Shown here: one piece after another, positions 1-64,000 of the stretch
How the letters are laid out: every line of letters begins with the position of its first letter
How positions within the stretch are numbered: position 1 is the stretch's first letter
From: Aminobacterium sp. MB27-C1
GTDB taxonomy: Bacteria; Synergistota; Synergistia; Synergistales; Aminobacteriaceae
Length of the DNA: 64,000 nt
Direction of reading: 5' to 3'
Assembly: GCF_030908405.1 (NCBI RefSeq)
Contig: NZ_CP133089.1
Location: 1,426,001 to 1,490,000, forward strand
Translations under genes and position numbers: made by a program
Notes under the pieces: generated by a model
The model's database searches: none
Seen by the model: the letters and a program-made list of their open reading frames with translations, nothing else
What the model was told of the DNA's origin: nothing

Positions 1-38
1 GGACTGGAGCGAAATCCCGCTTTTGAGGAAATGTTCAT
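1..38 (-). CDS. Possible start of an unidentified gene (partial)
   Basis: An ATG at base 38 opens a frame of 12 codons that runs off the window edge without a stop, beginning MNISSKAGF. A weak purine-rich stretch (GGCGGA) sits just upstream, and the frame begins about 25 bases after the flagellin terminator. Genes such as flaG or fliD often follow flagellin, but 12 residues are too few to identify anything and the frame may be chance. Confidence 0.22.
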   Translation of the reverse strand, partial: MNISSKAGFRSS

Positions 39-60
39 AAATCCGCCACCATCCTCTGCT

Positions 61-90
61 AGAAAAGAGAGGGGCTAAAGCCCCTCTCAA
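61..90 (-). terminator. Intrinsic terminator of the flagellin gene
   Basis: On the minus strand, a perfect 9-bp stem GAGAGGGGC / GCCCCTCTC with a four-base loop is followed by TTTTCT. It lies 28 bases after the flagellin stop codon, where a rho-independent terminator is expected. The opposite side is also T-rich, so it might work in both directions. Confidence 0.9.
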
Positions 91-115
91 AATGTTTTTT
101 ATTCTCTCGTTTGTC

Positions 116-2473
116 TTACCGAAGCAGCTGCATAACAGCGTTGGGCAGCTGGTTCGCCTGGGCCAACATGGAGTTACCGGCCTGCATAAGGATGTTGAGC
201 TTCGTGAAGTTCATCATCTCTTTTGCCATATCAAGGTCACGAATACGGCTTTCAGCAGCGGTCAGGTTTGTGCTGGCTGTGGTCAGGTTATTGATGGTGT
301 GCTCTAAGCGATTCTGATAGGCACCAAGGTTGCCTCTCTGGCTAGAAACTCTGTCGATAGCACTATCAATGACAGTGATAGAGCGGCTGGCAGAATCTCT
401 GTCAGTTACGAGTACTTTGTTCAAACCAAGGGAACGTGTACTCATATCGCCAACATAGACTCCCATATCTTCTTTTTCATTGGCACCGATCTGGAAAACA
501 GTTGTGTTATCTGCAAGGTGAACAGTTGTATCATATGTACCAGAAGAAGAAACGGTCCATTTCTTAGCAGCATCATCCCAAGCTGCGTTTAAGCCAGCCA
601 TAGCGTCGATTTCGACATCTACGTTAGGATGTACTACGCCAACAAGCTGATTGCCTGTTACTTCAACCTGGTTTACATTTGTTCCAGTGTGAGCATTAGT
701 TACCTTAACGTTAAAGGTGTTTTCAGAAGCTTTCTGAACTTCGTTCAAGCTGAGAGCTTTAACGACATCTTCGTCACCAATAAAGTTGATATTTCCAGCT
801 TTACCTGCTACAGCACTGGAAATGACCAATGTTCCACGTACAGAATAAGGGGTATTATCGGCATCATCTTCAACGAATTTAACAAAGTTTCCTTTGTTCT
901 CATCGCGATTGGCAGCATCCAAAACTTTAATCTGATCCAATCCGGAAGAAATCGCGTTATTCAGCTTTAATGCCAAATCGCCAAGTGTATCCTGGCTGTA
1001 CAGAGTGATGCTTGCATCTTTACCGTCACCCTGAACAAGTTTAATTGTCTGAGGATCATCCATAAGGAATCGTCCAGAAGAAGCATCCCAGAACTTATCA
1101 AGATCTCTCAAGCTGACATCTTCATAAGCCTCGTCACCAGCATCTAACTGACGGAAGGTAGCCTCGCCAGCAGCTAATGTGCCCATATCAAATTTATATG
1201 TGGAGAGCTGAGCTGTTCCATCTTCGTCGAATGCCCAGAACTTAAGCTCTTTCTGTGTATCGTTCAAAGCATCATCGTCGAAATAGAACTGCATCTCCTG
1301 AGTATTGGATACGCCATCAGCTGTAACACTGAACTTCAAGCCATCTTCAGCAGCTGCTGTTGCCTGACGGCTAACGTTCACTACGAACTGCTCCCCAACC
1401 TTCAAATTAGCATTCATGGAGGTAGCAACATGAGCACCTGTTAATGCATTAAAAGAAAGACCTGCTGCTGTAAGTGCGTCAAGAGCAGAAGCTCCATTTG
1501 CAGCCGCGAAATCGATTGTAATATCTTTTTCAGCGCTCTGCATAACAGCTCCGGCTGTAGATCCCACGGTCTGGACCTTTACGTTAAAGGTTATCTTCTC
1601 GCCGTTAACAGCTTTTACTTCCCACAATGTGGAACCATTAACGACATTTCCAGTAAACAATGTCTCTGTTGTGTTGCTGAGGAAATTCAGGAAGCCTGTA
1701 GGTACGCCGTCCTGAACTCCAAAGCTATGACTAATAGCAACACTTGTTGTTCTTGCACCAGTCAAGGTAGCATTTAATTTTACGGAAGTTGCGTTAGCGC
1801 TTGCATGGACAAGACCCTCTCCAGAAAGAGTTTTGATACCAAGAGCTTCTTTACCAGAAACATCAGCAATGACATCATCATGTTTCACCTTGAAAATGTC
1901 ACTCTTCTGTACCTGTGTCTGACCAGCTTTAGCCTCAACAGAAAGTTTATAGTTGCCCTCAGCTACGATCTTCTGGCCATACTGGTCAATAGTACGAAGT
2001 CCGCCACGTACGAAAACCTTCGTAGAAAGCTCGTCTGTGGACCAAAGCACAGATGCAGAACCATCAAGCAACTTCTTTTTGTTGAACTGAGTTGTTCCAG
2101 CAATACGGTCAACTTCATCACGAAGCTGGTCGACTTCAAGCTGGATGTACTGACGATCTTGAGATGTGAGTGTATCGTTTGCAGCCTGAACGCTTAACTC
2201 GCGCATTCTCTGTAAAATAGAATGTGTTTCGTTAAGAGCACCCTCAGCTGTCTGAATCATAGAAATACCATCTTGAGCATTGCTGACAGCCTGATCCAAT
2301 CCCTTATACTGTGCACGCATCTTCTCACTGATGGCAAGTCCCGCTGCATCGTCAGCAGCGCTATTAATACGAAGACCTGTGGAAAGTTTGTTAATGGATT
2401 TCTGAAGAGAACCATTTGTCTGGCTTACAGAATTGTAAGCAAAAAGTGCAGGAATATTATGATATACTCGCAT
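116..2473 (-). CDS. fliC: Flagellin, large filament subunit
   Basis: Structural subunit of the flagellar filament, exported by the flagellar type III system and polymerised outside the cell. Residues 1-150 form the conserved D0/D1 N-terminal helices ([28 protein letters not shown]), and the last ~97 residues form the matching C-terminal D1/D0 helices ending NAVMQLLR. Between them lie about 540 residues of variable D2/D3-type sequence rich in Thr, Ala, Val and Asp. At 785 aa it is far longer than common 270-500 aa flagellins. A strong ribosome binding site (AGGAGGAGG) precedes the ATG. A sigma-28-like promoter and two CsrA-type GGA sites lie in its leader, and a terminator follows. The neighbouring Maf-like gene suggests the filament is glycosylated. 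Confidence 0.97.
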
Positions 2474-2483
2474 TATTATTTCC

Positions 2484-2493
2484 TCCTCCTTGA
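2484..2493 (-). promoter_or_regulatory. Candidate CsrA site overlapping flagellin ribosome binding site
   Basis: The minus strand reads TCAAGGAGGA and includes the Shine-Dalgarno sequence of the flagellin gene. It resembles the CsrA consensus (ACARGGAnG). CsrA bound here would block ribosomes, as is known for B. subtilis hag. This is inferred from the motif and from csrA being encoded upstream in the same cluster. Confidence 0.6.
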
Positions 2494-2503
2494 GGTTAAT
2501 TGT

Positions 2504-2528
2504 TGATTCTTCCTTGAAAAACGAATCA
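2504..2528 (-). promoter_or_regulatory. Hairpin displaying an upstream CsrA-type GGA site
   Basis: In the flagellin leader, a 6-bp inverted repeat TGATTC / GAATCA encloses a 13-base loop containing TCAAGGAA. A GGA motif in a hairpin loop is the typical high-affinity CsrA target. Its GGA lies about two dozen bases upstream of the GGA in the ribosome binding site, so one CsrA dimer could bridge both. Confidence 0.55.
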
Positions 2529-2586
2529 TCTTACTACAAAAACATTACACCTCTGGGGAATTCACCTCCTTTTCTAAAACTCATAT

Positions 2587-5118
2587 TTATATATCGACAA
2601 CTTTCTCTGCATTCTTAAGAGAAATATTCCAACAAAGTAATATTTTTTGTTCAACTTTTTCTTGTTCTTCTTTTGATACATTCATCATAATACGTTCTGC
2701 TGTCCAAGCTGCCCAGTTTCCTCCTGCCGTTTTCTTGAACCAATCATGAAAAGGGTCAGTAGGCAACGAATTCAAAAGAGAAATAAAAGAGTCATTATAA
2801 GATATATCACCCTCCCAAAAATAAGCTTCACCGTCAAGAAGAGTTGCAAGCAAGGATGGGAAGAGAGAAGAAATCTGTTGCCCCTGTCGACTCTTTCTAA
2901 TATGAACTGCAAAACTACGCAAAAGAGAGGGAAGTAACTGAACTAATTTCATAGCACCATCTAGTTCTTTTTCTGGAACATTATAAGCCTCGTGCCGAAC
3001 CGCAAAGATAAGACGTGCCATTTCAATATAACCATCAAGTTCCCCATCAATAAAATTCTTCCAGGCGACACACCACTCTCCGAAAAAGCCTGTATATTCT
3101 GAAGCAATCCAATCTGTAAAGAGACGTAAATCTTTATCGAGACCAGCTAGGTACCCATCTAACAAGAGTCGAGCAATTTTAGAAGGACGTTCTTCTAATA
3201 AAGATGTTTCAATCCATGGATTCCACCAATCATCGTTTCCTTCGACTATTTCTTTCCATATATTCCGTGCAGAACTTCGATCATTCTCGTTACTTTCCGA
3301 GAGTTCTTTCCAAATATAAAAAAGCTTTCCCAAATATGTGAAAACAACAGATATATCGTCATAGACCTGAGACCAGAAAAGCATAAAATCTTTATGTTTC
3401 CACCCATCAGGGAAAGGGGTATTCCAATACTTTCCTGAGGTTGAAAATATAATTATAGACTGCAATCCTATTGCTAATTTAGGAATTTCACGCCAAAGGC
3501 ATTTCCACTCGTTAAGAAGAGAAAGAGAAGTCATCCTTAAATTTTTTAACGACATTTGCTGCCCTATGTTACAAACGTTACAAACACGTTCAGAAATCTC
3601 AAAACATCGTTTTTGCAAGGATAACATTTCGTTCATAACATAAAGGGCACCCTCAGAAGAGAGTCCTCCCTTCATAACCTGCTGTTGCTTTTCTGCATAT
3701 GCCACAGAAGTAAGACCTATTTCCTTCCAATTTTCAACACGACTAGCAAAGGGGACATGATTAGCTCCCTCAATCCATGCGCCACCTTCTGTACAGTTAT
3801 AAACAGGGATTGTTGCATCAGCTATGCAACGCTCGAAATAGATAAGGAAGGCATACCAATGATTATTGGTATCAACAGTGGTACTTTTATCCCAACTTTG
3901 AACTTTGGCAAAATTTTTACGACCATAACGATAGTGCCCAAAGGAAGATGCGTGAGTTTTTCCGTCAACACCATAAGAAAGATCTTGGCCGATAAAAACA
4001 ATCTCACAGGGATGTAATGTTTCAGCCAGATGGTAACACAAATGACTTACACATAATCCGCTTCGAATATCCGGCATTCCCATTATCTTGGCCAGGTAAG
4101 GACCAAGAGCATCGCAATTAGTTAATGATATAGGCCCCGGCCACTTCGAAACAACTGCCGGATGGACCTTACTTCCCGCTACAAAAACAGTATGAGAGGC
4201 TTGTTCTCTAAAGTTTTCTATAATTGGTTTCATACGCTGATAATTAGAACGTGAAGAATCGAGGGCAACAACTACATGAGGAGTAATTCCTTCCTTAAAT
4301 AACCCCTCAGCTATTACATCATTGGCAATAATAACAGCATAATCCTGGGCTTTTTTAAGTAAGGGCAACTGTTTATCTAAAGATGGTCCTGCTGAGGCAA
4401 TGATAATGGGCTTTTCTTTCCACATTTTTTGTAAAGAAGAAAGAGGAAACATCCCTTTTTTATGCACTAAACAGCCATTTACAATATTATGTGCCATCTC
4501 ACGATATGCACGATCAGCATCTATAAGCTGCGAATGCATCTCTCCACTTAAAGCAGTTCTAAACTCACTTATGATCTGACGTATTTCTTGAACACTTTCT
4601 TCTCCATCTTTAGTTCTGTGAATAAAAACACAGGGGGCCTCATTCAACAATCCCCTATGCTTTTCAAATACTTGTCGCCACTGGGTTTCACGGTCGGTAG
4701 ATGTTGTACCCACAACCCATGAAATTCCAGGACTGGCTAACAATCCTTCCATTTCATGGATATGCATGCTCCAATATAAAAGAGCCGGGTCTGTCTCAAC
4801 AATCACAGCCCGGTTCATACGTTCTTGACTCATCGTTCTAGCAAAACTATACCCCAGGCCAAAACCAATGTACAGGTTAATATCTTCTTTGCGGCCTCCG
4901 TCCATTTCAATGAAAGTTTTTTTGCGATATTCTCTAAAATGCAATCGCCCGTCACTCTTGCGAAGTTCGACAACATTATCATCAAAACTCATTGTAAATG
5001 TTCCGTATTTTTCAGCTTCCGCATAGGATTTTAACAACTCGGCAGCTTGAGGATTACTTTTTTGCAAAGCATCTACGTTTTTCTGCCATAAATCAAAATT
5101 CGGCGTTAATAGTCGCAT
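2587..5118 (-). CDS. Motility accessory factor (Maf/DUF115) putative flagellin glycosyltransferase
   Basis: Large cytoplasmic protein of the DUF115 (MptE-like) family. In flagellated bacteria these Maf proteins transfer nonulosonic acids such as pseudaminic or legionaminic acid onto flagellin. Visible marks are a conserved block near residues 80-112 (NLYIGFGLGY, VIVETDPALL), the DUF115 core from about residue 205 with ASAGPSLD (242-248) and VFIGQDLSYGVDGKTHA near 374-390, and the family motif NCTEGGAWIEG (441-451). The remaining ~390 residues are helical and I do not recognise them. Its ATG overlaps the csrA stop by one base (TAATG), suggesting translational coupling, and it sits directly upstream of flagellin. 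The donor sugar cannot be told, as no sugar-synthesis genes are in the window. Confidence 0.85.
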   Translation of the reverse strand: MRLLTPNFDLWQKNVDALQKSNPQAAELLKSYAEAEKYGTFTMSFDDNVVELRKSDGRLHFREYRKKTFIEMDGGRKEDINLYIGFGLGYSFARTMSQERMNRAVIVETDPALLYWSMHIHEMEGLLASPGISWVVGTTSTDRETQWRQVFEKHRGLLNEAPCVFIHRTKDGEESVQEIRQIISEFRTALSGEMHSQLIDADRAYREMAHNIVNGCLVHKKGMFPLSSLQKMWKEKPIIIASAGPSLDKQLPLLKKAQDYAVIIANDVIAEGLFKEGITPHVVVALDSSRSNYQRMKPIIENFREQASHTVFVAGSKVHPAVVSKWPGPISLTNCDALGPYLAKIMGMPDIRSGLCVSHLCYHLAETLHPCEIVFIGQDLSYGVDGKTHASSFGHYRYGRKNFAKVQSWDKSTTVDTNNHWYAFLIYFERCIADATIPVYNCTEGGAWIEGANHVPFASRVENWKEIGLTSVAYAEKQQQVMKGGLSSEGALYVMNEMLSLQKRCFEISERVCNVCNIGQQMSLKNLRMTSLSLLNEWKCLWREIPKLAIGLQSIIIFSTSGKYWNTPFPDGWKHKDFMLFWSQVYDDISVVFTYLGKLFYIWKELSESNENDRSSARNIWKEIVEGNDDWWNPWIETSLLEERPSKIARLLLDGYLAGLDKDLRLFTDWIASEYTGFFGEWCVAWKNFIDGELDGYIEMARLIFAVRHEAYNVPEKELDGAMKLVQLLPSLLRSFAVHIRKSRQGQQISSLFPSLLATLLDGEAYFWEGDISYNDSFISLLNSLPTDPFHDWFKKTAGGNWAAWTAERIMMNVSKEEQEKVEQKILLCWNISLKNAEKVVDI
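2591..2617 (-). promoter_or_regulatory. Sigma-28 (SigD/FliA)-type promoter of flagellin
   Basis: The minus strand shows TAAG, 15 bases, then GTCGATAT, against the consensus TAAA-N15-GCCGATAT (one mismatch in each element). It overlaps the last codons of the upstream maf-like gene and would give a leader of about 110 bases. This fits flagellin being a class III gene released when FlgM is exported. Confidence 0.72.
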
Positions 5119-5372
5119 TAATCAACATCCTCTTTATCCTTATGAAGAGTTTGGCGAAGAATATCTTCCGCTTCTTTAGCCAATGCAGTAGGAGCAACAG
5201 CTCGTTTGTTTTCTTGAGCCGTTTCAAGCCACAACTCTTTTCTCCAAACGCGCACATCTCTCGGGGCTTCTATTCCAATACGAACCACATCCCCGCGCAC
5301 TTCAAGAATAGATATTTCTATATTTTCGCCAATAACGATAGCTTCTCCTGCTTTTCTGCTTAAGACAAGCAT
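5118..5372 (-). CDS. csrA: Carbon storage regulator CsrA
   Basis: Small dimeric RNA-binding protein that represses translation by binding GGA motifs in mRNA leaders. The N-terminus MLVLSRKAGEAIVIG and the core VRIGIEAPRDV are typical. The RNA-contact region reads VWRKEL, so the usual His before the key Arg is Trp here. At 84 aa it is longer than the common 60-75 aa, with an Ala/Glu/Lys-rich C-terminal tail. Its start overlaps the fliW stop by one base. In Bacillus, FliW binds and inhibits CsrA while flagellin titrates FliW. All three partners are encoded in this cluster, and CsrA-type sites are visible in the flagellin leader. Confidence 0.96.
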   Translation of the reverse strand: MLVLSRKAGEAIVIGENIEISILEVRGDVVRIGIEAPRDVRVWRKELWLETAQENKRAVAPTALAKEAEDILRQTLHKDKEDVD

Positions 5373-5848
5373 TACTTTTCTCCTCCTGCCGCCTTTTTCT
5401 TCATCATTTCTCTAACACTTTGAGGCAGCACTGGAGTCCTCATAAGATACTCTTCATTTTGTGAAATAATTTGCTTGGCTAACCGTTTCTCGTGGTTAAC
5501 CACAACAGGAGCTCTGAGATTCGCTGTCATCTCCCAAGGAGCAGAAGGAGGAATCGTAACAATAACCATCACTGTTATTTTTGAAAAATCCCCTTCTATA
5601 TCGGTCAAATCTTCTGGAGCTAATTGAAGATTATAGTTTTGCACCACCAGTTGTGGAGAAATAACTGGTAACGCCGTATCTACATCGGTCACACTTTGTA
5701 ACCATTTGATGGGATTTTCGTCATCACCGGCAATAACCCATTCCTTATAGGTCTCAAAACCAGGAATCCCCTTCGGGAAGCTGATTACAGCCTCAGTTTC
5801 AATTTGCAACTCTCCAAAACGGCTTGTTTCAAGAATGCGGCTCATCAC
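5372..5848 (-). CDS. fliW: Flagellar assembly factor FliW
   Basis: FliW is a small cytoplasmic beta-barrel protein that binds CsrA allosterically and is itself sequestered by cytoplasmic flagellin, which coordinates flagellin translation with filament assembly. The family motif FPKGIPGFE is at residues 24-32, and the 158-aa length is normal. Translation begins at GTG or at the ATG immediately after it. The Shine-Dalgarno GGAGGTGA is 7 bases before the GTG, so both are possible. It lies 26 bases after flgL and overlaps csrA by one base (TAATG). Confidence 0.95.
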   Translation of the reverse strand: MMSRILETSRFGELQIETEAVISFPKGIPGFETYKEWVIAGDDENPIKWLQSVTDVDTALPVISPQLVVQNYNLQLAPEDLTDIEGDFSKITVMVIVTIPPSAPWEMTANLRAPVVVNHEKRLAKQIISQNEEYLMRTPVLPQSVREMMKKKAAGGEK

Positions 5849-5874
5849 TCAGTCACCTCCGCTTTCCATACTAA

Positions 5875-8571
5875 TTATCGTAAAAAGTCTACTAGAGTAG
5901 GTTGTATGATCTGCGCCATCATGGCAAGACTTGCCTGATAGATGGCTTCAGTCATTTTATGTTGTGTATAGGCTTCCGCTAAATCAACATCCGACACTTT
6001 GCTATAAAGCTCCGTAAGATTTAAATTGTTCTGTTGAAGTCGACTTTGGTTTGAAGTGTACCTTTTTTGTACGGCACCCTCTCGAGTTCGACAACGAAGT
6101 AAATTATCGGTAAAATCGTCGATTTTACCTAACATTATAGAGTTGATACCTTCTCTATCTTGCTGACGAACAGCATTTGCCAAATTTTCAATTACTCCAA
6201 AGAAGTCTGTTTTCTGTTGATTTGCCCCCGTACGAACAGTTATTTTTTGAGAATAGGCGCCTATCCCACCACGATTCTCCGTTTGGGCTGAAGTAGCCCC
6301 CAGCAAGGCAGTTGCATCGTCTCCCGATTGCGTGGCTTCTATTGAAAACCCTTGTGGAGACCAAAGTACAAGGCGCTGATCTGCCCCATCTTTTACTAAC
6401 TCGGCCTTAACTCCCTGCTCTTGAAAACGACTATTAATCGTATGAACAAGGTCTTCGATAGTAACAGGATTTCCTGCTTCAGACGGGGATATGGCAGAAA
6501 GATCTATTGTGTGTTCCATTCCATTAATAGAGATAGAGAACGTTCCATTAGCAGGAGGTGTCCACCCAGACACATCAACCGTTCCCTTAATAGCATTATC
6601 CATATTCATTATGTCACTCGCTACTGTCCCCTGCACATCGTAAACTGTCAATGGAGAACCATCTTTAGCTACTAGTCCAAATTGAATCTGACTTCCACTC
6701 TCTCCAGGGCGAGGATCATAGTAAGAGACATCTATCCAATCCCCTGCCGCTTCTCGTATCCGCCTAGCCACATCTTCAGGGGTGCTTCCAGCATCTATGG
6801 TAATGTCTACTGTCTTGCCCAATGTAGCGATGCGCAATGTTCCTCCAGCAGTTATCATATCGTCTGTCGCACCACTTCCTCCTGTAAGACCTGTCTGCAC
6901 TCCCATCTGGAGGGCAAGACCTCCAGAAAAAGCAGCAAAAGAAGGATCGGAGAAGTTCATATCGCGAAGAACGACAGGCTCTCCAGTTTTCGAGAATAAA
7001 GCCCCATATTGTGTAGACGAATCAAGAATATCCATACCTAAAACATCGTCACCAACCTGGTCTACAATCTGCTCAAGTACTTTTAAACTATCAACACTAT
7101 TTCCCCCTGAAGCTGAACGGACATCTTCAAGATAAATTTTTACAGTGTAATCTTTATCGCCAACTGAGACCTTCATAAGGGCAGGTAAATTTGGATCCAG
7201 AGTTGTTGCTGTGGAAAAAGAAACTGACGCTCCTGGCTCCGTTGTCATCGCCGTTGACAATCCCCATTGAGCAGCATATTGAGCGCTACTTGTTCCCGCT
7301 TTATCGTAAATAACTAACGGTTCATTGTCTTTAGGGCGCAAAAGCAACTTCTTGGTAGCGACCTCGCCGTCAAGAGTTGAAGACGTTTCAGCACTATCTG
7401 TCTGAACAACAACTTCTAACCAATCTCCGGCTACCTGACGTATGCGTTCTGCCAACTCATCAACTGTAAGCGAAGCAGAGGCTTCAATTTGCAAATCAGC
7501 TTTGTTATCTCCGCTTTGTAGCCGCCAATGTAAAGCTCCTCCACTAAGAGAAAGAGTATCTGATGAAAACTCTACACTTTGCAATGTCGTTTCCATACCT
7601 AAAAGAGAGACCAGCCCTGCATGGCTATGATCTGTTTCAGTAGTATCGGTCTCGGGCCAACTTGTCACTTGAATAGGCTCACCGGTATGGCTTACAAATT
7701 CAAGATGCTGAACCTGACTTGCAGAATCTGTTACAGTACGAACTGTAACTAGCTTACTAATGTCTCCCATATCTTTGCTTGTATTGATAATGTCAGCTAT
7801 CTGGTCTAATGTGTACCCCTTCAATTCTCCCTGATCTCGAAATCCATTTTCATCAGTTGGCTGATCGATACCAGGCAACTGATCATCAGACCATCGCTCT
7901 GGGATGCGCACCTTTGCGACACGATCTCCAACCTTTATCTGTATAATTTCGGATCGGCCTTCCCACCTGAAATCCATAGGCAAAGCACGACTCTGAATAG
8001 AGTAATCCCTTCCACTTTGAGGAAAAATTTCCCGCCCATGGAAAGAGACCTGACCAACTACACCTCGCTCTACCTCAAACTCTACATGTTCTGTATTTCC
8101 AGTGTAGATAACTCGTCCCAAATCATCTCTCTTAAAGGGGGGGACAGAGGTATTTAAACCCGCCAGCAAATACCGACCTTCCACGGAGTAATTTGCTGTA
8201 TTTATAAGTTCTTCCTGAAGTTGCACCATCTCTTCTGCTATTGCATCCATTTCAGTCTGGCTGAGGGCACCGTCACCAGCATAAACAGCAAGTTCACGAA
8301 TACGATGAACAATATCGGTCATCTGGTTCATTGATGTATCTGTATTGGAAAGCCATGTTACGGCGTCATCAAGGTTACGACGATATTGGGTATTCTCTGT
8401 TATAGACGTGCTCAAACCAAGCTCCCGTGTCACATCGATGGGGTTATCTGACGGTCGGCTATGTTTTTTTCCTGTAGTAAGCTGATGGCTCTGTTCAAGC
8501 ATTCGAGCTAAATTTTTATGCAAATCAGAAAGTAACGTCTGATGCATCATCGAGTTCGTTACACGCGTCAT
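5875..8571 (-). CDS. flgL: Hook-filament junction protein FlgL (HAP3), greatly enlarged
   Basis: Forms the junction between hook and filament with FlgK. The N-terminal ~150 residues (MTRVTNSMM, QLTTGKKHSRPSDNP, NTANYSVEGRYLLAG) and the C-terminal ~100 residues (YSKVSDVDLAEAYTQHKM, LVDFLR) are the flagellin-like helices of FlgL. Most family members are 300-500 aa; this one is 898 aa. The extra ~550 residues look like about five repeats of a ~90-120 residue beta-alpha-beta module (about 209-330, 345-445, 464-560, 577-665 and 676-765). Modules 2 and 4 share AERIRQVAGDWLEV / ARRIREAAGDWIDV followed by EPLVIYDKAGT / SPLTVYDVQGT. It lies 11 bases after flgK in the flgM operon. Confidence 0.95.
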   Translation of the reverse strand: MTRVTNSMMHQTLLSDLHKNLARMLEQSHQLTTGKKHSRPSDNPIDVTRELGLSTSITENTQYRRNLDDAVTWLSNTDTSMNQMTDIVHRIRELAVYAGDGALSQTEMDAIAEEMVQLQEELINTANYSVEGRYLLAGLNTSVPPFKRDDLGRVIYTGNTEHVEFEVERGVVGQVSFHGREIFPQSGRDYSIQSRALPMDFRWEGRSEIIQIKVGDRVAKVRIPERWSDDQLPGIDQPTDENGFRDQGELKGYTLDQIADIINTSKDMGDISKLVTVRTVTDSASQVQHLEFVSHTGEPIQVTSWPETDTTETDHSHAGLVSLLGMETTLQSVEFSSDTLSLSGGALHWRLQSGDNKADLQIEASASLTVDELAERIRQVAGDWLEVVVQTDSAETSSTLDGEVATKKLLLRPKDNEPLVIYDKAGTSSAQYAAQWGLSTAMTTEPGASVSFSTATTLDPNLPALMKVSVGDKDYTVKIYLEDVRSASGGNSVDSLKVLEQIVDQVGDDVLGMDILDSSTQYGALFSKTGEPVVLRDMNFSDPSFAAFSGGLALQMGVQTGLTGGSGATDDMITAGGTLRIATLGKTVDITIDAGSTPEDVARRIREAAGDWIDVSYYDPRPGESGSQIQFGLVAKDGSPLTVYDVQGTVASDIMNMDNAIKGTVDVSGWTPPANGTFSISINGMEHTIDLSAISPSEAGNPVTIEDLVHTINSRFQEQGVKAELVKDGADQRLVLWSPQGFSIEATQSGDDATALLGATSAQTENRGGIGAYSQKITVRTGANQQKTDFFGVIENLANAVRQQDREGINSIMLGKIDDFTDNLLRCRTREGAVQKRYTSNQSRLQQNNLNLTELYSKVSDVDLAEAYTQHKMTEAIYQASLAMMAQIIQPTLVDFLR

Positions 8572-8582
8572 ACTGATTCCCC

Positions 8583-11069
8583 CTATCGGCCTACGACACC
8601 CATACCATTAATGATACGATCAAGCATTTCATCCACTGTAGTAATATATCGCGCCATAGCATTAAAGGCTTGTTGAAACTTTATAATATCCATCACTTCT
8701 TCATCTATATTTACGCCCATAGTTGCCTGCCGCTGTGTGTCTATCTGTTCTGTTAAATGACGCTGGTTCGTCGCCATAGTCTTGGCCTGTAATCCCTTTG
8801 ATCCCAAACTGGCAAGGAAAGAGAGGTAATATTCGTTTACATCAGCAGCACCATTCTGAAGCACTTTCGCCTGTTTCAACTGAGCAAGAGCCAAAGCATT
8901 ACTACCGTCTCCTTCTCCTCTTGAAGCACCTTTGCCATCTCCCCTAGCCGCGGCAATAAGGCTGGGGTCTTTATCCAAATCCATATTGAAAGAGAAGTGC
9001 GCTGATGCTCCATATTTACCAGAGATAGGTTCAAAAAAGGCAATTCCAGTTGTCATGCTCGAATCACCCATGCCATGACCTGCATAATGACGAGCATTCA
9101 TTTCCGTAACGAGACCATAGACAACCTCGTCGAGTTGATCTTTGAAACTTAAAATCATGTCATCTCTGGCTTCCATGGTTCCTAAAATAGAACCACCTTT
9201 TACATGATGCTTTATGGTTATTTCAGCTCTTCCAAGCCCTCTCAATTCAAAACGAAGGCCTGACGAAATTTCCTCATTGACAGTTGCAGAATAGTCAGCT
9301 TGCCGAGGAACTCGTCTCGCTTCTTTCATCTCATTCATTGAAGAAAGATATGTTTTTCCGTCAAAAGAAAAAGCTGCATCTTGGGAGGTTTCTAACCAAC
9401 TTGTTGCATTATCATCACCTAAAAAGCCAAGACGTCGAGCCACATTGAGGGAGCCGTTCTCATCTCCCATTACGTTAATCCGCGACGCTTCACCTAGTAC
9501 ATTGCTTTCCAACGTGAGGAAATATGTTCCGGTTACTTCATCTTTTTCTATAGCCGCATGAAGCCACTCCTCAGGAGCGCTAACACCATCTTCTTCTCCG
9601 AAAGCCCCATTAATTTTGTTTCGGATAGTTTCAAGAGTATCTTCCTCAGTAACTTCTATTGATACTGTTTTACCAGACGAAGTAAGTCCTAAATTTGAAG
9701 CAATTCCGCCCTTTATATCAGTTATTGAAAGAAGATGATCATCCATAGAACGGATGGTCATTTGGTTTCCGTCTAAAGAGGCAGTAACCTGCATTGAAGA
9801 AAGACTTGTATTGAGAAAGCTATTAAGATCACTTAATGACAATTCTCCACTGAGAGACTGCGCTGTATTTGTTCCATCAGAGAGATCCCATCTTCCGTCA
9901 GTTGCATTCCACGTAATTGAAATAATTTGTTCCTCAGAACCTGCTCCAACCCGAAAGGAGTATGTGTCCCCATCTTGTCCAGAAGATAGAACTGTCTGAG
10001 ACGGCATTATTTTCGATTTTGACAGCGTCCCTTGCGTGCCAACGCTCAGAGTAAAAGCTCCTCGGATATTCAATGCTTCTGTCGGTGATTGAGGACGAAG
10101 GCGAGGAGTAAAAGAAGAATCTCCTCCACCAACTTTCCACGATGTTTCAGAAGCTAAACGATCAACCTGGAGGGAATGAACACCTTCTGGAGCGTTTTGC
10201 CCCGGCATGAGATAGAGGACATCAGTATTATCAACTATATCGAAAAGGTTATCTTCCACCTGCACATCATGGAATCCCTCGTTGCCAGGTACAGGAACAG
10301 CTACAAGATGTCTTGTTTTATCCCCCTGCACCAATAGTTTCCCATCAAGGTAAATTTTGAAGTCGCCATCATCCATATCAGATGGCAATGAAACATTTAT
10401 ATTAATTAATTCGCTTAATTTTTCCGTCAAAAGATCGCGCTGATCAAGAAGATCGTTTGGATTTCCTCCAACTCCCTGAATCTCGGCAATCGTCGTATTT
10501 AAAGCTCCAATCTGATCTATATAATCATTTGCCTGCTGCACTTTCAAAAGAAGGTCGTTATCAAGAGCTACACGGTACTCTCCATAGTTTCTTACAAGCT
10601 GATCCATATATACAGTAAGATTCTGCGCACTACTTACTAGAGCCTCTCGAACAGAAGCCTCGTCAGGTCGTTTCTGTAGCTCTTGTAATTTAGACCAGTA
10701 ATCATCAAGGGCAACTTTAAAACCTTCACCAGCCGGTTCATTAACATAAAGCTCTATCGTATTCAAGGCCTTTTCCATCGTCTCCCAATATCCCTGAACA
10801 GACGATTCCTCTCTAAACTGAAGATCTAAGAATTCATCTCTGAGACGGCGGATAGCATCAATTTTGACTCCTGTCCCAATTTGCCCGGGAACGTTGGGTC
10901 GAGAAAGGCCGGGATTTGTAAATGGATCTGTTGAAGAAGCATCTACTCTCTGACGAGAATAGCCCTCTACATCAGCGTTAGATATGTTATGTCCCGCAGT
11001 TTCCATAGACCTTCGAAAATAATCCATTGCACGACGACCCATTTCGAGGCCAAAAAAACTATTAAACAT
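8583..11069 (-). CDS. flgK: Hook-associated protein FlgK (HAP1), enlarged
   Basis: First hook-filament junction protein, exported with the help of FlgN. The N-terminus (FFGLEMGRRAMDYFRRSMETAGHNISNADVEGYSRQRV, read in parts) carries the rod/hook signature HNISNADVEGYSRQ. The C-terminus carries the FlgK signature DEEVMDIIKFQQAFNAMARY and ends in the amphipathic helix MLDRIINGMG. Its 828 aa exceed the usual 450-650. The central insert (about 330-620) includes stretches like flagellin-associated modules, for example TVSIEVTEEDTLETIRNKIN followed by TYFLTLESNVLGEASRINV. A GGGGG ribosome binding site precedes the ATG, and flgN is 12 bases upstream. Confidence 0.95.
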   Translation of the reverse strand: MFNSFFGLEMGRRAMDYFRRSMETAGHNISNADVEGYSRQRVDASSTDPFTNPGLSRPNVPGQIGTGVKIDAIRRLRDEFLDLQFREESSVQGYWETMEKALNTIELYVNEPAGEGFKVALDDYWSKLQELQKRPDEASVREALVSSAQNLTVYMDQLVRNYGEYRVALDNDLLLKVQQANDYIDQIGALNTTIAEIQGVGGNPNDLLDQRDLLTEKLSELININVSLPSDMDDGDFKIYLDGKLLVQGDKTRHLVAVPVPGNEGFHDVQVEDNLFDIVDNTDVLYLMPGQNAPEGVHSLQVDRLASETSWKVGGGDSSFTPRLRPQSPTEALNIRGAFTLSVGTQGTLSKSKIMPSQTVLSSGQDGDTYSFRVGAGSEEQIISITWNATDGRWDLSDGTNTAQSLSGELSLSDLNSFLNTSLSSMQVTASLDGNQMTIRSMDDHLLSITDIKGGIASNLGLTSSGKTVSIEVTEEDTLETIRNKINGAFGEEDGVSAPEEWLHAAIEKDEVTGTYFLTLESNVLGEASRINVMGDENGSLNVARRLGFLGDDNATSWLETSQDAAFSFDGKTYLSSMNEMKEARRVPRQADYSATVNEEISSGLRFELRGLGRAEITIKHHVKGGSILGTMEARDDMILSFKDQLDEVVYGLVTEMNARHYAGHGMGDSSMTTGIAFFEPISGKYGASAHFSFNMDLDKDPSLIAAARGDGKGASRGEGDGSNALALAQLKQAKVLQNGAADVNEYYLSFLASLGSKGLQAKTMATNQRHLTEQIDTQRQATMGVNIDEEVMDIIKFQQAFNAMARYITTVDEMLDRIINGMGVVGR

Positions 11070-11081
11070 AAAGGAACCCCC

Positions 11082-11528
11082 TTATCCGCATACGTCAAGA
11101 CCATTTTTAGAGGAAGTCAGCCCCTCCAAACGCCGCCACTCAGCTATAGTTATCTCGCTTAACGTCTGACTTTCTTCTACCAACCGAGCAAGAATTGCCA
11201 TCTCTGCCTGTAATTTGCCAACAATCCTCAGCAAACCATCTGCCGCCTGTCGTAATTCCCTAGCAACATCTGGCTGCATATTCTGACAAAAATCAGCAAT
11301 AGTAGATGGACAATGATAGAAAGACGAAATACGCCCAGATATTCTCTGACGTTCTCGTTCTAAAGTCTCTGCCTGAAAGGCGTAATTCTGCTGATCTTTC
11401 ATTAACTGTTGCAATAATTCGAGGCGCCCTTCCTTGAGCGCCTCTCTCTGCTGCACTACAACACCATGCATTTTCTGCAGAACATCAGTTTGCTGCAGAA
11501 GAATTTTCGAAAGTTCAAGGCCATCCAT
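11082..11528 (-). CDS. flgN: FlgN, export chaperone for FlgK and FlgL
   Basis: A 148-residue, almost wholly helical protein with long amphipathic helices (ILLQQTDVLQKMHGVVVQQREAL, read in parts; then ETLERERQRISGRIS), typical of FlgN-family chaperones that keep FlgK and FlgL export-competent. Sequence is weakly conserved in this family, so placement between flgM and flgK carries much of the call. The frame also opens at a TTG one codon earlier, but GAGGA spaced 8 bases before the ATG favours the start given. The gene begins 4 bases after the flgM stop. Confidence 0.88.
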   Translation of the reverse strand: MDGLELSKILLQQTDVLQKMHGVVVQQREALKEGRLELLQQLMKDQQNYAFQAETLERERQRISGRISSFYHCPSTIADFCQNMQPDVARELRQAADGLLRIVGKLQAEMAILARLVEESQTLSEITIAEWRRLEGLTSSKNGLDVCG

Positions 11529-11532
11529 CAAT

Positions 11533-11817
11533 TTATTCCTCTTTGTCGAGTAATCCTGCCCTAATAAGACACTCTGCGACCTTGTTCATATCGGGCCGAT
11601 ATTGTCCGTCCTGTATCTGTTTTTTAAAGTCTTCGACTTTATCAAGCCGAACATCCGGAATCTTCTTGAGTTCAACTCGCGCTTTTGCCAACTCTTTAGC
11701 AAAAGAGCTAAACTCAACTCCGTCAGTCTCCTCTGATGCCGAACGGCCCGAATGTTTTTTGCCGTTGACCTTCCCTACAGGGCTAGGGCCATAAATGCCA
11801 TGAATCTTATCGATCAT
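11533..11817 (-). CDS. flgM: FlgM, anti-sigma-28 factor
   Basis: Small, mostly disordered protein that binds and inhibits the flagellar sigma factor SigD/FliA until it is exported through the finished hook. The C-terminal sigma-binding half is recognisable: FSSFAKELAKARVELKKIPDVRLDKVEDFKKQI (in parts), then GQYRPDMNKVAECLI. The frame can begin at a GTG three codons earlier, but GGGGTG covers that codon and is spaced 6 bases before this ATG, so the ATG giving 94 aa is preferred. It is the first gene after a sigma-28-type promoter, hence probably autoregulated. Confidence 0.93.
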   Translation of the reverse strand: MIDKIHGIYGPSPVGKVNGKKHSGRSASEETDGVEFSSFAKELAKARVELKKIPDVRLDKVEDFKKQIQDGQYRPDMNKVAECLIRAGLLDKEE

Positions 11818-11851
11818 AATGATCACCCCGTTCTACCCTTTCTTGTATCTA

Positions 11852-11879
11852 TTATCGGAATACTTTCAAAGTAGCTTTA
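11852..11879 (-). promoter_or_regulatory. Sigma-28-type promoter of the flgM operon
   Basis: The minus strand reads TAAA, 16 bases, then TCCGATAA, close to the sigma-28 consensus TAAA-N15-GCCGATAA. The -35 element overlaps the comF stop codon. It would drive flgM, flgN, flgK, flgL, fliW, csrA and the maf-like gene as one late flagellar unit. Confidence 0.8.
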
Positions 11880-12524
11880 GCGCAAATAACGAAGAGAAGT
11901 TGACCACGTTATAGCTGTCTCTACATGTATCGCATATTTTCTCAAAGTAGATGCCGCTCTTCGAAGAGTGGTGCCAGTAGTAGAAACATCATCAACCAAG
12001 ATTACAGAGTAAACTGGCTTGTTTTGTCCGCAAAAATGAAAAACATCATCTTGCATTGTGCGTCTTTCCATTGAGGAGTGAGAAGTTTGTGTGGTTTTGT
12101 CTTTTTTCCATTTGAGCATATTAAAGACTGGGATGTTCCACTCTTGAGATATGCCCTGTGCAATGAGCTCAGCTTGATTCCATGGCCGTTTACTTTGTCT
12201 GTGAAGAGGAATAGGGACAAGAGCATCTCCTATCGCCTGAGAGATGCTTCTGGCCAAAGCTCGCCCCATAATATGCCCCAACTCTCCCCAGCCTTCATAT
12301 TTCAATCTTAAAACTAATTCTCGACATATATCTTGGTGATACGCACCTGATAGAAGAGTCAAATCACCATCTATTTTTCTTTCTACTGGATGAGAAAGAA
12401 GAGATTCCAGACAAGAAAGACACCCGATAGAAGCAATTCGACCACATACGGGACATTCAACAGGCCATATGATCTGCTTTATCCATTTTGCCCAAATGAA
12501 ACAAAAATATTTAGGAATATTCAA
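11877..12524 (-). CDS. comF: ComF-family amidophosphoribosyltransferase-like protein
   Basis: The ComF/GntX family has a phosphoribosyltransferase fold and a cysteine zinc site; in Bacillus and Haemophilus the homologue is needed for DNA uptake during competence. Visible are an N-terminal CPVCGRIASIGCLSC cysteine cluster, a VPIPLHRQSKRPWNQAE block and the PRPP-binding loop VILVDDVSTTGTTL near the C-terminus. The 215-aa length is normal. It overlaps the upstream GNAT gene by 14 bases and lies just before flgM, the same comF-flgM neighbourhood as in B. subtilis. Its exact biochemical role is unknown even in model species. Confidence 0.92.
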   Translation of the reverse strand: MNIPKYFCFIWAKWIKQIIWPVECPVCGRIASIGCLSCLESLLSHPVERKIDGDLTLLSGAYHQDICRELVLRLKYEGWGELGHIMGRALARSISQAIGDALVPIPLHRQSKRPWNQAELIAQGISQEWNIPVFNMLKWKKDKTTQTSHSSMERRTMQDDVFHFCGQNKPVYSVILVDDVSTTGTTLRRAASTLRKYAIHVETAITWSTSLRYLR

Positions 12525-12942
12525 TGGGACGTCGTAAAAGCATTAAGGCTCCCTCATTTCGCTCAAAACCATATTGAGCCAAGAAAGGTTCAAGTTCGCT
12601 CGTATACGTCAAAATAAGGGGGATAGACCGTATAGCCGGATGAGAAAGGGCGTAATCGATGAGAGCAGACCCAATCCCTTTGCCTTGAAAATCGGGATGA
12701 ACCATTATGTCCCATAAAGATCCCCTAAATACAAAATCTGTCAGAATTCTGCAAAAAGCTATCAGTTTTTCACCGTGACGAACAGAAAAGCACATAGTGG
12801 TTCCTTCAAGCATGCGAGCTATATCCTCAAGGGAACGGCTTCGTCCCCAACGAGTAAAGCGATAAAGATCTCTTAATTCTGCCGGCGTCACAGCCTTTTT
12901 ACTATCGTAAAATGCATATTCCAGTTTAGCTTTCATGTACAC
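12511..12942 (-). CDS. GNAT-family N-acetyltransferase
   Basis: Single-domain Gcn5-related acetyltransferase of 143 aa that transfers an acetyl group from acetyl-CoA to an unknown amine. The acetyl-CoA pyrophosphate loop is visible as IMVHPDFQGKGIGSALID, preceded by the beta-strands CFSVRHGEKLIAFCRILTD. The C-terminal YGFERNEGALMLLRRP resembles small-molecule or protein acetyltransferases of the YjcF/ElaA sort. It overlaps the zinc-ribbon gene upstream by 17 bases and comF downstream by 14, so the three are probably translated together. The substrate cannot be inferred. Confidence 0.88.
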   Translation of the reverse strand: MYMKAKLEYAFYDSKKAVTPAELRDLYRFTRWGRSRSLEDIARMLEGTTMCFSVRHGEKLIAFCRILTDFVFRGSLWDIMVHPDFQGKGIGSALIDYALSHPAIRSIPLILTYTSELEPFLAQYGFERNEGALMLLRRPIEYS

Positions 12943-13141
12943 TTACCGCTTTCTGAAACGCCAATCCATGAACTATTTTACGCAAATCCGATTTGCGAGC
13001 ATCAGCAGATATTTGAAGTTGGACAACTTGACCTGCTCCGCACTTTGGACAAATCCACATAGCACGGGCAACTCCATCTACATCTGGGGTCCCTGCTAAG
13101 ACTTTAGTTTCGCCACATATTTGACACGCTACTATGAGCAT
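12926..13141 (-). CDS. Small zinc-ribbon protein, function unknown
   Basis: A 71-residue protein with two CxxC pairs (CQIC near the N-terminus and CPKCGAGQ about 27 residues later), the arrangement of a zinc ribbon that could bind nucleic acid or protein. I do not recognise the family. The frame can open at a TTG one codon upstream, but AGGAGGAG spaced 5 bases before the ATG decides for ATG. It follows the DUF3084 gene by 37 bases and overlaps the acetyltransferase gene. Confidence 0.75.
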   Translation of the reverse strand: MLIVACQICGETKVLAGTPDVDGVARAMWICPKCGAGQVVQLQISADARKSDLRKIVHGLAFQKAVSVHES

Positions 13142-13178
13142 CAATACTCCTCCTGTATTTCCTTATAAAGAGGTACGA

Positions 13179-14309
13179 TTAAAGTGTCGTGATATGGAAT
13201 TTTATTCGCACCGGTCCTTCTGTGTATATATCATCTAATGTTATAACCGTAACATCTACAGCTTTTTCCACTTTTTGCAGTTCTTCAACAGCATCGAAAA
13301 AATCAGTTGCATCCATTGCCCCAACCTTGCCACTTGCGGCATCTGGCATAATTCCCTCGGCAACAGCCCTTCTATTTACCTCTGCTAATAAGCTATGCAA
13401 GAAAGATTCTGCATCTCCACTATTAGGAACCCACGTCCGCTGAGCTACAACTTCACCATTTTCATAGACTAAGCGGCTGTCATAAACTTCGTACCGCACC
13501 CGAACGTCTTCACCCAGTAATATGTTTGCATCGGCAATAATTCGAACAAACTTACGAGCAGGAGCATTTATACATTCGTCCATCTTCTTTTTCTCTGTTT
13601 CAGGATCGACACCTAAAACAATTTCTTCAGCCGGTTTTCCTGTACGCAAAGACAAAACCATTTCCGCACGATGATGAAGTTCTTCAAAAGCAGATTCAAC
13701 ATCCTCTTTAGAACTTTTTCTCTCTATAACCTGCTGACCTAAAAGCTCGCCGGCAAAGACTGCTATCCTTCCACTTCGAACCTGCACTAATCCTTCACGA
13801 AGTCGGTCAGCTTCCTGACGAAGTGAGCTTATTTCCTGGTCTAATTTGAATTTTTCCTTCTCTAATGCTGCTTTTTCACTTTTTACCGAAGCTAATTCTT
13901 CCTGAGCTTTTTCAACCTTAGGTTGTACGGACGCAAGTTTTTGTTGAATCTCTTTGAGTTTTGTCTCTTGGGATTCAAGCTTTGTCTGACTCTCCACTAA
14001 ACGAATAGACATAAGTTGAGATTCTTCTCGACTTTCTTGCAACTCGGACGTTAAATTAACAATTTGGCTTTGCAGAAATTTCATGGAAAAAAGGGCAGTT
14101 CGTACGTTCTCTGACACGACAGACATGGTGAGCAGAATTCCTATAGAAATAACAACACCGGTGAGAGCAGTAATAATTTGACTCGTATGGCGCGGCCGTA
14201 ACCCAAAAAGTGAAATCCGTTTTTTACCGATGCGCATGCCAATACGATCTCCCAAGTAGGCCAAGATCGCACTCACAATTAGGAGTGTAATAATAAGTTT
14301 CCAATTCAT
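13179..14309 (-). CDS. DUF3084 membrane-anchored coiled-coil protein
   Basis: An N-terminal hydrophobic helix (LIITLLIVSAILAYLGD) is followed by the family block IGKKRISLFGLRPRHTSQI, a second membrane helix (ITALTGVVISIGILLTM), a long coiled coil of about 110 residues rich in Glu, Lys and Gln, and a C-terminal alpha/beta domain ending VRIKFHITTL. This fits DUF3084, a family of unknown function found in Synergistota and cyanobacteria. The start is uncertain: this ATG gives MNWKLII and 376 aa, while a GTG at 14333 has a better ribosome binding site (GGGGGCAG), and the frame stays open to 14396. A promoter-like sequence lies just upstream. Confidence 0.85.
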   Translation of the reverse strand: MNWKLIITLLIVSAILAYLGDRIGMRIGKKRISLFGLRPRHTSQIITALTGVVISIGILLTMSVVSENVRTALFSMKFLQSQIVNLTSELQESREESQLMSIRLVESQTKLESQETKLKEIQQKLASVQPKVEKAQEELASVKSEKAALEKEKFKLDQEISSLRQEADRLREGLVQVRSGRIAVFAGELLGQQVIERKSSKEDVESAFEELHHRAEMVLSLRTGKPAEEIVLGVDPETEKKKMDECINAPARKFVRIIADANILLGEDVRVRYEVYDSRLVYENGEVVAQRTWVPNSGDAESFLHSLLAEVNRRAVAEGIMPDAASGKVGAMDATDFFDAVEELQKVEKAVDVTVITLDDIYTEGPVRIKFHITTL

Positions 14310-14369
14310 ATCAGACCATATTTGGGCCTGCACTCTTCTGCCCCCATTCATAAAATAGTATTCATGTAC

Positions 14370-14398
14370 AGAATAACACGAAATGAGGGCAGTCACAA
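14370..14398 (-). promoter_or_regulatory. Sigma-70-type promoter candidate for the DUF3084-comF unit
   Basis: The minus strand reads TTGTGA, 17 bases, TATTCT (4 of 6 and 5 of 6 matches to TTGACA and TATAAT). The -35 lies in the loop and descending arm of the hairpin that ends the preceding unit. Confidence 0.5.
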
Positions 14399-14414
14399 AG
14401 GACTCCCCTCATTT
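14381..14414 (-). terminator. Hairpin terminator after the ykgJ-like gene
   Basis: The minus strand has AAATGAGGG paired with CCCTCATTT (9 bp), a G-G mismatch, then AGTC/GACT (4 bp) and a 6-base loop. It begins 9 bases after the ykgJ-like stop codon. The 3' side ends in TTT but then reads CGTGTTATT, so termination may be incomplete. Confidence 0.6.
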
Positions 14415-14423
14415 TCAGCAAAA

Positions 14424-14870
14424 TTACAGAGTAGGAATAACAGACGGAAATTTATTCAAGTATGCCTCTATTTCTATAGCGGTGTAGAAGCGTCCTTCAT
14501 TCATTCCTGGGCAAAGCAAGGCCGCTTTTCTCCAACTTTCTGGCGTAGCTAAAACTGAAGGCCAAAAGGGAAAGAGAGAACACTGCGCTGGGCGAACAGG
14601 GTAAATAGTACATCGAGCCCGTTCTGAATTGTAAAAGACACATTCACCAGCTTGTTTTTCTTTAAGGCTCGGAGGCCCCCATCGCCTTGTTTCATAATAA
14701 ACCCGGAAAACAGACAAGGAGATGTTAAGCCACTCGGCAATCTTCTTCTCTTCTTCTTCAGAAACCCAAACAGCGCCTGGTTCTCCCCTACAACAGCGCC
14801 CACACCCCAAACATGTAAAGGAAAGTCCCTCTCGCCACCAAGCGCTCTCTATACTTTTAAGCTGATTCAT
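14424..14870 (-). CDS. YkgJ-family cysteine cluster protein
   Basis: Small protein with the Zn/Fe-chelating cysteine pattern of the YkgJ/FliB superfamily: CLGCGRCCRGEPG near residue 20, GECVF, RCTIYPVRPAQCSLFPFWP and a final CPG. Some superfamily members (FliB) methylate lysines on flagellin, but this protein is much shorter than FliB (about 148 aa) and most relatives have no known function. The start chosen overlaps the flgJ end by 14 bases. The frame stays open upstream to 14936, within flgJ, and no ribosome binding site decides it. Being last in the rod/ring operon hints at a flagellar role without proving one. Confidence 0.8.
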   Translation of the reverse strand: MNQLKSIESAWWREGLSFTCLGCGRCCRGEPGAVWVSEEEEKKIAEWLNISLSVFRVYYETRRWGPPSLKEKQAGECVFYNSERARCTIYPVRPAQCSLFPFWPSVLATPESWRKAALLCPGMNEGRFYTAIEIEAYLNKFPSVIPTL

Positions 14871-15180
14871 TGTCTGACGAATTCGTATCAAGAGAGGCTG
14901 AAAGCTGATCGTAAAGAACTCTCCACAAACCAACACCGTTCTGTTTAGTTAATGCTTCCGCCGACATTTCGACAGAAAGATCTTCTAAAGGGCCGAAAGT
15001 TCTTTTTTGCTTTTTTCCTGCAACTTCTTCTGCGTCATGAAGCATATTTTTCCATAATTGTCCTAAGAGTATGCCTTCGAATTGACGGCATGCTTCTTCA
15101 AGCTGTTTCTTTTGTTCTGTTCTATGCCCTGTTTCTTGCAGCAAAGAAATAGATTGCATTGTTGTATCTATTTTATTCAT
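14857..15180 (-). CDS. flgJ: FlgJ-type rod-binding protein (no muramidase domain)
   Basis: A 107-residue protein matching only the N-terminal rod-binding domain of FlgJ, which caps the growing rod in the periplasm. The signature is LEEACRQFEGILLGQLWKNM, with FGPLEDLSVEMSAEALTKQNGVG (in parts) toward the C-terminus, as in other FlgJ proteins. The peptidoglycan hydrolase domain fused to it in Salmonella is absent, as in many phyla, so another enzyme must open the wall for the rod. It starts 12 bases after flgI. Confidence 0.9.
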   Translation of the reverse strand: MNKIDTTMQSISLLQETGHRTEQKKQLEEACRQFEGILLGQLWKNMLHDAEEVAGKKQKRTFGPLEDLSVEMSAEALTKQNGVGLWRVLYDQLSASLDTNSSDNESA

Positions 15181-15192
15181 GAAAGACTCCTT

Positions 15193-16323
15193 TTACATGA
15201 CAACAAGTTCCCCGTGAAGGGCACCTGCTTCTTTTACAGCCTGCAAAATTGAGATAATATCTCTTGGTGTCGCTCCTACAGAATTCAATGAATTCACAAG
15301 ATCACTAACAGTCGCCGTAGCACCCAAAGAGATGAGGCTTCCAGCCTGTTCCTCCGCCGCTATTTCTGTTCGTGGCTGAACAGCTGTTCTTCCTGTAGCA
15401 AAAGGCTCTGGCTGAACAACTTCAGGTTTTTCTGTCACACGTACTGTAAGATTTCCATGTGCCACAGCCACTGTACTGATTTTAACATCTCCGCCCATAA
15501 CGACTGTACCCGTTCTTTCGTTGACAACAACGCGCGCCACCATGTCTGGTTCAACAGTCAACCTTTCAATATTTGCAATGAACGAACTCGGAGAAGAGGA
15601 GAATTGGGGAGGGATAACAATCTGAATCATCCCCGCGTCTATAGGAGAAGCGATCCCTCCAAAGCGGGAGTTTATAGCCAGAGCAACACGTTCGGCCGTT
15701 GTAAAATCAGGATCTTTCAGAAGAAGACTAATTGTTCCATTGGCAGAAAAGTTCATAGGAACATCACGCTCAACAAGGGCTCCGTTAGGAACCCTGCCCA
15801 CAGTAACAACATTTTTTGACATTCTGGCCGCTCCACCTTCTGCAGAAAACCCTCCAACAAGAACTGGCCCTTGCGCAACAGCATAAACCCTTCCATCTGC
15901 ACCTTTGAGAGGCACCTGAAGGAGCGTACCACCTTGAAGACTCTTCGCGTCGCCCATAGTGCTTACAGTAACATCTATTTGCTGCCCTGGCCGAGCAAAG
16001 GGAGGAAGTTCACAGGTAACTGTAACAGAGGCTACATTTTTACTTTTAACCAAACCTTCGTCAACTGTAAGCCCGAACTGACTCATGAGGTTACGAACCA
16101 TTTGCAAAGACATTTTTGCCTTATCTCCAGTTCCTTGTAACCCCATAACCAGACCAACACCTACGAGCTGGTTCGAACGAATACCCTGTATATCTGCCAA
16201 ATCTTTAATACGTACTGCAGGATGAACACCGGCATGGAGGGTGTTTGGCCCCATGGGAAGCAACAAAACCAAGACTAATATGCCCGCAAAAATTCTTTTC
16301 AACCACTTACTATTGTCTTTCAT
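15193..16323 (-). CDS. flgI: Flagellar P-ring protein FlgI
   Basis: Periplasmic protein that forms the P-ring around the rod in the peptidoglycan layer of diderms. A signal peptide is clear (basic MKDNSKWLKR, then FAGILVLVLLLPMGPNTLHA). The mature protein begins near VHPAVRIKDLADIQGIRSNQLVGVG, followed by LQGTGDK, both FlgI hallmarks. The C-terminus contains VSDLVNSLNSVGATPRDIISILQAVKEAGAL (in parts). At 376 aa it has normal length. A good AGGAGA ribosome binding site precedes the ATG. It follows flgH by 14 bases. Confidence 0.97.
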   Translation of the reverse strand: MKDNSKWLKRIFAGILVLVLLLPMGPNTLHAGVHPAVRIKDLADIQGIRSNQLVGVGLVMGLQGTGDKAKMSLQMVRNLMSQFGLTVDEGLVKSKNVASVTVTCELPPFARPGQQIDVTVSTMGDAKSLQGGTLLQVPLKGADGRVYAVAQGPVLVGGFSAEGGAARMSKNVVTVGRVPNGALVERDVPMNFSANGTISLLLKDPDFTTAERVALAINSRFGGIASPIDAGMIQIVIPPQFSSSPSSFIANIERLTVEPDMVARVVVNERTGTVVMGGDVKISTVAVAHGNLTVRVTEKPEVVQPEPFATGRTAVQPRTEIAAEEQAGSLISLGATATVSDLVNSLNSVGATPRDIISILQAVKEAGALHGELVVM

Positions 16324-16337
16324 ATATCTCTGTCTCC

Positions 16338-16922
16338 TTAGAAAATAGCCTGTAGTATCTGTGTGAGTATACCTGGTTTCTGAACTCTGGATAAAGCTCC
16401 TCTACCTTCAACACCTATCTCCGCATTAGCGACCTTATCGCTACCGATAGTGTTGTTGCTCTCTACGTCTTGAGGTCGAATAACACCTCGTATATGCAGC
16501 TTTAATTTTTCCTCGTGGGTAACAACATCCCTGGCCCCTTCTATAACAAGATTCCCATTGGGGAGAACTTCTGTTACGAGGCAGGTTATTGTTGTTTTGG
16601 CAGTATGCGTTCTCTCTGTGGAGCTGTCACCCTTAGTTGAGGATTTAGAAGAAAAGCCCAAGGCTTTGATAAAATTCAAAACGCCTACTCCATCTGAAAC
16701 AGAATTATTATTATCTTTGCTTACATCAGTTTTTGCTTCATCCTTTGTAGTTGTTTTTTCGGCAACAACAACCGAAACAATATCCCCTATTTGGCTAGGA
16801 CGTTGGTCCGCAATCCAATTTGTTGAATCACTCCAAAGAGACTGAGCTAAAAGAGGAACTCTCCAACCAGAAAATATAAAAACAAAAACACTTAAAACTA
16901 TGAGTGTACGTTTTACGTTCAT
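16338..16922 (-). CDS. flgH: Flagellar L-ring protein FlgH, apparently not a lipoprotein
   Basis: Outer-membrane ring subunit. The family region is visible: SLWSDSTNWIADQRPSQIGDIVSVVVAEKTT (in parts), a Ser/Asp/Lys-rich middle, then VLPNGNLVIEGARDV and GVIRPQDVESNNTI. The first ~26 residues form a signal peptide (RTLIVLSVFVFIFSGWRVPLLAQ), but there is no cysteine at its end, whereas typical FlgH is a lipoprotein anchored through an N-terminal Cys. Its start overlaps the flgA end by 4 bases (ATGA). Confidence 0.95.
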   Translation of the reverse strand: MNVKRTLIVLSVFVFIFSGWRVPLLAQSLWSDSTNWIADQRPSQIGDIVSVVVAEKTTTKDEAKTDVSKDNNNSVSDGVGVLNFIKALGFSSKSSTKGDSSTERTHTAKTTITCLVTEVLPNGNLVIEGARDVVTHEEKLKLHIRGVIRPQDVESNNTIGSDKVANAEIGVEGRGALSRVQKPGILTQILQAIF

Positions 16923-17863
16923 TCAGAATCGACCTCCACTTTACCAGGGCCTACAACACGTCCTGTTACTACAGTTCTACTTCTGTTATTCCGAACTCGA
17001 ACTCTGTCACCCAGTACACCTTCATCTAAGGCTTCACCGGAAACTTCCACAATAAGCGTACCCATTCGAGAAATAATCGTCACTTCGTCTCCTCTATAAA
17101 TTATCGGCTTTGTTTCAAGAAAATTGAAAGAGATCACATCTCCGTAACGACCATCTCTTTTTAAAGCAAGGCCAACTACAGATTCGACACGACTGGGTAA
17201 CTCTCCTGATTGAGAAAGCTGTACCCTTCGAAGAATAACGTCATTTTCAGTAATCACGTGCCCCCTATCACACTCTCTTTGTAATACAACAGCAGGCTGA
17301 TACCAAGAAATGCGCACAGGAATCGACCGAATACCACCATTGCTACGAAACTTCAAAGTGGTTGAGCCCACTCCAGGAGAGAGCGTTCCCGGGGAGATAT
17401 AATCTTCTGACGGTTGGGGAACAGCCTCAGAGAGAGGTTTCACTTCAACAGCCCACGTCCAGCCTGAAATACTCCGAACGATACTTTGAAGTCTGGTTTC
17501 TTGCCTGAGCTCCACGTGTTTGGGCATTAACAGAGAGAGACGAATGCCTCCTACTCCGTTTTTTACAAGGATTTTTACTATATCATCTTGTGTCAGATAT
17601 GAACCTTCCATAGGTACAGCGATCTTCCTGACATAGTTTACAATATTTTCTGGACCGTTAATTACAGATATCTGCTCAAGATATAGAGGAGATTTCTGAT
17701 ATGAAATATGAGCAGGAAATTCAAGAGAAAGCAGAGTTGAGGCAACCGCCGACGTAGAATACATGCCACAAGAAAAAACTGCTACAAACAACAAAAGGGT
17801 AAAAATAAAAAAAAGGCGGGCACACCAACGCTCCCGCCTTTCAAAAAGTCTCTCTGTCATCAC
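16919..17863 (-). CDS. flgA: FlgA, P-ring assembly chaperone
   Basis: Periplasmic chaperone needed for FlgI to polymerise into the P-ring. Residues about 18-42 form a hydrophobic signal or anchor (LFFIFTLLLFVAVFSCGMYS). The C-terminal half carries the SAF/ChapFlgA domain: RDRGHVITENDVILRRVQL-like segment (here CDRGHVITENDVILRR), VGLALKRDGRYGDVIS, and RGDEVTIISRMGTLIVEVSGEAL. The 314 aa include an extra N-terminal domain relative to E. coli FlgA (219 aa). The frame opens with GTG immediately followed by ATG, and either may be used. It lies 9 bases after flgG. Confidence 0.92.
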   Translation of the reverse strand: MMTERLFERRERWCARLFFIFTLLLFVAVFSCGMYSTSAVASTLLSLEFPAHISYQKSPLYLEQISVINGPENIVNYVRKIAVPMEGSYLTQDDIVKILVKNGVGGIRLSLLMPKHVELRQETRLQSIVRSISGWTWAVEVKPLSEAVPQPSEDYISPGTLSPGVGSTTLKFRSNGGIRSIPVRISWYQPAVVLQRECDRGHVITENDVILRRVQLSQSGELPSRVESVVGLALKRDGRYGDVISFNFLETKPIIYRGDEVTIISRMGTLIVEVSGEALDEGVLGDRVRVRNNRSRTVVTGRVVGPGKVEVDSE

Positions 17864-17872
17864 AACCCCAAC

Positions 17873-18661
17873 CTACCGTCGAAGACTATTAGCAATCCTC
17901 AATAGTTCGTCCGCTGTCTGAATGCTCTTGGAGTTAGCTTCATATGCACGCTGTGCAACGATAAGATTTACCATTTCTTCTACAACTTGAACATTCGACA
18001 TTTCAAGAATTCCTTGATGGAGAGTCCCCAGTCCATCTTCTCCTGGAATTCCCTCTATGGCTTCACCACTAGCAGGAGTCTCTTCGAAAAGATTCCGCCC
18101 CATGGCACGAAGTCCTGCAGGGTTAACAAAACGGGCAATCTCTATTTGACCAATTTCATCGGCTTCCTGATTTCCTACGGTTTTAACAGAAACACGGCCC
18201 ATATTATCTATTATTATTTCAGTAGCATCATCGGGTATCGTAATAGCAGGTTCAAGAAGAAAACCATCCGCTGTAACAATTTGTCCTTCTCCATCTACTT
18301 TCCATGAGCCATCTCGTGTATAAGCAATCTCACCATTTGGGCGAATAACCTGAAAGAAGCCATCTCCTTCTATAGTGATATCCAAAGGGTTATTCGTTAC
18401 CTGAAGGTTCCCTTCCGAAAAAGTTCGAGACGTACCTACAACTTTTGTTCCTAAACCTACCTGAATTCCTGTTGGAACAGTCGTTCCAGTCTCAACAGGA
18501 GCGCCAGGTTCTCTGTCTATTTGATAAAGCAAATCCTGAAAATCAGCACGCATCTTTTTATATCCCGACGTGTTGACATTTGCCAAGTTATTTGACGTAA
18601 CATCTAAATTTGTCTGTTGGGCCACCATTCCTGTTGCAGCAGACCATAAAGATCGAATCAT
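17873..18661 (-). CDS. flgG: Distal rod protein FlgG
   Basis: Forms the distal rod that drives the hook. The N-terminus [36 protein letters not shown] (in parts) contains the rod/hook motif [18 protein letters not shown]-like strands follow ([22 protein letters not shown]), and the C-terminus has [36 protein letters not shown] (in parts). Its 262 aa match E. coli FlgG (260). An AGGAGGGATAC ribosome binding site precedes the ATG. It is 18 bases downstream of the paralogue flgF. Confidence 0.97.
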
Positions 18662-18679
18662 CTCGTATCCCTCCTGGAA

Positions 18680-19489
18680 TTAAACCGCTCTGCCAAAGGT
18701 AGAAATTAATCTTCCTGTCGTCTCATCATGGGCTGTAACTGCTCGAGATGCACTTTCATAGGCTCTGTGAGCTTCTATCATACGTACCATTTCTTCCACG
18801 ACATTCACATTCGACATTTCAAGAGCACCAGACCTTACCTGTACTTCGTCCACATTTATAGGAGTACCTGAATCTGCTGTTTCTGAAAGAAGAGATTTTC
18901 CTTCCTGCTTTAAAAGTGTCGCCTTATCAAAAGTAACGACCTGCAAGGTATCAACCACTTCTCCGTCAACAATAAGCTGACCTGAATCGTCGAATTCGAT
19001 AATAGAAGCTTCTCCTACCTCCAGAGGGCCTCCCTGACCCAACACAGACATTCCATCATGAGTAATAACACGACCGTCAGCGCCAATCTGGAATTGGCCT
19101 GATCTCGTATAAAAAACATTTCCATTATTATCCTGTACAGAAAAAAAGCCATCTCCCTGTAAAGCAACATCAAAGGGATTTTCTGTAATCCTCAGAGAGC
19201 CTTCGCTCTTTTTCATAGCAGTTTCAGATAGAACATTCGCAAGTGGAATATCCCCAATGGGAACACGTCCTCTGAAAATAACGCCTTCTGGCGGGACTAC
19301 TTCCATTCTGCCTTCCCCGGGATCAAGTTTTTCCAAGCGATCCATTAACACCTCGGGGAAAGCCTTATTGACAGCAATTCTACCTCTAAAGCCAGCAGTA
19401 TTAACGTTTGCCAGGTTATTTGCAACAACATCACCCATCCGCTCTTGTACAAGCATGGCTGACGCTGCACTATAGAGTCCTCGATGCAC
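18680..19489 (-). CDS. flgF: Proximal rod protein FlgF
   Basis: Paralogue of FlgG in the flagellar rod. The N-terminus reads MHRGLYSAASAMLVQE, then [14 protein letters not shown]. The central part has GDGFFSVQDNNGNVFYTRSGQF, and the C-terminus LEMSNVNVVEEMVRMIEAHRAYESASRA. It differs from FlgG by the proline/glutamate-rich stretch after the N-terminal motif and by ending GRLISTFG, as FlgF proteins do. At 269 aa the length is normal. It directly follows mreB by 12 bases, matching the mbl-flhO-flhP order of B. subtilis. Confidence 0.92.
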   Translation of the reverse strand: MHRGLYSAASAMLVQERMGDVVANNLANVNTAGFRGRIAVNKAFPEVLMDRLEKLDPGEGRMEVVPPEGVIFRGRVPIGDIPLANVLSETAMKKSEGSLRITENPFDVALQGDGFFSVQDNNGNVFYTRSGQFQIGADGRVITHDGMSVLGQGGPLEVGEASIIEFDDSGQLIVDGEVVDTLQVVTFDKATLLKQEGKSLLSETADSGTPINVDEVQVRSGALEMSNVNVVEEMVRMIEAHRAYESASRAVTAHDETTGRLISTFGRAV

Positions 19490-19501
19490 GGGGCAATCCT
19501 C

Positions 19502-20551
19502 CTACCGTATTTTCTTTCGTCCTTTCCGAGAGGAGGTCATCAATATGCCGCTTCGCCCTGTCGCTTTCAATTTATCTATCTCTGCAAGAGCTTTGCCTGT
19601 CCCTAAAGCTACACTCTCCATAGGGTCATCTGCGCAAAAACAATTTATGCCCGTCTGTTGAGTAATAAGCTCAGGAAGTCCACGTAACAGCGATCCTCCA
19701 CCAGTAAGAACGATTCCTCTATCTATAATATCGGCAGAAAGTTCCGGCGGCGTTAGCTCTAAAACATTTCTAACTCCATCAATTAGAGCTTGAATCATTT
19801 CTCCTATAGCCTGACTCACAGCAGCACTGCTGATTTCTATCTGACGAGGCAAGCCCTGTACCAAATCACGTCCCTTAAGAGTCATGGTCATCTCTTCCTC
19901 TTCCTGCCCGCAAGTTCCGATCATGATCTTAAGATTTTCAGCTGTCTGCTCTCCAATTGCCAAACTATAATGCTTTCTTAGATAACGCATAATGGCTTCG
20001 TCAAATTTATCTCCGCCAATACGCAACGATTTCGAAACGACAATGCCTCCCAGAGAAATAACAGCGATATCACTTGTACCACCACCGATATCGACAATCA
20101 TTTTGCCTCTGGGTTCTTCAACGTTCAGGTTCGCTCCAATAGCGGCAGCCATAGGTTCCTCTATCAGAAAAGCTTCACTGGCTCCAACTTCAACTGCTGC
20201 CTCAAGAACGGCTCGACGTTCTACGTCTGTCGCTCCGGAAGGAACGCATATCATAACCCTATTTCTAAAGAAACGACGAAAGCCTTTATTTACTCGCTTC
20301 ATGAAATACTGAAGCATGGCTTCTGTCATGGTGTAATCTGCTATCACTCCATCACGGAGAGGCCGTACGGAAATAACGTTTCCAGGGGTACGCCCCACCA
20401 TATTTTTGGCCTCATATCCCACTGCAAGAATTTTGCCGTTTTCAAGATCTATTGCTACAACAGACGGCTCTCGCAGAACTATTCCCTTGTTCTTTACGTA
20501 AATAAGCACTGTAGCTGTTCCCAAGTCTATGCCGATATCGCTTCCAAACAC
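19502..20551 (-). CDS. mreB: MreB/Mbl actin-like cell-shape protein
   Basis: Bacterial actin homologue that forms membrane-bound filaments guiding lateral wall synthesis. ATP-binding motifs are present: DIGIDLGTATVLIY (phosphate 1), VPSGATDVERRAV, EPMAAAIGA, VDIGGGTSDIAVISLGG (phosphate 2) and LTGGGSLLRGLPEL (adenosine). The frame opens 11 codons earlier, but AAGGAGG spaced 8 bases before this GTG makes it the likely start and yields MFGSDIGID, the usual MreB beginning. The C-terminus has a basic tail (SSRKGRKKIR). No mreCD follows; the gene leads the flagellar rod genes, as mbl does in Bacillus. Confidence 0.95.
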   Translation of the reverse strand: MFGSDIGIDLGTATVLIYVKNKGIVLREPSVVAIDLENGKILAVGYEAKNMVGRTPGNVISVRPLRDGVIADYTMTEAMLQYFMKRVNKGFRRFFRNRVMICVPSGATDVERRAVLEAAVEVGASEAFLIEEPMAAAIGANLNVEEPRGKMIVDIGGGTSDIAVISLGGIVVSKSLRIGGDKFDEAIMRYLRKHYSLAIGEQTAENLKIMIGTCGQEEEEMTMTLKGRDLVQGLPRQIEISSAAVSQAIGEMIQALIDGVRNVLELTPPELSADIIDRGIVLTGGGSLLRGLPELITQQTGINCFCADDPMESVALGTGKALAEIDKLKATGRSGILMTSSRKGRKKIR

Positions 20552-20595
20552 GAAAGTAGCCTCCTTATCTAAAAACATTCCCACTCTCAGAAAAT

Positions 20596-20624
20596 ATTAT
20601 ATGTGTTTCTACGCAAAATCAGAA
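20596..20624 (-). promoter_or_regulatory. Possible promoter before mreB
   Basis: The minus strand has TTCTGA, 17 bases, TATAAT. The -10 is perfect but the -35 matches only 3 of 6. It overlaps the end of truA and could give the mreB-flg genes a promoter separate from the ribosomal operon. Confidence 0.35.
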
Positions 20625-21424
20625 GGGACGAATGTTTCCTTTACTCTTTCTTTCGATATTTCAGGAATGGGTAAAAAGTGGTGAACATCATAGCCAACCC
20701 TCCAAAAATAAAGCCCGTGAGCTGGAGCTGTCATTCCTGCATGAGTGCGATTCTTGTTATCATCGAGAAGTTCTTTGATCCATTCAGCACTTTTTTTCTC
20801 TTTTCCCACAAGATCCAGACTTCCTACTATCGAACGCACCATATTCATGAGAAAAGCATTACCGCGAATAGTAAGCACAGATAGATGTTCCCTATTTCTA
20901 TATTTTAGAGAAAGAATAGATCGAACAGTATTGTCAGGACATTCTTTGATAGGGCAAAATGCCTTAAAATCATGTGTTCCTCTTAAATAAAGACACGCTT
21001 TTTCTACTGCCGATTTATTCCAATACCAGCGATTCCACCAAGCTCTTTGAGAAAGACAAGGCGGGAACGCCGGACCATGCCATATATAATATCGGTATTC
21101 TCTCCATAAAGCACAAAAGCGAGCACTAAAATTATTATCAACCAAAAAAACACGCATAACACGAACAGTCTCAGGTAGATAGAAATTAATGGCCAATACA
21201 AGTTTATGCAGATCCCAAAGAGTCGTTAATGAAAAAGAAATAACCTGCCCTTTCCCGTGAACTCCAGCATCGGTTCTTCCTGCTGCTGTTACAGTAACAA
21301 CATTACCACATACGCTTTGCAAAGCCTTCTCTATATCCTCTTGAACACTTGCTGCCTGTGTTTGTTTTTGCCAACCGGAAAAGGCCACTCCATCATAAGA
21401 GATAACAGCAGCATACGTATGCAT
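20609..21424 (-). CDS. truA: tRNA pseudouridine(38-40) synthase TruA
   Basis: Converts uridines 38-40 in the anticodon arm of many tRNAs to pseudouridine. The catalytic motif AAGRTDAGVHGKGQVISF contains the active-site Asp52. Other TruA segments are ISYDGVAFSGWQKQ near the N-terminus, ARFCALWREYRYYI and NAFLMNMVRSIVGSL. The 271 aa are of normal length. It overlaps the ecfT stop by one base (TAATG), continuing the conserved rplQ-ecf-truA order. The usual downstream rplM-rpsI are absent; mreB follows instead. Confidence 0.97.
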   Translation of the reverse strand: MHTYAAVISYDGVAFSGWQKQTQAASVQEDIEKALQSVCGNVVTVTAAGRTDAGVHGKGQVISFSLTTLWDLHKLVLAINFYLPETVRVMRVFLVDNNFSARFCALWREYRYYIWHGPAFPPCLSQRAWWNRWYWNKSAVEKACLYLRGTHDFKAFCPIKECPDNTVRSILSLKYRNREHLSVLTIRGNAFLMNMVRSIVGSLDLVGKEKKSAEWIKELLDDNKNRTHAGMTAPAHGLYFWRVGYDVHHFLPIPEISKERVKETFVPSDFA

Positions 21425-22236
21425 TACGCAATCACCATATGATCTACATAGATAAGAAGTGATAAGGTTACAAGCAATAAAAACAGTGCTACAGTGTCAG
21501 AACCACGCCAGTGCAAGGGTTTAAGACGTGTTCGACCATTACCTCCTCTATAACAGCGAGCTTCCATAGCCGTTGCCAAATCTTCCGCTCGTTGAAACAC
21601 AATAACAAAAAGAGGCACAAGAACCGGTAGCATGGCTCGCAACCGCTGCCAAATATTTCCTTTATCAAGATTTGCCCCTCTCGCAAGTTGCGCTTTCATA
21701 ATGCGATCTGTTTCATCTAAAAGCGTAGGTATAAATCGAAGGGCAATAGTCATCATCATAGCTAATTCATGAGCTGGAAAACCCAAAGGGGCTAAGGGTG
21801 AAAAGAGTTTTTCCAATCCGTCTGCCAACTCCATAGGGCTTGTCGTCAACGTAAGAAAACAAGCGAAAAGTACAAGAAACAATAACCGCAACCCCATATA
21901 TATCCCCATACGGATTCCTTCTTGTGTAACAGTGACAAAACCCCATTGGAATACAGGTGTGCCTTTGGTGAAAAAGATGTGTATTAACGCAGTAAAAATA
22001 ACAAGTATCATCACTGGTCGTACAGAACGAAGTACGAGGGAAAAGGGTAATTTCGAAAACAAAGTAATTGCCAATAGCAAAAGTCCCCATACTCCAAAAG
22101 CAAGGGGATGTTTCACGAGAAATATACCGGTGAGAAGAAATATTGTTCCTAATATTTTGCATCGTGGATCAAGAGCATGAACAACAGAATTCGCAGGAAC
22201 ATACTGCCCAAAGGTTAGATGGTTCATAAATTTCAT
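21424..22236 (-). CDS. ecfT: ECF transporter transmembrane subunit EcfT
   Basis: Membrane scaffold of the energy-coupling-factor module that imports vitamins and metals with exchangeable S-components. Several hydrophobic helices are visible (ILGTIFLLTGIFLV, GVWGLLLLAITLF, ILVIFTALIHIFF, LLFLVLFACFLTL, VALFLLLVTLSLLIYV). Two coupling motifs that touch the ATPases are present: QLARGA and MEARCYRGG. The 270-aa length is usual. It overlaps ecfA2 by 4 bases (ATGA). No S-component gene is nearby, as expected for a shared group II module. Confidence 0.95.
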   Translation of the reverse strand: MKFMNHLTFGQYVPANSVVHALDPRCKILGTIFLLTGIFLVKHPLAFGVWGLLLLAITLFSKLPFSLVLRSVRPVMILVIFTALIHIFFTKGTPVFQWGFVTVTQEGIRMGIYMGLRLLFLVLFACFLTLTTSPMELADGLEKLFSPLAPLGFPAHELAMMMTIALRFIPTLLDETDRIMKAQLARGANLDKGNIWQRLRAMLPVLVPLFVIVFQRAEDLATAMEARCYRGGNGRTRLKPLHWRGSDTVALFLLLVTLSLLIYVDHMVIA

Positions 22237-23078
22237 AACGCATTCACCTTCTTCTGTATGGCTTTAAAAAGTCGTTTATGCTCCCACGTTAAAGGAACCG
22301 ACCAATTTTTTTGATTAAGTGTAACTGCTAACTCCAACACTTGAGGCAAACAAAGTCCCCGCACTGGACGTTGGCTCAACTCTTCTACTATTCTCTTGGG
22401 AGGGCCTTGTACCACTTCACGACCCCCTTCAAGCACTAAGATAGAATCGCTGGCCATTAGAGCTATTTCCAAATCATGAGTAACAAAAACTATTCCACGA
22501 CCCTTATCTTTTTGAGCCAATAGAAGACGAACAAGCTCTTTACGCCCTGTAGCATCAAGACCCGCTGTCGGTTCATCAAGAACTACATAGGCAGGATCTG
22601 CAGCTAAAACTGATGCGAGAGCTATACGGCGTTTTTCTCCTCCCGAAAGTTGGAAAGGATTGCGATCAAGAAAATCAAGAGAGAGTCCCACTTCCAAGAG
22701 AGAACGCTCCACTACACCTTGTAATTCATCTTCTGGAACACCCCAATTTCGCGGAGCAAAGGCTACTTCTTCAAATACTGTTTCTGCAAAAAGTTGTTGC
22801 TCGGGATACTGAAAAACTAACCCCACAAGATGCCTGATTTTACGCAGATCAGAACTCCCGGAACGAGCAACCATATTCTCAACAACAACTTCTCCCTTTT
22901 CTGGAACAATCAGAGCATTAAGATGTTGCGCCAGTGTGGACTTACCACTTCCGGTATGACCAACTATGGAAAGCCACTGACCTTTCTCTGTTTGTAGACT
23001 TATATCCTTCAAAGCCACTGTTTCTAGAGGTGTGGAAGGATGATAAATATGAGTGAGATTTTTTATAATAATTGACAT
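22233..23078 (-). CDS. ecfA2: ECF transporter ATP-binding subunit EcfA2
   Basis: One of the paired ABC ATPases powering the ECF module. Walker A GHTGSGKST, the Q-loop FQYPEQQLF, signature LSGGEKRRIALA, Walker B VVLDEPTAGLD and the switch His in FVTHDLEIA are all intact. The frame is open for 25 codons further upstream, but MSIIIKNLTHIYHP at this ATG is the natural start and limits the overlap with ecfA1 to 16 bases. FQYPEQQLF is typical of EcfA2 as opposed to FQNPDNQ in EcfA1. Confidence 0.95.
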   Translation of the reverse strand: MSIIIKNLTHIYHPSTPLETVALKDISLQTEKGQWLSIVGHTGSGKSTLAQHLNALIVPEKGEVVVENMVARSGSSDLRKIRHLVGLVFQYPEQQLFAETVFEEVAFAPRNWGVPEDELQGVVERSLLEVGLSLDFLDRNPFQLSGGEKRRIALASVLAADPAYVVLDEPTAGLDATGRKELVRLLLAQKDKGRGIVFVTHDLEIALMASDSILVLEGGREVVQGPPKRIVEELSQRPVRGLCLPQVLELAVTLNQKNWSVPLTWEHKRLFKAIQKKVNAL

Positions 23079-23896
23079 AAGGCTTTTTGTACTCCATATA
23101 CTGTTGCAGGCGTTCCTTCTGGAATAAGCTGCTCTGCAACCAACATTTGCCATAACTCAACAAAGGGAGGCGTTTCAAGTCCCCATTCATCAAGTTTTTG
23201 AGTGAGGCTGAAGAGTTCCGTTATGGCTCCATTCCATCGTACAGTACCGTCTTTCAAAACAAAAGCCCTGTCACAAAAGACGGTTTCTTCAAGGCGATGG
23301 GTAATATAAATTATTGTTCTTCCCTGCTCATGAAGATTTTTCAATATGTCAAGTAAATCACGACGTCCTTGAGGGTCAAGCATTGCTGTCGGTTCATCAA
23401 GAACTAAACAAGGTGGATCAAGAGCTAAAGCTCCAGCTACAGCCAACCGTTGTTTCTCTCCACCGGAAAGGGAATATGTAGGATTTTGAGCTTTATGGGA
23501 TAAACCGGTAACAGAAAGGGCCCAATCTACCCTGCGACGAATTTCTTCTGGGGGAAGTCCCATATTCTCAGGGCCGAAAGCCGTGTCATCTTCTACAACT
23601 GTTCCCACAATCTGATTGTCAGGATTTTGGAACACCATAGCAACATGACTTCTTATATCCCATAGCTTTGTTTCGTCTCTCGTATCCATACCATAAACAA
23701 AACAAGCGCCCTGCGATGGTAGCAGCAGGGCGTTCAAATGTTTGGCCAGCGTCGATTTTCCCGAACCATTGCTGCCGAGTAGAGCCAGCCACTCCCCTTC
23801 CCGGACCTCTAAACAGACACGATCCAGTGCAGAACTATTCGCTTCAGGGTAGGAAAAAACTACATCCTGAAGCGAACAGACTATTTTTGGGGCCAT
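23063..23896 (-). CDS. ecfA1: ECF transporter ATP-binding subunit EcfA1
   Basis: Partner ATPase of EcfA2. Walker A GSNGSGKST, Q-loop FQNPDNQIVG, signature LSGGEKQRLAVA, Walker B LVLDEPTAMLDPQG and H-loop YITHRLEE are visible in order over 277 aa. FQNPDNQ followed by EDDTAFGPENMGLP is the EcfA1 hallmark. It begins 2 bases after rplQ, so it is probably expressed with the ribosomal operon. Confidence 0.95.
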   Translation of the reverse strand: MAPKIVCSLQDVVFSYPEANSSALDRVCLEVREGEWLALLGSNGSGKSTLAKHLNALLLPSQGACFVYGMDTRDETKLWDIRSHVAMVFQNPDNQIVGTVVEDDTAFGPENMGLPPEEIRRRVDWALSVTGLSHKAQNPTYSLSGGEKQRLAVAGALALDPPCLVLDEPTAMLDPQGRRDLLDILKNLHEQGRTIIYITHRLEETVFCDRAFVLKDGTVRWNGAITELFSLTQKLDEWGLETPPFVELWQMLVAEQLIPEGTPATVYGVQKALCQLL

Positions 23897-23898
23897 TG

Positions 23899-24252
23899 CT
23901 AATCAACCAGCTCGATTATTGCCATGGGCGAACCATCGCCAAGACGTGAACCGGTTTTAATTATTCTAGTATAGCCACCAGGACGATTGGCATATCTTTT
24001 TGCCAAATCTTCAAAGAGTTTTATAGAAGCCTCTTTATGGCCAAGACGGGCACGAATAATTCGACGATCATGCACAGTTGCCCCTTTAGCTCTGGTAATA
24101 AATTTTTCGGCTACACGGCGAAGTTCTTTCGCCCGGGTCACCGTGGTGGTAAGGCTCTCTTCTATAAAAAGACTCGCAGCCAGATTGGAGAGCATCGCTT
24201 TACGATGACTTCCATAACGGCCAAGCCTTCTATGATCCATACGGTGTCTCAT
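23899..24252 (-). CDS. rplQ: 50S ribosomal protein L17
   Basis: Large-subunit protein near the exit tunnel. MRHRMDHRRLGRYGSHRKAM (in part) is the typical L17 N-terminus, and the protein ends GDGSPMAIIELV. The 117-aa length is normal. A GGAGGACTAG ribosome binding site precedes the ATG, 4 bases after rpoA, the canonical end of the alpha operon. Confidence 0.98.
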   Translation of the reverse strand: MRHRMDHRRLGRYGSHRKAMLSNLAASLFIEESLTTTVTRAKELRRVAEKFITRAKGATVHDRRIIRARLGHKEASIKLFEDLAKRYANRPGGYTRIIKTGSRLGDGSPMAIIELVD

Positions 24253-24256
24253 GGAA

Positions 24257-25264
24257 CTAGTCCTCCTTTACTGCTTTCTCTTCGCTCTTTTCTGCGCTCA
24301 GGCGAAGTCCCTGCTTTTCAATTTTTTCCTCTATCTCTCGGAGAGAGATTTTACCAAGGTTACGAATTTTGAGCAGGTCATCCCGGGTTCGCGTTAAAAG
24401 ATCACCGATAGTATGAATTCCACCTCTTAAAAGGCAATTCTCACTACGAATCGAAAGTTCAAGCTCTCGTACAGGTCTGGAAAGAAGATCATCTTCTTCC
24501 TTTGCCGCTTCAGCAGCTTCCATAGAGGTTTCTTCTGCTAAAAGAGCCGCTTCATCTTCGTCTACGCCCTCAAGAGGATGTAATTTATCAACGTCTTCCA
24601 CTATAAACCCAAAATACGTGCGAATAATTTTCGCTGCCTCGCCTACAGCAACATCCGGCGCCACTACGCCATTCGTTGTTACGTTTAAAACTAGCCGCTC
24701 GTAGTCAGTTCGTTGTCCGACTCGTGCTGCTTCTACATCGTAATGCACTTTCAGCACTGGAGAATAAATTGCATCAATTAAAAGAGCGTCTGCTGGAAGG
24801 TAGGCGGGTCTCGGTCGATCGATGGTGGCATATCCAGCCCCCTGCTCGATGTAAAGATCCATCGATAATTGGGCGCCATCTTCCAGTACGCATACTGGCG
24901 CGTCAGGATTGATAAATTCAATCTCGCTATCAGGCTGAATATCAGCAGCGACAACTTCCTTGGGTCCCTCAGCTTCAAGATGCAAAACTTTTACATCTTT
25001 GCTATATGAACGGACTGGAATGTGCTTTAAATTCAGCATAAGCTCAATTACGTCCTCACGAACACCAGGAATGGTACTGAACTCATGTAGAACACCATCA
25101 ATACGGACTGAAGTAATGGCCGCCCCCTTTACAGAGGAAAGCAGCACTCGTCTTAACGCATTGCCAAGCGTAACACCGTATCCTCGTTCAAGAGGTTCGA
25201 CAATAACTCTTCCAAAAGTCGGGCTACACTCTTCAATTCGAATCTCAGGCCGCATTAGTTCCAC
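24257..25264 (-). CDS. rpoA: RNA polymerase alpha subunit
   Basis: Nucleates RNA polymerase assembly and contacts UP elements and activators. The N-terminal assembly domain (RPEIRIEE, LERGYGVTLGNALRRVLLSS in part) is followed by an acidic linker near residue 240 and the C-terminal domain with LELSIRSENCLLRGGIHTIGDLL and RNLGKISLREIEEKI. Start choice: GTG at this position has AAAGGTG spaced 9 bases upstream; a GTG four codons earlier and an ATG three codons later are alternatives. Length is about 335 aa, with a charged C-terminal tail. Confidence 0.97.
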   Translation of the reverse strand: MELMRPEIRIEECSPTFGRVIVEPLERGYGVTLGNALRRVLLSSVKGAAITSVRIDGVLHEFSTIPGVREDVIELMLNLKHIPVRSYSKDVKVLHLEAEGPKEVVAADIQPDSEIEFINPDAPVCVLEDGAQLSMDLYIEQGAGYATIDRPRPAYLPADALLIDAIYSPVLKVHYDVEAARVGQRTDYERLVLNVTTNGVVAPDVAVGEAAKIIRTYFGFIVEDVDKLHPLEGVDEDEAALLAEETSMEAAEAAKEEDDLLSRPVRELELSIRSENCLLRGGIHTIGDLLTRTRDDLLKIRNLGKISLREIEEKIEKQGLRLSAEKSEEKAVKED

Positions 25265-25288
25265 TTTGTCCAACACCTTTCACGCCTA

Positions 25289-25918
25289 CTATCTGGCATA
25301 GAACTCAACAACGAGCTGCTCGTTGACGGGAACATCAATCTGTTCACGTACGGGAATGGAAATAACTTTTGCTTCCATCCGCTCGGTATTAACTTCCAGC
25401 CATTCCGGAATAGTTCTAGATGCTGCAACTTCCGCGTTTTCACGAATGAGTGCAATATCTTTGCTGCTTTCCGCAACAGCAACGACAGAACCGGCACGAA
25501 GAAGGTAGCTGGGAATATCTACTTTGCGTCCATTTACAGTTATGTGTCCATGAAGAACGATCTGTCTAGCCTGGTTTCTGCTTGAGGCAAGTCCCATACG
25601 ATAGACAACGTTATCAAGACGACGCTCAAGTAACTGAAGGAAATTATGACCAGTTACTCCTGACAATCTTGAAGCTTCTGCAAACAAACGTCGGAATTGA
25701 CCTTCGTTCATGCCATAAAAACGGCGTAATTTCTGTTTCTCTCGAAGTCGGAGTCCGTACTCGCTCATCTTGGCGCGAGGTCTCCCCTTCTTCTGTTTAC
25801 TTTTATTCTCTCCCCGTGTTATTGCACACTTTTCTGTAAAGCAGCGATCGCCTTTAAGAAAAAGTTTCACGCCTTCAGCTTTACAGAGACGGCATACGGG
25901 TCCTGTATATCTGCTCAT
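25289..25918 (-). CDS. rpsD: 30S ribosomal protein S4, zinc-binding form
   Basis: Primary 16S rRNA-binding protein and translational regulator of the alpha operon in some bacteria. Four cysteines (C9, C12, C26, C31) make a zinc site, marking the C+ form. The S4 domain RRLDNVVYRMGLASSRNQARQ (in part) with VNGRKVDIPSYLLRAG follows. Its 209 aa are normal. It sits between rpsK and rpoA, the usual alpha-operon order. Confidence 0.98.
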   Translation of the reverse strand: MSRYTGPVCRLCKAEGVKLFLKGDRCFTEKCAITRGENKSKQKKGRPRAKMSEYGLRLREKQKLRRFYGMNEGQFRRLFAEASRLSGVTGHNFLQLLERRLDNVVYRMGLASSRNQARQIVLHGHITVNGRKVDIPSYLLRAGSVVAVAESSKDIALIRENAEVAASRTIPEWLEVNTERMEAKVISIPVREQIDVPVNEQLVVEFYAR

Positions 25919-25950
25919 AAGATGTCTTTCGCCTCCTTATAGGGGTGAAA

Positions 25951-26343
25951 TTAAACTCTGCGACGCTTCGGCGGTCTGCAGCCGTTATGGGGAATTGGCG
26001 TCGCGTCTTTAATCATGTTAACCTGAAGTCCAGCTGCCTGAAGAGAGCGAATAGCAGACTCCCGTCCTGGGCCAGGACCTTTGACTACAACATCAATCTC
26101 CTTCACCCCATGATCCTGGGCTGTTTTAGCCGCCTGCTGAGCAGCAATCTGGGCAGCAAAAGGAGTGGACTTACGAGTTCCCTTGAAACCTACATTACCG
26201 CCGGATGCCCAAGATAAAATGTTTCCGCTTTTATCACTGATGCTCACTATAGTATTGTTGAAGGTAGAGAAGATGTGAGCAACACCGTAACTTACATTCT
26301 TCTTTTCTTTTCTTTTTCCTCTACGCTGTGTACGTTTGGCCAC
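25951..26343 (-). CDS. rpsK: 30S ribosomal protein S11
   Basis: Platform protein near the mRNA exit. [22 protein letters not shown] is the family core (read in parts), and the protein ends [13 protein letters not shown], typical of S11. It starts at GTG with GGAGG 9 bases upstream. It has 130 aa and lies between rpsM and rpsD. Confidence 0.98.
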
Positions 26344-26378
26344 GTGCGTCAGCCTCCTTGATGATCAATCTTTAATTC

Positions 26379-26756
26379 TTACTTACCAGCCTGTTTCTTC
26401 CCAGCTACGGTACGGCGTGGCCCTTTCCGTGTACGAGCGTTCGTCTTAGTCTTCTGACCACGAACAGGAAGTCCCAGCCTATGTCGAAGTCCCCTGTAGC
26501 AACCAATATCCATCAAACGCTTGATATTCATGGTTACTTCTCGACGCAGGTCTCCCTCTACTTTGTAATGCTCCTCAATTTCTTTTCGAAGCTTCTGAGC
26601 TTCTTCTTCTGTAAGATCCTTAACTCGCGTGTCAGGGTTAATACCTGTCGAAGCGAGAATCTTATGAGAAGTTGGGAGCCCTATTCCATAAATATATGTA
26701 AGCGCTATCTCTACTCGCTTTTCGCGAGGCAGGTCTACACCAGCAATACGGGCCAT
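26379..26756 (-). CDS. rpsM: 30S ribosomal protein S13
   Basis: Head protein bridging to the large subunit and contacting P-site t[29 protein letters not shown] (in parts) and [22 protein letters not shown] are diagnostic. The frame is open 7 codons upstream, but MARIAG at this ATG is the universal start, and its GGAGG overlaps the rpmJ stop codon. It has 125 aa and a basic tail. Confidence 0.98.
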
Positions 26757-26763
26757 ATGCTCG

Positions 26764-26889
26764 TTACCTCCTTGCACCCTGTCTCTGTTTATGGCGCGGA
26801 TTCTTGCTGCATATAATCCGTACCACTCCTTTTCGCCGAATCACTCGGCAATGCTCACATATCGGTTTAACCGATGGTTTGACTTTCAT
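26764..26889 (-). CDS. rpmJ: 50S ribosomal protein L36, zinc-binding form
   Basis: A 41-residue gene translated here by hand: [20 protein letters not shown] followed by a basic tail ending [10 protein letters not shown]. Cys11, Cys14, Cys27 and His33 form the zinc site of C+ L36. Its length slightly exceeds the usual 37-38 aa. The stop codon lies in the ribosome binding site of rpsM (AGGAGGTAA), so the two are probably coupled. Confidence 0.96.
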
Positions 26890-27006
26890 TTTTTTCCACG
26901 CTCCTCCGAGAAAACCTTCACCTAGCCAAAGAGGCCTTGGATACTCGACATATCTATTTTGCTGCTTTCACCAGCCGCGGTTTAAGCATAAGGGCAGATA
27001 AATAAG
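26890..27006 (-). other. Gene-free spacer between infA and rpmJ
   Basis: At 117 bases this is one of the longest gaps within the ribosomal super-operon. I see no open frame, strong promoter or intrinsic terminator. It contains the GGAGGAG ribosome binding site of rpmJ and a weak CCAA/TTGG hairpin. Confidence 0.5.
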
Positions 27007-27228
27007 TTATTTATATCTATACACTATTCGTCCGCGTGTCAAGTCGTAAGGTGAAATTTCTACTAAAACTTTATCACCTGGGAGAATACGAATAAAATGC
27101 ATTCTCATTTTACCCGACACATGGGCCAGAATTTTGTGACCATTGTCTAATTCTACCCTAAACATGGCATTCGGAAGCGGTTCTATGACGGTTCCACGCA
27201 CTTCTATGACATCGTCCTTATTGGCCAT
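27007..27228 (-). CDS. infA: Translation initiation factor IF-1
   Basis: OB-fold protein that occupies the ribosomal A site during initiation. The 73-aa sequence shows [33 protein letters not shown] and [21 protein letters not shown], all hallmark segments (read in parts). It lies between the KOW-protein gene and rpmJ as in Firmicute spc operons. Confidence 0.98.
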
Positions 27229-27237
27229 ACGGATTAG

Positions 27238-27528
27238 TCAACCTCCCTGCTTCTGAGTACTGTTCATTTCCCTTACTTGCGAAAAAAGATACTGCAAACG
27301 TCCTTTATCTAATTCCTTGCCTCGGGAAATTTTATCTTCCACTTCATCCAAAATCCAGCGCGTCCCTTGAATATGACTCGGATTTTTAGCTTTAGGTTTA
27401 GAGGCTGGGAACTTGCCGCCGTCTGAAACATATATTCTGTTATTTTCAGATTGAACCTTTACAACGACGTACCATTTGCCAGCATCTTTTCCCTTCCTTG
27501 ATATTACAACCTGACCGACGCGAAACAT
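27238..27528 (-). CDS. KOW-domain RNA-binding protein (L14e-like)
   Basis: A 96-aa protein beginning MFRVGQVVISRKGKDAGKWYVVVKV (in parts), a KOW motif as in L14e/L24-type RNA binders, followed by RIYVSDGG and a basic, helical C-terminus. A homologue sits at this place (map-KOW-infA) in many Firmicutes; its role is unproven but probably ribosomal or RNA-related. The frame extends into map, but GGAGAATAT spaced just before this ATG marks the start and leaves an 11-base gap. Confidence 0.88.
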   Translation of the reverse strand: MFRVGQVVISRKGKDAGKWYVVVKVQSENNRIYVSDGGKFPASKPKAKNPSHIQGTRWILDEVEDKISRGKELDKGRLQYLFSQVREMNSTQKQGG

Positions 27529-27539
27529 ATATTCTCCGT

Positions 27540-28316
27540 TCAGGCCCATTCCCAAGGAGTAAGTATCTCAACCCCATCATTTGTGATGAGAACGGATCTT
27601 TCAAAATGAGCAGCATCAGAACCGTCTGCTGTGAGAACAACCCATTCATCTGAACCTACGACAGTCTCCTCCGCTCCCGACATAACCATGGGCTCTATAG
27701 CTATTGTCATTCCAGCCTTGAGAGTTACGCCTCTGCCAGGATACCCGTAATTCGGAACCTGAGGTGGCTCGTGCAGATGTTTGCCAACACCGTGACCGGT
27801 ATAATCCCGAACCAATCCAAATCCTTTGGGAACAACATACGATTCCACTGCATGTCCTATATCCCCAATGGTACTCCCAGCTTTAGCTGCAGCTACACCT
27901 CTATTTAAACTTTCAAGAGTCACATCAATAAGCTCTTGGCGTTTCGAAGATACTTTCCCAACTGGATAAGTACAAGCCGCATCACCATAGTATCCATGGT
28001 AGCAAGCACCTACGTCAATACTTATAATGTCGCCTTCCTCAAGAAATCTATCGGTAGAAGGAATTCCGTGAACAATCTCGCTGTTTATAGAAGCGCACAC
28101 TGCACCTGGAAAAGGTATGGATATTCCTGGAACTCGATAGCCTTTAAAAGCAGGTGTCGCATCTTCTCTTGCTATCAGATCTTCGGCAGCTTTATCAATT
28201 TCTGCTGTTGTAATGCCAGGCCGAACAATTTCAGCAATAAGGTCTAAAACATCTGCAACTATTCGACCTGCTTTCCGCATATACTGAAGATCTTTTTCTT
28301 TCTTTAAAGTAATCAT
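27540..28316 (-). CDS. map: Methionine aminopeptidase, type I
   Basis: Removes the N-terminal methionine from nascent proteins. The five metal ligands are visible: Asp in IISIDVGA, Asp in YYGDAACT, His in YTGHGVGKHLHEPP, Glu in AIEPMVM and Glu in HFERSVLI; the substrate His is in EIVHGIPS. The 258-aa length is typical of type Ia. It overlaps the adk stop by 4 bases (ATGA). Confidence 0.98.
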   Translation of the reverse strand: MITLKKEKDLQYMRKAGRIVADVLDLIAEIVRPGITTAEIDKAAEDLIAREDATPAFKGYRVPGISIPFPGAVCASINSEIVHGIPSTDRFLEEGDIISIDVGACYHGYYGDAACTYPVGKVSSKRQELIDVTLESLNRGVAAAKAGSTIGDIGHAVESYVVPKGFGLVRDYTGHGVGKHLHEPPQVPNYGYPGRGVTLKAGMTIAIEPMVMSGAEETVVGSDEWVVLTADGSDAAHFERSVLITNDGVEILTPWEWA

Positions 28317-28969
28317 TCAGCTACCTTCTCGTTGACAAGTGCTTCTATTTCCGCCATAACGCTAGAACTTGATGTCCCAGCATTGACTCGTCTTAGAAGC
28401 CCCTTTTCATCGTAATAAGAGATAAGAGGTGCCGTCTGATCGTGATAAACTTTGAGACGATTTCGAATGACTTGTTCCTTGTCATCATCTCGCTGGAAAA
28501 GATCTCCTCCACATTTATCACATTTATCGCCTTGAGAAGAAGGTTTAAATGATACGTGATAAATCTCTCCACACTGGCGACACATACGACGGCCGCAAAG
28601 ACGATCAACTACTATATCATCAGCTACGTCCAGTAATATAACAGCGTCAAGAGAAAGGTTCATATTTTCAAGCAACCCGTCGAGGGACTCGGCCTGAGGA
28701 ACCGTTCGCGGAAAACCATCAAGAAGAAAACCTTTTTCGCAGTCTTTTTCCTTGAGTCGTTCTCCCATCATCTTAACGATCAGTTCATCTGGAACAAGCT
28801 TGCCCCCATCCATATATTTCTGGGCTTGCTGACCAAGCTCTGTTGCATCTTTTACATTTTGACGAAGCATATCCCCAGTGGAGATATGTGCTACATCGTA
28901 CTTAGCTTTTATTTCTGCCGCCTGTGTTCCTTTTCCTGCACCTGGCGGTCCTAGCAATATAACTCGCAT
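28313..28969 (-). CDS. adk: Adenylate kinase with zinc-binding lid
   Basis: Interconverts ATP + AMP and 2 ADP. The P-loop LLGPPGAGKGTQA, STGDMLR, LLDGFPRTVPQAE and DRLCGRR are all present. The lid carries two CxxC pairs (CRQC and CDKC), so it belongs to the zinc-binding long form seen in Firmicutes and others. The frame is open 17 codons upstream into secY, but MRVILLGPP at this ATG (AAAGGGGAT upstream) is the natural start, giving 218 aa. Confidence 0.98.
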   Translation of the reverse strand: MRVILLGPPGAGKGTQAAEIKAKYDVAHISTGDMLRQNVKDATELGQQAQKYMDGGKLVPDELIVKMMGERLKEKDCEKGFLLDGFPRTVPQAESLDGLLENMNLSLDAVILLDVADDIVVDRLCGRRMCRQCGEIYHVSFKPSSQGDKCDKCGGDLFQRDDDKEQVIRNRLKVYHDQTAPLISYYDEKGLLRRVNAGTSSSSVMAEIEALVNEKVAE

Positions 28970-28985
28970 TATATTTACATCCCCT

Positions 28986-30284
28986 TTAGAATCGGAGGAA
29001 GCTTCCGCCTTTGGAATCACGGCGCTTGAGAATTCCTTCGTAGTGGCGCATCAGAAGCTGCCCTTCGATCTGATGTACAGTGTCTAATGCCACACCTACA
29101 ACGATGAGAACTGCTGTTCCCCCAAAATAAAAACTCGTAATTCCCATGAGATTGGTCATTAGAGTGGGAACAAGAGCGATAATAGCGAGAAACACAGCTC
29201 CACCAAGAGTGATCCTTGACATAACCTTCTCAATAAACTCCGATGTGGGACGACCCGGGCGTATCCCCAAGATGAATCCGCCATACTTTTTCATATTATT
29301 AGCAACATCAGCTGGGTTGAAAACCACTGCTGTATAGAAATAAGCGAAAAAGATAATGAGCGCAACGTAAATAACCATGTAGGTTGTACTGCCTGGCTCA
29401 AATATCCTTTGGAACATCAATGCAATATCGCCAGTAAAGAAGCGTGCAATAGAATAAGGGAACAACAGAATTGATGATGCAAAAATTATTGGCATAACAC
29501 CAGACTGGTTCACCTTCAAAGGTATGAAAGTGCTCTGTCCTCCGTAGACTTTGTTTCCAACCACACGCTTGGCATATTGTACAGGCAAACGTCGCTGTCC
29601 TTCTTGCAACAAAATACATCCAGCTATAACGGCAATCATAAGCGCTATGGACACAACTAATGCAAGAACACTCATTTCTCCTAAACGAAGCATTTGCCAA
29701 CTTCTTAAGATAGCTTCTGGGATACGAGCTACAATTCCTGCAAAAATAAGCAATGAAATTCCGTTACCTATTCCATGGTCCGTAATTTCTTCGCCCAGCC
29801 ACATAACGGCCACGGCTCCCGCAGTAACTGTCAAGATAACAATAATTCCGGCAAAAAGTCCGCCATAGAAAATTCCTAAACGGCCAAGCCAGAATGTCAT
29901 ACCAATTGCTTGAATACCAGCAAAAAGGATCGTACCCCATCTTGTGTATTGAATAATCTTCTTTCGCCCTTCATCGCTTTCTTTCTGCATCTTTTCAAGC
30001 GCAGGGAAAACGACCACAAGAAGTTGTAAAACGATGCTCGAGTTAATGTAGGGGGTAACGCCGAGAGCGAAAATACCAAATCGCCTCAGCGCACCGCCTG
30101 CAAAAATATCAAGGAACCCGAGCACACCTGCGCCCTGCTCGAAGAGCCTCGCCATAGCAGCTGTATCAATACCTGGCGTTGGGATATGGGCGCCAAGACG
30201 GAAAATAAAAAGTACCCCAAGAGTAAAAAGAATCCGTCTTTTTAAATCTGGCAGCTTAAAGGCGTCCCTGAAAGAATCAAGCAC
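28986..30284 (-). CDS. secY: Preprotein translocase channel subunit SecY
   Basis: Ten-helix channel of the Sec machinery in the inner membrane. The N-terminus FRDAFKLPDLKRRILFTLGVL (in part), GVTPYINSSIVLQLL (helix 2 region) and IRPGRPTSEFIEKVMSRITLGGA (in part, cytosolic loop) are signature segments. Its 432 aa are normal. It starts at GTG directly after the rplO stop codon (TAAGTG), with GAGGTGA as ribosome binding site inside the end of rplO. Confidence 0.98.
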   Translation of the reverse strand: MLDSFRDAFKLPDLKRRILFTLGVLFIFRLGAHIPTPGIDTAAMARLFEQGAGVLGFLDIFAGGALRRFGIFALGVTPYINSSIVLQLLVVVFPALEKMQKESDEGRKKIIQYTRWGTILFAGIQAIGMTFWLGRLGIFYGGLFAGIIVILTVTAGAVAVMWLGEEITDHGIGNGISLLIFAGIVARIPEAILRSWQMLRLGEMSVLALVVSIALMIAVIAGCILLQEGQRRLPVQYAKRVVGNKVYGGQSTFIPLKVNQSGVMPIIFASSILLFPYSIARFFTGDIALMFQRIFEPGSTTYMVIYVALIIFFAYFYTAVVFNPADVANNMKKYGGFILGIRPGRPTSEFIEKVMSRITLGGAVFLAIIALVPTLMTNLMGITSFYFGGTAVLIVVGVALDTVHQIEGQLLMRHYEGILKRRDSKGGSFLRF

Positions 30285-30731
30285 TTAGATCACCTCAGCC
30301 TTCCCACCAGCAGTTGAAATTTTTTCAACCGCCTGGGCACTGAAGGCCTGGGCTTTTATAGTCAGGCCCTGGGAAATTTCTCCTCTCGCGAGAATTTTTA
30401 CTGGGGTTGTCAAGTTTCTAATTAGTCCCGCTTTGTAGAGCTCTTCTGCTCCTACAACGGAACCACTCTCAAAACGATCTGCAATTTGCTCAAGATTGAC
30501 TATCTGATACGTATTTGCAAATCGAGCATTGTTAAATCCACGTTTAGGAATACGACGAGTAATCGGCATCTGGCCGCCTTCAAAACCTGGACGAACTCCT
30601 CCGCCAGCTCTTGATTTCTGACCCTTTGTTCCTTTTCCCGCAGTCTTTCCTGTGCCACTTCCATGGCCCTGACCCAAGCGTTTTGCCTTGCGTCTGGAGC
30701 CAAGAGCAGGTCGAAGATCATGTAAATTCAT
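30285..30731 (-). CDS. rplO: 50S ribosomal protein L15
   Basis: MNLHDLRPALGSRRKAKRLGQG (in part), then GSGTGKTAGKGTKGQKSRAGG and GFEGGQMPITRRIPKRGF, are the conserved Gly/Arg-rich N-terminal extension of L15. The 148-aa length is normal. It lies between rpmD and secY in the standard spc order. Confidence 0.98.
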   Translation of the reverse strand: MNLHDLRPALGSRRKAKRLGQGHGSGTGKTAGKGTKGQKSRAGGGVRPGFEGGQMPITRRIPKRGFNNARFANTYQIVNLEQIADRFESGSVVGAEELYKAGLIRNLTTPVKILARGEISQGLTIKAQAFSAQAVEKISTAGGKAEVI

Positions 30732-30743
30732 GCTGCGTCCCTC

Positions 30744-30929
30744 CTAGTCTTCAACAACAGTCCACTCAACAAGGTGGTGGACCTGATTGATCATTCCGCG
30801 AATTTGGGGGACATCCTCGTACTCAACTGTGTGATGCAATTTTTTGAGTCCGAGTGCCTTAATTGTCTTCTTCTGACGAGCCTGCTGTCCAATTGCACTT
30901 CTAACCCATGTTATACGAAGTTTAGCCAT
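30744..30929 (-). CDS. rpmD: 50S ribosomal protein L30
   Basis: MAKLRITWVRSAIGQQARQKKTIKALGLKK (in parts) is the L30 ferredoxin-like fold, with the family segment QIRGMINQVHHLVEW. The upstream codons in frame are excluded because MAKLRITWV is the usual start and GGAGGGG lies 11 bases before it, leaving 61 aa. The ribosome binding site is inside the end of rpsE's downstream spacer. Confidence 0.96.
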   Translation of the reverse strand: MAKLRITWVRSAIGQQARQKKTIKALGLKKLHHTVEYEDVPQIRGMINQVHHLVEWTVVED

Positions 30930-30945
30930 TAGGACTGACCCCTCC

Positions 30946-31458
30946 TTATTCTGCCTCTGGCTGAGCGGCTTCAAGACCCCTCAGACGCACAATTTCGTCG
31001 GGCGTCCTCATCTCGCGCAGGGCCTCTAATGTCGCCCACGCAACATTGACAGGATTAGATGTTCTACCAATAACTTTGGTCAACACGTCTTTTACGCCAC
31101 CAAGCTCCATGATAGCTCGGACAACGCCACCCGCAATAACTCCTGTACCAGGAGCTGCTGGTTTCAAAAGAACATGTGCTGCTCCAAACTGCCCGTCAAC
31201 AGGATGAGGGATAGTATTGCCAACTTTTTTAAGTTCATGAAGGTTCTTTGTCGCTTTATCGATTCCCTTACGAACTGCTTCAGAAATTTCCTTGGCTTTC
31301 CCCATTCCTACGCCTACATAGTGTTCGCCGTCACCAACAACAACGAGTACGCTAAATTTAAAGCGCTTACCGCCCTTTACAACCTTGCTTACTCTATTGA
31401 TGGCAACTACGCGTTCGCTGAGCTCTAAGCCTTTAGCGTCAACACGTTTTATGGTCAT
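30946..31458 (-). CDS. rpsE: 30S ribosomal protein S5
   Basis: Helps ribosomal accuracy and mRNA unwinding. VVAINRVSKVVKGGKRFKFSVLVVVGD (in parts), VGVGMGKAKEISEAVRKG and APGTGVIAGGVVRAIMELGGVKDVL (in part) are diagnostic. Length is 170 aa. GGGAGGACC precedes the ATG. It stands between rplR and rpmD. Confidence 0.98.
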   Translation of the reverse strand: MTIKRVDAKGLELSERVVAINRVSKVVKGGKRFKFSVLVVVGDGEHYVGVGMGKAKEISEAVRKGIDKATKNLHELKKVGNTIPHPVDGQFGAAHVLLKPAAPGTGVIAGGVVRAIMELGGVKDVLTKVIGRTSNPVNVAWATLEALREMRTPDEIVRLRGLEAAQPEAE

Positions 31459-31473
31459 CCTCGGTCCTCCCTC

Positions 31474-31842
31474 TTAAAACTTCAGGCCTGCTTCACGGGC
31501 CGCATCGGCAAGGGCTTTGACCTTTCCGTGGTACATATGTCCCCCACGGTCAAATACCACTGCTGAAATACCCTTTTCGAGCGCGCGCTCCGCAACAAGC
31601 TTGCCTACGGCTACAGCCGCTTCCATATTGCAGGTTCCTGCTGAAAGGGTCTCCCTGAGGCTTTTATCGAGTGTCGAAGCCGAGGCAAGGGTATGCCCAG
31701 CTACATCATCTACAATCTGAACGTAAATATGGCTCAGACTGTGATAAACAGCCATTCTTGGGCGCTCCGGTGTTCCGGAAACAGTTTTCCTGAGTCTCCG
31801 GTGCCGGACGATACGCATTTGGTTTCTACTATTCGTCTTCAT
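31474..31842 (-). CDS. rplR: 50S ribosomal protein L18
   Basis: 5S rRNA-binding protein. [26 protein letters not shown] (in parts) and [20 protein letters not shown] are typical, ending [11 protein letters not shown]. The frame also contains a GTG three codons upstream, but that GTG is part of the GAGGTG ribosome binding site, so this ATG is preferred (122 aa). Confidence 0.97.
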
Positions 31843-31857
31843 CAACGTCACCTCAGG

Positions 31858-32397
31858 TTACTTGGCACTGGCTTTGCCGGCCTTACGAATAATATATTCG
31901 CCAGCATAGCGGATACCTTTCCCTTTATAGGGCTCAGGACTCCTGAACTCACGAATGATCGCCGCTACCTGACCTACCAGCTGTCGATCAATACCCTTTA
32001 CCGAAATCTTTATAGGACTTTCTGTTGAAATCTCAACACCCTTTGGTGGATCATATTCGATAGGGTTTGAATATCCGACATTGAGAATTAACTTCTTCCC
32101 CTGCATCTGAGCACGGTATCCTACACCGACGATCTCAAGTTTTTTCTCGAAACCCTCAGTTACTCCCGTCACCATATTGGCAACGAGTGCTCTCATCATT
32201 CCGTGAAAAGCTCTTGTCTGCTTTTCGTCGTTATCCCGCGCTATCACAATTGCATTGTCCTCTACAGAAAGAGCAATGCCCTGCACGAGATCACAGGAGA
32301 GCTCACCTTTAGGTCCTTTAACTAAAACCTTATCGTCTTTTGTAGTGACCGTTACTCCCTTAGCGAGAGGAATATGTTTACGTCCGATTCGTGACAT
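31858..32397 (-). CDS. rplF: 50S ribosomal protein L6
   Basis: Two-domain protein near the sarcin-ricin loop. MSRIGRKHIPLAKGVTV is the usual beginning, and SPEPYKGKGIRYAGEYIIRKAGK (in part) is the L6 signature near the end. The 11 upstream in-frame codons lie in the rpsH end and are excluded. It has 179 aa, in spc order between rpsH and rplR. Confidence 0.98.
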   Translation of the reverse strand: MSRIGRKHIPLAKGVTVTTKDDKVLVKGPKGELSCDLVQGIALSVEDNAIVIARDNDEKQTRAFHGMMRALVANMVTGVTEGFEKKLEIVGVGYRAQMQGKKLILNVGYSNPIEYDPPKGVEISTESPIKISVKGIDRQLVGQVAAIIREFRSPEPYKGKGIRYAGEYIIRKAGKASAK

Positions 32398-32414
32398 AAG
32401 CGTTCCCTCCTCGC

Positions 32415-32819
32415 TTACCAAACGTAACAAACAACTTCTCCGCCAAGACCAAGCTGAGATGCCTCAGCCTCTGTCTTCAAGCCCTGGGAAGTGGAAATGA
32501 TAGCTATTCCAAGACCACCCATGACTTTGGGGAGATTGTCTTTACCAACATAGATCCTGCGCCCTGGTTTGCTGATTCTGCGAAGTCCCTGAATAACACG
32601 TTCTCTATTAGGACCGTAATTCAGAAAAACACGCACTACAGCATAGGGTTTTTTAGGATCGTTAATTACCTTGTAATTTCGGATATATCCCTCTTCTTTC
32701 AATATTTTTGCAATATTGAATTTCACATTACTGTGAGGGACATCTACGCTTTCGTGGTAAACCACATTAGCATTCCGAATCCGTGTCAGCATATCAGCTA
32801 TTGGATCGGTTACGTACAT
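32415..32819 (-). CDS. rpsH: 30S ribosomal protein S8
   Basis: Central-domain 16S rRNA binder and spc-operon translational repressor in E. coli. [19 protein letters not shown] is the standard start, and [19 protein letters not shown] (in part) with GGEVVCYVW is the C-terminal signature. The frame is open for 49 further codons upstream through rpsZ, but that extension has no S8 similarity. GGGGGTCACAGG precedes this ATG; 134 aa. Confidence 0.98.
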
Positions 32820-32848
32820 TCCTGTGACCCCCTTATGTTCACTCTCGC

Positions 32849-33034
32849 CTACCAGCTGGACTTGACGACACCGGGGATTTTCCCCTCTCTCGCCAATTTG
32901 CGGAAGCAGCAGCGGCACATATCGAACGTACGCATATAAGAGTGAACACGTCCGCAAAGCGGGCATCTGTTATACTTCCGCACCTCAAACTTTGGGGGCT
33001 GCTTAGCTTTATATTCCATTGCTTTACGAGCCAT
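32849..33034 (-). CDS. rpsZ: 30S ribosomal protein S14, zinc-binding type Z
   Basis: The 61-aa short zinc form of S14. Cys24, Cys27, Cys40 and Cys43 form two CxxC pairs (NRCPLCGR and DMCRCCF), and the protein ends [11 protein letters not shown]. This type is used in Firmicutes, thermophiles and several other phyla in place of the long S14. It lies between rplE and rpsH. Confidence 0.98.
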
Positions 33035-33053
33035 AATTTTTTCCCCCTTATTC

Positions 33054-33599
33054 CTAACGGTTGCTGAAAGGCATTCCCAGCTCTTTCAGCAGGGCAAAAG
33101 CCTCTTCATCCGTCTTCGCGGTAGTTACTATGGCTACATTCATACCGCGTGTTCGAATAACATCGTCATAGTCAATTTCCGGAAAGATAAGCTGCTCTCT
33201 TAAGCCAAGGTTATAATTTCCTCGACCATCGAAACCTTTTCTGGAAACTCCCTGGAAGTCTTTAATTGTCGGCAAAGCCAAAGACATCAGACGATCCAGA
33301 AACTCCCACATACGGCCACCACGAAGAGTAACTTTACAACCAACTGGCATACCCTGACGAAGCTTAAATCCAGCAATGGATTTCTTCGCGCGCTTCATAA
33401 GAGGCTGTTGTCCAGCGATTGCTCTAAGCTCAGCTATAGCAGCATCCATAAATTTGGAATCAGTCTTAGCTTCACTTACGCCTATGTTGACTACAACTTT
33501 AGTAATACGTGGAACCTCCATCACATTGGAGTATTTAAACTGCTCTTTCAGATGAGGCACCACTTCGCTCTTATACTTATCAAGGAAACGAGGATTCAT
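33054..33599 (-). CDS. rplE: 50S ribosomal protein L5
   Basis: Central-protuberance protein that binds 5S rRNA and touches S13 and P-site t[48 protein letters not shown] (in parts) and [19 protein letters not shown] are diagnostic. It has 181 aa, with AGGAGGCACAACA upstream of the ATG. Confidence 0.98.
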
Positions 33600-33611
33600 T
33601 GTTGTGCCTCC

Positions 33612-33938
33612 TTATGCCCGATCCACTATTTCGCCGCACTGCTTACATACTCTAACCTTTTGTCCACTCTCAAGGTAGGCTCTGCTTACACGAGTTGCCT
33701 TACCACAAGTGGGACAAACAAGCATGACTTTTGCGGCGTAAAGAGGAGCTTCCTGTTTTACAATCCCGGCCTGAGGATTTTGAGGAGAAGGTTTAACATG
33801 GCGAGTAACCATGTTTACGCCTTCTACAACAACTTTTTCCTCCTTAGGAAGATTACGAAGGACTTTGCCTTCCTTCCCCTTATCTTTACCGGAGATAACT
33901 TTAACTAAGTCTCCTTTTTTAATTCTCATTTTGCTCAT
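33612..33938 (-). CDS. rplX: 50S ribosomal protein L24 with C-terminal zinc ribbon
   Basis: Assembly-initiator protein at the tunnel exit. [21 protein letters not shown] is the KOW motif, and [23 protein letters not shown] (in part) follows. The C-terminal part has CPTCGK (Cys75, Cys78) and VCKQCGE (Cys98, Cys101), a zinc ribbon that E. coli L24 lacks but several other phyla have. Length is 108 aa. Confidence 0.98.
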
Positions 33939-33953
33939 TATGGCATTGCCCCC

Positions 33954-34322
33954 TTAGACAACCTCAGGAGCCAAAGAAAGTATCCTCATATACTTCTTGG
34001 CCCGGAGCTCTCTTCCGACAGGCCCGAAGATACGGGTTCCTTTAGGATCTCCGTTGTTGTCGATAATAACAGCTGCGTTGTCGTCAAAACGGACATATGA
34101 ACCGTCAGGACGGCGCAGTTCTTTTCTCGTACGGACAATGACTGCTTTTACAACAGAACCCTTAGCGATATTGCTATTTGGAATGGCCTCTTTGACGGAA
34201 GCAACAATAACGTCTCCTATGGTTCCATAGCGCCGTCCGCTTCCGCCTAGAACCTGGATGCACATCAAGCTTTTCGCACCAGAGTTATCTGCTACATTAA
34301 GGACTGTTCTAAGCTGAATCAT
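33954..34322 (-). CDS. rplN: 50S ribosomal protein L14
   Basis: Subunit-bridge protein. [20 protein letters not shown] and the internal [41 protein letters not shown] (in part) and [13 protein letters not shown] are highly conserved. It has 122 aa, exactly typical, and starts 3 bases after rpsQ. Confidence 0.98.
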
Positions 34323-34325
34323 GAC

Positions 34326-34625
34326 CTATTCCTCCTCGGCCAATTCGTCAGCAGCTTTATCAAACACTGGGGCTCTTTCGATAACTCTTTCAAGAACCCA
34401 GCATTTTCTGCGACTCATGGGTCGGGTTTCAGCGATGCTCACTAAATCACCTAGCCGACAGGTATTTTCTGGATCGTGAGCCATATATTTAGTACTTTTA
34501 ACTATCCGCTTTCCGTATAAAGGATGAATGTCGTGTCGAGTTACACGGACAACGATAGTTTTGTCCATCTTTTCGCTGACTACGGTTCCGACCCGTCTCT
34601 TACGATGGGGTGAACGTGCCTCCAT
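34326..34625 (-). CDS. rpsQ: 30S ribosomal protein S17
   Basis: Primary 16S rRNA binder. HRKRRVGTVVSEKMDKTIVV and HPLYGKRIVKSTKYMAHDPEN (in part) with GDLVSIAETRPMSRRKCWVLE are the OB-fold signature. It has 99 aa including an acidic C-terminal tail. It begins 6 bases after rpmC. Confidence 0.98.
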   Translation of the reverse strand: MEARSPHRKRRVGTVVSEKMDKTIVVRVTRHDIHPLYGKRIVKSTKYMAHDPENTCRLGDLVSIAETRPMSRRKCWVLERVIERAPVFDKAADELAEEE

Positions 34626-34631
34626 CAGTCG

Positions 34632-34844
34632 TTACCTCCTTCCAGCAGCGCTTTCTGCCTGCTGTTTCTCTCGCACTACCGTCAGAACTTTAGCAATGGT
34701 CTTCTTTACTACATTAATCCGGCTTGTATTCTGAAGCTGACCGATTGCATTTTGAAAACGAAGATTGAAAAGCTCTTCTTTATACTGACGATGTTTCTCT
34801 TGAAGCTCTTCTAGGGTTAAATCACGCAAACTCTTCGCATCCAT
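34632..34844 (-). CDS. rpmC: 50S ribosomal protein L29
   Basis: Small two-helix protein at the tunnel exit. LRDLTLEELQEKHRQYKEELFNLRFQNAIGQLQNTSRI (read in parts) is the complete L29 signature. Length is 70 aa. It is 2 bases from rplP. Confidence 0.98.
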   Translation of the reverse strand: MDAKSLRDLTLEELQEKHRQYKEELFNLRFQNAIGQLQNTSRINVVKKTIAKVLTVVREKQQAESAAGRR

Positions 34845-34846
34845 TT

Positions 34847-35269
34847 CTATTCACCACCCAGACCTTCACGGGCAACAATTTTGACCTTTACAGGCAGCTT
34901 ATGGGATGCAGTTCTGAAAGCATCTTCCACTACTTCCCTAGATACTCCTGCAACTTCAAATAAAATACGCCCGCGTTTGACAGGGGCGACCCAAAATTCT
35001 GGCGTTCCCTTTCCTTTACCCATACGAGTTTCAAGAGGCTTCTTTGTAAAAGGATGGTCTGGGAAAATACGAATCCAGATTTTTCCGCCCTTTTTCATTT
35101 TTCTCGAAATAGCAATACGGGTTGCCTCTATCTGACGAGCTGTGATCCAAGCACAATCCTGAGCCTGCAAACCATAGTCGCCAAAAGCCACTGTAGCTCC
35201 ACCTTTAGTTTTACCGCGAAGAAGTCTACGATAGGGCTTCCGGTATTTTACTCGTTTTGGCATAAGCAT
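34847..35269 (-). CDS. rplP: 50S ribosomal protein L16
   Basis: Organises the A site near the peptidyl transferase centre. [22 protein letters not shown] (in part), [29 protein letters not shown] (in parts) and [16 protein letters not shown] are diagnostic. GAGGGGGT lies 8 bases before this ATG; a second ATG two codons later is possible. About 140 aa. Confidence 0.98.
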
Positions 35270-35275
35270 ATCGGA

Positions 35276-35941
35276 CTACCCCCTCTTTCTAGAGGGTCTG
35301 GGCTGAGCTGCTTTTTCAGCATCCCTATCTCTAAAGATCCAGACCTTGACTCCAATAACGCCATACATGGTTTGAGCCTGAGCGAAACCATAATCGATAT
35401 CAGCTCTGATGGTAGAAAGAGGAAGCTGCCCCTCGTTATACCACTCTGTCCGGGCTATTTCAGCTCCGCCAAGACGGCCGGCACACTGTACTTTAATGCC
35501 TTTTGCTCCGGCTTTCATTGCACGGAAAATAGCCTGTTTCATTGCTCGTCTGAAGCTCACTCTGCGTTCAAGAGCAGAACTTACGCTTTCAGAGACAAGC
35601 TGGGCAACGACATCTGGATTTTTGATCTCCTGAACGTTGATCATTATCTTAGATCCCGTCATTTTTTGAAGCTCGTCTTTTACTGCCTGAATCTCTGATC
35701 CGCCTCGTCCAATTACTACACCAGGCCGGGAGGTCCAAATTGAAAAACGAACTACATTGCCCACACGCTCAATATCGACTCTGGAAATTCCGGCATGTGA
35801 CCATCTATCCAAAATCCACTTTCTAAGAGCGAGATCTTCATGGAGCTTTTTGGCGTAATCCTTGCCTGTAGCGTACCATTTTGATTCCCACTCCGTTACC
35901 ACACCTAATCTATAACCAACTGGGTGAACTTTCTGTCCCAC
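35276..35941 (-). CDS. rpsC: 30S ribosomal protein S3
   Basis: Mouth-of-mRNA-entry protein with helicase role. GQKVHPVGYRLGVV begins the protein, the KH domain carries SRPGVVIGRGGSEIQAV, and the C-terminal domain has RLGGAEIARTEWYNEGQLPL (in part). The likely start is this GTG (MGQKVHP) with GGAGGGGG closely upstream; the frame opens 9 codons earlier at a site without family similarity. It has 221 aa. Confidence 0.98.
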   Translation of the reverse strand: MGQKVHPVGYRLGVVTEWESKWYATGKDYAKKLHEDLALRKWILDRWSHAGISRVDIERVGNVVRFSIWTSRPGVVIGRGGSEIQAVKDELQKMTGSKIMINVQEIKNPDVVAQLVSESVSSALERRVSFRRAMKQAIFRAMKAGAKGIKVQCAGRLGGAEIARTEWYNEGQLPLSTIRADIDYGFAQAQTMYGVIGVKVWIFRDRDAEKAAQPRPSRKRG

Positions 35942-35954
35942 GAGTTCCCCCTCC

Positions 35955-36287
35955 TTAACGTTCCGCAACGATGATCGTTACGTGGCTGGTACGGTGACGA
36001 TAGGGATGAGCTCTTCCCATTGATACTGGGCGGAAACGTTTCATACTCGGTCCCTGATCAGCCGTAGCTTTGACAACCCGCAGCTTGTCAGTATCCATAC
36101 CATAATTGTGCTCGGCATTGGCTACTGCACTCTGCAATACCTTGCTGACGACCCTCGCTGATTTCTGAGAACTATATTTGAGAATCATCATCGCTTCATC
36201 AACTTTCTTCCCTCTAATAAGGGGAAGAATGCGTCTCACTTTATAAGGAGAAATACGCACTTGTCTGGCAAGGGCTTTTGCTTCCAT
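35955..36287 (-). CDS. rplV: 50S ribosomal protein L22
   Basis: Lines the exit tunnel. VRISPYKVRRILPLIRGKKVDEAM (in part), SARVVSKVLQSAVANAEHN and GRAHPYRHRTSHVTIIV are diagnostic. In-frame GTG and ATG codons lie 3 and 2 codons upstream, but GGGAG spaced 8 bases before this ATG favours it, giving 110 aa. Confidence 0.97.
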   Translation of the reverse strand: MEAKALARQVRISPYKVRRILPLIRGKKVDEAMMILKYSSQKSARVVSKVLQSAVANAEHNYGMDTDKLRVVKATADQGPSMKRFRPVSMGRAHPYRHRTSHVTIIVAER

Positions 36288-36300
36288 TCCCATCACTCCC

Positions 36301-36582
36301 TTACCTCACTCTCGAGGAGCGTTCCTGACCCGCATGACGCGCTGATTTGCGTGTTGGGGCGAACTCTCCAAGTTTATGTCCTACCATGTTCTCACTTACA
36401 TAAATAGGAACATGAATTCGACCATTATGTACCGCTATTGTATGACCAATCATCGCCGGAACGATTGTTGAACGTCGGGACCAGGTCTTCAGAACCTTTT
36501 TATTCCCGGAAACGTTCATATCCTCTATCCTGCGAAGAAGTTTAAGGTCAACATAGGGCCCTTTCTTTGTTGAACGAGCCAT
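36301..36582 (-). CDS. rpsS: 30S ribosomal protein S19
   Basis: Head protein paired with S13. [43 protein letters not shown] (in part) and [14 protein letters not shown] are highly conserved. Length is 93 aa, standard. Confidence 0.98.
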
Positions 36583-36600
36583 ATTTAGTCCCTCCTAACG

Positions 36601-37428
36601 CTACTTCGCATACCGGCGGCGAACAATAAGCCTATCAGAAGGCTTGTTCTTCCGGGTACGATAACCTTTTGCCAGTGTGCCCCAAGGAGAGACAGGATGT
36701 TTATGAGATTTACTACGTCCTTCTCCACCACCAAGGGGGTGATCCACTGGGTTCATAACCATTCCGCGAACCATAGGCCTTTTGCCCATAAGGCGAGTTT
36801 TACCAGCCTTACCAAGAGAGATATTCTCATGCTCTACATTGCCTACCTGGCCAACTGTAGCCATGCATTCATTTAAAACAAGACGAAGCTCTCCGCTCGG
36901 CATTCTGATGTAGGCATACTTGCCTTCTTTCGCCATAACCTGAGCTGAAGTACCAGCGGAACGTACCAACTTTCCGCCACATCCAGGTTCAAGTTCTACG
37001 TTATGAACAACTGTACCAACCGGCATATCTTTGAGTTTCAATGCGTTACCTGGTTTAATATCCGACTCGGGTCCCGCAACAATCGTGTCGCCAACATTTA
37101 AATCTGCTGGAGCCAAGATATATCGTTTTTCACCATCTACGTAGTGAATCAACGCAATACGAGATGAGCGGTTAGGATCATACTCAATTGCGGCAACTTT
37201 TCCAGGCACACCGATCTTATCGCGTTTAAAATCGATAATCCGGTAGAGACGCTTCATGCCGCCACCACGATGGCGCATTGTTATACGACCAAGGTTATTC
37301 CGTCCACCAGACTTTTTCAAAGCGGCAGTCAGGGCGCGTTCAGGCTCGCTTTTCGTAACATCGTCATAAGACTGGCTCAACATGGCTCTGCGGCCTGGCG
37401 TATAGGGTTTGAAGTCTTTTACAGACAT
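36601..37428 (-). CDS. rplB: 50S ribosomal protein L2
   Basis: Essential for subunit joining and peptidyl transfer. [32 protein letters not shown] and the invariant [20 protein letters not shown] (with the functionally important His) are present. Length is 275 aa, normal. Confidence 0.99.
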
Positions 37429-37446
37429 ATTAATCGTCTCCCCCCT

Positions 37447-37743
37447 CTAAATACTCGCGCCCTCGAAGAACTCGATTCGTTCGCCTTCTGGAAGGCTTAC
37501 AATCGCTTTCTTCCAAGAACGGGTTTTTCCAAGGAAAACTCCCATTCTCTTGGGCTTTGCGTGAACTCGAATGATATGAACATTCTTAACCTTAACCTTA
37601 AAGACCTCTTGTACAGCCTCTTTTACCTGGATCTTATTGGCGCTAGGGTGCACCTCAAATGTATATTTATTATGCTCCATCAATCTGCTGCTCTTCTCTG
37701 TTACGATTGGCCGAATGATGATGTCATGAGCAAGGAGTTTCAT
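37447..37743 (-). CDS. rplW: 50S ribosomal protein L23
   Basis: Tunnel-exit docking site for trigger factor and SRP. DIIIRPIVTEKSSRLMEHNKYTFEV (in parts), then FKVKVKNVHIIRVHAKPKRMG, is typical, with a 98-aa length. It overlaps rplD by 4 bases. Confidence 0.98.
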   Translation of the reverse strand: MKLLAHDIIIRPIVTEKSSRLMEHNKYTFEVHPSANKIQVKEAVQEVFKVKVKNVHIIRVHAKPKRMGVFLGKTRSWKKAIVSLPEGERIEFFEGASI

Positions 37744-38363
37744 ATCGAGTACACCTCCTCGATCCGGGCTATAGCTTCCTGAGTCAAAACGAGACTCTGG
37801 TAGTTAAGAAGATCATAAACGTTGATATTACCAACATTAATTGCTCTTGCCCCAGGAATATTTCTTACAGACTTAGAAATAGCTTCATTGGGCTCATGAA
37901 GAACGATCAGAGGTTTCTTTACACCAATCTTATCAATAAACCCGAGCATTTCTTTTGTCGATGGGGTTTCGAGATTAAATTTATCCACTACTGTTAACAG
38001 GTTATCTCTAACTTTAAGAGATAGTGCACTTCTCATAGCAAGACGACGAACCTTCTTATTAACCTTTTGACGATAATCTCGAGGTTGTGGTCCGTGAGCT
38101 ACGCCACCTCCGACCCAGATCGGTGATCGGGTACTTCCGTGACGAGCACGACCTGTATGCTTTTGGCGCCAAGGCTTTCTTCCGCCGCCGCTAACGTCTC
38201 CTCTTCCCTTACAGCTGTGGGTACCCTGACGAAGATTCGCCAGCTGTGCCACAACTACCTGGTGCATGGCCGGTACATGAATCGGCGCAGCAAACACAGA
38301 GTCGGAAAGCTGGAGGTCACTTACCTGTTCACCCTGAAAACTAACAAGCTTTACGGTAGGCAT
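37740..38363 (-). CDS. rplD: 50S ribosomal protein L4
   Basis: Early-assembling protein reaching into the tunnel, and regulator of the S10 operon in enterobacteria. RQGTHSCKGRGDVSGGGRKPWRQKHTGRARHGS (read in parts) is the family signature, followed by PQPRDYRQKVNKKVRR. It has 207 aa with GGAGGG upstream. Confidence 0.98.
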   Translation of the reverse strand: MPTVKLVSFQGEQVSDLQLSDSVFAAPIHVPAMHQVVVAQLANLRQGTHSCKGRGDVSGGGRKPWRQKHTGRARHGSTRSPIWVGGGVAHGPQPRDYRQKVNKKVRRLAMRSALSLKVRDNLLTVVDKFNLETPSTKEMLGFIDKIGVKKPLIVLHEPNEAISKSVRNIPGARAINVGNINVYDLLNYQSLVLTQEAIARIEEVYSI

Positions 38364-38392
38364 AATCGTTCTGCCCTCCTTCTGTCCCCGAC

Positions 38393-39019
38393 CTAATCCT
38401 GCTTAAAGACCGTAACGATGTCATTTTTCGCACCGGGAACGGCCCCTTTGACAAGCAGAAGATTGTTATCCGTATCCACTGCCACCACTGTAAGGTTTTT
38501 GACAGTGACACGTTCACCACCCATATGTCCAGGCATTGCTTTTCCTTTAAACACACGGCCAGGATAGCTGCTAGCGCCGCTAGAACCACCATGACGGTGC
38601 ATTACAGAAACACCATGGGTAGCAAAAGTACCACCAAAATTATGCCGTTTCATAACACCGGCAAATCCTTTTCCCTTACTTTTGCCTACAACGTTAATCT
38701 TCTCGCCCTCTTCAAAAAGGGAAACAGTAATTACTTGACCAATCTCGTAGGCCTCAGTATCGCTCATACGAAATTCTTTCATATGACGATGGGGCTCAAG
38801 ACTAGCCTTATCATACTGCCCTTTTACGGGCTTTGTGAGCTTGTGGGGCTTCACTTCTTCGAATGCCAGCTGTACTGCTGAGTATCCGTTCTTATCAGGA
38901 GTTTTCAGAGAAACAACAGGGCACGGACCGGCCTGAATAACAGTAACAGGTACAGCCTGTCCAGCTTCGTTGTAAATCTGAGTCATACCTAACTTACGCC
39001 CCAGTATTCCAATGCTCAT
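38393..39019 (-). CDS. rplC: 50S ribosomal protein L3
   Basis: Binds near the peptidyl transferase centre early in assembly. MSIGILGRKLGMTQIYNEAG, VVGKSKGKGFAGVMKRHNF (in part) and GSSGASSYPGRVFKGKAMPGHMGGERVTV (in parts) are diagnostic. Length is 208 aa. It is 30 bases downstream of rpsJ. Confidence 0.98.
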   Translation of the reverse strand: MSIGILGRKLGMTQIYNEAGQAVPVTVIQAGPCPVVSLKTPDKNGYSAVQLAFEEVKPHKLTKPVKGQYDKASLEPHRHMKEFRMSDTEAYEIGQVITVSLFEEGEKINVVGKSKGKGFAGVMKRHNFGGTFATHGVSVMHRHGGSSGASSYPGRVFKGKAMPGHMGGERVTVKNLTVVAVDTDNNLLLVKGAVPGAKNDIVTVFKQD

Positions 39020-39049
39020 CCACTTCCACTCCTTTCAGCTCAGAGCTTC

Positions 39050-39355
39050 CTACAGTTTGATCTGGATGTCCACCCCAGAAGGAAGGTTCAGCTGCATAAG
39101 CGCATCCATCGTTTTCTGCGTTGGATTAAGAATATCAATTAAGCGCTTATGAGTTCGCATTTCAAACTGCTCCCTCGCATCCTTATCTTTGTGCGGGGAT
39201 TTAAGAATTGTATATTTATTTATTTCAGTTGGCAATGGGATAGGTCCAGAAACTTTTGCACCACTCCGCTCTGCCGTTTCTGCTATCTGAGAAGCCGAAC
39301 TATCTAATACTCTGTGATCAAAGGCTTTCAGGCGAATACGAATCTTTTTAGCCAA
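39050..39355 (-). CDS. rpsJ: 30S ribosomal protein S10, TTG start
   Basis: Head protein, also NusE in antitermination. [49 protein letters not shown] (in parts) and [13 protein letters not shown] are typical. No ATG exists near the conserved start. The frame has three TTG codons, and the one giving [12 protein letters not shown] (101 aa, normal) lies 9 bases after AAAGGGGG, so a TTG start is inferred. A rare initiation codon on such a highly expressed gene is noteworthy. Confidence 0.96.
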
Positions 39356-39379
39356 AATCAACAACCCCCTTTGTTGGGG

Positions 39380-40582
39380 TTATGCAAGAATCTCGGTAAC
39401 AACGCCAGCTCCGACAGTGTGTCCACCTTCACGAACGGCAAAACGAAGTCCTGCCTCCATGGCGATTGGCACTATCAGATCTACCTCAAAGGTCGCGTTG
39501 TCTCCCGGCATAACCATCTCTACTCCATCAGGAAGCTTGATACCTCCGGTTACGTCTGTTGTTCGGAAATAGAACTGCGGCTTATAACCAGCAAAGAACG
39601 GGGTGTGACGGCCGCCTTCCTCTTTCTTCAACACGTATACCTCAGCCTTAAACTTCGTGTGGGGTGTTATAGAACCTGGTTTCGCTAATACCTGTCCACG
39701 CTCTACGTCTTCCTTGTCGATACCACGAAGAAGTATTCCTACGTTATCTCCCGCTATGGCTTCGTCAAGAATCTTACGGAACATCTCAAGGGAGGTCGCT
39801 ACTGTCTTCGTCGTATCTGGCTTCATGCCTACGATCTCAACTTCTTCGCCGGCCTTGACCATTCCTCGCTCCACTCGGCCTGTAACTACTGTGCCACGGC
39901 CAGTGATGGTGAATACGTCTTCTATCGGCATAAGGAAGGGCTTATCTGTCTCTCGCTGCGGAGTCGGAATATAAGAATCACATGCAGCCATCAAGTCCCA
40001 AATGCACTTGCTTATAGGATCGCTCTCTTCGCCTGTGCCCTCTTCCAATACCTTCAATGCGGATCCGCGGACGATGGGAACCTCGTCTCCGGGGAACTCA
40101 TACTTGCTCAGAAGCTCACGAATCTCCATCTCAACAAGATCAAGAAGCTCTTCATCATCAACCTGGTCGGTCTTGTTCATGAACACGACTACGGCTGGAA
40201 CGTTAACCTGACGGGCAAGAAGTACGTGCTCTCGTGTCTGAGGCATTGGACCATCTGCTGCTGATACAACAAGAATGGCTCCATCCATCTGAGCTGCTCC
40301 CGTGATCATGTTCTTAATATAGTCTGCGTGACCAGGGCAATCTATGTGAGCATAGTGACGATTCTCCGTCTGATACTCTACGTGAGAAATGTTGATCGTG
40401 ATTCCTCTCTCACGCTCTTCTGGCGCCTTGTCGATCATGTCGTACGCCTCAAAATTCGACCAGCCCTTCGTCGACAAACATTTTGTGATCGCTGCTGTCA
40501 GCGTCGTCTTTCCGTGGTCTATGTGTCCTATCGTTCCCACGTTAAGATGGGGCTTCGCTCTTTCAAACTTCTCTTTTGCCAT
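39380..40582 (-). CDS. tuf: Elongation factor Tu
   Basis: GTPase delivering aminoacyl-tRNA to the ribosome. GTP motifs are [20 protein letters not shown] and NKTD, with [10 protein letters not shown] at the N-terminus and domain III ending [13 protein letters not shown]. Length is 400 aa. It lies between fusA and rpsJ, joining the str and S10 operons. Confidence 0.99.
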
Positions 40583-40612
40583 TTTAGTCTCCCTCCCTGA
40601 AAAGGCTAGTTA

Positions 40613-42679
40613 TTAACCCTTCAAAACTTTTTCAGCAACTTCTGCGGGAACCTGCTCGTAGTGATCAAACTGCATGGAATATGTAGCACGTCCAGAAGTT
40701 TTACTCCGCAAATCTGTTGCATATCCAAACATCTCAGCTAATGGCACAAAGGAGCGCACTATTCTTGCGTTTGCCTTTGTTTCCATACCTTCAATTCGTC
40801 CGCGACGAGATGAAATATCCCCTATGACATCTCCGACATAATCTTCCGGAGTTACAACTTCAACGGACACTATCGGCTCCATAAGAACGGGACTCGCTTT
40901 TCTCATAGCTTCCTTGAATCCCATGGATGCCGCGATTTTAAAGGCCATTTCCGAGCTATCAACTTCGTGATAACTTCCGTCAACAAGAGAGACCTTGACA
41001 CCTATCACAGGGAACCCGCCAAGTATACCATTATTGATGGCCTCATCAAGTCCCTTTTGAACGGCTGGAATATAGTCTTTAGGGACAGCACCACCAACAA
41101 TTTTGTCTTCAAAAACAAAGCCCTTTCCTTCTTCCAAAGGCTCCATTTCAAAAACAACATGTCCATACTGGCCACGGCCACCAGACTGTCTGACAAAACG
41201 TCCCTCGGCACGTGATGGCTTGCGTATTGCTTCTCTGTAAGAGACCTGTGGACGTCCAACTTTAACATCCACACCAAATTCTCTCTTAAGACGATCTACT
41301 ATAATTTCAAGATGAAGTTCTCCCATACCAGAAATGATAGTCTGCCCCGTCTCTTCATCTGTTCTGACTCTGAATGTGGGGTCTTCTTCTGCAAGAGCAA
41401 CAAGGCCCTTTGTCAGCTTGATTTTATCGTTCTTCGTTGCAGGCTCAACTGCAAGCGAAATAACTGGTTCTGGGAACTGAAGAGATTCAAGAACTACAGG
41501 TTTGGATTCATCACACAGAGTATCGCCTGTTCTCGTAGCTTTCAATCCAGGTAAAGCGACAATCATTCCTGCGCCTGCTTCATCCAACTCTTCTCTCTTA
41601 TTAGCATGCATTCGTAAAATTCTGCCGATTCTTTCTCTGGCCTTTGTTGAAGGATTGTAAACTGTTTCTCCTTTAACAAGCTTACCGGAGTAGATTCTTG
41701 TAAAGACTAGACGACCAACAAAAGGATCGACCATAATCTTGAAGCCAAGAGCAGTAAGAGGCTCGTTCATATCACTATGACGCTCTACTACTTCTTCAGT
41801 TCTGGGATCAGTTCCTTTAATTGGAGGTAAATCCAAGGGACTCGGCAAATAATCTACTACAGCATCAAGTAAAAGCTGTACTCCCTTGTTTTTAAAAGCA
41901 CTCCCACATAAAACTGGAACGATTCGCAGAGCAATCGTATTTTCTCGAATAGCTTTACGAATAGTTTCTTCCGGCACATCCCGTCCATCAAGGTAGGCTT
42001 CCATAATTGCTTCGTCAAAATCAGCCAAACTCTCAATCATCTGATCATGAGCTGCCTGCGCTTCTTCTGAGAGTTCTTCGGGAATATCAGCCATGACAGG
42101 CGTAGTTCCAAGCTCATCCTGATAAAGAAAAGCTTTCATACGCACAATGTCAATGATTCCAGAAAACTGATCTTCCGCACCTATAGGCAACTGAAGTGCC
42201 ACTGATTTTGCACCAAGACGTTTGCGTATTCCTGTAACGACCTGGCTAAAATCAGCACCTACACGGTCCATTTTGTTGACAAAAGCGATACGTGGAACGT
42301 GATACTTATCGGCTTGACGCCACACTGTTTCAGACTGGGGTTCTACTCCCCCAACAGCGCAGAAAACAGCAACTGCACCATCAAGAACACGCATTGAGCG
42401 CTCCACTTCTACGGTAAAGTCCACGTGGCCGGGCGTATCAATGATATTGACAAAACAATCGCGCCACATACACGTTGTAGCAGCAGAGGTAATTGTTATA
42501 CCCCGTTCGCGCTCCTGCTCCATCCAGTCCATTGTGGCAGACCCCTCATGAGTCTCACCCATCTTATAGTTACGTCCAGTGTAGAACAGGATACGCTCAG
42601 TGGTCGTGGTTTTGCCTGCGTCAATATGAGCAGCAATACCTATATTTCTTATTTTTCTCATTTCTACGTTTTGTTGCAT
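40613..42679 (-). CDS. fusA: Elongation factor G
   Basis: Translocase GTPase. [19 protein letters not shown] (in part) is the P-loop, [15 protein letters not shown] is G3 and NKMDRVGAD is G4. Domain IV has [15 protein letters not shown] and [12 protein letters not shown]. The frame opens at a TTG five codons upstream; the ATG used here gives [17 protein letters not shown] with GGTGGTGAAAT before it, about 688 aa. Confidence 0.98.
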
Positions 42680-42731
42680 ATATTTCACCACCAAGCATGG
42701 AATAAATTAATTATTTTAGGGACGCAACTCA

Positions 42732-43202
42732 TTACCAACGATAGTGAGCAAAGGCACGGTTAGCTTCTGCCATCTTATGAGTGTCTTCTCTTTTTTTAAT
42801 AGAACTGCCTTCACCTTTATAGGCATCCATAAGTTCTCTAGCAAGACGCTCTGCTATCGGCATCCCTTTTTTCGATCTGGCAAATGAAACGATCCATCTA
42901 ATAGCCAGAACTTCAGCGCGTTCTGCAGGAACCTCTACTGGCACCTGGTATGTAGCACCACCAACACGGCGAGGACGAACCTCAACTAGTGGTTTTACAT
43001 TGTCCATGGCCTTCTGGAACACTTCATAGGGCTCTGCATTCAGACGCTCCCCAGCAATATCAAGAGCACCATAAAAGGCTTTTTCAGCAACACTTCGCTT
43101 TCCGCCTTTCATGAGACTACTAATAAACTTTGATACCGCAACGCTTCCAAAACGACTGTCAGATAAACTCTGACGCTTTTTAACATGCCCCTTTCGCGGC
43201 AT
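42732..43202 (-). CDS. rpsG: 30S ribosomal protein S7
   Basis: Initiates head assembly and binds the 3' domain of 16S rRNA. MPRKGHVKKRQSL, ALDIAGERLNAEPYEVFQKAMDNVKPLVEVRPRRVGGATYQVPVEV (read in parts) and HKMAEANRAFAHYRW are diagnostic. Length is 156 aa, normal. Confidence 0.98.
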   Translation of the reverse strand: MPRKGHVKKRQSLSDSRFGSVAVSKFISSLMKGGKRSVAEKAFYGALDIAGERLNAEPYEVFQKAMDNVKPLVEVRPRRVGGATYQVPVEVPAERAEVLAIRWIVSFARSKKGMPIAERLARELMDAYKGEGSSIKKREDTHKMAEANRAFAHYRW

Positions 43203-43231
43203 GGTGACAATCCCTCCTCACGTACTACTTC

Positions 43232-43603
43232 CTACTTGGGCTTTCTTGCTCCGTACTTAGAACGCCCTCTTTTTCGATTTTCAACGCCACCGCAGTCGAG
43301 GGTTCCTCGTATGATGTGATAACGCACACCAGGCAAGTCCTTTACTCGACCTCCGCGAACAAGGACTACGGAGTGTTCCTGAAGGTTATGCCCGATTCCA
43401 GGGATATATGATGTAACCTCTATCCCGTTGGTAAGACGAACACGAGCAACCTTCCTCAAAGCTGAGTTCGGCTTCTTAGGCGTAACAGTATATACGCGGG
43501 TGCAAACTCCACGTCGCGCTGGATTCCCCTGCAATGCCGGAGAGTCACTATTCTGTCTTTTATCTTTACGCCCTTGACGAACAAGCTGATTTATTGTTGG
43601 CAC
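43232..43603 (-). CDS. rpsL: 30S ribosomal protein S12
   Basis: Decoding-centre protein. [15 protein letters not shown] starts it; [17 protein letters not shown] and [14 protein letters not shown] keep the wild-type lysines that are altered in streptomycin-resistant mutants. The frame opens 13 codons earlier at an ATG, but GGAGG 7 bases before this GTG and the universal MPTINQL beginning make GTG the likely start (123 aa). Confidence 0.98.
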
Positions 43604-43631
43604 GAAACTCCCTCCTTCCAGATTTTTATTT

Positions 43632-43904
43632 TCAACCGACACCCTTATCTTCAGAAAGAATGTTGGTAATTCCGGCTACTGATGCACTTCTGCTTATAGC
43701 ACAGGCGCGTCCCAATTTTACTTTATCGTCTGCCCACTCTACCGATACTCCCTGTTTCTCTGCCTCTAGTAAAATATCTTTTACTCTTTCTACATCGGCA
43801 TCACGAGCAATAAAAAGTTTTTTTAGACGTTTGGAATGAAGTGTTCGACGAACCTCTCTCTCTCCTACAACCCGTAAATGAGTAGCTAACTCGTTTAAAG
43901 GCAT
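43632..43904 (-). CDS. L7Ae/L30e-family RNA-binding protein heading the str operon
   Basis: A 90-aa protein of the L7Ae/L30e/S12e family, similar to B. subtilis YbxF/RplGB, which bind kink-turn [40 protein letters not shown] and SASVAGI match the fold. The frame extends 24 codons upstream across the promoter, so the ATG giving [10 protein letters not shown] after TGGAGGGTTTATT is taken. In Firmicutes the homologue sits between rpoC and rpsL, as here. It may be an accessory ribosomal protein or RNA regulator. Confidence 0.9.
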
Positions 43905-43936
43905 AATAAACCCTCCAGTGCAGAAAGCACCAAGGA

Positions 43937-43966
43937 ATAATAACAAAGAGCCCCGACTTATGTCAA
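43937..43966 (-). promoter_or_regulatory. Sigma-70-type promoter of the str/S10/spc super-operon
   Basis: The minus strand reads TTGACA, 18 bases, TATTAT: perfect -35 and 5 of 6 at the -10. Transcription would start about 25 bases before the L7Ae-like gene. The -35 lies between the arms of the hairpin that ends rpoC. Confidence 0.82.
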
Positions 43967-43989
43967 GAACGAACATTGCAGGGCTCTTT
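43945..43989 (-). terminator. Hairpin after rpoC, interwoven with the next promoter
   Basis: AAAGAGCCC and GGGCTCTTT form a 9-bp stem; inside it ATGT/ACAT can extend the structure, and the 3' side runs into GTTATTATT. It begins about 55 bases after the rpoC stop. The long loop makes it a weaker terminator than the others here. Confidence 0.6.
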
Positions 43990-44045
43990 ATCTGCTTGAG
44001 ATAGAACTACACAAATAGCATAGAATGTACTAAAAATACCATATT

Positions 44046-47000
44046 TTATTCATCTATATTAGATGTTTTTTCTGATGAAACTGAAGATTTATCTATTTTA
44101 TCACTTCGATCTGCGGGAACGACATCTACATCTTTAAACCATTCAACTCCAGTCCCTGCAGGAATTAAATGTCCAATGATGACATTTTCCTTCAATCCCT
44201 GCAGCGGATCTATGTCTCCCTTTACAGCAGCTCCTGCCAAAACCTGAGCTGTCTGCTGGAAGGAAGCGGCGCTCAAGAAACTATCGGTGGCTAAAGCAGC
44301 CTTGGTAATTCCATGAACGAACGGTTTGCATTTCGGTCCTTCTCTCAGTTTGCGCACGAAAGTGACATTCCATATGAGCTGTTTTTCATCTGAGCGAGCC
44401 GAAATTGGTCGAACAACAAATTCTTCCGCATTGGATCTCATAAGAAGATCAATCATAGCACGGTTAATCTCTTGTCCGCTATCTACCAATTTTTCTCCCT
44501 TTTTATCAAAAACAGGCTCTAAAATCACTTTTCCATACGCCAGATCATTTAACAGCTCAAGTAAAACTTTATCCCTCGTTAGGATCTCACCTTCAAGATC
44601 TACTGCTGCAATTTCAGCATCGACGAGACCACGTATAATTCGAGCATCAACCATTTGAGACACATCAGTCAAAGCATTGCCTTCTCCGTCTATGGCCTGA
44701 GTCAAAGGACGTCCCCAAATTTTATTCATGAGACGTTCTTGCAATGCATCAAGTACTGAAATACGTTCAACAGAGTGCCATAATTTCAGAGATTCGATAT
44801 CGTGTTCAAGACATACTTTGGCAGCTTCCTGCGTAAAGATACGGTCTCCTTCAGCCATAACGTCACCGCCAACACAAATATCTTCTGCTAAATAGGCACT
44901 ATCGACAAGCTTCTCTATGGCCTCACTGTCTCGAACACAGATTGAGACGGGGTCCCCAGCTGTAATAATCCCCAAATGTCCAGGACTTAAAATCGTTCCA
45001 GCTACGATCTCTTTGCCATCCTGAGATTCGAAAGGTTCTATAAGTTCAAGTCCTTCCATTCTTTTTCTAAAAGCGGCTTCCCCTATAACAAGGATGAGAT
45101 CTTTTCCTTTATCGCCCTCTAAAACAATCTGGGAGATGAGATAACCCGGTCGAAGAAGGGTACGGATAGCATCTTCTGTAAGTGGCTTGTTTTGATATTG
45201 AAGAATCGCATCATTCAAACGATTTGCCACTATATTTTTAACTATACGCCCTGAGAAAATACGTGTAGCCTCCATAATATTTTTCTCGTTTTCTTTCTGG
45301 ATGGCTTCATTCTCATTTTCTATTTCATCTGTCCAGACTAAATCACCTGCGACAAAGGATGTATCCCCTTCTTCAACAACTCTAATACGGTTAACTGGTG
45401 CAACCTTCCGAAGTATAACTTCGATGTGCTTGTTGTTTATAGAAACACCCTGAGAACGGTAAACACCCTGTATTTCGTCAACAAGACTGCGCTGAACCTC
45501 TTCTATACCTTCCACTTCAAGAAGTTGTTGAGGATCAACATTCCCTTCGGTAAGACGATCGCTCTTTCCAACTGTCTGACCTTCTTCTACAAGCAAATGC
45601 TGAGATGAAGGGATACTGTATGTAACCTTCTCTTCCTTGCCTGTTTCATCTGAAGTAATAATAACTTTTCTTTTGCCTTCCATCTCACGTATTTCTTGCA
45701 CCCGGCCATCAATTCCGGCAAGGTAAGAAACTTTTTTAGGACGACGGACTTCGAAAAGCTGCTCTATTCGAGGAAGACCCTGAGTAATGTCTTCACCCGT
45801 CATACGAACGCCTCCTGTGTGGAAGGTCCGCATTGTAAGCTGTGTTCCCGGTTCGCCTATGGACTGGGCTGCAACTACTCCAACCGATTCTCCAATGGCA
45901 ACTTCTTTTCGCGTAGCAAGGTCCATACCATAACATTTCTGGCACACACCCTGTTTGAGGGTACACGTCAATGGACTCCGTACCCAAATAGAGGAGAAAC
46001 CAAGTTTATCTATAGTCTCTGCTAGTTTAGGTGTTATAAGCTCTCCAGCCTCGACTACAATTTCCCCCGTTTCAGGATGGTAGAGATCATAAAGTGATGT
46101 TCTGCCTGCGATACGTTCAGCAAGAGAGATCATAACCTTACCGTCTTGAAGCATAGGCCTGATTTCTACACCCTTATTTGTGCCACAATCATGGTGCGTA
46201 ACAATGATATCTTGAGCAACATCTACAAGACGACGAGTTAAATAACCAGACTTAGCAGTACGAAGGGCAGTATCGGCCAAACCTTTTCGCGCTCCGTGGG
46301 TAGAAATGAAGTATTCCAACATATTCATTCCCTCACGGAAGTTTGCAGTAATAGGATAGTCGATAATTCGTCCTGACGGGTCAGACATCAAGCCTCGAAT
46401 ACCTGCCATCTGTCCCATCTGACTCTTACTTCCTCGCGCACCGGAATCAACCATCATGCGAATCGGATTTTCATGGGCCATATGGTCAAGAATATTATCG
46501 GAAATTCTACGTGACGCATCAGACCACAGTATTTCCTTTCGGTAAAGGTACTCCTCCTGCGTCAATATGCCCATTTCGAATTCTGACTTTAATTCGTCAT
46601 CTTCAACAACAGTTTTTTCTGTTATTTCCTTCTTTTCAGGAGGAATGATGATAGACTGAACTCCAAAACTAATGCCGCTAACAGTAGACCAATGGTAGCC
46701 TAACGACTTTATGCCATCGAGCATCCCTACAATTTCACTTCGAGTAATGACATCATATGCATCATCGATCAGCTTACCTATAGCCTTCTTGCCAAGCTGT
46801 TTATTAATAAAACGCAACTTCTCAGGAAGAATACTATTGAAAAGAACCCGCCCTGGAGAAGTTTCAAACCAATGTTCGTCATCGTTGTCGATATTCCACT
46901 CCATCTGTTTCTTCAAACGAATGCGAGCATTTAAATGAACCACCTTATGGTTCAAAGCAATGAGTACATCTTCAATATCTGAGAAATACGCGCCTTCACC

Positions 47001-49058
47001 TTTTAATCCGTCGCGTAAATCAGTCAGGTAATAAATACCAAGAATAATGTCCTGTGTCGGAGTTACTATAGGTCTGCCACTAGCAGGTGAAAGCAAGTTA
47101 TTGGCAGATAACATAAGAAGTCGTGCTTCTGCCTGCGCTTCAAGAGAAAGAGGCACGTGAACAGCCATCTGGTCTCCATCGAAGTCTGCGTTGAAAGCCG
47201 TACAAACTAATGGGTGCAAACGTATTGCCTTTCCTTCCATCAAGACTGGCTCAAAAGCCTGGATGCCCAATCTATGGAGTGTCGGAGCTCGATTCAACAA
47301 TACAGGGTGATCTTTAATAATATCTTCAAGAATCCCCCAAATCTCCTCTCGACCTCGTTCAATAAGACGTTTTGCACTCTTAACATTAGGTGCCAATCCA
47401 CGCTCAACAAGCTGTCGTATTACGAAAGGCTTGAAAAGCTCAAGAGCCATCTGCTTTGGCAATCCACACTGATATATCTTCAGTTGAGGACCAATAACAA
47501 TAACGGATCGCCCTGAATAGTCGACACGTTTACCCAACAAGTTTTGACGGAAACGACCTTTTTTACCTCTTAACAAGTCTGTCAAACTTTTCAATGGACG
47601 ATTTCCAGCTCCTAAAACAGCTTTCCCCATGCGACCATTGTCAATGAGAGCATCGACTGACTCCTGCAACATTCTTTTCTCATTGCGAATAATAATTTCT
47701 GGAGCCCGCAACTCCTGCAACTTTCTAAGACGATTGTTTCTATTAATTACACGTCTATAAAGATCATTCAAATCAGACGTGGCGAAACGACCCCCATCAA
47801 GTTGCACCATAGGACGAAGATCTGGTGGAATAACAGGCAGAACTTCCAAAACCATGGAATCTATCTGGGACTTACTTTTTCTAAAATCTTCAGAAACCTG
47901 AAGTCTTTTAATAAGCTTTCTCTTTTTCTGCCCTGTACTCTCAGAAACATCTTCTCGTAAAGTTGCACAAAGAAGATCTAAATCAGTTTTCTGTAAAAGT
48001 GTACGAACACCCTCTGCACCTATACCAGCACTGAATTTCTTATCGTAGGCAGCACATAAGTATTCTTCCCGCTCCATAATAATATCGCAGGCGTTAAAGG
48101 GAGACGATCCCTTTTCGATAACAATATAACAAGGATCCTCTATTGTTACCGTCTCTACCTGAGCCATAAAGCGTCCAGGATATTTTTCATGGAACATTTG
48201 GAATTCCGTAGCTGAAACAACATCACCCTTTGTAAAGGGTAATTTCGCCGCCGCAGTAACTACAAAAGTTTCCTGATTATTGACAACTGCGCGTTTAACA
48301 TCAAAATTAAGTTCCAGTTTCTGCAAACGTTCAATTTCTGAAGCAGAAATAACATCTCCTGGAACAAAATCAAGATTCTCAGGGACAGATACAAATTCAA
48401 AAGCAGGCTCCACCTTGAAGAGACTATCTCCATACTCTGTCTTATATCTTGAAACCTGCTGAGCGGAAAGAACATCGCCCTCATTCACAGGAATTTCATC
48501 AACGCTGATAATGCGATATGCCTCTTCAGCCTTGATTTTAGAATCGTAGTGCGAATGAATGCGTACTTCGCTCTCTGAAATAACATCTCCCCGTCGAGCT
48601 AAATCAGGACGTCGTCCTTCCATGACGACCTTATACGCCGCTTCTCGTTTACGCGTCGGAGCAAAATAGACAACTTTTTCCAAATCCTTTGTGCTTGTAC
48701 CCAAAAGAAGGCTCAAGCGGCTCGGAATGCCTCTGAGATACCAAATATGCACAACAGGCGCAGCCAACTCGATATGGCCCATTCGCTCTCTGCGAACACG
48801 GTTATCGGTAACTTCTACACCACAACGGTCACAAATGATACCTTTAAACTTTGGACCGCTTCGCTTGTATTTGCCACAGGCACATTCATAGCTTTTTGTG
48901 GGGCCAAAGATACGCTCACAGAAAAGTCCATCTTTTTCAGGGCGAAGTGTTCTATAGTTAATAGTTTCTGGCTTTTTAACTTCACCACTGGACAATTCTC
49001 TGATCCGTTCTGGGCTGGCCAGCTTAATACGTACCCCGACTATTTCTCTTTGGCTCAT
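44046..49058 (-). CDS. rpoC: RNA polymerase beta' subunit with repeat-containing insert
   Basis: Catalytic subunit of RNA polymerase. The zinc site (Cys59, Cys61, Cys76, Cys79), the [14 protein letters not shown] region and the Mg-binding NADFDGDQ (623-629) are intact, and [15 protein letters not shown] near the middle holds the second zinc site. At 1670 aa it exceeds E. coli (1407). Residues about 155-345 are an insert between the zinc domain and the core, with degenerate repeats of GDVxSAxE at 157, 194, 234, 278 and 324, comparable in place to the non-conserved insert of Thermus and Thermotoga beta'. It starts 3 bases after rpoB; a hairpin follows. Confidence 0.99.
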
Positions 49059-49061
49059 CTA

Positions 49062-52000
49062 TTATTCAGCCCCTTCCGGGTCATCATTACTTTCCTCAAA
49101 CACATCTTCAAAAAGCATGTTTTCGGACATTACTTCTTTCTCATCAACGACAACTTCCATTTCATCGGCGATTTCTTCCTCTACTTTTTCAGATTTCTGA
49201 GGTTCTTGTGGCTTTTCTTCCTTCTCTTTTACGCCTACAGTCTCTGAAGTGGAACGACGTGCTCCATCTTCATCCTCATCATCCATAACCAATTCGCCAA
49301 TGGTTCCGTCGCTGTATTTAATTTCAACATCTAGCACTAAACCCTGTAATTCTTTAACAAGAACACGGAAGCTTTCAGGAACACCGGGCTTCGCCAAGTT
49401 TTGTCCTTTTACAATCTTCTCATATGTCTTCAGACGACCTCGTATATCGTCAGATTTAACAGTCAACATTTCCTGAAGTATGTGAGCCGCTCCATATCCT
49501 TCAAGGGCCCAAACTTCCATTTCTCCAAAACGCTGACCACCAAACTGAGCTTTACCACCCAAAGGCTGCTGAGTTATCAAACTGTAAGGACCGATCGAAC
49601 GAGCGTGGATTTTATCGTCAACAAGGTGAATGAGCTTGAGCATATACATACATCCAACTGTGACTTTCTTTTCCATACGCTCTCCTGTTCGTCCGTCATA
49701 GAGAGTAATCATACCGTCTGACGTTAAGTCAGGATATTTTTCTTTACTCAATTTATCGAGAAGATCAAAAATTTCTCCTTCTTGAGCACCTTCAAAAACT
49801 GGTGTCGCCACATGCCATCCATTGTTCATTGCCACAAATCCCATAATGGTCTCAAGAACCTGCCCCAGGTTCATACGGCTAGGAACACCCAGAGGGTTCA
49901 AAACAATGTCACAAGGAGTTCCGTCTGGCAAGTAAGGCATATCTTCTACTGGAAGAATACGAGAAACAACACCTTTGTTTCCGTGTCGACCTGCCATTTT
50001 GTCACCAACTGTTATTTTACGAAGCTGGGCAACATAAATCTTAACGACTTCATTGACACCAGGGCTCAATGCATCTGGGTTATTCTCTCGTGTCATGCGC
50101 TTTACAGCAACAATCTTTCCACGAGCACCATGCGGAACTTTAAGAGACGTATCTCTTACCTCTCTCGCTTTTTCTCCGAATATTGCTCTGAGAAGTTTTT
50201 CCTCCGGGGATTGATCAGACTCTCCCTTAGGAGTTACTTTACCAACGAGAATATCACCCGCATTAACCTCGGCTCCGACACGCACTATGCCATCTTCATC
50301 GAGATTTTTAAGCATATCTTCTCCCACATTGGGAATGTCGCGGGTTATTTCTTCTGGTCCAAGTTTGGTGTCTCGTGCCTCTATTTCATATTCTTCTATA
50401 TGTATAGATGTATAGAAATCTTCTTTAACAAGACGTTCACTAAGGAGAATGGCATCTTCGTAGTTGTATCCTTCCCAAGGAAGGAACGCAACAAGAACAT
50501 TTCTTCCCAAAGCGAGCTCTCCGTTATCAACAGATTGGCCATCTGCTATAATATCGCCTTTTTTAACCTGTTCTCCCTTCAATACTGAGGGACGTTGATG
50601 AATAATCGTTCCTTGGTTAGACCTTCGGAATTTCACCAAGGGGTATACGTGAATACCACGCTCTGACCTTACCTCTATACGATCAGCATCAACGTAAGCT
50701 ACTTCTCCATTCTCAGATGCGACAACGCAAGAACCTGAGTCTTTCGCGATTCTATGTTCAATTCCTGTTCCAACTCGCGGTGCATCTGGTTGAATAAGAG
50801 GTACAGCCTGGCGTTGCATGTTTGATCCCATAAGAGCACGGTTAGCGTCGTCGTGCTCGAGGAAAGGAATAAGAGCCGTTGAAACAGAAACAATCTGTTT
50901 AGGCGAGACGTCGAGATAATCCACCATGTCTCTAGGGATAAGTTCAATATCTCCACGATAACGCGTATGGCATTCCTCTTCCAAATAACCATCTTCATCT
51001 ATTGGAGTATTCGCTCTGGCAATATATAAATTGTCTTCTTCATCGGCTGAAAGATATTCGATTTCTTTGGCAACTTTTCCTTCTACAACTTTGCGCCGAG
51101 GAGTCATCAAGAAGCCATATTCATTGACCCTCGCATAGGTAGCCAGAGATGTAACCAAGCCAATGTTTGGTCCTTCTGGCGTCTCTATTGGGCATATTCT
51201 TCCATAGTGAGTATGATGAACGTCTCGAGCTTCAAATCCGGCTCTTTCTCTGCTCAAACCACCAGGTCCCAACGCCGAAAGACGCCTACGGTGAGTTACC
51301 TCAGCGAGAGGGTTCGTCTGATCCATAAACTGGGAAAGCTGTCCTGAACCAAAGAATTCTCGAATAGCCGCTGCAATGGGGCGAACGTTAATGAGATCTC
51401 TTGCCATTGCTGATTCCAAGTCTGGTACAGTCGTCATTCGTTCTTTAGCAATGCGTTCCATACGAAGCAAGCCTATACGGATCTGGTTTTGAAGAAGCTC
51501 TCCGACAGAACGAACTCTTCGATTTCCAAGATGGTCGATATCGTCATCTTCCGATTCAGGGTTGCGAAGCTCAATGACACCCAGAATAATGCGACGAATG
51601 TCTTCAAGAGTGAGCAACCTGTTATCTTCAGGAATAGAAAGACCTAAACGTCGATTTATTTTGTAACGTCCAACTCTGCCCAAATTATATCTTCGTGTAT
51701 CAAAGAACAGACTATACACATACTCTCTGGCATTCTCTACCCGTGCTGGTTCATTGGGGCGAAGACGACGGAACATCTCAAGTACAGCATCGTCACTGCC
51801 AACAGTATTGTCACGCTCCAAAGTTGCAGCAATAGCTGGATCTACGCTCCAGACGTGAACTTTTGTTCTTCCCTGACTCCACAATGCTTCAAGATGCTCT
51901 TTCGTCAATCTGTCATTCTTAACTACTATTTCATTGCCTTCCCCATCGACTATCGTCTCTGCAATGAGTCGACCCTTAACATCTTCTTCCGTTAAATCTA

Positions 52001-52679
52001 CCTCTATTACTGTTGCGCCAAACATTTCGAGTATCTCTTCGTTACTCGATACGCCAAAAGCTTTCAACAAAATTGTTGCTGGAAGCTTTTTCCTATTGTC
52101 TATGTTCACAGAAAGAACGTCTCCAGGACTTAAACTAAACTCCAACCACGCTCCACGATCTGGAATAATCTTCGCAGAGTAAGTCTCTTGTCCAGGAATG
52201 TCTTCTTCCTTATGAAAATAAACGCCAGCAGAACGAGCAAGCTGATTAACAACTACTCGTTCCGTTCCATTAATAATAAAGGTGCCCCTATCGGTCATAA
52301 TAGGAAAATCTCCGAGGAAAATCTCTTCTTCCTTGATCTCCTTGGTCTTCCTATTGGTAAGCCTGATAGTAGCACGTATGGGTTGAGACCATGTCAAGTC
52401 TCTCTGTCGGGCTTCTTCTTCATCTCCAGAAGGATCATCCACAAAGTAATGGACAAACTCAAGAGCAAAAGCCCCATCATAACTTTCTATAGGAAAAACT
52501 TCATGAAGAAGTTCTTCCAATCCCTGCAACTTCCTCGAATCCGCATCGCAACTCTTCTGATAAAACCAATCATAAGAATTACGCTGGATTTCTATCATGT
52601 CAGGAATCTCTACAAGATCCCTGGCACGTCCGAAAGTTAACCTCTGCCGCCTTCTGCCCACGGGAACAAACTCGGCCAT
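49062..52679 (-). CDS. rpoB: RNA polymerase beta subunit
   Basis: Core subunit of RNA polymerase, 1205 aa. The rifampicin region [28 protein letters not shown] (in parts) keeps the residues of drug-sensitive enzymes, followed by [38 protein letters not shown] (in part) and the [13 protein letters not shown] segment lie near the end. The last ~70 residues are an unusual acidic, low-complexity tail rich in Glu, Asp, Lys and Val. GGAGG lies 11 bases before the ATG. The gene is led by its own promoters after a tRNA-Leu; no rplJL is upstream. Confidence 0.99.
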
Positions 52680-52734
52680 GCGCGTTATGACCTCCCTGTA
52701 AAAGATATGGGGGAAATAATGTTGACGAAGAACA

Positions 52735-52763
52735 AAGATAACAAAAAGGGCGCGTTATGTCAA
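52735..52763 (-). promoter_or_regulatory. rpoB promoter P2, -35 inside the terminator hairpin
   Basis: The minus strand reads TTGACA, 17 bases, TATCTT. The perfect -35 lies at the loop and descending arm of the hairpin described next, and the -10 just beyond its T-run. A transcript would start about 50 bases before rpoB and avoid the terminator. Confidence 0.72.
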
Positions 52764-52779
52764 CGACACAACGCAGCCC
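52743..52779 (-). terminator. Strong intrinsic terminator between tRNA-Leu and rpoB
   Basis: On the minus strand GGGCTGCGTTGTGTC pairs with GACATAACGCGCCC (14 pairs with one bulged T and one G-U), loop GTT, then TTTTTGTT. It ends the tRNA-Leu unit. RNA begun at P1 would start almost at the foot of this stem, so it could also act as an attenuator for rpoBC. Confidence 0.85.
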
Positions 52780-52782
52780 CTT

Positions 52783-52812
52783 ATTATATCCTCTATAAGG
52801 CACATATTGCAA
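52783..52812 (-). promoter_or_regulatory. rpoB promoter P1, directly before a terminator
   Basis: The minus strand reads TTGCAA, 18 bases, TATAAT. The -10 is perfect, the -35 is 4 of 6 and the spacing slightly long. It lies 17 bases after the tRNA-Leu 3' end. Confidence 0.55.
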
Positions 52813-52829
52813 GTCTTAAACTATATATA

Positions 52830-52917
52830 TGGTGCCGAGGCGGGGACTCGAACCCCGACAGGCTAAATGCCCACTAGAACCTGAATCTAGCGCGTCTACC
52901 AATTCCGCCACCCCGGC
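52830..52917 (-). tRNA. tRNA-Leu, anticodon CAG
   Basis: An 88-base class II tRNA whose 3' CCA is encoded. The acceptor stem GCCGGGG pairs with CCTCGGC, the D-arm contains GGCGGAATTGGTAGACGC, the anticodon stem CTAGA/TCTAG closes the loop TTCAGGT, a leucine-type variable arm follows, and the T-arm has GGGGTTCGAGTCCCC. Anticodon CAG reads the CUG leucine codon. Confidence 0.98.
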
Positions 52918-52936
52918 TTCTCTTATCACGACGGTA

Positions 52937-52965
52937 ATTGTAGCAAGGGCCAGCCGCTTTGGCAA
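52937..52965 (-). promoter_or_regulatory. Promoter of tRNA-Leu
   Basis: The minus strand reads TTGCCA, 17 bases, TACAAT, about 20 bases before the mature tRNA 5' end. It falls in the short gap after the sua5-type gene. Confidence 0.7.
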
Positions 52966-52975
52966 GCTTTTTTTG

Positions 52976-55855
<2,880 letters not shown>

Positions 55856-55883
55856 TTTAACCACACCTTACATCATTAAAAAT

Positions 55884-55912
55884 ATCGGGTTTCTCCTCAG
55901 GAGAAACCCGAT
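55884..55912 (-). terminator. Intrinsic terminator after metG
   Basis: A perfect 13-bp stem ATCGGGTTTCTCC / GGAGAAACCCGAT with a three-base loop is followed by ATTTTTAAT on the minus strand. It lies between metG and tatD and is the strongest punctuation in the right-hand housekeeping cluster. Confidence 0.9.
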
Positions 55913-55938
55913 AAACATATCTCCTGTTGTCATAAAAA

Positions 55939-57870
55939 CTAACTGATGCGACACCCCAAGGGGATTTCTTTATCAGGCGTAAGAAGGGCCAAAACAGACT
56001 TATCTGCCGGACCACACGCCAAAAGCATCCCTCGGCTCTCTACTCCACAAAGTTTCGCAGGTTTCAAATTTACAACAACGATTATTCTTTTTCCCAACAA
56101 CTCTTCCTGGGTGAAATGCTCTTTTAAACCAGAGACAATAGTACGCTTTTCATATCCGAGATCCACAAGCAACTTATATAGTTTTCTCGCTTTGGGAATT
56201 TCCTCAACAGAAACAATTTTCCCTACCCGAAGCTCTACTTTTGCAAAATCATCAATAGGAATTTGCTCTTCGTGATTCCCCGGATCTGGTGCATTCCCTT
56301 TTTTAGCTTCGCGTTCTGCCTTTTCTTCTTTCCATTTAGCTATATCTATACGAGGAAACAAAACGTCTCCCTTTGTAGTAAGAGTCCCTGCAGGAAAACT
56401 CCCAAAAGAGAAGGCTGGAATTCCGTGCTTTTCAGGTGTCCCTTCAAGCCCCAGCTGTTTCCATAGTTTTTCCGCTGTCCACGGCATAAAGGGAGCCACG
56501 AGAAGGCCAGTAGCACGAAGTATTTCGGCCAAAACAAAGAAAACCGTGTCAAGACGTTCCTGCGGACCTTCTTTGCCAAGTTTCCAAGGCATAGTCTCAT
56601 CTATATATTTGTTTCCTCTTCGAATAAGAGCCCAGATGACTTTTAATGCATCGTCAAATGCAAAATTCGACATGCGTTCTTCAACATCAGAGAAAGTAGT
56701 CTGAATGAGAGTTTCAATCTCCTTATCAACTTCCTCAAAATCTCTATGTGCAGGAATAACACCATCTCTGAAATTCTTTACCATCTGAAGGGTTCTGTTT
56801 AATAAATTCCCCAAGTCGTTGGCGAGATCTGAATTAATTCTCTGAACCATTGCCTGTTCAGAGAAATCTCCATCATGTCCGAAGGGAACTTCTCGCAAAA
56901 CAAAATATCTAAAGGGATCAACACCATAAACATCGGCCATCTCAAAAGGATCAACTACATTTCCCTTAGATTTAGACATCTTCTCGCCTTCCACAGTCCA
57001 CCAGCCATGGGCAAAAACTGACACTGGAGGATTCAGGCCAAGAGCCAGAAGCATTATGGGCCAAATCACACAGTGGAAACGAATTATATCCTTGCCTACT
57101 AAATGGTGGACATTTGGCCAAAATTTACGAATTTTTTCATCGTCTTTCATATATCCACATGCCGTCAAATAGTTGATGAGAGCGTCAAACCACACATAGA
57201 CAACATGCTTTTCGTCTCCAGGAACAGGAATACCCCATTTAATGCTTGTTCGAGAAACAGACTGATCTCGAACGCCACTACGGATAAAGCTGACAATCTC
57301 GTTATAGCGGCTTTTTGGCATTACGGCCTTGAGATTCTTTTCATAATATTCAAGAAGCTGATCTGCATACTTGGAGGCACGGAAAAAGTAGCTTTCCTCT
57401 TCCATTTTTTGAAGAGGACGTTTACAGTCAGGGCAGGTTTTGTTTTCTCCCATGCTGCTCTCGGGAACATATGTTTCGCAAGGAACGCAATACCATCCTT
57501 CATATGTTCCTTTATAAATGTCTCCTTGATCCATCAATTTTTTAAAAATAGCCTGAACGACTTTTTCATGACGTTCCTCTGTTGTACGAATGAAATCGTC
57601 ATTGGAAATATTGAGAACTTCCCATAGCCTACGGAAATTCTCCATGGTCTTATCAGCCAGTTCTTTAGCCGTCATTCCCTTTTTTTCAGCACTCTGCTGA
57701 ATCTTTTGTCCATGCTCATCTGTCCCTGTGCAAAAGAAAACATCATATCCCGTCATACGTCGATAACGAGCCATAACGTCTGCTGCAATTGTTGTGTAAG
57801 CGTGTCCTATATGAGGGATGTCATTGACATAATAAATAGGCGTGGTGATATAAAAACTTTTTTCTGACAT
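55939..57870 (-). CDS. metG: Methionyl-tRNA synthetase with C-terminal tRNA-binding domain
   Basis: Charges tRNA-Met. The class I signature HIGH (residues 20-23) and KMSKSKGNV are intact. A zinc knuckle with CVPCE and CPDCKRP lies in the connective domain, and the anticodon-binding helical domain follows. The last ~110 residues (DDFAKVELRVGKIVSVEEIP in part, SRGMLLACG) are an EMAPII/Trbp111-like tRNA-binding domain that dimerises. Length is 643 aa, as in Bacillus. It lies 16 bases after rsmI. Confidence 0.97.
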   Translation of the reverse strand: MSEKSFYITTPIYYVNDIPHIGHAYTTIAADVMARYRRMTGYDVFFCTGTDEHGQKIQQSAEKKGMTAKELADKTMENFRRLWEVLNISNDDFIRTTEERHEKVVQAIFKKLMDQGDIYKGTYEGWYCVPCETYVPESSMGENKTCPDCKRPLQKMEEESYFFRASKYADQLLEYYEKNLKAVMPKSRYNEIVSFIRSGVRDQSVSRTSIKWGIPVPGDEKHVVYVWFDALINYLTACGYMKDDEKIRKFWPNVHHLVGKDIIRFHCVIWPIMLLALGLNPPVSVFAHGWWTVEGEKMSKSKGNVVDPFEMADVYGVDPFRYFVLREVPFGHDGDFSEQAMVQRINSDLANDLGNLLNRTLQMVKNFRDGVIPAHRDFEEVDKEIETLIQTTFSDVEERMSNFAFDDALKVIWALIRRGNKYIDETMPWKLGKEGPQERLDTVFFVLAEILRATGLLVAPFMPWTAEKLWKQLGLEGTPEKHGIPAFSFGSFPAGTLTTKGDVLFPRIDIAKWKEEKAEREAKKGNAPDPGNHEEQIPIDDFAKVELRVGKIVSVEEIPKARKLYKLLVDLGYEKRTIVSGLKEHFTQEELLGKRIIVVVNLKPAKLCGVESRGMLLACGPADKSVLALLTPDKEIPLGCRIS

Positions 57871-57886
57871 CGTTGTTCCTCCCTTA

Positions 57887-58714
57887 TCAATCTATTTTCT
57901 GTCGCAAGCGAATAATCCATTCTTTTACCGTGTTTTTCGCTACAGGATAATGCAGAATTATAAAATTTACAACTTCTTTCTGGGTCATGCCATCTGCTAG
58001 CATATTTTCAGCTTCTTTTTTCCACTGATCATCATCAAATTCTTTCAGCGATGGCTTATCTATTACTAAAACAAGTTCTCCGCGTATTCCTTCTTCTTCG
58101 ATTTGCCGCAAAAGAAGTTCAAGAGTGGATCGACGCGCTTCTTGATAAATTTTACTTATTTCTCTCACAAGAGCTGCTGGTCGGTTCCCGAAAATTTGAA
58201 GAATATCTGCTATATGTTTTTTCGCTTTATGGGGTGACAGATAAAAAATAAGCGAGTACACATGAGATTTTAAACTTTCAAGAGCTGCTCTGCGCTCTCC
58301 CTGTTTATCTGGGAGGAACCCGTAAAAAGTAAAAGGATGTGTTTCAAATCCCGACTGAATAATAGCTGGTACAAAGGCTGTTGCTCCCGGAAGGACATCG
58401 ATTTCTACATCACAAGCGATAGCTGCCCGAATAAGGACACTTCCAGGATCCGATATTCCTGGCGTTCCGGCATCAGAAACAAGAGCAATATTTTCTCCTC
58501 TTTTAAGCCTTTCCACAAGCTGATCTGTTCGCTTTTGTTCGTTATGAGCATAGTATGAAATTGTCGGAACATGGATTTTATAACGTTGCAAAAGTATCGC
58601 TGTTTTTCGAGTATCTTCACAAGCAATAATATCTGCATTTCTCAACACTTTTATGGCTCGCAATGTTATATCTTCGAGATTTCCTACAGGAGTAGGAACT
58701 ACATAAAGAGACAT
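57887..58714 (-). CDS. rsmI: 16S rRNA (cytidine-1402 2'-O) methyltransferase RsmI
   Basis: SAM-dependent methyltransferase that modifies C1402 in the ribosomal P site. VPTPVGNLEDITLRAIKVL (in part), ACEDTRKTAILL and LVSDAGTPGISDPGSVLI are the tetrapyrrole-methylase-type motifs of this family. Length is 275 aa. It begins 4 bases after the TrmN6-like gene and precedes metG. Confidence 0.96.
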   Translation of the reverse strand: MSLYVVPTPVGNLEDITLRAIKVLRNADIIACEDTRKTAILLQRYKIHVPTISYYAHNEQKRTDQLVERLKRGENIALVSDAGTPGISDPGSVLIRAAIACDVEIDVLPGATAFVPAIIQSGFETHPFTFYGFLPDKQGERRAALESLKSHVYSLIFYLSPHKAKKHIADILQIFGNRPAALVREISKIYQEARRSTLELLLRQIEEEGIRGELVLVIDKPSLKEFDDDQWKKEAENMLADGMTQKEVVNFIILHYPVAKNTVKEWIIRLRQKID

Positions 58715-58718
58715 ATTG

Positions 58719-59459
58719 TCACTCCCTCTCTAAAGAATAAGCGGCAAGAAGTTCAGGCGTAAAGTTTCCTTTTTCATCGTAAATATAGAGAGGTGGCTCT
58801 ATTATCACGCCTTTTCCGGCAGAACGAACTGCATCAACTAAAAAAACCGTGGCTTTTTTCCCTGGGTAAGGATGAACCATTCGTATACGCTTAGGTTCAA
58901 GCTTCTCATTAACGAGAGTAGAAACAACTTCGGCTGCTCTTTGCGCTCTAAAAACCATAAAAAGATGACCTCTATTTTTCAATATAAAACGAGCTGCCTT
59001 CACTACGTCTAATAAGGAGCAATAAAGACCGTGTCGGGCTGTTGCATCACTAAACGAATCCTTCCACCGACTTCTATCAGATTCGTCGTAAGGAGGATTC
59101 GTCACAACTATATCAAAAGATTGGGGAGCATACATCTCTCTAATTGCACGCAAATCACCAACAGAAAAAAGCGTACGCTTATCTAACTCATTTTCTTGGG
59201 CATTTCGCTTTGCTAGGTTAATCAGATCTTGTTGTATATCTATTCCCTCTATAAAAGGCACCTCAGGTAAGCGAAGCGCCAACAGAAGAGAAATCACTCC
59301 TGTTGCGCAACCAAACTCAAGGATCTTATCTTTTTTACGAGCTTTTACAAAGGACGCTAGAAGAATAGTATCAACTGTAACGCGAGGCCCATCCACTGGC
59401 TGCCACGCCTTTAAAGCTCCGTAAAGAACATTGTCTCTTGTTATCTTTATTCCGTCCAT
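58719..59459 (-). CDS. TrmN6/YfiC-type adenine-N6 methyltransferase
   Basis: SAM-dependent methyltransferase resembling TrmN6 (YfiC/YabB), which methylates A37 of tRNA-Val in E. coli. Motif I ILEFGCATGVISLLLA binds SAM, and the catalytic VVTNPPYDES (NPPY) marks amino-methylation. HPYPGKKATVFLVDAVR near the C-terminus is typical of the family. 246 aa. It overlaps smc by 13 bases and precedes rsmI, like yabB-yazA-rsmI in Bacillus. The target is inferred, not seen. Confidence 0.9.
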   Translation of the reverse strand: MDGIKITRDNVLYGALKAWQPVDGPRVTVDTILLASFVKARKKDKILEFGCATGVISLLLALRLPEVPFIEGIDIQQDLINLAKRNAQENELDKRTLFSVGDLRAIREMYAPQSFDIVVTNPPYDESDRSRWKDSFSDATARHGLYCSLLDVVKAARFILKNRGHLFMVFRAQRAAEVVSTLVNEKLEPKRIRMVHPYPGKKATVFLVDAVRSAGKGVIIEPPLYIYDEKGNFTPELLAAYSLERE

Positions 59460-62400
59460 TCGTCAAGATGTACTCCTATCACTTTAGAAAGTCCGGGCTC
59501 ATCCATAGTTACTCCATATAGAACATCCGCCCGTTCCATGGTACTTCGTCTATGAGTCATTGCCAATATTTGCATGTTTGCTGCATAATCAGTAACCAAA
59601 TCTACAAAACGCAAGAGGTTATACTCATCCAGAGCAGCGTCAACCTCATCAAGAATAGCTAAAGGGACTTCTGCTACTTCCATCGTTGCAAAAAGCAAGG
59701 CTATAGCGGTCAAAGACTGCTCTCCACCTGATAACTGTGTAAGATTTTGCAAACGTTTACCGGGAGGACGAGCAAAAATATCCACACCCGCTTCCCACAA
59801 AGAAAGGCCTTCTTCTAATTCTAGGTGAGCTTCCCCTCCGCCAAAAAGTCTTTGGAACAAGGAATTGAAGCGTTCATCAGTGCTTTTTAAGGCCTCTCCA
59901 AACAAGATTCCTACACGTTCATCCGTATCTCGAATAAGTGCTTTTAACTCCTTTATGCCTAAATGAACGTCTTCTATCTGTTCTGAAAGAAATTTTAACC
60001 TGTTTTGCAACGATTCATTTTCTGAAAGAACACCTAGGTCATACTCTCCCAGTTCTCGAACTTTCTTTTCAAGACGTCTTACACTTGCAAAGCTTTCCTC
60101 TTCGTATTCCGATATTACATAATCAGTTTCTGGATAATGGTATGTATCTTCCCATAAAGAAATGATCTGGTTGAGTTCAGTTTGTGCAGAATCTATTTGT
60201 CGTTGACAATCTTTTAATTTTTCCTCTTCAACTTGAACTCTCTTTTGTGCTTGTACACTACGTTGCGAAAGAAGGGCTATTCGTTGAGTGAAATCAGTAT
60301 TTTCTTTCAGAAGTTTTTCACAGCTATAAACTATTTGTTGCTTTTCTTGCCACAGCTTAAAAGAGTTCTTTCCCAGAACCTGAAGTGCAGAAAAACTGTT
60401 CTCTATGTTAATGGCCGCTTTTTGGATATCATCATTAATCCATTGTAGCTTTTCATTACGTTGAGCAATCTCTAAGTCGATACGACTTATGAGAGTTTTA
60501 ATAGATTTTACTTTTTCACGAAAGACTGCTTCCTCTCCCTTTTCTATGGCAAGTTTCTGCTCAAGTTCTGTTTCGTCTGGCAAATCGCCAAAAGAAGCTA
60601 TTGTTTCTTCTAGCCTTTTAATTTGATATTGAATATTTTCATGTTCTTCTTTTATTTGTTTAACTTCTTTAACTAACAGGGAATATTCATTTTCCAAACG
60701 CACTTTTTCTTCTTTTTGACGATCAAGCTTAAAGGAAATAGAGGAAAGTTGTTTTGCCATTTCTTGCTCCTCTTTTTTCCACCGCTCTTTATCTTCAGCA
60801 GCCAGCCGTTCTTCATCTTCAGCCTGTTGCAAAAGTGCAACAATTTTTTTAAGTTCTTCTCTGTGAATATTAAGATTTTTCTCTAATTCTTCAATTTGAA
60901 GACGCCTCTCAATGGCTCCTCCTGATTTACGAAATTTTCCACCGCTTACGCTTCCTCCAACAGTAAAAACATCACCATCAAGTGTCACCATGGGAAAAGA
61001 AGCTCCTTCTCGTGAGAGAGCCATTCCTACGCTGTATTCTTCCACAATAAGGAGATCACCTAAAAGATGTTTAACGGCTATTTCCCAAAAAGGATCTGGC
61101 GAAATAAGTTCTGTAGCCCATCCTACTATTCCCTTCTGGGGGAGTCTGACTGTATAATCGGGGCAACGCGGATGGCAACGTTCTAGAGGAAGAAAGGTAA
61201 CACGCCCTGCCTTTTTCTTTTTTACCAGCTCTATTCCCTGTGCTGCATCTTCAAAGGATTGGACAAACAGCCAAAACTGACGCCCACCTAGATAGGCTTC
61301 TAAACACGAAGCGAGCCTCTCTTCACATGAAAAAGACTCCGCAGCCATTTTCACTTTAAGAGGCAATTTCCCTAATTTCTGCGCAGCCAGCACTACTCGA
61401 ACAGGTTCCGGATAAAGTCGCTGTTCTGTATTTTCGAGTAGTGCATCAAGCTGATTTTCTAATGCTCCTACATTCTTTTTAAGTTGTGATAGTGAAGAAG
61501 CTAACTGCTGACACTGACTATAAGCTTCTCCATGTCGTTCTGTCGCCTTCTTATGGGCTATTTGAACAGAATCAAACTTTTCCTTGCCCTCTTCAATATC
61601 CTTCTCTATCTGCAACAAAGCTTCATTTGCTATTGACATCTCACTGGCGTTCTTCTCAAGTCGCTCTTGTCTGGCCTGTAACCGGGAACGAAGTCTTACT
61701 TCTGTTTCCTCCATTTGAGAGTGTTCATCTATACTTTTCTGCCGGAGTTCTCGCTCTGTCTGAACAGTAGAGCGGAGATCCGAAAGTTCCCCTGATAGAG
61801 TTAAGACCGCTTTTTCCTTATCTTGCAAGGAAGAGAGTACTGTTTCATACTGTTTTTTAGCATCGAATGCCTCTTTTTGAACTCCTTTAAGAGCCTGTTG
61901 AACACCTTTTCTTTCTTTATCTTGAGTTCTAAGATGTTCACGAGCTGATTTTACAGAAAGAGCCGTTGTAAAACACTGACGTTTCAGCGATTCTCTCTGC
62001 ACTCTTAAAGAAGCTATTCTTTCAGACATCATTCGTTGCTGACGTTCATAAGCTTCTACTAGACCTTGATAATGAGCCCAACCATCTTCCCAAATGTTTT
62101 GCCATTCCCAAGCCCTGTTTTTACGTCTTTCCAACGCATCAATATGACACTGAAATGAAGATAGCTTTCTCTCTAAAAAGGCACGTCGGGAAAAGTAGTA
62201 ATAACGACGTTTTTCTTCTAGCTCATCTAAAAGCTCCCGAGCCTTCGCAGCGATAACAACTAGAGGCGCAATTTCATCACGACGAGTTGTTAATTCAAAA
62301 ACTAAAGTCTCTAAACGCGTCAATTCTTCTGTCGCCGATTTTAACTTTTGGCTCGCATCTTCTCTCTTTTTACGATATTGATCAATGCCAAAAAGAGCCT

Positions 62401-62863
62401 CTAATACAGCCCGCCTTTGCATCGGCCTCTGATGAATTGCTTCTGCCACTTCACCTTGGCCAATAAAAGAAAAACGTTCGCCTTCTAAATGCCACTGACG
62501 TTTCACATCCTCTAAATCTTGCAGGCGAATCCGCATTCCATCTACTGCAATAACCGATCCAGTATCAGAGGCGTAATCTCTTTTTATGGTACAAATCTTC
62601 GGATCTTCTCTAAGAGAAAGAGCTACCTCCGTTGATGTAGCAGGCTGAAGACTTATGCTCCCCTGAAAAAGAAGATCACTTTGTTTCGTTATTCTAAGAC
62701 ACGTAGGGCTACCCTCTCCAAGTACCCAGCGCAGCCCATCTAGTATATTGCTTTTACCACTACCGTTAGGACCTACAATAGCTGTAAAACCAGGAGAGAA
62801 GGTTAGTTCGTGAGTTCCACCGAAACTTTTAAACCCCTTAAGACGAAGTCGTTCGATAAACAC
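59447..62863 (-). CDS. smc: Chromosome segregation protein SMC
   Basis: Condensin ATPase that organises and segregates the chromosome. Walker A GPNGSGKSNILDGLRWVLGEGS (31-39 onward, in part) opens the N-terminal head. Long coiled coils flank a hinge near residues 520-640 (VTLDGDVFTVGGSVSGG). The C-terminal head has LSGGEQSLTAIALLFA (from 1044) and Walker B AILDEVDAALDEYN. It starts at GTG with GGGAGG 9 bases upstream and overlaps the RNase E/G gene by 26 bases. 1138 aa, normal length. Confidence 0.98.
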   Translation of the reverse strand: MFIERLRLKGFKSFGGTHELTFSPGFTAIVGPNGSGKSNILDGLRWVLGEGSPTCLRITKQSDLLFQGSISLQPATSTEVALSLREDPKICTIKRDYASDTGSVIAVDGMRIRLQDLEDVKRQWHLEGERFSFIGQGEVAEAIHQRPMQRRAVLEALFGIDQYRKKREDASQKLKSATEELTRLETLVFELTTRRDEIAPLVVIAAKARELLDELEEKRRYYYFSRRAFLERKLSSFQCHIDALERRKNRAWEWQNIWEDGWAHYQGLVEAYERQQRMMSERIASLRVQRESLKRQCFTTALSVKSAREHLRTQDKERKGVQQALKGVQKEAFDAKKQYETVLSSLQDKEKAVLTLSGELSDLRSTVQTERELRQKSIDEHSQMEETEVRLRSRLQARQERLEKNASEMSIANEALLQIEKDIEEGKEKFDSVQIAHKKATERHGEAYSQCQQLASSLSQLKKNVGALENQLDALLENTEQRLYPEPVRVVLAAQKLGKLPLKVKMAAESFSCEERLASCLEAYLGGRQFWLFVQSFEDAAQGIELVKKKKAGRVTFLPLERCHPRCPDYTVRLPQKGIVGWATELISPDPFWEIAVKHLLGDLLIVEEYSVGMALSREGASFPMVTLDGDVFTVGGSVSGGKFRKSGGAIERRLQIEELEKNLNIHREELKKIVALLQQAEDEERLAAEDKERWKKEEQEMAKQLSSISFKLDRQKEEKVRLENEYSLLVKEVKQIKEEHENIQYQIKRLEETIASFGDLPDETELEQKLAIEKGEEAVFREKVKSIKTLISRIDLEIAQRNEKLQWINDDIQKAAINIENSFSALQVLGKNSFKLWQEKQQIVYSCEKLLKENTDFTQRIALLSQRSVQAQKRVQVEEEKLKDCQRQIDSAQTELNQIISLWEDTYHYPETDYVISEYEEESFASVRRLEKKVRELGEYDLGVLSENESLQNRLKFLSEQIEDVHLGIKELKALIRDTDERVGILFGEALKSTDERFNSLFQRLFGGGEAHLELEEGLSLWEAGVDIFARPPGKRLQNLTQLSGGEQSLTAIALLFATMEVAEVPLAILDEVDAALDEYNLLRFVDLVTDYAANMQILAMTHRRSTMERADVLYGVTMDEPGLSKVIGVHLDEWTE

Positions 62864-64000
62864 GAATCTGAGCCTCCCACTGCTCCATTTGTTCTACGCG
62901 ACGCTCTACTATGTCTATTGGCCCCTGAACATCAAGCCTGAACTTTTCCCAAGCAAATTCTGAAGCCGCTACTATGAAGATACGTCTTTGCAACTCTTCT
63001 TCCCATAAGGGGAGATACGTTTCTGCAATATATTGAGCAATAGCAGGGTGTGCTTCTAAAAGCATAGCCTCTGACTTGTTCGAAAGAGCTACTTTTCTCA
63101 AAAAACGTTTGACATGCATAGCTACTGTGTCTTCTTTCAAGACCCAGCCATACCCTCCACAGAAAGGACATCCACGGGTCATAACGGATCGCACATCTGG
63201 GCGAGCTCTCTTTCGAGTTATTTCAACAAGGCCTAATTGAGATACTCCAAAAATCCTTGCTCTATATCGATCGTTCTGAAATACTTCGTCCAGTCTATGA
63301 AGCAGTTTCTGCCTGTCTTCTTCATATTCCATATCTATAAAATCAATAACCACAATTCCGCCAATAGCTCGCAGTCGAAGTTGGCGAGCTATTTCATCAG
63401 CAGCCTCCAAATTAGTATCAAGAACTGTATGGCGCAAGTCAGTATCTCCCACATATTTTCCTGTATTTACATCAATGACAGTGAGAGCTTCTGTATGATC
63501 AATAATAAGATACGCACCAGATCGAAGCCATACTTTTCGATCAAGAGCCGTTTCTAACTCTCTCTCGATTCCATAAAAATCAAAAATAGGGGAATTTCCT
63601 TCATATAAATTAACATCAAGCTCTTTACCGTTCATAATGCGTTTCAAATATTCATTAACTTTATGAAATTCTTCTTCACTATCTATTACTATTTCCCCAA
63701 CGTCTCCAGTCAACTCGTCTCGAAGCACACGTCCAACAAGACCTATGTCTCTATAGATAAGACATGGAGCTGTCTGGACCTCCGCTTCGTGGCTAATTTC
63801 ATTCCACAAATCCAAGAGAACATGCAAGTCGTGAAAAAGAGCTTCTTCCTCTACTCCTTCCGCAGCTGTACGGATAATTACACCAAAGCCTTCTCCTTCT
63901 TCTCTCAGCTTTTTGGCAATGGAGCGAAGACGCTTTCGTTCGTCTTCATTCGATATTCTTTTAGAAACACCTGTTTCCTGTCCATCGGGAACCAGAACAA
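62838..64000 (-). CDS. rng: Ribonuclease E/G family endoribonuclease (5' part missing)
   Basis: Endoribonuclease for rRNA and mRNA processing. Only the C-terminal ~387 residues are in the window; reading continues without a stop through the right edge, where LVPDGQETGVSKRI and GVIIRTAAEG are in frame. The catalytic Mg-binding aspartates lie in LTVIDVNTGKYVG and VVIDFIDMEY, and the zinc-link CPFCGGYG is near the end. The lack of a long disordered C-terminal scaffold suggests RNase G-like over E. coli RNase E-like. An internal TTG at 63827 is not the start. The reading frame overlaps smc by 26 bases. Confidence 0.95.
   Translation of the reverse strand, partial: VLVPDGQETGVSKRISNEDERKRLRSIAKKLREEGEGFGVIIRTAAEGVEEEALFHDLHVLLDLWNEISHEAEVQTAPCLIYRDIGLVGRVLRDELTGDVGEIVIDSEEEFHKVNEYLKRIMNGKELDVNLYEGNSPIFDFYGIERELETALDRKVWLRSGAYLIIDHTEALTVIDVNTGKYVGDTDLRHTVLDTNLEAADEIARQLRLRAIGGIVVIDFIDMEYEEDRQKLLHRLDEVFQNDRYRARIFGVSQLGLVEITRKRARPDVRSVMTRGCPFCGGYGWVLKEDTVAMHVKRFLRKVALSNKSEAMLLEAHPAIAQYIAETYLPLWEEELQRRIFIVAASEFAWEKFRLDVQGPIDIVERRVEQMEQWEAQIRVYRTTSS

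Follow-up and report, generated by a model that had tools for sequence, protein, structure and literature searches.

The window, the whole stretch of 64,000 nucleotides that was analysed, belongs to a genome of 2.43 Mb in one contig, and the features considered here are read from its minus strand. A tsaC-type gene is followed by the gene for tRNA-Leu(CAG), an AT-rich gap of 47 nt, a hairpin with a T-run, a short leader, and then rpoB and rpoC. The features are:

52937–52965, minus strand: likely promoter of tRNA-Leu, TTGCCA-17-TACAAT with TG before the second box (consensus scan)
52830–52917, minus strand: tRNA-Leu(CAG), CCA encoded (ARAGORN; Rfam RF00005)
52783–52812, minus strand: P1, candidate lineage-specific accessory promoter, TTGCAA at 52812–52807, 18-bp spacer, TATAAT at 52788–52783 (consensus scan)
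52745–52782, minus strand: putative terminator hairpin of 17 pairs with one bulge (RNAfold; covariation in relatives)
52758–52763, minus strand: P2 −35 box TTGACA
52743–52747, minus strand: T-run TTTTT of the putative terminator, within the P2 spacer (sequence; logo of relatives)
52735–52743, minus strand: P2 extended −10 element, TG at 52743–52742 and TATCTT at 52740–52735
52726, minus strand: predicted P2 start at the ninth base past the −10 box, a G preceded by a pyrimidine (from conservation)
52680–52726, minus strand: rpoB leader of 47 nt with Shine-Dalgarno sequence GGGAGG at 52696–52691; similar sequence in most of the relatives' loci examined
49062–52679, minus strand: rpoB (TIGR02013)
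44046–49058, minus strand: rpoC (TIGR02386)

The rpoC product is long (1670 aa), and downstream of rpoBC lie L7Ae-like, rpsL and rpsG genes (42732–43976 region), not rplL, which is found at position 1,893,685 of the same genome, about 415 kb from rpoB (near 1,478,000). The gene upstream of rpoBC is that for tRNA-Leu(CAG), and the sequence predicts that its transcript would end at the hairpin.

RpoB matches among named genomes, which include Acetomicrobium hydrogeniformans and further Synergistales, place the window in the phylum Synergistota. For comparison, RpoB was matched in 170 of 185 genomes of the phylum, and 142 loci were fetched (57 first, then 80, then 5), leaving 28 unfetched. One locus with only 56 nt upstream (G177) was dropped, so that 141 were classified, 136 of them from the order of the window, Synergistales; the thresholds were fixed after the first 57 loci had been inspected. 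A scan of named genomes contributed four Synergistota loci (L061–L064), all from MAGs, and the remaining 32, from other groups, were unused. Family and genus labels (f1–f12, g1 and so on) are anonymous working labels of this genome set.

The hairpin (52782–52745) folds at −24.4 kcal/mol with a z-score of −6.46 in RNAfold, and none of 200 shuffled sequences folds as well. It has both hallmarks of an intrinsic terminator, a stable stem containing G+C and a T-run directly after it. A 14-pair hairpin followed by TTTTT had been proposed here in the preliminary description; both are present on the minus strand, but the stem has 17 pairs and one bulged base. Between genera the arms vary yet still pair. 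In 20 hairpins picked by hand for gap-free alignment and good pairing, 12 of 16 pairs are altered on both sides (71 cells against 21.5 in shuffled arms), the covariation score is 0.724 against a maximum of 0.201 when slid, and 96.3% of cells pair against 75.6% in shuffled arms; eight picked hairpins with a 3-nt loop give 93.8% against 88.7% shuffled, with 5 of 16 pairs altered on both sides. Because both sets were selected with an eye to gap-free alignment and good pairing, they are biased towards the structure. All 36 distinct arms with a 4-nt loop from outside family f4 were also compared, drawn from 91 hairpins at a slightly different cut-off that admits G148 and leaves out G118, and here pairs 4–10 and 12 exceed 500 of 500 shuffles. 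In the innermost pairs, the bases on the 3′ side belong to the −35 box and do not vary, and their 5′ partners are variable and occasionally mismatched; this fixedness is partly built in, because a hairpin was counted only with TTGAC inside. The T-run is weak in two genomes (G035 and G044), and across 54 genera the four spacer columns preceding the G of TG each have a T in 47–51 of them (logo). We infer from the fold, its covariation and the T-run that the hairpin probably terminates transcription in vivo.

Extended −10 promoters of the sigma-70 type follow the pattern TTGACA-17-TGnTATnnT, and transcription usually starts at the seventh base after the −10 box. P2, read as TTGACA-17-TATCTT with a TG preceding the −10 box, has the −35 sequence, the spacing of about 17 bp and the TGn of this class, and differs from it in carrying the T-run of a terminator in its spacer. 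The position of its TTGACA within the hairpin, as had been proposed, is confirmed, its TT belonging to the loop and its GACA to the 3′ arm. Upstream of rpoB, the promoter-like match with the highest score begins with TTGAC in 129 of the 136 loci of the order; of the five loci outside the order, the four of f11 lack TTGAC and the one of f12 has TTGACA and no hairpin. An alignment of one genome per genus, numbered from 0 at the start of the −10 box and covering 54 of the 57 genera of the order, has G at +14 and a pyrimidine at +13 in every one of the 54. This invariant YG at a fixed distance supports a predicted transcription start at 52726, which lies beyond the seventh base usual for extended −10 promoters, and P2 is probably the main promoter of rpoBC. 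With its long discriminator and G start, P2 may be reminiscent of the growth-regulated rRNA promoters.

Two possible pairings in the leader may be recorded here. A C-run (52713–52709, minus strand), which recurs in many relatives, could pair with GGGAGG at 52696–52691. In the 3′ arm of the hairpin, the 10-mer CATAACGCGC (52759–52750) has a second copy at 52689–52680, just before the rpoB start codon, so that the ribosome site could serve as an alternative partner of the 5′ arm in RNA that reads through. The repeat is likewise found in G001, and partially in G002.

The −35 box lies within a strong hairpin in 91 of the 136 loci of the order, in nine of its ten families (f1 35/45, f2 2/2, f3 6/12, f4 24/47, f5 4/4, f6 4/4, f7 5/5, f8 2/2, f9 0/6 and f10 9/9). 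Such loci are called fused here, which by definition requires TTGAC; G148 and G015 were excluded from the count by name, and both are below the thresholds regardless. Fusion goes with the presence of tRNA-Leu within 320 nt, since 74 loci have both, 12 the tRNA only, 17 the fusion only and 33 neither. The fused fraction is thus 74 of 86 with the tRNA against 17 of 50 without it (Fisher p 8.7e-10, kinship ignored), and when each genus is represented by its majority state the four classes number 30, 3, 12 and 12, with 30 of 33 against 12 of 24 fused (p 8e-4); the genomes are related and not independent samples, so these p values are too small. Two details of scoring bear on individual loci: G087, with its tRNA at −323, counts as lacking the tRNA and as unfused, the fused hairpin after its tRNA exceeding the scan range, and in G023, G146 and G182, with 210–236 nt available upstream, a slightly more distant tRNA could escape detection.

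The hairpin and the promoter also occur apart. In genera g22 and g36, the tRNA and a terminator of 16 pairs are retained in all six genomes without TTGAC, and P2 is present without the hairpin in 32 of the 50 genomes having no tRNA-Leu nearby (for example g44–g48). In all six genomes of f9 the tRNA and P2 are kept, and no convincing terminator is found between them. A tRNA-Leu gene was sought elsewhere in seven genomes, with an identifiable CAG copy in four; in two of these genomes (G139 and G005) the relocated tRNA-Leu(CAG) is followed, as judged by eye, by a hairpin and T-run without TTGACA, and in the other two (G029 and G157) no obvious terminator occurs within 90 nt after it. The 17 fused loci with no tRNA-Leu inside the 320-nt limit include 11 with a strong P1, as well as G099, which carries a tRNA-Arg, and G182, which meets a contig edge. 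The remaining four (G005, G027, G029 and G168), with neither tRNA-Leu nearby nor a strong P1, have same-strand open stretches upstream, as do several unfused genomes, and G027 has a tRNA-Leu at −954. In the four f11 loci outside the order (L182–L185), rpoB follows a tRNA-Arg(CCG) situated about 200 nt upstream, without a fused element. This distribution is most simply explained by assigning the hairpin to the tRNA and the promoter to rpoB. The suggestion of a tRNA terminator reused as a promoter, one of two offered in the preliminary description, is accordingly well supported, the hairpin tracking the tRNA, P2 tracking rpoB, and the two being separable in relatives.

Based on these comparisons, positions 52735–52782 very probably constitute a dual-use element, in which the terminator of tRNA-Leu(CAG) and the core promoter of rpoBC share about 50 bases. 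The reading is carried by what comparison of the sequences gives directly, namely the hairpin, its covariation, the conservation of P2 and the separate occurrence of both parts. As RNA, the minus strand of the element would form an intrinsic terminator for the tRNA-Leu(CAG) transcript; in the DNA duplex, its 3′ half would act as the P2 core promoter of rpoBC, with the −35 box formed by loop and 3′ arm, the T-run placed in the spacer, and the extended −10 element following directly. RNA polymerase would thus meet the stop of the upstream gene and the start of rpoBC at one place. Transcripts from P2 are predicted to begin downstream, at 52726, and would therefore never include the hairpin. Such an arrangement would bar read-through from the tRNA gene into rpoBC without extra spacer DNA, an insulating role that we infer from the layout. 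P1, where it exists, would be a secondary, lineage-specific promoter with RNA that mostly ends at the same hairpin.

An alternative, proposed in the preliminary description as an attenuator with a bypass, gives P1 a larger part: P1 would be a real promoter in the genus, its RNA would mostly stop after about 35–45 nt with conditional read-through, and P2 would provide a constant supply, the same terminator also ending the tRNA, as at ampC/frd. We regard this as unlikely, with evidence that points in both directions. P1 (TTGCAA or TTGCAT, 18, TATAAT) occupies an identical place with identical spacing in three of three species of the window's genus, which speaks for it, but it is weak when taken alone, with p values of 0.037, 0.016 and 0.108 in the three species against same-gap shuffles. 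Its predicted start is at the hairpin foot or a few bases inside, and the 35-nt version of the hairpin folds at −14.2 kcal/mol. RNA this short could be terminated, since PMC6978380 describes a template for in vitro termination in which a transcription unit of 38 bp ends at a phage terminator. Against a general role, most genomes with tRNA-Leu and the fused hairpin gave no promoter-like match between the two in a promoter scan, in many cases because fewer than 45 nt separate them; the scan also misses the P1 of the window's own genus, because the fold includes the P1 −10 box, and this genus was treated apart.

Further support for this alternative comes from 13 genomes of f4, in which a strong P1 (TTGACA, 16–18, nATAAT) lies 30–56 nt upstream of the same hairpin. 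Eleven of the 13 are without tRNA-Leu nearby, and such a promoter is missing from all unfused genomes; among the 50 genomes without tRNA-Leu within 320 nt, 11 have both a strong P1 and the fusion, none P1 only, 6 the fusion only and 33 neither (p 3e-7). A promoter firing into this terminator has thus recurred, and an attenuator in those lineages is possible. Weighing against it, the predicted f4 P1 leaders (68–92 nt) are without conserved structure, no 5′ part folding better than shuffles at p below 0.08 in the 13 genomes, and in a search of Rfam with the leader and 12 f4 loci only tRNA scored above the gathering threshold, with no known leader. A conserved small RNA made from the f4 P1 is unsupported for the same lack of 5′ structure beyond shuffles, and three Rfam hits to the Enterococcus sRNA EF3314_EF3315 are at chance level (E 0.74). 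In addition, an unsystematic look noticed no antiterminator able to rival the hairpin of −24 kcal/mol. All three species of the genus share the sequence CCTTATA in the P1 spacer (52800–52779 region, minus strand), of which CCTTAT could pair with the ATAAGG at the foot of the hairpin; as an antiterminator this pairing was judged by eye to be too weak. An attenuator with bypass is consequently not the general design, P1 being absent from the scan of most fused genomes, and is possible in the window's own genus and in the 13 genomes of f4. Since P1 is conserved in the genus and a strong P1 exists in f4, accessory transcription from P1, ending mostly at the hairpin, is possible.

The two functions could also be coupled, which we consider quite improbable. 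Polymerase that ends the tRNA-Leu (or P1) transcript would stay on the DNA and restart at P2, which it already covers. In the fuller version, a long shot to a similar degree, polymerase released at the terminator restarts at P2, or blocks P2 while paused, the output of tRNA-Leu or P1 would set the supply of polymerase, and in f4 the strong P1 would have replaced the departed tRNA as the feeder. The predicted release site does fall on P2, and the fusion extends to nine of ten families; in vitro, according to PMC6978380 and PMC11347151, polymerase mostly remains on the DNA after intrinsic termination and can restart nearby. However, P2 is mostly kept without the hairpin where tRNA-Leu is not nearby, so P2 is independent of the hairpin. 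PMC11347151 describes facilitated reinitiation as not yet demonstrated in vivo, and PMC6978322 gives restart as usually in the reverse direction, with antisense restarts reported in live cells.

The dyad might, instead of ending transcripts, be a DNA operator or a cruciform at P2. A long inverted repeat does extend across the −35 box, and the f4 element is nearly identical in many genera, beyond what pairing needs, but the arms change with compensation between genera and a T-run follows the stem; moreover, a hairpin still follows the tRNA in genomes without the −35 box, and most genomes without the tRNA have no hairpin, which makes this reading very improbable. The near-identical f4 element comprises 46 bases (AACAGGCGA..CTGTCTATTGACAG.TGTCGCTTTTTTG.TATAAT; for example in loci L125–L129, L134–L137, L148, L150 and L156–L158). 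In some of these loci its 5′ arm contains an ACAGG/CCTGT dyad, possibly a protein site. A CodY site at P1 was considered as well; CodY motifs of Synergistetes are published in PMC9318921.

Elements of this kind are rare in the genome. Among 178 terminator-like hairpins in 464 kb (the 64-kb window and 20 sampled stretches), three have a promoter-like match with its −35 box embedded, of which P2 agrees with 10 of 12 consensus bases and has the TG, against 9 of 12 and no TG for the other two. The pattern TTGACN15TGNTATNNT occurs five times in the 2.43-Mb genome, and P2 is the only occurrence with five T directly before the G of TG. In the phylum, TTGACN12TTTTGYTATNNT is found in 71 of 185 genomes and the pattern read backwards in 3 of 185. 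A chance overlap of a terminator with promoter-like letters can practically be dismissed: promoter-like matches are common (11 found against 5.2 expected in 3 kb), but this one is conserved across the order and is the single case of such quality in 464 kb.

The dual-use element concerns an essential output, the synthesis of RNA polymerase, since, across an order, the rpoBC promoter and the terminator of a tRNA gene next to it appear to have bases in common. Should the coupling considered above be true, a leucine tRNA gene (or P1) would, through its output, set the supply of RNA polymerase. In the titles and abstract openings of the open-licence literature searched, no published rpoB terminator–promoter fusion in Synergistota was found, an absence that is unproven; the parts of PMC13236596, PMC11796351 and PMC3890552 consulted contain no closer system.

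Overlap between a terminator and a promoter is as such already known. At the E. coli frd terminator and ampC attenuator (Grundstrom and Jaurin 1982, as cited in PMC11838884), one hairpin ends the upstream operon at the start of the next gene, as would be the case here, and the promoter is upstream of the terminator, like P1. Unlike the transcripts from the ampC promoter, which cross the terminator, those from P2, with its −35 box inside the hairpin, would escape it. The E. coli rplL-rpoB attenuator (PMC4670729) is likewise a terminating element just upstream of rpoBC that separates it from upstream transcription. In E. coli, rpoBC is read from an operon with rplKAJL, whereas here the upstream gene is a tRNA gene; the E. 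coli type of attenuator is no match, because rplL lies some 415 kb from rpoB and the two are not placed for cotranscription. In the recycling between termination and reinitiation described in PMC6978380 and PMC11347151, terminator and next promoter are close, and here the distance is about zero. That process was demonstrated with single molecules in vitro, whereas the element described here is predicted from sequence comparison. As a conserved natural pairing of terminator and promoter, with halves that separate in relatives, it offers a ready test system, and a natural case in which to ask whether transcription that ends at one gene can feed initiation at the following one.
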